Shown: piece by piece, positions 1 to 27,304 of the stretch | How the letters are laid out: every line of letters starts with the position of its first letter | Numbering within the stretch: the stretch's first letter is position 1 | From: a virus | Strand: one strand, 5' to 3' | DNA length: 27,304 nucleotides | IMG/VR virus record: IMGVR_UViG_3300047552_001580 | Span: 1-27,304 of that record | Notes under the pieces: generated by a model | Told to the model about the DNA's origin: nothing | The model's database searches: none | The model's input: the letters and a program-made list of their open reading frames with translations, nothing else | Program-made: the position numbers and the translations under genes

Positions 1-743
1 TTGTCTGTAGTGTTAAGAGCCGCAAGACTCCCAACTTTTACATCCGTTGCTAATTTAGCATTGGTTACTGCACCATCAACAACTCCTGCACCAATTCCTG
101 CAAGCACTTCGTTAATTGCTCCAACAACTGATGCTTTTTCTGTAGTATTAAGTGTTGCCAAACTTCCGACCTTTACATCGGTAGCTAATTTTGCGTTGGT
201 AACATATCCATCTGCAACCGCTCCAAGTCCTGTCCGAACTTCATTCACTGCCGCAACGACATTACTCTTATCTGTAGTATTAAGAGCCGCCAAACTCCCA
301 ACCTTTACATCTGTTGATAATTTCGCATTGGTAACATATCCATCTGCCACCGCTCCAAGTCCTGATTTAACCTCATTAACTGCTGCAACCACAGAATCTT
401 TATCTGTCGTTGTTAAATTAAGCAAACTTCCAACCTTAACATCAGTAGCAAGTTTTGTGTTCGTCACGTATCCATCAGGAACAACATTCAAACCACTCCG
501 AACCTCATTAATAGCTCCAACTATACTACCCTTCTCAGTAGTATTAAGCGTTAGCAAACTCCCCACCTTAACATCCGTTGCAAGCTTTGCATTTGTAACA
601 TACCCATCAGGAACAGCATTTAATCCTGTATTAACTTCATTAATAGCTCCAACTACACTACCCTTCTCGGTAGTAGTAAGTGCTGCCAAACTCCCTACCT
701 TATCCGTCACAAACTCAACAGCACTCTCACCACTATTCACTGC
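1..743 (-). repeat. 132-bp coding tandem repeat in the tail fibre gene
   Basis: The same sequence block recurs with a period of exactly 132 bases: the CAAACT element lies at 687, 555, 423, 291 and 159. One further step is 135 bases, to about 24, because one unit has an extra codon. The units remain in frame and diverge mainly by synonymous or conservative changes, which fits duplication of a fibre shaft segment under protein-level selection. Confidence 0.9.
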
Positions 744-1136
744 AACCATCTTCCCACCCTGCCCCGAATAAGTGCTAGGTGTATCAGTTAATCCTGTAAA
801 CGTAGTAACAGGTGCTAAACTTGCCCCAATCTGATTAATAGGATGAGTAATACCAACCAACGTTGAGTTATCTCCCCAACAAAATATTCCTGTAAAATTT
901 GCAGATCCTATCAAAGTAGCCGTTACTAAATAATTTCCATGAGGAAAAAATATTGACTTTAGATTATTAAGCGTAACAGCCGCCAAACAATCCAAAATCG
1001 CTTGTGTATCGTTAGTTATCCCATCTCCAATTGCTCCATAAGACTTAACGCTTATAAGTCCCACTTCGTCAACGAAATATGCCGATAACTGAGAAGCATT
1101 AGAATAAATTGATAATTGTTCACTAGGTGTAGTCAT
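1..1136 (-). CDS. Tail fibre/tail spike protein with 44-residue tandem repeats (3' end off window)
   Basis: Likely receptor-binding or tail-associated virion protein. The start at 1136 has a good ribosome binding site (AAAGGAG). Residues about 25-95 look like the start of a pectate-lyase-type beta-helix (VKSYGAIGDGITNDTQAI), a usual head region of tail spikes. Residues about 113-142 (FTGLTDTPSTYSGQGG...) match a linker common in phage fibres. From residue 147 the protein is built of repeats of about 44 residues with the pattern VGSLAALNTTEKGSVVGAIN, then a variable piece, then DGYVTNAKLATDVK. Five full units and the start of a sixth are visible before the reading frame leaves the window at base 1. 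Such NTTEKxxxVxAINE units are typical of trimeric fibre shafts. The C-terminal tip, which would carry host specificity, is not in view. Family-level call is firm; exact role is inferred. Confidence 0.85.
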   Translation of the reverse strand, partial: MTTPSEQLSIYSNASQLSAYFVDEVGLISVKSYGAIGDGITNDTQAILDCLAAVTLNNLKSIFFPHGNYLVTATLIGSANFTGIFCWGDNSTLVGITHPINQIGASLAPVTTFTGLTDTPSTYSGQGGKMVAVNSGESAVEFVTDKVGSLAALTTTEKGSVVGAINEVNTGLNAVPDGYVTNAKLATDVKVGSLLTLNTTEKGSIVGAINEVRSGLNVVPDGYVTNTKLATDVKVGSLLNLTTTDKDSVVAAVNEVKSGLGAVADGYVTNAKLSTDVKVGSLAALNTTDKSNVVAAVNEVRTGLGAVADGYVTNAKLATDVKVGSLATLNTTEKASVVGAINEVLAGIGAGVVDGAVTNAKLATDVKVGSLAALNTTD

Positions 1137-1154
1137 GTATAGCTCCTTTCTAAC

Positions 1155-1748
1155 CTAATTGATTATATCTTCGGTTACTTCTATTTGCACCACAGACCCA
1201 GAGCCATCACCTAATAGATACAATATTTCCCTTATCCCTTCTTTTTTGACTGCTGCTGCTGCATATTTAAGTGAATTATTTGTTGTTGGATACGTTCCTG
1301 TATGGTTTGCATTCTTCCAAGTATTACCTGATATGAAGTGAATATAAACGTTCCGACCTCTTAGATCAAACATTTGTGATCCACGGCTTCTAACTCCTGC
1401 TGAGAAAGTTGTTATTGCTTGGTCTGCTGATGCTTCCCTCACAGTTATTGTTCCTACTGCAACAACACTATTTTTCCCATACACATCACCCAAAAACAAG
1501 CCATAAATTGTTCCCCAATCTGTTTCCACTGTAGCCACAGGTGTAGTGCCGTTAAGTGTTATAGTCTCATGCTTCAAAAGACCTGTAGTCTTGACCGTAC
1601 CCCATATTGTTAGTTTTCCTGTATCTCCTGCATTCGCTGATACAATTTCTACCCCATCTCCATCGGGTTGATTAGTAAATGCTGCCCCACCTACTTCGAA
1701 AAGTGGTATTACATATGCTTGCTTTTTATATTGTTCAATAGTTAACAT
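1155..1748 (-). CDS. Small structural protein candidate, unknown function
   Basis: I do not recognise this 197-residue protein. It starts at 1748 behind a strong AGGAGG and ends 18 bases before the tail fibre start, so the two are probably co-transcribed. It has no signal peptide or membrane segment and is rich in beta-forming stretches with many Gly, Thr and Val residues (for example GVEIVSANAGDTGKLTIWG and YGKNSVVAVGTITVREAS), consistent with a beta-sandwich virion protein. Lying between a beta-helix virion protein and the tail fibre, it could be a neck, adaptor or fibre-attachment protein; that is inference from position only. Confidence 0.75.
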   Translation of the reverse strand: MLTIEQYKKQAYVIPLFEVGGAAFTNQPDGDGVEIVSANAGDTGKLTIWGTVKTTGLLKHETITLNGTTPVATVETDWGTIYGLFLGDVYGKNSVVAVGTITVREASADQAITTFSAGVRSRGSQMFDLRGRNVYIHFISGNTWKNANHTGTYPTTNNSLKYAAAAVKKEGIREILYLLGDGSGSVVQIEVTEDIIN

Positions 1749-1769
1749 CGGATACCTCCTATTTGTAAT

Positions 1770-1798
1770 ATAGCCTGGAACTTTTAATTCCAGGCTAT
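1770..1798. other. Stem-loop between two virion genes
   Basis: An 11-bp perfect inverted repeat (ATAGCCTGGAA / TTCCAGGCTAT) encloses a 7-base loop (1781-1787). The T-rich tail (TCTTTT) is on the plus-strand side, whereas the flanking genes are read on the minus strand, where only ATATTACAAAT follows. It may be a weak or bidirectional terminator, or an RNA processing or stability hairpin separating the two genes. Confidence 0.6.
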
Positions 1799-1849
1799 TC
1801 TTTTAAGTTTTAAAAAATTAATAGGATAGCCAAAGCCCTCCTTATTGCT

Positions 1850-3220
1850 TTATGCAGGAACAATTGTAGCCCCACTTGCCATTGGCTCATATTCGATAAA
1901 CCAATCAATAACACCAGTAGTTCCAGCTGAACAATTTAGAGATATTACACCAGGTGTAATTGTTATTGGGTTGACCATTCCCTCAGCTGCAACCTGAACT
2001 CCTTCTGCTGCTGATTTAATCATAGCATTGGCAGCAATACCTGTTATTCCTAACATTAATCTTATTGCTGCACTTGCAGTATCTAATGTAGCGCAAAGGT
2101 CTACAGCCGAACCGCCAGTTGAAGTGTGTACAAGTTTTGTATTATTTGCACCAGCTGCGCATGCAGTTGTTATATGTCCTACAATACCCAAAATTCTAAC
2201 AGCACCACCAGTTATAGTAAATAAATTTTGAGTAACAGGCGTCGCTGCCGTTTTCTTTACACAAGTTCTATAAGTTTGGTTTTGTATCGCCAAAGTTTTA
2301 ACAACTTCTGCTGGGATTTTATCAGTTTCAGTTTTAACCAAAACTATATTTGCAGCGACTACGCTTAAATCTTCTTTAGCAAGTGCAGCCCCAGAACCAC
2401 CACTAAATAAACACCCTGCTACACCATCAAAACCTTGTACTGTCCATGTAGAACCTGTTACAGTATCCACGACATTTTTACTAAGGTCAGATGTTCCTGA
2501 GTTATAAAAATATCCAACTACATTTATGTTATGACAAGCAGTCCCCAAAAATTCAACTATCGAAGTTGCAGCTACTCCATAAAAATCTACATCAACATCA
2601 CATGATGTACAATTAGTCATAACAATAGCATTAGTCACAGCATTTCCTGCAATAAATCCAATATATTTAATTTTAAAAGTACCTCTATCAACACCAGTTG
2701 CTTGAATAGCAATATTTGCTTCAACAGTTGAACTTGTATCTCTAAATTCAATGTCAATAATACAATCATCACCTGTTACAACTAAAGCATTATCAAGACC
2801 ATCAAGCGCACTTATTAAAATTATATTTGAAAACATTACACTTGCTGCCGAAATAACTATTGTGGCAGTTGCCAATGTTCCTATTGTTATTTTAGGTCTG
2901 TCATTTCCAATTCCCATGCCTACAATAGAAATTCCTGCTACGTCTACCGTTATTGCTGAAGCAGTAGCCAACACCTCTACATGCGCTGGAGCGACCCAAA
3001 TAACATCTCCAACATTTGCCGTGCATTTATTGATTGCAGCATCAATCGTTGCGAGTGCAGTTGCCATTGTCAAACCGTCATTTGAATCACTACCAGTAAC
3101 AGAATTGACGTAAAATTGAGTACCTGGAGCCGATGGGTAAAATCTACCTGATGTATCAATTACAAGCCTTTTAACGCCAAGTACATCTGTCATATATATA
3201 GAATCTATTAAATTTGGCAC
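1850..3220 (-). CDS. Beta-helix (pectin-lyase-like) virion protein
   Basis: About 456 residues. The GTG at 3220 is preferred because AAAGGAAG lies about 8 bases upstream; an in-frame ATG at 3241 has no ribosome binding site. After a short head (PNLIDSIYMTDVLGVKRLVI) comes FYVNSVTGSDSNDGLTMATA followed by LATIDAAINKC, the usual opening of right-handed beta-helix domains in phage virion proteins. Repetitive Val/Ile/Thr/Ala-rich coils follow to about residue 270. The C-terminal 150 residues form a separate beta-rich domain. It sits downstream of the major capsid gene and its terminator, in the tail/decoration part of the module. Likely roles are head fibre, neck appendage or tail spike; no catalytic residues of a polysaccharide lyase could be assigned. 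Confidence 0.75.
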   Translation of the reverse strand: MPNLIDSIYMTDVLGVKRLVIDTSGRFYPSAPGTQFYVNSVTGSDSNDGLTMATALATIDAAINKCTANVGDVIWVAPAHVEVLATASAITVDVAGISIVGMGIGNDRPKITIGTLATATIVISAASVMFSNIILISALDGLDNALVVTGDDCIIDIEFRDTSSTVEANIAIQATGVDRGTFKIKYIGFIAGNAVTNAIVMTNCTSCDVDVDFYGVAATSIVEFLGTACHNINVVGYFYNSGTSDLSKNVVDTVTGSTWTVQGFDGVAGCLFSGGSGAALAKEDLSVVAANIVLVKTETDKIPAEVVKTLAIQNQTYRTCVKKTAATPVTQNLFTITGGAVRILGIVGHITTACAAGANNTKLVHTSTGGSAVDLCATLDTASAAIRLMLGITGIAANAMIKSAAEGVQVAAEGMVNPITITPGVISLNCSAGTTGVIDWFIEYEPMASGATIVPA

Positions 3221-3258
3221 AAAAACACTTCCTTTCATCATTTTTTCATAATTTTTTT

Positions 3259-3291
3259 AAAAAAGAGAGAGCAGCTCATAACAACTCTCCC
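3259..3291 (-). terminator. Intrinsic terminator after the major capsid gene
   Basis: Read on the minus strand, GGGAGAG (3291-3285) pairs with CTCTCTC (3271-3265; one G-U pair) around a 13-base loop and is followed at once by TTTTTT (3264-3259). It begins 17 bases after the capsid stop codon. It probably limits read-through and raises capsid protein relative to the distal virion genes. Confidence 0.8.
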
Positions 3292-3307
3292 GATGCTTTA
3301 TCGTATA

Positions 3308-4213
3308 TTACGTACCTGTATAAGGATTACTTATGATTCCAAATCCAGGGTTAATTATTGCCGCTCTGTAACGCTCAACCATTGCCCAATAAAAATTAAG
3401 TGTGCTAATTTTGTCTTGGTCACTGATAGGCAATAGTCCAGTTCTCCTTTGGAATATAAAGCTATCAATGGTATCGTCTAATAAGTGCCAATAGTACAAA
3501 TTGATATACCTACCAAATTTCATTCTGAGCATAGGTACTGTGTTTTTTGTATTGCTTAATTGCTCTGCTTTTAAGTTTGATTGCATTATTGCTGCAACTC
3601 TTGCTTCATGGTCTGCATGAGCCAGAATTGTTGATGCTTTGGTGTCAAACAAAGTACCTGCATAGTCGTATATTTTATGAAACATGTTACATCCTGCAAT
3701 GACATTATCAGGAGAAATCGGACCCGCTGCCATTAAATTATCATTAACAAGTGTTGTTTTTGAAGTGTCTAGCGGATGATTATTAGCTGCATATGCAACT
3801 CCATCAGCACCAATACTTGTAAACACTCCATCAACAACTGCCGCACAATTTGTTTCTCTTTTAGAAATCATTGCACGAATCATACCACTTGTTTTGACTT
3901 TATTTAAGATCTTGTCAGGATCATCTTCTGTTTCTTCCCACGTTGCGGAAAATCCTCTATCGTAAGTCTTGTTAATTACAGTCGTAAAATACATTTCTTT
4001 GAAGTTATCATAGTGCAAAGGTCCACCTTCTGTTTTTTCTTCGGCTGGCAATAGATTACCTACAGAAGCGTAAATTTCTTCATCTTTTGTTGATTGTTTT
4101 GGCGTGAAGAAATCTTTGTATTCTTCTTTTTTTTGTTGCTTTAAATTATCGTAAAACGATTCTGAGATTTTGTCAGAAAGGTATCTTGCAATATCCGCTC
4201 TTGTACTTGGCAT
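3308..4213 (-). CDS. Major capsid protein
   Basis: A 301-residue protein in the canonical place for the major capsid subunit, two genes after the scaffold and with its own terminator. The start at 4213 has AAAGGAG at good spacing. The N-terminal third is charged and probably helical (SDKISESFYDNLKQQKKEEY), followed by mixed alpha/beta sequence such as HYDNFKEMYFTTVINKTYDR and a TWEETEDDP segment; this arrangement resembles Mu gpT-like, HK97-fold head proteins. The later segment ADHEARVAAIMQSNLKAEQL and the C-terminal RYRAAIINPGFGIISNPYTG are also typical of that fold. No N-terminal protease delta domain is evident, which fits the separate scaffold gene. The call rests on synteny plus this resemblance. 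Confidence 0.82.
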   Translation of the reverse strand: MPSTRADIARYLSDKISESFYDNLKQQKKEEYKDFFTPKQSTKDEEIYASVGNLLPAEEKTEGGPLHYDNFKEMYFTTVINKTYDRGFSATWEETEDDPDKILNKVKTSGMIRAMISKRETNCAAVVDGVFTSIGADGVAYAANNHPLDTSKTTLVNDNLMAAGPISPDNVIAGCNMFHKIYDYAGTLFDTKASTILAHADHEARVAAIMQSNLKAEQLSNTKNTVPMLRMKFGRYINLYYWHLLDDTIDSFIFQRRTGLLPISDQDKISTLNFYWAMVERYRAAIINPGFGIISNPYTGT

Positions 4214-4241
4214 TATAAATCACTCCTTTATATTTTGAAAT

Positions 4242-4643
4242 TTACACAGCTCTATCAGGTGGGTGAATGATAAAATGGATTAAATCCAAATCATTATCAT
4301 AGTCGACACAAAATGCCGTACCACCTGTTATATCATCAAGGTCAATAGTCTGAGCATCGCTAATGTCGAATAGTTTTGAAATATCCGCATCAGTTAAGCT
4401 TGTCTTGCTTGTACCTGTATATTTTGCTGTGATAATTGGAGAATTAGATACGAGTTCGAATTTTGCAATTTCAGTTGCGTCTGCTGTTTCTAACGCAATA
4501 GCAACTACGGTATAATCGCCAGGTGCGTCAGTTATTTTGATGAATGTATTGCTTGATATTACAGAAAGATCACCTTTCAAAACCCCACCACTTCCAACCG
4601 TACCTTTGATAACGGTTGACTTACTACTGTCTCTTACCCACAT
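4242..4643 (-). CDS. Small capsid-associated protein candidate (decoration-like)
   Basis: A 133-residue acidic protein between scaffold and major capsid genes, with a strong AGGAGG before the ATG at 4643. It is beta-rich (STVIKGTVGSGGVLKGDLSV, FIKITDAPGDYTVVAIALE) with an Asp-rich C-terminal half. I do not recognise a family. The position next to the capsid gene is where many phages encode a head decoration or stabilising protein, which is the best guess. Confidence 0.7.
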   Translation of the reverse strand: MWVRDSSKSTVIKGTVGSGGVLKGDLSVISSNTFIKITDAPGDYTVVAIALETADATEIAKFELVSNSPIITAKYTGTSKTSLTDADISKLFDISDAQTIDLDDITGGTAFCVDYDNDLDLIHFIIHPPDRAV

Positions 4644-4662
4644 ATAAAGTACCTCCTATAGT

Positions 4663-5472
4663 TTATTCCCACTTGTTGTGGGGAATCTTTTGAATAGAAG
4701 ATGCTAGTAATCTTTGCGCATATTGTTTTCTGCTAACGCCTGGATTTTTCTTAGCATAAAACTGATATGCTCGCTCATCGCTATCATCTAATTTCGTGCT
4801 TTGTATCGGTGTTTGATTTCCCGATGGTGTTTTTGATATTTTTTTCTTGTTTAATAATCTATTTTCTTGGTCGTTTTTAATTTTATTGTCGTAATTGTTT
4901 GAAAATTCAACACGACAAATCCTGTCGAGCGACCACCCTGTAGCCTTTTGAATTTCCATTAGCTTTTCAATTTTCTTTTGTGCTTGCGGAAACTTAGCAA
5001 GCACATCTTGATTTTTTGTTACAAAGTCTAATCGTTTTACAGTGTTTTTGAAATTTTCGTTTTCAATGAACTTTTCAGCTTCCACCAAAGCTTCGTCTTC
5101 ATCAAATCCTTTGTCGATAAACTTATCAACGATTGCTTTCTTTTTCGCTCCTGCACCTATTTCCTTTTCCTTCTTGGACAACAAGTCTAATTGCTGTTTC
5201 AATGACTTGTTAATCATTTTTTGCTTAATAAGTGCATGTGTTACCTTATCTTTTGGTTTCTTTTTTGCGCCCTCTTCGTCATCGGAAGTAGTAGCATCAT
5301 CATCAGAAGTAGAATCATCATCCAAATCTTCGTCAAGTTCGTCTAATGTTTCATCTTCATCTTCGACAAGATCATAATCCTCATCATCATCTAAATCTTC
5401 ATAAGTATCATAATCTTCATCATCTTCTGCAAACAATTGTAAATCAATTTTTAACAAATCTAAATCTCTCAT
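4663..5472 (-). CDS. Scaffolding protein
   Basis: About 269 residues. The ATG at 5472 is chosen because GGAGG lies 5 bases upstream; an in-frame ATG further up (5505) lacks a site. The start MRDLDLLKIDLQLFAEDDED carries the LQLFA motif found at the beginning of many Firmicutes phage scaffold proteins. A very acidic stretch (residues about 16-75, mostly Asp, Glu and Ser) follows, then a charged, probably helical middle section, and a C-terminal QFYAKKNPGVSRKQYAQRLL segment. Low complexity, high charge and position just upstream of the capsid gene all fit an assembly scaffold. A short hairpin (4665-4686) spans its stop codon and might affect expression of the next gene. Confidence 0.82.
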   Translation of the reverse strand: MRDLDLLKIDLQLFAEDDEDYDTYEDLDDDEDYDLVEDEDETLDELDEDLDDDSTSDDDATTSDDEEGAKKKPKDKVTHALIKQKMINKSLKQQLDLLSKKEKEIGAGAKKKAIVDKFIDKGFDEDEALVEAEKFIENENFKNTVKRLDFVTKNQDVLAKFPQAQKKIEKLMEIQKATGWSLDRICRVEFSNNYDNKIKNDQENRLLNKKKISKTPSGNQTPIQSTKLDDSDERAYQFYAKKNPGVSRKQYAQRLLASSIQKIPHNKWE

Positions 5473-5589
5473 AATATCCTCCACGTTTTCGCTCCGCACG
5501 AGCAAGTTTTACGAGAATTATTCACAAATTCTCTAAATAGGTTTACACAGTTTCCCTCTGCATATATTAACGTGATTGCTTCACGCAAG

Positions 5590-5898
5590 CTACTTTTTCT
5601 TCGTAGGTGCTTTCTCTTCGATTGCATGTATTTCTACTTGCTCCTGGATAGGTTCTTCTTTCTGTAATCCTAGTTCTTCTAGTACATTAAAATCTTCATA
5701 TGCTATATTAATTATATTACATTTTTTATCTAAAACCATCAACAACTCAGTTCCCTTTATTTTCCGAAATTCCTTAACCATCCCTCCATACCAATCGTCT
5801 GGTAACCCAAACGCTGATTTAAGCACTACTCCATCCGAATCTTTGATAGTTACTTTTTTCCCTTTTAAGTCCGTTCTACCTAAGATCTTTATCCCCAT
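5590..5898 (-). CDS. Hypothetical head-module protein
   Basis: A 102-residue protein I do not recognise. Its ATG at 5898 overlaps the 3' end of the zinc-ribbon gene by 10 bases and follows GGAGGG, indicating coupled translation. The first 75 residues look like a small beta-barrel (IKILGRTDLKGKKVTIKDSD, ELLMVLDKKCNIINIAYEDF), and the tail is Glu/Lys-rich. Between this stop and the scaffold start lie 117 bases with two small AT-rich hairpins (5513-5533 and 5571-5585), neither with a convincing T-run. Confidence 0.65.
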   Translation of the reverse strand: MGIKILGRTDLKGKKVTIKDSDGVVLKSAFGLPDDWYGGMVKEFRKIKGTELLMVLDKKCNIINIAYEDFNVLEELGLQKEEPIQEQVEIHAIEEKAPTKKK

Positions 5899-6299
5899 GC
5901 CTTTGACCCTCCTTCAATTTTATTTTCTATATTTTGAATTTCTGAAATTTTAACATTTAGCTCGTTCAACATATAATTTCTAAGGGTTAAGGTATTATAA
6001 GTCGTACTGCCACAACTCTCACAATAACAATTCCTTACCTCAACATCTTTTTCAATGTCTCCTGAGGAAACAAAGTTCGGATTGATAGTATTCATTCCAG
6101 GCTTCTCACATTTGCCACAAATAGGCTGATCTAATATCTCAGTGCCACCTAAATTTGACATTGCAAAAGCTTCTACAATTCTATTTTGCGTATACATATG
6201 TTCAGCATACTTTGGGTGTACCCTTTTTATTTCGTCCATACTTGTCACGCTCTCTATTTTTTTTTCTGATCCATAATAGAGTTTTTTGTTGCTACTCAT
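5889..6299 (-). CDS. Zinc-ribbon protein in the head module
   Basis: A 136-residue protein whose ATG overlaps the portal stop codon (ATGA), so it is translationally coupled to portal. Two Cys pairs, C61-x2-C64 (CGKC) and C93-x2-C96 (CESC), separated by about 28 residues, form a zinc-ribbon signature. The N-terminal half is mixed helix (VHPKYAEHMYTQNRIVEAFA) and the C-terminus is helical. Conserved small Cys-rich proteins do occur between portal and scaffold genes of Firmicutes phages, but no specific function is established that I know of. A role in head assembly or as a late regulator is speculative. Confidence 0.7.
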   Translation of the reverse strand: MSSNKKLYYGSEKKIESVTSMDEIKRVHPKYAEHMYTQNRIVEAFAMSNLGGTEILDQPICGKCEKPGMNTINPNFVSSGDIEKDVEVRNCYCESCGSTTYNTLTLRNYMLNELNVKISEIQNIENKIEGGSKAWG

Positions 6300-8167
6300 A
6301 GGCTCATTGCTCCTCCTTTTGGTTGATTATTAAGATTAACACCAGGTACATCTCCTGACATGTTGAGTGAACTATTTTGTTGCGATTGCCCATTAACAGG
6401 CGTAATTGCTCCTTGAGTCTGCAATCTCTTTGCTTCTTCCATGGCTTCGTCAAATGGTATTCCTAACATATCCTCCATCATTTTGCGAAATTGAGAATAT
6501 GTAATCAATGGTCGTGGCTGTCCTGTTTGCTCATCGATAAGAGATATTTGAGACAAACTCAACATTACATTGTATAGTGCCATCGGAGACTTCGGTAATC
6601 CCTCTCCAATATTAATATCAATGTCAAACACCGCCTTTTTAACAAGCGGCTCTCCTTCGCTAGTTATATATTGCATATACTTAGGCATATTACTAATCTC
6701 AGAATTAGGAAAGTTTTCTTTCCATGTATTAATAAATTCTTCATCGGCAGGGATTAAAACAGGTATCCTTGATAATTGCGTAGCATCTAACCATTCAAAG
6801 TCGTCTCCCTCTTCCGTAATACGAAACCAATGCCCACTATCCCACAGCTCCATGCACATATTAATAGCATATTGCACCGCAAACATTAAACCTTCGGATA
6901 CATCACCTTTTTTGTCCGTGATTCCTGTATTTCCTTGATTTGTTTGTATCCCTGCTTGCGTTGCTGTTATAGTTTGTCCTGGACTATTTCCTGTCATAAG
7001 ATCTGAAAACCTTGTAACTCTCCTTGCCTCATTGACAAGATTTGCAACAAGTCTTTCAACCACAGGATTAAGTGTTCCACTGCTAGCAACGTAAATATTT
7101 TGATTAGGTTTATAGCATAGTATCGGGTGATTAGGATTTGAATCAAAATCGTCAGGGTCCATCGCTCCATCTGGATCAACAAAAGTTCTGGATTGCGCTG
7201 TAAATTTACAGGCGGTTATTATTTCATCATACAATTTATTAATTGTGTCTTGAATAAAGAACAACAATTGCCCATCCCCAAATCTATGAAACTCTCCCTC
7301 TTCCTGATACATCCCAATGGGATAATAGGGATATTGATTACAAACATTCTCATAGTATGGAGAGTTCTCGTCCGACTCTCTGAGGACAAACCCTGTATCA
7401 TCCATTTCAAGTAATTGCAATACTTTGTTTTTATTGTTTCTATGCCAAACTTTCAAATACATGAACGAAAATTGTTCGTCATCTAATTTTCCCGCACCAA
7501 AATCTGGCTCGCCTGTATTGAGCATAAGATGATTTGCAATATCGTCTCCAAATTCTTCTCTTGCCCAAATTAACGACTGAAACCCAACCTCTTCAATGAT
7601 GTATTGAGCTTCTTGATAGTCTAAAATATCCTTAATGTTTCCATCCACAAATATCTTCGTGGTCTGTGGATTGCGAATAATTGGCATACCAAATCCATCG
7701 TGTGCATCTGCATCCCATTCTAACGCAATCCAACCTGTACCAAATTTAAGATAGCGTCCTATTATGCTTTTTAGCCTTAATTTTATTTTATTTTGTTTCA
7801 GGAAAAATTCTGCAATTTTTTGAGCTGCACTTGAAAAGCTTTGATCCGAAGGTCCAATACCTTTTATTTTTGTTGCGATATTTTGATCTATCATGCTCGC
7901 TATTTGTCCATTTATTATGGGTGCTGATATTGGGATAAAGCTATTTGGTGAATCTTCGGTATAGTCTCTCTCGCATTTGTATTGTTTTTCGATTTTATTC
8001 CATTGCTCTTCCCTTTTTAACATCTCCGATTTAAGCGCATCGTAACGCCCGGCATAAAACTGTGCTTTGTGGATTTGCTTGTCGGTATTCAAATCAGTCC
8101 AAGATGTTTGTGTCCCTTGTTGATAATACTTATCTTCTGGCGTTTTTATTCCTCTATCTTTTACCAA
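6296..8167 (-). CDS. Portal protein
   Basis: A 623-residue portal, the dodecameric ring at the head vertex through which DNA is packaged and ejected. The start is TTG at 8167, with AGGTGAG about 5 bases upstream and no better ATG nearby. The N-terminal half has portal features: a helical start (WNKIEKQYKCERDY), then FIPISAPIINGQIASMIDQN, LKFGTGWIALEWD, and RNPQTTKIFVDGNIKDILDY. The long C-terminal helices (FSDLMTGNSPGQTITATQAG) match the crown/stem region of podovirus-type portals. The last 50 residues are Gln/Asn/Gly-rich. It lies between large terminase and scaffold as expected. The 150 bases upstream hold only a 7-bp hairpin (8203-8223). Confidence 0.93.
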   Translation of the reverse strand: MVKDRGIKTPEDKYYQQGTQTSWTDLNTDKQIHKAQFYAGRYDALKSEMLKREEQWNKIEKQYKCERDYTEDSPNSFIPISAPIINGQIASMIDQNIATKIKGIGPSDQSFSSAAQKIAEFFLKQNKIKLRLKSIIGRYLKFGTGWIALEWDADAHDGFGMPIIRNPQTTKIFVDGNIKDILDYQEAQYIIEEVGFQSLIWAREEFGDDIANHLMLNTGEPDFGAGKLDDEQFSFMYLKVWHRNNKNKVLQLLEMDDTGFVLRESDENSPYYENVCNQYPYYPIGMYQEEGEFHRFGDGQLLFFIQDTINKLYDEIITACKFTAQSRTFVDPDGAMDPDDFDSNPNHPILCYKPNQNIYVASSGTLNPVVERLVANLVNEARRVTRFSDLMTGNSPGQTITATQAGIQTNQGNTGITDKKGDVSEGLMFAVQYAINMCMELWDSGHWFRITEEGDDFEWLDATQLSRIPVLIPADEEFINTWKENFPNSEISNMPKYMQYITSEGEPLVKKAVFDIDINIGEGLPKSPMALYNVMLSLSQISLIDEQTGQPRPLITYSQFRKMMEDMLGIPFDEAMEEAKRLQTQGAITPVNGQSQQNSSLNMSGDVPGVNLNNQPKGGAMSL

Positions 8168-8317
8168 AATAACTCACCTACTCTCGAAAATTTTATCTTT
8201 ACTTTATCAAAAAGTGTGATAAACTTGTTGAGTCCAAAGTTAATTTCTAACTAGTTTTTCATCAAGTTTTTTGGCTTATCGCTACAATTCTACCTGCTAC
8301 AGAGGTGGTTTTGTAGT

Positions 8318-8587
8318 TTATCTCACATATTTTTTGTAACTTAATAGACCTTTGGGCGTTCTAAAAATATCTGAACTATTTTCTTTTTTTTTATTTGGCG
8401 TTGGCACAACCAAGTTGCAATATTTTTCAATTAAATCATTTTTATTTTGAATTATGATGTTTTTTTTCTCAAGTTCAAGTATCATATTATCTATTTGTAT
8501 GCTTCTAACGTACGAACAAATTGCATATCCAAATACAAAAGATAATAGTATGCAAATTGCAAATGTTGTAACTATATAATTTACCAC
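8318..8587 (-). CDS. Small membrane protein with coiled coil
   Basis: An 89-residue protein starting at GTG 8587, which overlaps the end of the large terminase gene and follows AAAGGAG by 7 bases; longer in-frame starts upstream lie inside the terminase gene. Residues about 4-26 (YIVTTFAICILLSFVFGYAI) form a single transmembrane helix with a short outside start. Then comes a probable coiled coil (IQIDNMILELEKKNIIIQNK) and a basic tail. I do not recognise it; the topology recalls small phage spanin- or Rz-like proteins, but it is far from the holin/amidase pair, so that is only a suggestion. Confidence 0.6.
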   Translation of the reverse strand: MVNYIVTTFAICILLSFVFGYAICSYVRSIQIDNMILELEKKNIIIQNKNDLIEKYCNLVVPTPNKKKENSSDIFRTPKGLLSYKKYVR

Positions 8588-10080
8588 GACCTCACTCCTT
8601 TCTCTAAGTAATCTTTTTTCTGTTTTCTTGTGATTTTTTTTGCTAGCACCATGTCTTCTAGTTCTGATTCTAGATAAAATCCTTTTTGTACTGCATTTAT
8701 TTTTATGCCAGGTGGTGCTTGTCTCATGATGCAAAAATATCTCAACGAATCACAGGCGTGTGTTACATCATGAGGAATTGTAGCTGTATCGTTAGCGTCT
8801 TTCTCATCTTTCATAATTTGTCTCATAGAATTTATCAGGTTCTCACAACAAGAAAATATTTTCATCCTCGAGGAGAGAATTTCTTCACCTGTTTCTATAT
8901 CTGTCGTACTTATGACCTTAATCCATTCTTTAACCGCAAGCCATCCATCTACTCTTCTATTATCACTTTTAGTTAAGACCTCTTTATTCTCTCGAAATAA
9001 ATCAAAAATACTTTTCCCAGAATCTTTCTGCCTACCTTCTAAATCGGGTGGAGCGTATTTTATCTTAATAATATCATTATTATTGATTTCTGCAATCTTT
9101 TTTGCTGCTGCTGAGACAATTAACTCGCTTTGGTATAATTCTTTATACACATACGCATTATTCTCAGGGTCAATCGCTATCCAATAATTCGCTAACATGT
9201 CAAGTCCATAGTCTTTGGTCGTGTATCTGTGCCAATTTTCAGGAATAACAAAAGGCTCTACAACATGATAATCTCGATTGAACTCTGGAAAGAATACTCC
9301 CTTGCTCTTGACAAACCGAGCTTCCCCCAATTGCAAATATAAATCAGGGTCTGTAATTTTTAGTTGCTCAATGGATGCTCTTTGGTCTGTTGTAAGATAA
9401 GGATTGTCATGGTGAGTTGATAGTGCTATTAATACAGTTGTTACATCAGTTACAATCTCGCCATCATATTCAAAAGTAGTAGTAATGTTTTTTTCAAAAA
9501 CCTTTGGTCGATTAGTCCCTTTGAAATAAGATATAATTTTATCAGGCTTTGTTTCGATGAACATTTCATTCACGAAACAATCTGGATTAACAGGATTCAT
9601 TAGAACTGTCAATATCCTATCTGCTGGAGAGCCACCCCTTAATTGATGTAGTAAAGATACAAAATCCTTATAAGTTAGCCACTCTCCCTCTTCGACCACA
9701 ATTGCCGTAACCTGGTCAATAGCCTTGACCGCCTTTTTTTGTTGGTCTGAAGAGTATCCCGAAAACAGGGCAACATTTTTATTTAATTTGTTTTCAATTG
9801 CGGCAGGCTGTTTTGTGAACTTATAAGCTTCTTCATGTTCAAACTGTTCTATTTTATCTTTTAATCCTGCATAGTACCCTTTGGTTATTCCACCTTCTAA
9901 ATCTTCAATAACCAAAAGCTTATATCTTTTTTTTTTACACAAATTAGCCGCCATTTCAATTTCTGAATTGTACGACTTCGAGGAAAATCTGCCGCCTATC
10001 TGTATTATTGCTTTATATTTTTTCCCTAAAATATTGTCATGATAAAAAGGTGTGACATTGACTTGTTTTTGTCTTCGCAT
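8581..10080 (-). CDS. terL: Terminase large subunit (packaging ATPase/nuclease)
   Basis: A 499-residue terminase large subunit that drives DNA into the prohead and cuts the concatemer. The ATPase part has a deviant Walker A, GGRFSSKS (residues 29-36), a Walker B AIVVEE (126-131), and a coupling-type segment STHHDNPYL (221-229). The C-terminal nuclease part begins with KDYGLDM (D290 candidate metal ligand), with D346 in APPDLEGR and D438/D444 in PHDVTHACDSLRY as further acidic residues. The order and the GGRxSxKS loop fit the PBSX/Terminase_3 family. It starts 3 bases after the small subunit gene; the ribosome binding site (GGAAAG) is weak, so coupling is likely. Confidence 0.96.
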   Translation of the reverse strand: MRRQKQVNVTPFYHDNILGKKYKAIIQIGGRFSSKSYNSEIEMAANLCKKKRYKLLVIEDLEGGITKGYYAGLKDKIEQFEHEEAYKFTKQPAAIENKLNKNVALFSGYSSDQQKKAVKAIDQVTAIVVEEGEWLTYKDFVSLLHQLRGGSPADRILTVLMNPVNPDCFVNEMFIETKPDKIISYFKGTNRPKVFEKNITTTFEYDGEIVTDVTTVLIALSTHHDNPYLTTDQRASIEQLKITDPDLYLQLGEARFVKSKGVFFPEFNRDYHVVEPFVIPENWHRYTTKDYGLDMLANYWIAIDPENNAYVYKELYQSELIVSAAAKKIAEINNNDIIKIKYAPPDLEGRQKDSGKSIFDLFRENKEVLTKSDNRRVDGWLAVKEWIKVISTTDIETGEEILSSRMKIFSCCENLINSMRQIMKDEKDANDTATIPHDVTHACDSLRYFCIMRQAPPGIKINAVQKGFYLESELEDMVLAKKITRKQKKDYLEKGVRSW

Positions 10081-10083
10081 AAG

Positions 10084-10635
10084 TTACTTTCCAATTATAA
10101 TGTCTGGCATCTCCAATTTACCCGAGTGTTCAATTTTTTCTACAAATATTCCGAGAGTTTTTCCGAGCTTTTCAAGTGCGCTCAATTTGTCGTACAGCTT
10201 AAACTTAAACGTACCATCTTTCGAAAGTGATACTTCGTTAATAACAGTGCCATCTACTTCTTTCCCATCTTTGGTCTCAATTATGATCTTATACTTATAC
10301 ATTGTTTGTTGATTGTTTTCATCGGTCTCTGGCTTGTCACATTCAACCTTTTCAGTTCTAAAACTCAAATAGTCTTTAATATCCGAAAATGCTATTTTTG
10401 CAAGCTCATTAATAACCCTTTCGGCTGTTACCATATTTTTTTCAAGTAATGGTTTTCCTAAAGCTCGCCTTCTCTCAATTATTTTAGGCTGGTCTAACAA
10501 TAAACTTGCATTTGTTTCTACATGTGAACGTTTCCACTTTCTCGAATTTGGGTAAGCATCTAAATATGCTTGATATTGCGTTTTGCCCATCACAATACCT
10601 TGTACGAAATTCTCTTGCATGGTAGTTAATCTCAT
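10084..10635 (-). CDS. terS: Terminase small subunit
   Basis: A 183-residue protein directly upstream of the large subunit. The N-terminal part, MRLTTMQENFVQGIVMGKTQ then AYLDAYPNSRKW, followed by VETNASLLLDQPKIIERRRA, is the typical Terminase_2 helix-turn-helix pattern that recognises the packaging site. Next is MVTAERVINELAKIAFSDIKDY, also characteristic. A variable beta section and the C-terminal KLSALEKLGKTLGIF helix, probably an oligomerisation segment, complete it. AAAGGAG lies 9 bases before the ATG at 10635 and overlaps the stop codon of the methyltransferase gene. Confidence 0.9.
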   Translation of the reverse strand: MRLTTMQENFVQGIVMGKTQYQAYLDAYPNSRKWKRSHVETNASLLLDQPKIIERRRALGKPLLEKNMVTAERVINELAKIAFSDIKDYLSFRTEKVECDKPETDENNQQTMYKYKIIIETKDGKEVDGTVINEVSLSKDGTFKFKLYDKLSALEKLGKTLGIFVEKIEHSGKLEMPDIIIGK

Positions 10636-10641
10636 TCTAAT

Positions 10642-11781
10642 TCACTCCTTTATATGTTTTAGTATGTGAGCAATTACATCTACTGTCCATCCGTTGCCAA
10701 TGCCTTTATATCTTTGGGTATTACTAACTATTTGTTTGCCACTCGAGTCTAGTATTAAGGTATAGTTATCAGGTAAAGTTTGCAATCTTTCGCACTCTAA
10801 AGGTGTCAATTTTCGAATAATATAATCGCCATCAGGTAAATCTATTCTATATAATCCTGTTTTCCCTCCACGACCACCACCATTAGACGACAAACAAACT
10901 GATTTACCTCTAATGCTATATACCCTATTTGCTTGACCGCTTTTTCCTATTTGTCCAATTCGAGAAGGCGTAATCAATAAATGTTCTTTGGTCATACCAG
11001 TTGTTAAAGTATTTACTTTATTATCTGTTCTAGGCGTTAACTCTTTGGATCTTCTAGGTGAAAAATCTTTTTTATAATTTTTGTAAAATTCTCGTCTTAA
11101 ATCTTTTGCTTCTTGAGTTCTTTTTTCTGTCATATTAAATAATGGAGAAATTAACTCTGCAATCATACTCCGCTGACTTCTTTCTAAACTATTCCATATT
11201 ACCGCACCATCATAAGATGCTGTTAATACATGTGATTTGTCCTGATAAGGTATCCCACTTTCTAAAATATCCTTTAAAATAATTCCTTTATCGTCTGGCT
11301 GTCGAATGCCAGGAATATTGGTCCAATAACACCGTCTCCTTTGCTGTGCTGATACTAAACTGCTGTTAATCATAATAAGCTCAACGCCTAATGCTTTTGT
11401 TATTTCTGCTTTAATATCTTTGTGTATACTATGGTTATTTTCATACAAAAAATATCTGGCTCCTGTTTCTTTAATTGCTCTAACAAAATGAGAAAATAAT
11501 TCAAATCCTATACCTTCGCTTGTTGTTTCCCTATCTTTTTTTGCAATACTCCAATAAGTGCAAGGGCTACCACCTATTACAATATCAATTTCACCTTTAT
11601 ATTTTGTAAAATCCTCTATCGTAACATCACCAAAATATTCATCATCAGGGTAATGAGCTTGTGCAATCCTATTAGCATATTGGTCAATCTCATAACTAAT
11701 ATATCTATCAACTTGTATATTAGCTCTTTCAAGTGCGATTCTGCCGCAACTAATACCATTAAAAAGACTTAATACTTTCAT
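10642..11781 (-). CDS. DNA (cytosine-5) methyltransferase, orphan
   Basis: A 379-residue C5-cytosine methyltransferase that would modify phage DNA and protect it from host restriction. The start at 11781 (GAGGT before MKVLSLFNG) is preferred over an upstream ATG because motif I (LSLFNGISCGRIAL, residues 4-17) must be at the N-terminus. Catalytic motif IV is GGSPCTYWS (Cys74). Motif VI is ENN (114-116) instead of the usual ENV. Motif VIII is QQRRRCYW (146-153). The variable target-recognition region (about 165-315) precedes LTPLECERLQTLPDNYT (motif IX) and GIGNGWTVDVIAHIL (motif X). No restriction enzyme gene is nearby. It is divergent from a small plus-strand cassette and has its own control region. 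Confidence 0.96.
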   Translation of the reverse strand: MKVLSLFNGISCGRIALERANIQVDRYISYEIDQYANRIAQAHYPDDEYFGDVTIEDFTKYKGEIDIVIGGSPCTYWSIAKKDRETTSEGIGFELFSHFVRAIKETGARYFLYENNHSIHKDIKAEITKALGVELIMINSSLVSAQQRRRCYWTNIPGIRQPDDKGIILKDILESGIPYQDKSHVLTASYDGAVIWNSLERSQRSMIAELISPLFNMTEKRTQEAKDLRREFYKNYKKDFSPRRSKELTPRTDNKVNTLTTGMTKEHLLITPSRIGQIGKSGQANRVYSIRGKSVCLSSNGGGRGGKTGLYRIDLPDGDYIIRKLTPLECERLQTLPDNYTLILDSSGKQIVSNTQRYKGIGNGWTVDVIAHILKHIKE

Positions 11782-11818
11782 AATTACCTCTTTTTTATTT
11801 AATATTACAATAAATTGC

Positions 11819-11844
11819 ATTATAAATACAACTATAGACCTATA
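11819..11844 (-). promoter_or_regulatory. Probable promoter and operator of the methyltransferase operon
   Basis: On the minus strand TATAAT (11824-11819) lies about 38 bases before the methyltransferase start. Immediately upstream is the element ACTATAGACCTATA (11831-11844 on the plus strand), which recurs exactly at 17987-18000 ahead of the early operon. No good -35 is seen, which would fit a promoter needing an activator or controlled by a repressor at this site. Confidence 0.5.
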
Positions 11845-11852
11845 AGATAATA

Positions 11853-11881
11853 TTGTATTGTCGAACAATGTGTGTTATAAT
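11853..11881 (+). promoter_or_regulatory. Promoter with dyad operator, copy 1 of the plus-strand cassette
   Basis: TTGTAT (11853-11858), a 17-base spacer and TATAAT (11876-11881) form a near-consensus sigma-70-type promoter. The dyad ATTGT-CGA-ACAAT (11857-11869) lies in the spacer, an ideal place for a repressor. The predicted transcript begins about 15 bases before the GTG start. The whole block is nearly duplicated before the second gene. Confidence 0.8.
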
Positions 11882-11902
11882 ATAATAAAAGGGGGTGATA
11901 TT

Positions 11903-12205
11903 GTGAATATAAAAAAAATGAAAGAACATATCTCATATGTTATTTCCGAGATAATAGCCGAGAAAAAAGATTGTAAAGATTATATGGAAAACGATACTTT
12001 AATGAGTGAGTACGATAATACAGTTAAGGAATACCGTATCATAGCTGACTACATTAACCTCTTTGCTGAATCCGATGAGGAAAAAGAATTAGTTAAGCTG
12101 TTAAAAAGCATTAACTATGTAAGATGCTTTGGGACTACACCCGAAGCGTACGAAAAAGAAATGCAAGATTTTTATTTAAACGATGATTCGGGAGGGATAA
12201 GATAG
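11903..12205 (+). CDS. Small protein of unknown function, gene 1 of the plus-strand cassette
   Basis: A 100-residue protein starting at GTG 11903, 5 bases after GGGGGTG; an upstream in-frame ATG (11858) lies inside the promoter and would precede the predicted transcript start. It is charged and almost entirely helical by composition (MNIKKMKEHISYVISEIIAE then KKDCKDYMEN; YRIIADYINLFAESDEEKEL), with an acidic C-terminal tail. No family is recognised. It is read against all neighbouring genes from its own strong promoter, typical of an accessory gene expressed at its own time. An anti-defence role is a hypothesis only. Confidence 0.75.
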   Translation: MNIKKMKEHISYVISEIIAEKKDCKDYMENDTLMSEYDNTVKEYRIIADYINLFAESDEEKELVKLLKSINYVRCFGTTPEAYEKEMQDFYLNDDSGGIR

Positions 12206-12207
12206 TA

Positions 12208-12236
12208 TTGCATTGTCGAACAATGTGTGTTGTAAT
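12208..12236 (+). promoter_or_regulatory. Promoter with dyad operator, copy 2
   Basis: TTGCAT (12208-12213), 17 bases and TGTAAT (12231-12236), with the same dyad ATTGTCGAACAAT at 12212-12224. The block 12197-12259 matches 11842-11905 at nearly every base, including the following AATATAATAAA and GGGGGTGATATT. It overlaps the stop codon of the first cassette gene. The -10 is weaker (TGTAAT versus TATAAT). Confidence 0.75.
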
Positions 12237-12256
12237 ATAATAAAGGGGGTGATATT

Positions 12257-12529
12257 ATGCAAAAAAAAGAAATAACCAGATTAGTCAACAGCAAAGATGG
12301 GACTTTGAGAGTAAACAATATTTGCTATTTAAGGAGGTGGACAAAGGATGGAATAGGTAGAGATGTTGACGGTTTGACACTAGAATTTGACGCTATTAAT
12401 AATGTGTACTTTGGTGCATTTGAAAATCAAATACACAGTAGAATTCCGTCGGAAATAAAAGAAGAATGTAGGACATTGATTTCTAAATTTTTAGAAGAGG
12501 TTATTATTAGATTAATAAAGGAGATCTAA
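12257..12529 (+). CDS. Small protein of unknown function, gene 2 of the plus-strand cassette
   Basis: A 90-residue protein, ATG at 12257 five bases after GGGGGTG. The N-terminal half appears beta-rich (LVNSKDGTLRVNNICYLRRW, VDGLTLEFDAINNVYFGAFE) and the C-terminal third is a helix (IKEECRTLISKFLEEVIIRL). No family is recognised. It has its own copy of the promoter/operator used by the preceding gene, so both may be controlled by the same repressor, and it is followed 2 bases later by a ribbon-helix-helix gene. Confidence 0.75.
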   Translation: MQKKEITRLVNSKDGTLRVNNICYLRRWTKDGIGRDVDGLTLEFDAINNVYFGAFENQIHSRIPSEIKEECRTLISKFLEEVIIRLIKEI

Positions 12530-12531
12530 TT

Positions 12532-12705
12532 ATGAAAAAGGACATTAGAATTGGCATAAGACTAGACGTTGATACACGTAATGCGTGTAAAAGTTTAGCA
12601 CCAGAAGGGAATATAAGTTTATGGATTAGGATGTTGATCCTCACAGAAATAGAAAAAAATAATAAAAAAATTTGTACAAAGTGCAAGACTTCAAAAAACA
12701 TTTAA
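12532..12705 (+). CDS. Ribbon-helix-helix (CopG/Arc-type) putative repressor
   Basis: A 57-residue protein, ATG at 12532 with AAGGAG about 7 bases upstream and only 2 bases after the preceding gene. The sequence DIRIGIRLDVDTRNACKSLA followed by NISLWIRMLILTEIEKN fits the ribbon-helix-helix pattern: a short basic strand (RIGIRLD), helix A (VDTRNACKSLA) and helix B (SLWIRMLILTEI). A Cys pair CTKC follows near the C-terminus. Such proteins bind DNA as dimers, strand in the major groove. It is the obvious candidate to bind the duplicated dyads upstream and autoregulate the cassette, but this is inferred from context. Confidence 0.72.
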   Translation: MKKDIRIGIRLDVDTRNACKSLAPEGNISLWIRMLILTEIEKNNKKICTKCKTSKNI

Positions 12706-12712
12706 AGAGAGA

Positions 12713-12742
12713 AAAAGAGACTAACAATTAGTCTTTTTTTTT
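12713..12742. terminator. Bidirectional terminator between convergent genes
   Basis: AGACTAA-CAA-TTAGTCT (12718-12734) forms a 7-bp hairpin flanked by an A-run on the left and an eight-base T-run on the right. It closes the plus-strand cassette. In the other direction it ends the minus-strand early operon, whose last stop codon (12741-12743) abuts it. Confidence 0.85.
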
Positions 12743-12932
12743 ATATCCACCTTACCCCAAATTGTAATATTTCTATTTTTTTACCTAGCTTCACTTTACA
12801 ATCTTTTACAAACCGCAAAGTATCGCTATGTTGATTATCAATATGGACGTATATTATTTTATCAACTTGGCCCTTGACGAGGTAAGTTGCCATGAAACTG
12901 CTTGCTCCTGCTGAAAAACTTGATACTAACAT
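12741..12932 (-). CDS. Truncated PAPS-reductase/PP-loop-type protein
   Basis: A 63-residue protein resembling only the N-terminus of phage phosphoadenosine-phosphosulfate reductase-like (PP-loop) proteins. SSFSAGASSF (residues 4-13) stands where the SGGxxS nucleotide-binding loop should be, and YVHIDNQHSDTLRFVKDCK (28-46) matches the next conserved block (strand, acidic residue, His, xTxRFxxDC). The family is usually around 200 residues or more; here it ends right after KKIEILQFGVRWI, at the border with the plus-strand cassette terminator. It is translationally coupled to RusA (TAATG overlap, AAGGAG site). Probably a remnant or a minimal derivative; enzyme activity is unlikely. Confidence 0.6.
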   Translation of the reverse strand: MLVSSFSAGASSFMATYLVKGQVDKIIYVHIDNQHSDTLRFVKDCKVKLGKKIEILQFGVRWI

Positions 12933-13357
12933 TATTTCTCCTTTCTGTATCTGTTGATACTAACAAATAACGATTCATGCTCTCCCCAATATTTCCCGAC
13001 AAAACATTCTAAAACTTGTTTGTCATTATGATAAGCGACTTCCTCTAGCGCATCCATTACAATCTTCCCGATATTATCAACGTCAAGTTTTACCGTTATT
13101 GGGTATTGATGTTTATTATTCTTTGGTTTAACAAAGTAAGCTAGGATTATTATTTCTAATGGGTATGGAGAGGGAACTATGTTTCTATATTTCTTTAAAA
13201 AACACATTCTAATAAAGTTCTCATAGTTCACTGTTTCGTCAGGTGTTTTTCCTCTTATTTTTCCATGAATATTTGTAAAAATCCTAGCTCTTTGTTTGCT
13301 TTGTACTTTACCTGGAACTTCAAACTCAAAGTCTGGTTCTCTGATTGATAAATCCAT
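12932..13357 (-). CDS. rusA: RusA-family Holliday junction resolvase
   Basis: A 141-residue endonuclease that resolves branched DNA made during phage recombination and before packaging. The family hallmark is clear: KLDVDNIGKIVMDALEEVAY then HNDKQV, giving the acidic residues D92, D94 and D112 with spacing equal to the D70/D72/D91 triad known in E. coli RusA. The N-terminal FEVPGKVQSKQRARI is the usual first strand and loop. ATG at 13357 follows GAGGAG. It is near the end of the early operon, as in many Firmicutes phages. Confidence 0.94.
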   Translation of the reverse strand: MDLSIREPDFEFEVPGKVQSKQRARIFTNIHGKIRGKTPDETVNYENFIRMCFLKKYRNIVPSPYPLEIIILAYFVKPKNNKHQYPITVKLDVDNIGKIVMDALEEVAYHNDKQVLECFVGKYWGEHESLFVSINRYRKEK

Positions 13358-13370
13358 CTAGACAACTCCT

Positions 13371-13661
13371 CTAATGTTCTTCTTTGCTTGTGCTTTTTAT
13401 ATTAAAACCTTCTTTTTCGTCAGCATCTATATATGTTTTTATAATTAAATTATTGTCTAACTCTTTAAATGTAGTCAGACATCTTTTTTGTGCTTCAATG
13501 AGCATTGAATAAGATATTATTGACGCTTTTTTTTTCACCGAGTCATTTTTTTCATTTTCTCTAGCAATTAGAGCTATATTAAGACAAGATATGACATCCA
13601 TTAAAAATGCTATTTGTTGCAAGTTTTGTTGAATTGTTTGTTCTTCGCTTTGTTCTATCAT
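13371..13661 (-). CDS. Hypothetical early protein
   Basis: About 96 residues from the ATG at 13661, chosen for its strong AAAGGAGG and its ATGA overlap with the upstream gene. It is helical and Gln-rich at the start (EQSEEQTIQQNLQQIAFLMD), with a mixed C-terminus (LIIKTYIDADEKEGFNIKST). No family is recognised. It ends 13 bases before RusA and is probably translated as part of the same operon. Confidence 0.7.
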   Translation of the reverse strand: MIEQSEEQTIQQNLQQIAFLMDVISCLNIALIARENEKNDSVKKKASIISYSMLIEAQKRCLTTFKELDNNLIIKTYIDADEKEGFNIKSTSKEEH

Positions 13662-13864
13662 GGTTTCCTCCTTTGATTTTCTAGCAACGTATTTTCGACA
13701 AATCTTAGGCATTGCGCAATGTCAAGTGTTTCTTTTTTTAAAAGTTTACGCTCTCGCTGTATACATTTAGCAATGTCTGTATGGGAATACATTTTTTTAT
13801 ACAATTCTATTACTAAATTTTTTTCGCTATCATTATCAGCTAAATCTTTTCTTTTGTTTGCCAT
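13658..13864 (-). CDS. Small basic early protein, possible helix-turn-helix
   Basis: A 68-residue protein from the ATG at 13864 (AAAAAGGAG upstream). The segment KNLVIELYKKMYSHTDIAKC could be a helix-turn-helix, with SHTDIAK as the turn and recognition helix, followed by IQRERKLLKKE. It overlaps the next gene by ATGA. A regulatory role is possible, but the similarity is short. It is the first gene after a strong terminator-like hairpin, so it needs read-through or its own promoter; I see no clear promoter. Confidence 0.65.
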   Translation of the reverse strand: MANKRKDLADNDSEKNLVIELYKKMYSHTDIAKCIQRERKLLKKETLDIAQCLRFVENTLLENQRRKP

Positions 13865-13886
13865 TTATTTCGCTCCTTTTTGTATA

Positions 13887-13922
13887 AATAAAGGCTATAA
13901 CTAAATAATTATAGCCTTTATT
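13887..13922 (-). terminator. Strong hairpin terminator after the DUF2303-like gene
   Basis: A 14-bp perfect inverted repeat (AATAAAGGCTATAA, 13887-13900, with TTATAGCCTTTATT, 13909-13922) encloses an 8-base loop. On the minus strand it starts 2 bases after the stop codon at 13925, and the descending arm itself ends in a T-rich stretch (CCTTTATTTATAC). It is likely a terminator or an attenuator within the early operon. Confidence 0.7.
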
Positions 13923-13924
13923 AT

Positions 13925-14626
13925 TTATGATAATATTTTGATGTCTGGCAACTGTTCTTGGAGATAGGCAAATATTCTTTTCATAGCTGCAATTCGCCAT
14001 TCTCCACCATCTGCTTCAAAAAGTCCGCAACTTGGGCCTTCTTTTACTCTAAGGATATATTTACTCTCTGGCTGTTCTACTTCGATAAATGTTCTAAATG
14101 GCGTTAATAATACAGGGTTAGGTACTTCAACGAGACCTACTGTAACAATACCTATTTTTGCAACGACTGATTGTGAAATACCATTGTCGCTTGTAGATTT
14201 TACATTTTCTTCTTGAATATTACCAATTATTTTTAAAATGTCAGCTCTGCTACCAAAATCCAGAAAACAACTTTGCAAAAATACATTAAATGATTCGGCG
14301 TCCATATATTGTCCAAATATTAGTCTTGGCGTTTTCGCTTCTGCCGTTAAAAATGTATGTCTTGAACTATCATATTGTAAAGTTGAACAAACTTCTACTT
14401 TGGTCTCTGATATAACGTGAATAAAAATATCATTAGTATTATGCACTATATCATCTATGTCATTTTTGAGATAATCAACTACTCCTTGTAACGTTGTTAT
14501 TTTTATCGGTATAGGTGTCGGCTCGCTCATTCTATGCAATTGTTTCGTGCTGTAAGAGAAATCATCAACCTCAATTATTTTAGGTGTAGCTTGGTCGAGA
14601 AAATATTGCGCAAATTCTTTAATCAT
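13925..14626 (-). CDS. Conserved phage protein, DUF2303-like
   Basis: A 233-residue protein of a type common in replication/recombination regions of Firmicutes phages. Recognisable blocks are YSTKQLHRMSEPTPIPIKIT (residues about 25-44), TLQGVVDYLKNDID, and the C-terminal FRTFIEVEQPESKYILRV followed by GPSCGLFEADGGEWRIAAM. These match my recollection of the DUF2303/YfdQ group, whose function is not established. ATG at 14626 is preceded by AGGAGG. Together with the next upstream gene it forms a pair that usually travels together. Confidence 0.75.
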   Translation of the reverse strand: MIKEFAQYFLDQATPKIIEVDDFSYSTKQLHRMSEPTPIPIKITTLQGVVDYLKNDIDDIVHNTNDIFIHVISETKVEVCSTLQYDSSRHTFLTAEAKTPRLIFGQYMDAESFNVFLQSCFLDFGSRADILKIIGNIQEENVKSTSDNGISQSVVAKIGIVTVGLVEVPNPVLLTPFRTFIEVEQPESKYILRVKEGPSCGLFEADGGEWRIAAMKRIFAYLQEQLPDIKILS

Positions 14627-14635
14627 AATATCCTC

Positions 14636-15007
14636 CTATTTAATATTTAGTATTTTCTTTACTACTTTTGGAACTACAACTTTTTCTGATTCGAAATCAT
14701 AATAGGTTTGCCCTTGCTGTTGTTTTGTTTTTAGTTCTTCAATCACTAATTCACCCTCATTGTTGTTATCAAAAACAATTACTGTACTAATCGCTTTTTG
14801 TGGAGCTAGTAGAGCCTTGGTCAAAAATGTGATTTTTGATATATCTCTATTTTCGTCCGATAAAAAAACAATTTCTAATGTCAGCTTTCTTTTTTTCTCA
14901 GGCGATGTGTTAATATCCATGATGTTTTTTACGATTTTTTCAATTTCTAGATTTGTTTGTTCTATTATAGCACCGCCAGCCAAATTGCCAATGTTAATGT
15001 TTTGCAT
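14636..15007 (-). CDS. Phage 'replication terminator protein'-type protein
   Basis: A 123-residue protein with the pattern INIGNLAGGAIIEQTNLEIE, then NTSPEKKRKLTLEIVFLSDE, then a beta-rich section and a C-terminal FESEKVVVPKVVKKI. Firmicutes phage proteins of this layout (LAGGAxxE start, KRKLTIE strand, followed by a DUF2303-like gene) are often annotated as 'replication terminator protein', although I know of no firm functional proof. ATG at 15007 follows AAGGAGGAGG. Its first codons (14928-14969) are duplicated exactly 105 bases upstream, see the repeat entry. Confidence 0.72.
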   Translation of the reverse strand: MQNINIGNLAGGAIIEQTNLEIEKIVKNIMDINTSPEKKRKLTLEIVFLSDENRDISKITFLTKALLAPQKAISTVIVFDNNNEGELVIEELKTKQQQGQTYYDFESEKVVVPKVVKKILNIK

Positions 15008-15074
15008 TGTATCATCCTCCTCCTTTTACTTATTTACGATTTTTTCAATTTCTAGATTTGTTTGTTCTATTATA
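14928..15074 (-). repeat. 42-bp exact direct repeat: duplicated start of the downstream gene
   Basis: Bases 14928-14969 and 15033-15074 are identical over 42 positions, at a distance of 105 bases (35 codons). The downstream copy codes for residues IIEQTNLEIEKIV near the N-terminus of the gene starting at 15007. The upstream copy keeps the same frame, reads IIEQTNLEIEKIVNK and then stops, with a stop codon and no start shortly upstream. This looks like a partial gene duplication or a recombination scar. Confidence 0.9.
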
Positions 15075-15315
15075 TCTTCATAAATTCACAAAATATACAT
15101 CCACCCCCCCATTCCTTTCCACTATTACTACTATTACTACTACAGCTACTCATCTTTACATCCCCCCTCTTCATTCTTCTTCACACTATCATCAAATCTC
15201 CCCTCAAATTTTTTAAGTCTATCTTCAAAACTCTTAATTTCCTTCTTAATGTCATTTCCCCAATTATTTAATTACCCTATAATACTATGGTCTATAATTC
15301 CAATCACTACAATCA
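15008..15315 (-). other. Degenerate intergenic stretch with gene remnants
   Basis: About 308 bases without a convincing gene. Contents on the minus strand: an open stretch 15271-15146 encoding a coiled-coil-like peptide (NDIKKEIKSFEDRLKKFEGR...) with no start codon; a 27-residue frame 15153-15070 (MSSCSSNSSNSGKEWGGGCI... ending FCEFMKI) after a G-run; and the upstream copy of the 42-bp repeat. The purine skew and short runs (GGGGGG, AGTAGTAAT repeats) suggest decay or slippage rather than function. Confidence 0.55.
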
Positions 15316-16101
15316 CTACCCTTCATTATTTTTATTGTTTACATCATTAAAACCCTCTTCATTACCTTGTAAACTTTCACTAGGTAAACTCTCGTTTTTT
15401 TGCATACTTTTAGCTTGTTTTTTCATAGCATCATCTAAAAGTGTAAACACTTTTTTTAATATTTCATTATTCCCCTTTTGAAAAACCCATTGCACATATT
15501 GATAATCTTGTTTATAAACTTCTCCTGCTTGTTGTCCTTTGTGTTTGCCAAATGTCAAAATAAATTGGCTTGCATCTTTGACTGTTATAATACTCTTTGC
15601 TTTTTGTTTATCTTCTTGCTCTTGTTCTTGGGCGAAGAGGGAAGATAGGCTAGCAAAATGTAAAATAGAATCTATCATGGCTCTCTTGCTTGCCATTTTA
15701 AGAATCGTATTAGCAATATCAAGCGGCTGTTTATCTTGGTACTTACGTTCCATCGTGTTACAAGTCCCAACGCCATCACTAACAGTCTTGTTGTTTTTCG
15801 TTAGCGTGCATCGGATAGTGTAAGCAACAAAATCTGTTTCTTTGCTAAAATCCTGTGGTACTTTGTCAAGAATCTCGAACGTAGCTGTTAGTCCAAAGAG
15901 CATTATAATATTCTCTGCTCCTGACTTAAACAGTATTGTTTTTTGCGTTCCTGGTATTAACCCATAATCAATTCCAGGAACAAGCGTAGCCTTGACTATG
16001 TCATGAAAAGCATTGATTTTTGTCATGGTGCTTTGTATTAGTTCTAGGGAAAAACTGTCAATAACACTCTCTTCTTTCCCATATACTTCTAAATTTTCCA
16101 T
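15316..16101 (-). CDS. Phage recombination-type protein with C-terminal FGKHKG domain
   Basis: A 261-residue protein. Residues about 20-158 carry the conserved Firmicutes phage pattern VKATLVPGIDYGLIPGTQKT, then LFKSGAENIIMLFGLTATFE, then SDGVGTCNTMERKYQ and NTILKMASKRAMIDSIL, seen in proteins placed where recombinases or single-strand annealing proteins normally lie. Whether it anneals DNA is not known to me. Residues 184-207 (FGKHKGQQAGEVYKQDYQYV) match the small GKHKG/DUF3820-type module found in some exonucleases and phage proteins. The tail is low complexity (Asn, Glu, Ser). ATG at 16101 follows GGCGG. It lies downstream of the replisome organizer. Confidence 0.7.
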   Translation of the reverse strand: MENLEVYGKEESVIDSFSLELIQSTMTKINAFHDIVKATLVPGIDYGLIPGTQKTILFKSGAENIIMLFGLTATFEILDKVPQDFSKETDFVAYTIRCTLTKNNKTVSDGVGTCNTMERKYQDKQPLDIANTILKMASKRAMIDSILHFASLSSLFAQEQEQEDKQKAKSIITVKDASQFILTFGKHKGQQAGEVYKQDYQYVQWVFQKGNNEILKKVFTLLDDAMKKQAKSMQKNESLPSESLQGNEEGFNDVNNKNNEG

Positions 16102-16161
16102 TATTTCCGCCCTCTCTAATCAAAAAAACATTCCGTTTGATAAATTATCCGACTCTTATAC

Positions 16162-16175
16162 TTTTCGTTCGAAAA
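16162..16175. promoter_or_regulatory. Dyad TTTTCGTTCGAAAA, possible operator
   Basis: A 14-base inverted repeat (TTTTCG-TT-CGAAAA) lies about 60 bases before the recombination-type gene, next to a minus-strand TATAAG (16160-16155) that could be a -10 box. It is a candidate control site for that gene, with no direct support beyond symmetry and position. Confidence 0.35.
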
Positions 16176-16221
16176 ATCGAAAGCTATGCACCAAATTTAT
16201 ACCACGAAAAACAAATGTCTC

Positions 16222-16250
16222 TTGCATAAAAATCAAAAATTGTGTATTCT
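16222..16250 (+). promoter_or_regulatory. Plus-strand promoter of a candidate small RNA
   Basis: TTGCAT (16222-16227), exactly 17 bases, then TATTCT (16245-16250). It points rightwards, against the surrounding genes, and a terminator-shaped hairpin follows within 65 bases. Confidence 0.45.
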
Positions 16251-16256
16251 TAATTT

Positions 16257-16315
16257 GCCATATTTTTTATATACTACCCCTTGAACTGGTGCAAATCCAA
16301 CGTTTGCACCTTTTT
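16257..16315 (+). ncRNA. Candidate short RNA ending in an intrinsic terminator
   Basis: Downstream of the plus-strand promoter there is no open frame of note. The stretch ends with GGTGCAAA-TCCAACG-TTTGCACC (16288-16310), an 8-bp perfect hairpin followed by TTTTT (16311-16315). The T-run is only on the plus-strand side, so the hairpin is oriented for a rightward transcript although both neighbouring genes are leftward. The predicted RNA of about 59 bases contains an anti-Shine-Dalgarno-like ACCCCTT. It could also be a terminator against stray antisense transcription; both readings are inference. Confidence 0.4.
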
Positions 16316-16316
16316 G

Positions 16317-17138
16317 TTAGCCCTTTTTATCTTCTTCGTTTAAGTTTGCAGCAAGTTTGTCAAATAAATCTTCTGTGACAGGACGTTGGTTATCGTGGTC
16401 GAATGTTCGCTTGCCTTGTTTATATATATTTCCTTTATTCCCTTTTTTCGCATTCCACTCCACTTGGTTTGCGTTATACTGCTCTAATGTTTTTATATTA
16501 ATTGCTAAGTTTCCGAGTGCCATTTTTTCGATATACTCCCAGTTACGAGCATTTCTTTCGACTGCTATTAAAATATATTTATTTAGCAATTGTTCTTCAA
16601 TCCCATCCTCTTCGATGAGACATTTAATCCTATCTGCAATATGCGGCTGTAACAATCCAATATTTTCTTGATAAATTTTTTCAGGTGGCAGCGGATCTAC
16701 TACTTGTTTTACTTCTGCTACTAGATCTTTTTTGTTTATATTGTTTATATTGTTTATATTGTTGTTTGTGTCGGCTAGTTGTCGGCTAGTTGTCGGATTT
16801 GCTGTCGGGTTTTTATTTTTTTGTTGATACAACTCATAATTGATGACGGTTACAAGGCTAAATCTGTTGTTGGTTTTGATGTCGATAAATTCAAGGTTTT
16901 TCAAAAGTGCCATTCTGTCTCGGATGGTGCTTTCTTTTTTTTCTAATTCCTGACTTAATATTTTTCGACCTGTTATAAATTGACCAATCTCTATTGTCAT
17001 TTCTTTTCCGTTCCAAATTATTTTGGTTTGTTCGTGATTTGCCTTTAAGAGACAATAAATAAAAAGTTGTAACAGTTCTGGTTTTAAAAATATTGGATTC
17101 TTAAAAATTTTTCTGTGTAACAAAATCCACCCATTCAT
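16317..17138 (-). CDS. Replisome organizer / DnaD-like replication initiator
   Basis: A 273-residue phage replication protein that would bind the origin and help load helicase. The N-terminal MNGWILLHRKIFKNPIFLKP, then FITGRKILSQELEKKESTIR and RDRMALLKNLEFIDIKTNNR, is the winged-helix domain typical of these proteins (residues 1-105). A repetitive linker (TTSRQLADTNNNINNINNIN) separates it from a DnaD-type helical domain (about 150-222, ending ARNWEYIEKMALGNLA). The start at 17138 overlaps the upstream gene by 38 bases, with AAGGG upstream. The linker DNA holds tandem repeats that may be the origin. Confidence 0.85.
   Translation of the reverse strand: MNGWILLHRKIFKNPIFLKPELLQLFIYCLLKANHEQTKIIWNGKEMTIEIGQFITGRKILSQELEKKESTIRDRMALLKNLEFIDIKTNNRFSLVTVINYELYQQKNKNPTANPTTSRQLADTNNNINNINNINKKDLVAEVKQVVDPLPPEKIYQENIGLLQPHIADRIKCLIEEDGIEEQLLNKYILIAVERNARNWEYIEKMALGNLAINIKTLEQYNANQVEWNAKKGNKGNIYKQGKRTFDHDNQRPVTEDLFDKLAANLNEEDKKG
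16733..16796. repeat. Iteron-like tandem repeats inside the initiator gene (candidate origin)
   Basis: Three perfect copies of the 9-mer TGTTTATAT (16733-16759) are followed by two perfect copies of the 11-mer GTCGGCTAGTT (16770-16791) and further partial GTCGG copies at 16792 and 16804. AT-rich and GC-richer direct repeats side by side within the gene of a replication initiator is the usual architecture of origins in Firmicutes phages. They could also simply be linker-coding slippage. Confidence 0.55.
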
Positions 17139-17532
17139 AGATTACCGACCCTTCTTTATTTTTGTCTGTCATTAAAGATATATATTTACTGCCTTGAAGC
17201 CAGGTACTCAACCAATCCATAGTTTCTTGAAAATGGTCAAACTCCTCATCTCTTTCCTCGTAAAATTCTTTCATAACTAAGCATTGTTGCATAACTTTAG
17301 TTATACCCTTATAAACTAACAAAAAACCATATTCCTTGATGTAGTTTCTAAGTTTTTCCCTTCCTGAGTCATTTGCCCAATAATTTGTCTTAAAGAATAA
17401 AACCTCCAATATTCTTAACTGTTCGTCTTCATACGTCTTACACTTGTTTTTTGCCAAATGTCTCTTTACTTCTGTTTTGGTCCACTGTTTCTTCAAAATT
17501 TTACTTATTTTTTCTTGTGGCATCGCCATCAT
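17101..17532 (-). CDS. Hypothetical early protein
   Basis: A 143-residue protein, unrecognised. ATG at 17532 (or the next codon, also ATG) follows AGGAGG. It is highly charged and helical, with a basic start (KISKILKKQWTKTEVKRHLA), an aromatic middle (FFKTNYWANDSGREKLRNYI) and a later acidic section. Genes of this size with KTNYWANDSGREKL-like stretches recur upstream of DnaD-type initiators, which hints at a replication-linked role. It overlaps its downstream neighbour by 38 bases and its upstream one by 32, so the genes are compactly packed. Confidence 0.7.
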   Translation of the reverse strand: MMAMPQEKISKILKKQWTKTEVKRHLAKNKCKTYEDEQLRILEVLFFKTNYWANDSGREKLRNYIKEYGFLLVYKGITKVMQQCLVMKEFYEERDEEFDHFQETMDWLSTWLQGSKYISLMTDKNKEGSVIYEWVDFVTQKNF

Positions 17533-17713
17533 TACACCTCCTAAATAGTTTGACTACAACAATCGCTCTATCAATCATGTTGTCAAAAGTTGTACGTTGC
17601 TTAAATAATATTCTATTAGCAACTATGTCTCTTTTTGTTTCCTCCATCACTTGCATAAATGTTTCATCGTCAAGTTTTACTCCTAGTAGAACTTCTATCC
17701 TGTTCTTAATCAT
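17501..17713 (-). CDS. Small hypothetical early protein
   Basis: A 70-residue protein linked to the upstream DNA-binding gene by an ATGA overlap. It begins MIKNRIEVLLGVKLDDETFM, is helical with a basic C-terminus (KLFRRCNDGDATRKNK), and its end overlaps the next gene by 32 bases. No family is recognised. The tight overlaps on both sides support a real co-translated gene. Confidence 0.6.
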   Translation of the reverse strand: MIKNRIEVLLGVKLDDETFMQVMEETKRDIVANRILFKQRTTFDNMIDRAIVVVKLFRRCNDGDATRKNK

Positions 17714-17916
17714 TTTGCTACCTCTCCATGTGTAGAATAAAACTCAATCACAACTTCTTTTGCAACCGTAACTTTGCGTCCAATTCTTACACAATGGATA
17801 TTGTTATCAATAATCCATTTTCTGATTGTTGGGCGAGTCACTTTGAAGAATTTTGACAAGTCTGTAATTGATAGTATTGAATCTAATTCATCAAATATTA
17901 GTTTTTCTTTTACCAT
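17710..17916 (-). CDS. MerR/excisionase-type DNA-binding protein
   Basis: A 68-residue protein starting at the ATG at 17916 behind a strong AAGGAGG (6-base spacing); an in-frame ATG at 17949 lacks a site. The sequence SILSITDLSKFFKVTRPTIR followed by KWIIDNNIHCVRIGRKVTVA is the classic small winged-helix of excisionase/HTH_17 proteins: helix (ITDLSKFF), recognition helix (TRPTIRKWI), then the wing IxxxRIGRKxxVxKE. It is the first gene of the early operon, so a switch or activator role is likely. Without an integrase in view I would not call it an excisionase outright. Confidence 0.85.
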   Translation of the reverse strand: MVKEKLIFDELDSILSITDLSKFFKVTRPTIRKWIIDNNIHCVRIGRKVTVAKEVVIEFYSTHGEVAK

Positions 17917-17982
17917 TTTAAACCTCCTTAGCAATAATATTAAATACAATTGCTATATTATCATGCTTAATCAAAAATAACA

Positions 17983-18000
17983 TAGGACTATAGACCTATA
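17983..18000. promoter_or_regulatory. Early-operon promoter with 18-bp dyad operator
   Basis: ATAGGACTATAGACCTAT is an inverted repeat with only two non-pairing positions. On the minus strand it fills the spacer between TTTACA (18009-18004) and TATGTT (18-base spacing), about 65 bases before the DNA-binding gene. Fourteen bases of it (ACTATAGACCTATA) recur at the methyltransferase promoter, suggesting one regulator for both. Confidence 0.6.
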
Positions 18001-18030
18001 TGTGTAAAAAAGATAAGTTTTGCAAATAAG

Positions 18031-18061
18031 AAAACAAGCCATTTTAAGACTTGTTTTTTTT
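18031..18061. terminator. Bidirectional intrinsic terminator
   Basis: AAAACAAG (18031-18038) pairs with CTTGTTTT (18050-18057) around an 11-base loop. The plus side ends in T8; the minus side continues TTTTCTTATTT. On the minus strand it would stop transcripts from the lysis/tRNA-like side just before the early promoter. Confidence 0.65.
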
Positions 18062-18098
18062 GTAAATATATTCAATGTAAACTTGTAATTTTTGCACT

Positions 18099-18122
18099 AT
18101 TTTTATCATTATTTTTATCATT
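18099..18122. repeat. 12-bp perfect tandem repeat
   Basis: ATTTTTATCATT occurs twice head to tail (18099-18110, 18111-18122), directly beside the 17-bp stem hairpin. It may be part of a replication, packaging or attachment site; nothing more can be said from sequence. Confidence 0.7.
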
Positions 18123-18123
18123 A

Positions 18124-18169
18124 TTTACAACAAAAACCCCTATAAACAAAAAGGAGTTTTTGTTGTAAA
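18124..18169. other. Long 17-bp stem hairpin
   Basis: TTTACAACAAAAACCCC (18124-18140) and the matching arm at 18153-18169 form a 17-bp stem with a single G-U or mismatched pair and a 12-base loop. It lies 15-20 bases after the tRNA-like element on the minus strand. No T-run follows either arm directly. It could stabilise or process the tRNA-like RNA, or be a recombination/attachment element. Confidence 0.7.
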
Positions 18170-18183
18170 ATAACTTATTAAGA

Positions 18184-18244
18184 GGACGCTGTATGTAGGA
18201 CTTGCACCTACGCACCAGTGCTCTAGCTACTGAGCTAATACAGC
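18184..18244 (-). tRNA. tRNA-like element lacking the anticodon arm (degenerate tRNA)
   Basis: On the minus strand: acceptor GCTGTAT (18244-18238) pairs perfectly with ATACAGC (18194-18188); then TA; a D-arm GCTC-AGTAGCTA-GAGC; and a T-arm GTAGG-TGCAAGT-CCTAC directly joined to the acceptor. Only 8 bases (ACTGGTGC) separate D-arm and T-arm, where a normal tRNA has about 22-23 including the anticodon arm. The D-loop has GC instead of GG (G19 lost) and the T-loop has G in place of T55, so the elbow contacts are weakened. The 3' end is GTCC rather than CCA. It is best read as a tRNA remnant with the anticodon arm deleted, or a tRNA mimic; it cannot decode. Confidence 0.65.
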
Positions 18245-18349
18245 ACCACTTGTCACGGGAATGCCCACGAATGAGCGACAAGGAAAGGAATAGTAATGAT
18301 AATTAACCGTCTTACATACATTTTGTCGGTTATATGGACAAATTTTCAA
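18227..18349 (-). CDS. Possible short Cys-containing protein, likely remnant
   Basis: A 40-residue frame from TTG 18349 with a very strong AAAAGGAGG 6 bases upstream: MKICPYNRQNVCKTVNYHYY, then SFPCRSFVGIPVTSGAVLAQ, stopping inside the D-loop of the tRNA-like element. The start MKICPYNxxxVC recalls small Cys-rich proteins of Firmicutes phages, but the second half looks non-coding and overlaps a hairpin. It may be a gene whose 3' part was replaced when the tRNA-like segment arrived. Confidence 0.3.
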   Translation of the reverse strand: MKICPYNRQNVCKTVNYHYYSFPCRSFVGIPVTSGAVLAQ

Positions 18350-18443
18350 TTCATGCCTCCTTTTGCACATTGTAACAAAAACCCTAAGTAACCCCAAATC
18401 TTATTTTTAATGTTATTCAAACAAATTTAATAACCACCTTTTT

Positions 18444-19121
18444 TTAAATTTTCTCCGCCATATTATGAATCAATCGCCTAACATTTGCCGTATCATACTG
18501 ATTATTAACTATCCAATAATTTCTATCTTGTATTATTTCTTTTGTTACCAACTTATCAACATCCGAAGCCAAACTTGAATCAATTTTCTTTTTCAACCCA
18601 CAAGCCCGAACCAATCCATTCATCAAAGCTTTAGCATACAAACTTATATTCTCATGCATATGCTTAGCCTCCTTCATCCTATCATGAAATGATAGTTCAA
18701 TCAATCCAGCAATCGCCTTTGTATGACTAAGTACATACAAACTCCCACGTTCAATAATATTACCATCAAGCCATGGCGTAATTTTTGCAACCTCATTTTG
18801 TACAATGCTAATAAATTGTCTGCCATTTTCTGAATAATAATATCCACTAGAACCTTTGCCATCATATCCTGCATCTGTGTGAATGTCTAAATGAAAACTA
18901 GTAACACTAAGCCCAGTATTTTTTGTCACAAATTCATTCGACATATTAACTACTTCCTGTAAGTTACTGAGTTTTTTCGGTATCAATAACGCATTACACT
19001 CGTATTCTTTTAATAATTCAAATGTAACTCTTCCTATTTGGTGACAATGGTCTTCTTCTGAATCGCCCATTGCACACCTATTACTACTTTGCTGACTTGG
19101 TGACAAAATAATATTAATCAT
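18444..19121 (-). CDS. Endolysin: N-acetylmuramoyl-L-alanine amidase (Amidase_3 type)
   Basis: A 225-residue phage lysin that cuts the amide bond between muramic acid and the stem peptide to release progeny. The catalytic domain (about 1-175) has the variant opening IILSPSQQ, the zinc region TSFHLDIHTDAG (H81 candidate) and the glutamate in GLIELSFHD (E142). A C-terminal module (about 186-225, DVDKLVTKEIIQDRNYWIVN...RRLIHNMAEKI) matches a short segment repeated in clostridial cell-wall enzymes. Its ATG overlaps the holin stop (ATGA). No signal peptide is seen, so release depends on the holin. Confidence 0.9.
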   Translation of the reverse strand: MINIILSPSQQSSNRCAMGDSEEDHCHQIGRVTFELLKEYECNALLIPKKLSNLQEVVNMSNEFVTKNTGLSVTSFHLDIHTDAGYDGKGSSGYYYSENGRQFISIVQNEVAKITPWLDGNIIERGSLYVLSHTKAIAGLIELSFHDRMKEAKHMHENISLYAKALMNGLVRACGLKKKIDSSLASDVDKLVTKEIIQDRNYWIVNNQYDTANVRRLIHNMAEKI

Positions 19122-19504
19122 CTTTTACCATCCTTATCTTTCATTTTTTTTAAATATTGTATCAAAAATTGCGGTACTGGAACATTCATTTCTATTAAAT
19201 TTTCAAGTATTGATATTGCTTCGTTTACCACGAAAGCAAATGCAACAAGCGGATGTATCGTGTCTATTTGTCCTAAAAGATGTTCCATTTGAACAGCAAC
19301 CATTATACAGATGAAAATGCCTGTTTTTTTGCACAGACCTTTCCATCCAATATAAGAGTTCAAGTTTCGGTTAACGATAGCCTTTAGAATACCTGTAAGA
19401 TAATCCAATACAATCATTATTATCAATACTTCAATCCCCATGTCGTACCCTCCTAGAAGATAAGCCAATGAAGTTACTACTAGCGTTAACCAAGCTTTAA
19501 TCAT
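19118..19504 (-). CDS. Holin (phage holin family 4, TcdE-like)
   Basis: A 128-residue membrane protein that forms holes in the cell membrane at lysis. Hydrophobic segments are at about 5-20, 23-42, 60-78 and 84-104. The motif LDYLTGILKAIVNRNLNSYI followed by GWKGLCKKTGIF is the signature of the TcdE/phage_holin_4 family, and FVVNEAISILENLIEMNVPVP is its usual C-terminal part. The tail is basic and cytoplasmic. It follows the giant gene by 14 bases (GGGAGGG site) and overlaps the amidase, a standard lysis cassette. Confidence 0.94.
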   Translation of the reverse strand: MIKAWLTLVVTSLAYLLGGYDMGIEVLIIMIVLDYLTGILKAIVNRNLNSYIGWKGLCKKTGIFICIMVAVQMEHLLGQIDTIHPLVAFAFVVNEAISILENLIEMNVPVPQFLIQYLKKMKDKDGKR

Positions 19505-19518
19505 AGTTCCAACCCTCC

Positions 19519-22500
19519 CTACTTTTTAGAGTTTTTTTCAATATTTCTTTTAGCAATGTTCATAATTTCTTTCATTCTCAATAAATTTGCATCAATTTTT
19601 TTAATCTCTTCTCTGTATCCTGGTTTTCTTTCTACTTCTAATTCTCCTCTTTCTTTTCTTAAATCACTTAAACTCTTGTCAAATGTTTTATAAAGTGCAT
19701 TTAATACCGCATGTTTTACAATATCATTTTCAATTTTACCTTTCTCTGTAGCATCGTACATCTTCATTGCCGCTTCGTCTCTGCCTTCATAATAATCTTG
19801 ACTAATAGTATTTGACCGCCTTGCATCAACGAGAAATCTATTTGCCATTACATTTATTCCTGGTATATCTTTTAAAACTTTTAACCCAGGGACTTCATTT
19901 AATAAATCGCTTGCCTTGTAATTCGACTTGCCTGTTACTTCATCTATAGCGGATAAAAACGCATTTCCAATACTACCTGTATATCCTCTTATTAAATGGT
20001 ACACTCTCTTTGGCGATTGCAATATATCTGACTTAAATGGTATTTCGTTCATTACATCTGCTATCGCTCTTGCTGTATTGCTTGTGTATTCGTCATATCT
20101 GTACTTAGGAGATGCCTTCAAATCTTCTGAGTTTTCAATCGGTATACCTGACCATTGTGTATTAGTCATATCTTCAATAAATGGTCTTAGTGGCATAGGG
20201 TTAATCTCATAAGTAAAGTTATTCTTCAGCGAATCAGAAAATCCTTTCCATGCTTCTGGATCATTTTTATAGAAATACTCATACGCTCTTACAGGCACTG
20301 CCATAAATGGAATTGCCCATTCAAATCCTCTTGGAATAGGTAAAAATATCGGTGTTTTCTGTGGGTCTCCAATTGGAATTTGCCAAAAATTATCTTTTTG
20401 GTATGGTTTTAAATTCTTGTAGTGTTTATTATCATTTAGGTATGCATGTATCATTAACGATATAAACGCAATCATCAAACCTCTTAGCAATAATCTCTTG
20501 TTTCGTCCTGGGTCGGTGGCTGTTCTAAATGTTTGGTCAAATCCTTGAATATAGGCATTAGAGAATCTCCATATTCTATTAATTTGACCTTCTTTGATAA
20601 ATCGTCCTTTTCTTTTTAGGTCATAAGTCAAGTCTCTCATGTTGTAAATAGCTTCATCCCAATCTTCTTTGGTCGTGTTAGTAAATTGAAAGAATTGTTT
20701 CCATTGCGCTTTGATTTGTGGGTCAACAGTCATTAATAGTTTAGTTACAAATTCCCCTTTGCCAATGCTGTCAGCAAATCTTGTAATCATACGATTTTTA
20801 ACTGTTTTCTTTAATTCTGCTGTTTTTGTACCTAGCTCAGTCCATTGAATCAAGTCTCTTATAGTATTAAGTGGGTGTCTCATTTCCTTTTGTATCTTTT
20901 TGCTTAAACTTCTACCTCTACTCATATCGTCAATTATATCTTTTGCAAATCTGGATTCGTTTGCAAGAAACATTTGAGTAGTACCTCCACGCTTCATGGC
21001 TTCAATAAACCATTTGTCATGTGTCATTACTGATATTGCACCTTTCATAATGTCCATAACGCCAATCCCTGCTCTTGTTTGTAACCATGCTGTTAATACT
21101 TCTCTTGAAGTATTCCATGCAACAAATCGCAAATCATAGAGAATACTTGCCGCTTGGAAGTCACCTACCCTAGTTGAAACTTTTAGCAAGAACTTCATTA
21201 TTGCATTAAATGTAACAGGATTCATTCCTGATAAAGCCTTATATATTTCTGGCTCTACGTCATACAAATTAATCTTGCCATTTTTGTAAATTGCTAGTTG
21301 ATTTTTTCCTGCTATCATGTTAGGTCTAAAGATTTTTGCCATCATATCAAACTCCATGTCAATATCAAAGCCATTGTAGAATTTTTCAAGATCTACATCT
21401 TGGGCAATCAATGATTCAATGATTTTTTTCTTGACTTCGTCTAAATTGAAAGTTGTTGCTTTCATTCCAAAAGGAGCTTTGACCATTATTGCACCTTTAC
21501 CCTCTACTTTATCGGCCATCTTTGCAAGCTCTAACAAAAGCTCTTGTCTCTTTGCTGCTTGCCAAATAACAAATGTCATATTGACCATCGACTCGTAAGG
21601 ATTGAGTATCTCTTGCCCTCCACCTCTTAAAGATTTCACAGGGTTACCCTTTGACGATTTAACTCCAACTATGCCATCATCTAATACTCTGAAAAGATGA
21701 ATATGATTAGGATTTTGCTTCCTTATCTCATTTGCTTGTTTTTTGTCAAAAAATCCTGCTTGGGTTAAAACTAAAAGTAAGTTATCGTCATATTTTCTTA
21801 CAGCTTGAAATATCTGTGGAAAATCAGGATACTTTTCTTCAAGGTTTTTGACGGTATCTCTGTATGTTTGAATGTCTTGGGGTAGTGCCAAATTTCTAGC
21901 ATGATAATCCTCGGCTCTTCTTCCTATAGCATATGACTTCCAAAAGAAATCTCTCTTTTTATTGTCATTTGCAAGTGGTAATAATACATCAAACAAACTA
22001 GGACCTACTTCATTATGGTTTAGATCTGATTGATATAATCCCTTTATCCCTTTAGGATTGATAGAAAACATTGCTGTTGATTCATATCCTTTGGTGGCTG
22101 CTATTATTTGTTTGATTTTTGTTTTTCCCTCTACACCACCTAGCTCAACGGCAACTTTAATTGCAGGATAGTATTCATCCACCATTTGTGTGTAGAACTG
22201 AGATAATTTAAGGTTGAGTGTCTCTCCTTTTGCTCGTTGCTTGTCAACCTCTGCCTTATCCCAAACATCCCTCATTACTCTTTCTTCTGGAGATAAATTA
22301 ACAAGATCTGATATGTCTTGCATTCTTTCATTTAGGAATCCTAAGAAATCAGGGTCAATTGTTCTTTTATAATATTCAAACGTTTTGGGCGCACGAGCGA
22401 ATGCTTGAACATTATCGGTAAGATACAATCTAGTGAACTCTGCTATTCCTTCATCAATTTGAACTCTTTCTTTTTGTGAGTTTGTTGTCATTTTTCCTAG

Positions 22501-25500
22501 TCTAACTAACTCGTTGATGATGCCTCTATCTTGAACATCTGATAACTTATACATTTTATCAATCAAATGTCCTGCTTCATGCGTGAATGTTGGTATATCG
22601 TTTGCTTTTCTGAGCCTAATTACATGTGTTCTAACTTGTAAATATCCTAAAACATTCTTACGATTAATCTTCCCAACTCTGACTTTGTTCATGAATTTCT
22701 TTTCAAACTCTCCTATAATTTCCGATGCCCTTTTTGCTTTCCCTGATGTGTTTAATCCTGATGCAGGGGGTAACTCTAATTCATTCTCGCTTGTTAATGG
22801 TTTATATTCATCTTTCTCTTCAAATAGGGATTGCCCTTCAATCATTACTGAGTCTTTCATTTCTAGGGTTATTGGTAATGCCTGTTGTGTCACGCCATTA
22901 ATTTCTATGGTTTGAACTTGCGTATTCCAACGTTTAGCGTACTTGTTTAAAAATTGGGGAATCATTTTGTCGTAGAATGCTTTCATTCCACTACCGCCTA
23001 TTTGTAGATTATCACCTGTTAAATATTTTACATTTTTTGTGTCTGAAGGAGGAAAGTTGTTTGACCTTTTTTTTCCTTCTTTATTTAATATTTTATTTGC
23101 TATGTTATTTCCAAATGTCTCTTCTAATTCATCTGCTTTAAGATACTTTTGAACGATAATGAGATTGCCGTTCATCCCCATAATTGATAATCCAAATACA
23201 TCATCATTTTCTTTCCAATAAGCAATTTCTTTTACGGATTCTTTTAAATTGTACCTCTCGTTTTGTTGATTCCCTGTAGTCCATGATAAATAATCATAAC
23301 CGTTTTCGGCAGCATATCTTATCATTCTTTTTAGCACAAACTCATGCCATGTTGTTTTAAATGGTGCATCTGGGATTTTTGAATCTTGAAATTCTATTTC
23401 ATTAATTTCTTCACGAATTTTATTTATTTCTAACTTTATCTTGTCCAAAAGTAGTTTTTCAGAATCATAAAGCTTTGTGAATAAATTAAATGAATTAATA
23501 TTAAGCCATGCATAATCTTCGGTTTCAGCTCTAATTAAAACCTGATTTTTACCTTTTATTAGTAAATATTCTGTTTCTATACCAAATACACCTTGACTTT
23601 TTCTTGTTTCTAATCTCAATTCTTTACCAATTGGTGAATTCTTCTTTATTTTTATTATATCTTCATTTAATTTATGTATTTTTTTTAATTTATCAGCAAT
23701 TGATTCTTTATCTTGTTCTGTTAAATTCTTTTTATACCCCTTTTTTCGTCCTTCTTGATGCCAGTCGCTCTGTATCTCTTCTAAAAATAGAACATTATCC
23801 CCGTTACTATCATATCGGTCATTAAACCTTGTAAACGCTAATACGTTTAATTCTTTCCAATGTGATTGTGGTGAAATATAACTTTTTGGTTTTATTAATT
23901 CTTGACTTGTTTTCAAAACTAAATCAACGGCTTCTGCTTCTGAGTCATACGAACCCATACTATCACCATTATTATTAACAACTGTCCATCTTCCATCTTC
24001 TGTTTGTTTTGTTTGGTAACCTTTTGGCAATTGTTTTAAATCTTTATTTTTTAGAATAAATAATAACTCTTTGTAATTTTGTCCTCCTCCTACAACTTGA
24101 AACTTGTCGTGTTTTGTTCTTTTTTGTATATTTGTTCTTATAGGTTCCAAATAATCTTCTCGAAATTCTAATAAAAATTCTTCTTCTAAATATTGTATTG
24201 CTGTCGTAGTACCCAAATATTCTGAATCTTCTGGTACTATTAAATCATATGATAATAAATCTTTAATATATCCATCCTTCATTTCAAACTTTACTTGAAA
24301 AAACTTATTTTCATATGTAACATCTTGTGTTTCATACTCATTCAATTCCGATCTAAGTTCTTTTAAATTATATTTTTCAATAATATATTTAGTTGTTGCA
24401 ATTTTTATTTTCTTTTCCAAAACTATTTCTTCGTTATCAAAAATAGTTTCCTCAATCTCAATCTCGTTCATCCTCAAAAACTCAAGCAACTCTTTTTTAT
24501 CAATCTTATCTTTGTTTATTATAAAGTCCTTCAATCCACTCCATTTGACTTCTTCTTGTTTAATTCCATTCTTAGGATTACTTATTAATCCTAGTAATGC
24601 ACTCTTGTCTATTCTTGATGGTAGCTTTTCCTCAATGACACGTTGAAGCTGTGAGAAGAATGGTCTCTTATTATACCGTTCTTTAATCTCTTCAAGTCTT
24701 ATCGTTGGATAATCTGAGGTTCTTTTACCCATCCAAAAACCGTCTTTTGGATTTACCTTAGAATTATCTTGTCTATATGACTTGATTTGATTTTCACTAG
24801 AAACATATAAAACATCTTCAATATACGCTTCTTTTATCATATCTGCTTTAGTTGCCTCATAGCTGAGTTTATCATTGGTTACCACAAATGACATTGCTGA
24901 ACCAAATTCAATGTTTCTTGATTTCAAGAAGTCCTTAAAGTATTCAGTATCCTTTAACATTTCATTAGGCACTTCTTCTATACCTTGAACATATAACTTT
25001 GCGTTAACATGCACTAAAGTTGAATACTTATCGCTACCTTTAAGCTCTAATGCTATTTTTGACAAGTCGTTTGCTGATTCTATTTTTTTACTTAATAATG
25101 GATGTTCTTTTGATGCTTTTAGTATTAAATCTTCTTCGTGAAACTTGTGTTCTTTTTCTGTCCCCATATACCCATTTGGCTTATCTGGATTTTTCTTTAG
25201 CTCAACATATTTATTCGAATCTAAAATTATATGACTAATAAATCCAGGTAGTGACTTATCAACTGTATCGGTAGCTGTAACATCTCCCTTCGATGCTTCT
25301 GGAAAACCCGAAGGGTGATTGTGTATCAAATAATATCCTGTCGCTTGCTTATCTTTCATAATTTGTGCAAGCTCTTTAAACCATTTTTCGTTATCTTTTC
25401 TTACGTTTATCCCTATTATCCACTTATCTCCCTCTTCACTATACTCAGAAAAAGGCTTAATATAAGGATTAATAACACAACTTCCTGCAATACACGAACT

Positions 25501-26829
25501 TATTGACTCAACATGTACTATGACACCCTCTCCATCAACAAATACATACCTGAGAGTTTCAAACCTAGGGTCTCTAAAAGCTTGGGCAATCACCGCTAAC
25601 TGTTGGACATTCTCGACTTTTGCTCCTGTAATTTGGATTTTTCCTGTTTTAATTGCTTCTGTTGTAATGGCATTTCCAATAACCTTGACCTCGTATTTAT
25701 TCCTACCCAACGTTCCTCTATCTCCTGGTATTTCACTTCCTTCAACTTCTTGTAAATCTCTGAGTGCTTCGGCTGCTGTATCAAGGTCTTTCACTCCCTC
25801 TTCACTAGATGTATGTTCTGGAAAATTACTAGTCAATTCAGTTCGTATCTGGTCGGCATCCATAGGTCGTGCTGTAGCCGTAGTTACTTCTCCCTCTTCA
25901 ATGTATTCATCTTCACCTTCACCATCGCCAATAACTTGCTCGGGATTAAGTATGCTCATAATCTCATTTGCTCTTGATGTAAGCTCTTTGATTTCCTGAT
26001 CCTTTGTGAATTTCTTTTCAAGTTGTTTGTATATTGCATCTAACTCGTTTTGATATTCGTTATTAGTTTGAGTAAACCTTTCGATTGACCTTCTGATATT
26101 CCCGACTGTTGTAGTTATTCCTCTAAAGGTATCTGTTTCAGTAATCGAAACATCTCCCGATTTCCACGTTAAACCAATTCTCGAAACATTTTTATCTTGG
26201 CTTGTTTGAACTAATATAACCTTGTCTATAACATTCGCAAGTTTAAACTCAAAAGTATCAGCTTCGGCATACTTCAAATTCTCACCTTTTTTACTTACCA
26301 ATTCATTGAAATACGTTTCGGCTTCCCCAAACTTATCAAAAGTTTTACCATCAATGACGGCTTTGAAGTTGTCACCTGTGATGTTTTCTACTTTACCTTC
26401 AAGGTTTTTGTATTCGTTTAGCTTCCTTGTATAGTATTCAATCTGACTTTTTAAGTATGGAATTTTTTCTATTAATTTTGCTCTGGCATCTGCAAACCCT
26501 CTTTTTTCAAAATTCAGTTTTTGAAGTTGTTTAGTAACAATCACTTGCTCTTTCATAAGTGGATTGTCACTTGCGATTGCGGATATTTCTTGAGCTGTTA
26601 GAGTTGTTGCACTTGGGTCCTCAATTTCTACATCATTAATATCAGCATTTAAAAATCCATCAATAACATTAGACTTCCTTTGGAGGTTATCCCAAATACG
26701 AGCATCGAATGACCGTTTTGTGATAATAACAAAGGTCTCTATTTCTTTATTGATGTTACCTTGTCGTAATGCTCTTCCATCTTCTTGCTGTAGGTCTTTT
26801 GGTCTCCACGGGTAGTCGATATGCGTCAA
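19519..26829 (-). CDS. Giant polyvalent protein (helicase C-tail, JAMM peptidase, HEAGH metallopeptidase, LPD38-like)
   Basis: A 2436-residue multidomain protein of the large polyvalent type, likely carried in the particle and injected. Order: tail of an SNF2-type helicase (PWRPKDLQQEDGRALRQGN, motif VI, residues 7-25) with coiled coils to about 300; RadC/JAMM-type domain with H503-N-H505-PSG...S513-x2-D516 in canonical spacing; LPD blocks at about 722-800 (FFSQLQRVIEEKLPSRIDKS) and about 1010-1260 (FLEEIQSDWHQEGRKKGY, AAENGYDYLSWTTG); a zinc peptidase with H1417-EAG-H1421 and E1464; and a long LPD38-like C-terminal part (about 1480-2436) with one hydrophobic stretch near 2115-2130. The TTG at 26829 is only a frame boundary: the real N-terminal part is in the other frame upstream. 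Confidence 0.85.
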   Translation of the reverse strand: MTHIDYPWRPKDLQQEDGRALRQGNINKEIETFVIITKRSFDARIWDNLQRKSNVIDGFLNADINDVEIEDPSATTLTAQEISAIASDNPLMKEQVIVTKQLQKLNFEKRGFADARAKLIEKIPYLKSQIEYYTRKLNEYKNLEGKVENITGDNFKAVIDGKTFDKFGEAETYFNELVSKKGENLKYAEADTFEFKLANVIDKVILVQTSQDKNVSRIGLTWKSGDVSITETDTFRGITTTVGNIRRSIERFTQTNNEYQNELDAIYKQLEKKFTKDQEIKELTSRANEIMSILNPEQVIGDGEGEDEYIEEGEVTTATARPMDADQIRTELTSNFPEHTSSEEGVKDLDTAAEALRDLQEVEGSEIPGDRGTLGRNKYEVKVIGNAITTEAIKTGKIQITGAKVENVQQLAVIAQAFRDPRFETLRYVFVDGEGVIVHVESISSCIAGSCVINPYIKPFSEYSEEGDKWIIGINVRKDNEKWFKELAQIMKDKQATGYYLIHNHPSGFPEASKGDVTATDTVDKSLPGFISHIILDSNKYVELKKNPDKPNGYMGTEKEHKFHEEDLILKASKEHPLLSKKIESANDLSKIALELKGSDKYSTLVHVNAKLYVQGIEEVPNEMLKDTEYFKDFLKSRNIEFGSAMSFVVTNDKLSYEATKADMIKEAYIEDVLYVSSENQIKSYRQDNSKVNPKDGFWMGKRTSDYPTIRLEEIKERYNKRPFFSQLQRVIEEKLPSRIDKSALLGLISNPKNGIKQEEVKWSGLKDFIINKDKIDKKELLEFLRMNEIEIEETIFDNEEIVLEKKIKIATTKYIIEKYNLKELRSELNEYETQDVTYENKFFQVKFEMKDGYIKDLLSYDLIVPEDSEYLGTTTAIQYLEEEFLLEFREDYLEPIRTNIQKRTKHDKFQVVGGGQNYKELLFILKNKDLKQLPKGYQTKQTEDGRWTVVNNNGDSMGSYDSEAEAVDLVLKTSQELIKPKSYISPQSHWKELNVLAFTRFNDRYDSNGDNVLFLEEIQSDWHQEGRKKGYKKNLTEQDKESIADKLKKIHKLNEDIIKIKKNSPIGKELRLETRKSQGVFGIETEYLLIKGKNQVLIRAETEDYAWLNINSFNLFTKLYDSEKLLLDKIKLEINKIREEINEIEFQDSKIPDAPFKTTWHEFVLKRMIRYAAENGYDYLSWTTGNQQNERYNLKESVKEIAYWKENDDVFGLSIMGMNGNLIIVQKYLKADELEETFGNNIANKILNKEGKKRSNNFPPSDTKNVKYLTGDNLQIGGSGMKAFYDKMIPQFLNKYAKRWNTQVQTIEINGVTQQALPITLEMKDSVMIEGQSLFEEKDEYKPLTSENELELPPASGLNTSGKAKRASEIIGEFEKKFMNKVRVGKINRKNVLGYLQVRTHVIRLRKANDIPTFTHEAGHLIDKMYKLSDVQDRGIINELVRLGKMTTNSQKERVQIDEGIAEFTRLYLTDNVQAFARAPKTFEYYKRTIDPDFLGFLNERMQDISDLVNLSPEERVMRDVWDKAEVDKQRAKGETLNLKLSQFYTQMVDEYYPAIKVAVELGGVEGKTKIKQIIAATKGYESTAMFSINPKGIKGLYQSDLNHNEVGPSLFDVLLPLANDNKKRDFFWKSYAIGRRAEDYHARNLALPQDIQTYRDTVKNLEEKYPDFPQIFQAVRKYDDNLLLVLTQAGFFDKKQANEIRKQNPNHIHLFRVLDDGIVGVKSSKGNPVKSLRGGGQEILNPYESMVNMTFVIWQAAKRQELLLELAKMADKVEGKGAIMVKAPFGMKATTFNLDEVKKKIIESLIAQDVDLEKFYNGFDIDMEFDMMAKIFRPNMIAGKNQLAIYKNGKINLYDVEPEIYKALSGMNPVTFNAIMKFLLKVSTRVGDFQAASILYDLRFVAWNTSREVLTAWLQTRAGIGVMDIMKGAISVMTHDKWFIEAMKRGGTTQMFLANESRFAKDIIDDMSRGRSLSKKIQKEMRHPLNTIRDLIQWTELGTKTAELKKTVKNRMITRFADSIGKGEFVTKLLMTVDPQIKAQWKQFFQFTNTTKEDWDEAIYNMRDLTYDLKRKGRFIKEGQINRIWRFSNAYIQGFDQTFRTATDPGRNKRLLLRGLMIAFISLMIHAYLNDNKHYKNLKPYQKDNFWQIPIGDPQKTPIFLPIPRGFEWAIPFMAVPVRAYEYFYKNDPEAWKGFSDSLKNNFTYEINPMPLRPFIEDMTNTQWSGIPIENSEDLKASPKYRYDEYTSNTARAIADVMNEIPFKSDILQSPKRVYHLIRGYTGSIGNAFLSAIDEVTGKSNYKASDLLNEVPGLKVLKDIPGINVMANRFLVDARRSNTISQDYYEGRDEAAMKMYDATEKGKIENDIVKHAVLNALYKTFDKSLSDLRKERGELEVERKPGYREEIKKIDANLLRMKEIMNIAKRNIEKNSKK

Positions 26830-27304
26830 TCCCTACTCCCATTTTTTCATTATTACCAATTAAGATCCTTACTTCTCCTGAGTTGAATTTGTTTTTGAGT
26901 GCTATCTTTTGTGCAGGGTTTTTTGCATCATGGATAAAGGCTATTTCGTTTTTTGGGATACCTTTTTTTATAAGTCCATCCTTGACTTGTCGATACACAC
27001 TCTCTGTCTTTTTATCGACCTCATCAAAATTGTCAGTTTCATCATCCTCTTCTACTTTTTTACTTTCTTTTTTTGCTTTTGGTGTTGACATTTCTATAAA
27101 AACCAAATGCGTTAATTTTTCTTTAGTGGTCTTTTCCCACTGTTCAAACAAATGTTTGATAGCTGTCTCAATTTTTGTAGTCTCCCCTGGCAATAATTCA
27201 AAATTAGGATCAATAAGTCCAGGGTGAAGAGCTGCATTCCTTCCATCTTTTGTAATCATTAAAGGATTATCTACTTTTGGATCAATACCGCCATTCTTTA
27301 ATGC
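26756..27304 (-). CDS. SNF2-type helicase part of the giant protein, out of frame (5' end off window)
   Basis: The frame is open through the right edge (GGIDPKVDNPLMITKDGRNA) and contains the helicase second RecA-like domain: LVFIEMSTPKAKK, FIHDAKNPAQKIALKNKFNS and RILIGNNEKMGVG (motif V). After MGVG it runs into nonsense (IDAYRLPVETKRPTARRW) and stops at 26756, while the expected continuation THIDYPWRP...EDGRALRQGN is in the +1 frame from 26829. Compared with the family, about ten residues between motifs V and VI (usually TNxQxxLxAL) are also missing. So a small deletion plus frameshift splits one ancestral gene. It may be a real inactivating mutation or an assembly/sequencing error. Confidence 0.8.
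   Translation of the reverse strand, partial: ALKNGGIDPKVDNPLMITKDGRNAALHPGLIDPNFELLPGETTKIETAIKHLFEQWEKTTKEKLTHLVFIEMSTPKAKKESKKVEEDDETDNFDEVDKKTESVYRQVKDGLIKKGIPKNEIAFIHDAKNPAQKIALKNKFNSGEVRILIGNNEKMGVGIDAYRLPVETKRPTARRWKSITTR

Follow-up and report, generated by a model that had tools for sequence, protein, structure and literature searches.

The closest described parallels to the locus reported here are the acr-aca operons (Aca1 to Aca10), stand-alone units in which small orphan proteins come first and a small DNA-binding protein last, and in which the core of the promoter holds an inverted repeat (PMC9410906). The Aca families known from bacteria have a helix-turn-helix fold (PMC9410906), and AcaFinder demands a helix-turn-helix protein in a short-gene operon, its further acr-aca criteria being at least one acr homologue in that operon, genes on one strand, gaps below 250 bp and proteins below 200 aa (PMC9765179). 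A second parallel is offered by plasmid p576 of Gram-positive bacteria (pLS20 family, clade II), where the small ribbon-helix-helix (RHH) protein Reg represses several promoters, its own included; strong promoters with a shared regulatory sequence precede variable genes of mostly unknown function, and C5 methyltransferases or anti-restriction genes also belong to the establishment regulons of such plasmids (PMC8708921). The same study of 2021 sets RHH repressors of plasmid establishment genes against the helix-turn-helix proteins that repress anti-CRISPR genes in phages (PMC8708921). Furthermore, SIRV2 and other archaeal viruses have early anti-defence regulons in which unrelated small genes of one virus stand behind a near-identical regulatory sequence and some of the predicted anti-defence proteins are RHH or helix-turn-helix proteins themselves (PMC11065993), and Cluster K mycobacteriophages repeat a start-associated sequence (SAS/ESAS), partly with inverted repeats, before several unrelated small genes (PMC3203893).

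The DNA analysed here, referred to as the window, is the whole of a virus record of 27,304 nt, the minus-strand genes of which encode terminase subunits, a C5 methyltransferase, a RusA-like resolvase, a DnaB_2/DnaD-like protein, an amidase, a holin and a polyvalent protein of 2,436 aa with LPD38 and a RadC-like JAB domain (19519-26829). Opposed in orientation to all neighbouring genes, a plus-strand cassette comprises, in this order, a first regulatory block, ORF1 (100 aa), a second block, ORF2 (90 aa), an RHH gene (57 aa) and a terminator. The original prediction had described these as the only plus-strand genes in 27 kb, and the cassette is indeed the sole plausible plus-strand unit of the virus contig, with the remaining plus-strand ORFs overlapping minus-strand genes or lying in uncalled gaps or at the contig ends. 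On balance, we favor the view that this cassette is a moron-like accessory early operon, repressed by its own RHH protein, of a phage probably infecting Clostridia. The host assignment is judged from the terminase, as its nearest relative from a bacterial genome is found in an Oscillospiraceae MAG. The nearest relatives of the large terminase (8581-10080, minus) are 60 to 75% identical and share essentially this protein alone with the window, so that no synteny can be drawn from them; two other phage contigs (L003, L004), each with a 75% identical large terminase and essentially nothing else in common in the stretches compared, illustrate a strong mosaicism.

The last gene of the cassette (12532-12705, plus), whose start codon lies 2 nt past the stop codon of ORF2, encodes a protein with a pI of 9.8 that consists of an RHH core without an added C-terminal domain and represents the candidate autorepressor. 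Its earlier assignment as a 57-residue RHH protein was borne out by comparison with the RHH profile of a short beta-strand, helix A, turn and helix B: a profile built from this protein and its one relative scored 29.2 against 16 clostridial RHH_1 proteins, compared to 15.3 for the top of 200 column-shuffled controls. The window sequence alone is marginal (16.2 vs. a best shuffle of 15.3), and the call consequently leans on the relative described below. Pfam gave no call for the 57-aa protein, no helix-turn-helix family matched it, and a helix-turn-helix profile control in an earlier run aligned nothing. Since the known bacterial Acas are of the helix-turn-helix type, the cassette protein is, by fold, not an Aca of a known kind. 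The unit ends, again as predicted, with an intrinsic terminator at 12710-12742 (plus; 15-bp stem with U tract, -13.1 kcal/mol, z -4.2), a stem which a simple terminator scan passes over due to its low G+C content.

The sole detectable relative of the RHH protein is encoded by a second phage, IMGVR_UViG_3300049844_000115 (20.8 kb), the run APEGNISLWIRML being common to both proteins. Here, the RHH gene (51 aa) is preceded by an ORF of 69 aa unrelated to ORF1 and ORF2, and this unit is the only plausible one on its strand in 20.8 kb, located between an exonuclease/annealing-protein (recombination) cluster and an amidase (lysis) gene, with a strong hairpin at its end (z -4.3). Its promoter, read directly from the sequence, is TTGACA-17-TACAAT; neither a dyad of the cassette type nor a second promoter copy is present in this phage, and a different operator would be expected there, as residues of the DNA-contacting strand differ between the two RHH proteins. 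Within 10 kb around the relative's RHH gene, no further gene shared by the two phages was detectable. The homologous RHH gene is thus accompanied by a different partner in a phage that is otherwise unrelated, which suggests a constant regulator and a variable partner gene, a pattern based on two cases so far. An AbrB-like antitoxin-family protein is also encoded near the RHH cassette of the second phage (L002, 4148-4366, minus).

ORF1 (11903-12205, plus; 100 aa, GTG start, acidic with a pI of 4.6) and ORF2 (12257-12529, plus; 90 aa) are orphans; Pfam, PHROGs, PADLOC and NCBIfam, phage and plasmid records, IMG/VR (by peptide patterns) and the PDB all failed to give a meaningful match for either. 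The structural model of ORF1 is all-helical and of low confidence, and a fold search with it returned nothing; the model of ORF2 was unusable (pLDDT 43). Plasmid records yielded nothing, matches of ORF2, the RHH profile and the relative's RHH protein in 391 clostridial genomes were marginal or absent, and tblastn near the methyltransferase gene in its relatives detected no homologue of the RHH protein, ORF1 or ORF2. Weak matches of ORF1 to the C-terminal part of clostridial AdhE-like proteins (best E of any match 1.5e-4, in one of the 391 genomes) were judged to be due to chance. Likewise, no acr or aca homologue was found among Pfam, PHROGs, NCBIfam and phage records, the family libraries of which contain few Acr families. 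A database search of the cassette proteins, with a look at co-occurrence with acr or aca genes, had been proposed along with the original prediction; it yielded an RHH relative in the same architecture, but no acr or aca homologue.

With regard to size, the cassette lies within the range set for acr-aca operons, its genes being all on one strand, with gaps of 51 and 2 nt and proteins of 100, 90 and 57 aa. Its logic is likewise Aca-like: a stand-alone unit, a putative inverted repeat in the core promoter, and orphan genes that vary while the small DNA-binding protein at the end stays the same. The initial proposal of an anti-defence operon with an Aca-like RHH autoregulator is thus supported in part, namely in its architecture, its RHH call and its logic; the anti-defence function is putative, with ORF1 and ORF2 matching nothing known. 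Host-takeover genes may share such an organization, and an anti-defence role of ORF1 and ORF2, plausible by analogy, consequently stays a guess. It is a reasonable one, because in archaeal viruses a conserved regulatory sequence common to unrelated small genes is a mark of predicted anti-defence genes (PMC11065993). A stricter and narrower form of the favored explanation, in which the RHH protein would represent a new type of Aca and ORF1 and ORF2 would inhibit a host defence, be it CRISPR, restriction or another, appears to us a serious but minority possibility. No homologue of a known Acr, Aca or defence-related protein was found in the libraries searched, which contain few Acr families, and host-takeover proteins also occur among orphan small early genes; by contrast, the occurrence of small orphan proteins within an independent unit that looks autoregulated would fit, as would the divergent C5 methyltransferase, a gene type also present among the establishment genes of pLS20-family plasmids (PMC8708921), and the precedent of archaeal-virus genes with a common regulatory sequence within a virus enriched in anti-defence genes (PMC11065993).

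Each of the two orphan genes is preceded by a copy of a regulatory block, and the claim of two nearly identical promoter blocks proved correct: the copies are 53 nt long, identical at 49 of 53 positions (92%) and spaced by 355 nt. This duplication is far beyond chance, as random 53-mers reached at most 32 identities in their best match within 1 kb. Copy 1 (11842-11894, plus) contains TTGTAT (11853-11858) and TATAAT (11876-11881) at a distance of 17 nt, and copy 2 (12197-12249, plus) correspondingly TTGCAT (12208-12213) and TGTAAT (12231-12236); the pattern TTGYAT-17-TRTAAT occurs exactly twice in the window, compared to 0.03 expected occurrences. A second promoter reading, TTGTCG-17-TATAAT, has the same letters in both copies (11858-11863 and 11881-11886 in copy 1, 12213-12218 and 12236-12241 in copy 2). 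Allowing one 1-nt indel, the homology extends via the Shine-Dalgarno sequence (AAGGGGGTGA in copy 1) up to the start codon, at 11905 in the case of ORF1. The Shine-Dalgarno sequences of ORF1 and ORF2 agree with the consensus at 9 of 10 positions, the top ungapped match among the genes compared. A third copy of the block is absent from both strands of the window, where the next-best place reaches 30 of 53 positions. The start of copy 2 falls within the final codons of ORF1 (ATA AGA TAG), so that the repeating unit comprises the block plus an ORF.

Such a repeat could also have arisen in a recombination-prone cassette without any shared regulation, the block representing a recent duplication that brought in ORF1 together with its promoter, while the RHH protein regulates something else. 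The block homology stops abruptly on both sides and begins inside the stop of ORF1, and the near-identity of the copies may reflect mere recency. However, this same unit ends with the RHH gene, and the arrangement is repeated in the second phage, which makes this explanation unlikely in our view.

As originally proposed, both promoters carry a dyad in their spacer, and ATTGTCGAACAAT is found at exactly two places in the 27-kb window, namely these two promoters. Copy 1 (ATTGT-CGA-ACAAT, 11857-11869) has arms of 5 bp and copy 2 (CATTGT-CGA-ACAATG, 12211-12225) arms of 6 bp, each with a spacer of 3. The palindromic character, however, is within chance, since 48% of shuffled 53-mers contained such a dyad with arms of at least 5 bp and 14% one with arms of at least 6 bp, and the two copies go back to one duplication and do not count as independent evidence. 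The dyad is thus a candidate operator by its position in the core promoter, where acr-aca loci have their inverted repeat, and not by statistics. A longer operator pattern had no match in viral contigs, and in one viral contig, where TATAAT comes after the dyad, the dyad sits inside a coding sequence and was rejected as a chance occurrence. The absence of the exact dyad core from the rest of the window fits a local repressor.

This distribution also bears on whether the cassette might be the repressor side of a lysogeny or immunity switch, with the RHH protein repressing the lytic genes of a temperate phage. RHH repressors of this sort are Arc and Mnt of P22, and immunity regions typically show a single unit on the opposite strand that diverges from the phage genes and encodes a repressor-like protein, which is how the cassette is placed. 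Yet, within 27 kb the exact dyad core is confined to the cassette's own two promoters, no integrase was present among the window proteins examined and the regulator is preceded by two genes of unknown function, so that we regard a switch of this kind as distinctly improbable. Least probable is a toxin-antitoxin module with ORF2 (or ORF1) as toxin and the RHH protein as antitoxin and autorepressor, the toxin gene coming first as in HigBA: the gap of 2 nt between ORF2 and the RHH gene, the frequency of RHH folds in antitoxins and the resemblance of acr-aca loci to such modules (PMC9410906) would suit it, but ORF2 lies outside all toxin families in the libraries searched, the RHH relative has an unrelated partner, and the tail after helix B measures about 13 residues here and almost none in the 51-aa relative, too short for a toxin-binding extension as in antitoxins.

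For the favored accessory early operon, whose promoters look strong and whose ribosome-binding sites are strong, we envisage that both promoter copies fire together upon infection without the need for any phage factor. Transcription from copy 1 would give an ORF1-ORF2-RHH message, since no hairpin of note lies in the block-2 region ahead of ORF2 (z -0.35) and read-through from promoter 1 is to be expected, and copy 2 would add an ORF2-RHH message. The RHH dimer building up from both messages might then occupy the dyad, or overlapping half-sites, in the core promoter of both copies, thereby excluding RNA polymerase and switching the unit off. The outcome would be that ORF1 and ORF2 are made in a short burst early on; their target most likely lies in the host, host defence being the leading guess. 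Such a self-limiting burst fits the working of acr-aca loci (PMC9410906) and of the p576 Reg regulon (PMC8708921).

Further hints at a moron-like nature come from the flanks of the cassette. Its terminator is adjoined by an N-terminal remnant (63 aa; 12741-12932, minus) of a PAPS-reductase-like (PP-loop) protein, and on its other side lies the divergent C5-cytosine DNA methyltransferase gene (10642-11781, minus; PF00145, E 5e-32), correctly recognized as a divergent methyltransferase in the original prediction. The homologue of the stump in MT835516 has 249 aa and is 57% identical over 51 residues; the similarity ends at about 12762, some 20 to 50 nt from the cassette terminator. In MT835516, the full-length PAPS-reductase-like gene is followed by one small gene and then a C5 methyltransferase gene, and a PAPS-reductase-like gene stands immediately before the C5 methyltransferase gene in L031 and immediately after it in L021 (the gene names in L021 and L031 and the MT835516 methyltransferase were assigned by sequence reading and alignment). 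Altogether, three other elements have a C5 methyltransferase gene with a full-length PAPS-reductase-like gene, encoding 249 to 337 aa, adjacent or close by, which suggests a recurring gene pair.

The region around 12762 is thus likely an insertion or replacement junction, and the truncation of a gene that is paired with the methyltransferase gene elsewhere suggests a moron-like insertion. In the simplest reading, the cassette was inserted or swapped in at the cost of the rest of the PAPS-reductase-like gene; an independent deletion could also have left the stump. As for the features of morons, a promoter and a terminator of its own are present by sequence, with their activity predicted, whereas a deviant base composition is absent (30 to 32% GC in the cassette vs. 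28 to 38% in other genes). Genes of the two flanking types lie next to or near each other in L031 and MT835516, the PAPS-reductase-like one being truncated here.

The differences to the described systems are equally instructive. Compared to acr-aca operons, the cassette has an RHH instead of a helix-turn-helix protein, none of the known Acr proteins was found in it, and its promoter is present in two tandem copies. The likeness to p576 Reg is one of description rather than of compared sequences, with binding being putative here; p576 is a conjugative plasmid and not a phage, its operators consist of direct heptamers in pairs (TTATCCCnnTTATCCC) that flank the promoter on one side, and not of a candidate dyad inside it, and its promoters belong to separate operons, while the two of the cassette stand in series. 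The archaeal-virus regulons use TATA/BRE promoters for many genes per genome, in contrast to two copies of a sigma-70-type bacterial promoter, and SAS/ESAS differ in sequence, host phylum and copy number, with the role of ESAS being unclear in the mycobacteriophages themselves. A phage operon with a terminal RHH gene and a reused promoter block would therefore bridge the plasmid systems based on RHH and the phage systems based on helix-turn-helix repressors. More speculatively, the cassette could stand for a class of phage accessory anti-defence operons shut off by a minimal RHH protein, in parallel to the plasmid Reg, which would be invisible to Acr/Aca mining that scans for helix-turn-helix proteins and would grow by copying an operator-promoter block before each new gene, ORF1 and ORF2 being new inhibitor families; we consider this extension doubtful at present. 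The combination of a repeated promoter block and a terminal minimal RHH gene nevertheless offers a new search handle, and should ORF1 or ORF2 prove to block host defence, two new inhibitor families would result.

A possible promoter was also noted upstream of the methyltransferase gene (11782-11831, minus), where TTGTAT (11831-11826) and TGTAAT (11809-11804) resemble the hexamers of the cassette. The spacing is 16 nt there, and the cassette dyad is absent from this region. It is possible that the methyltransferase and the cassette are co-regulated, or that the hexamers are similar by chance.
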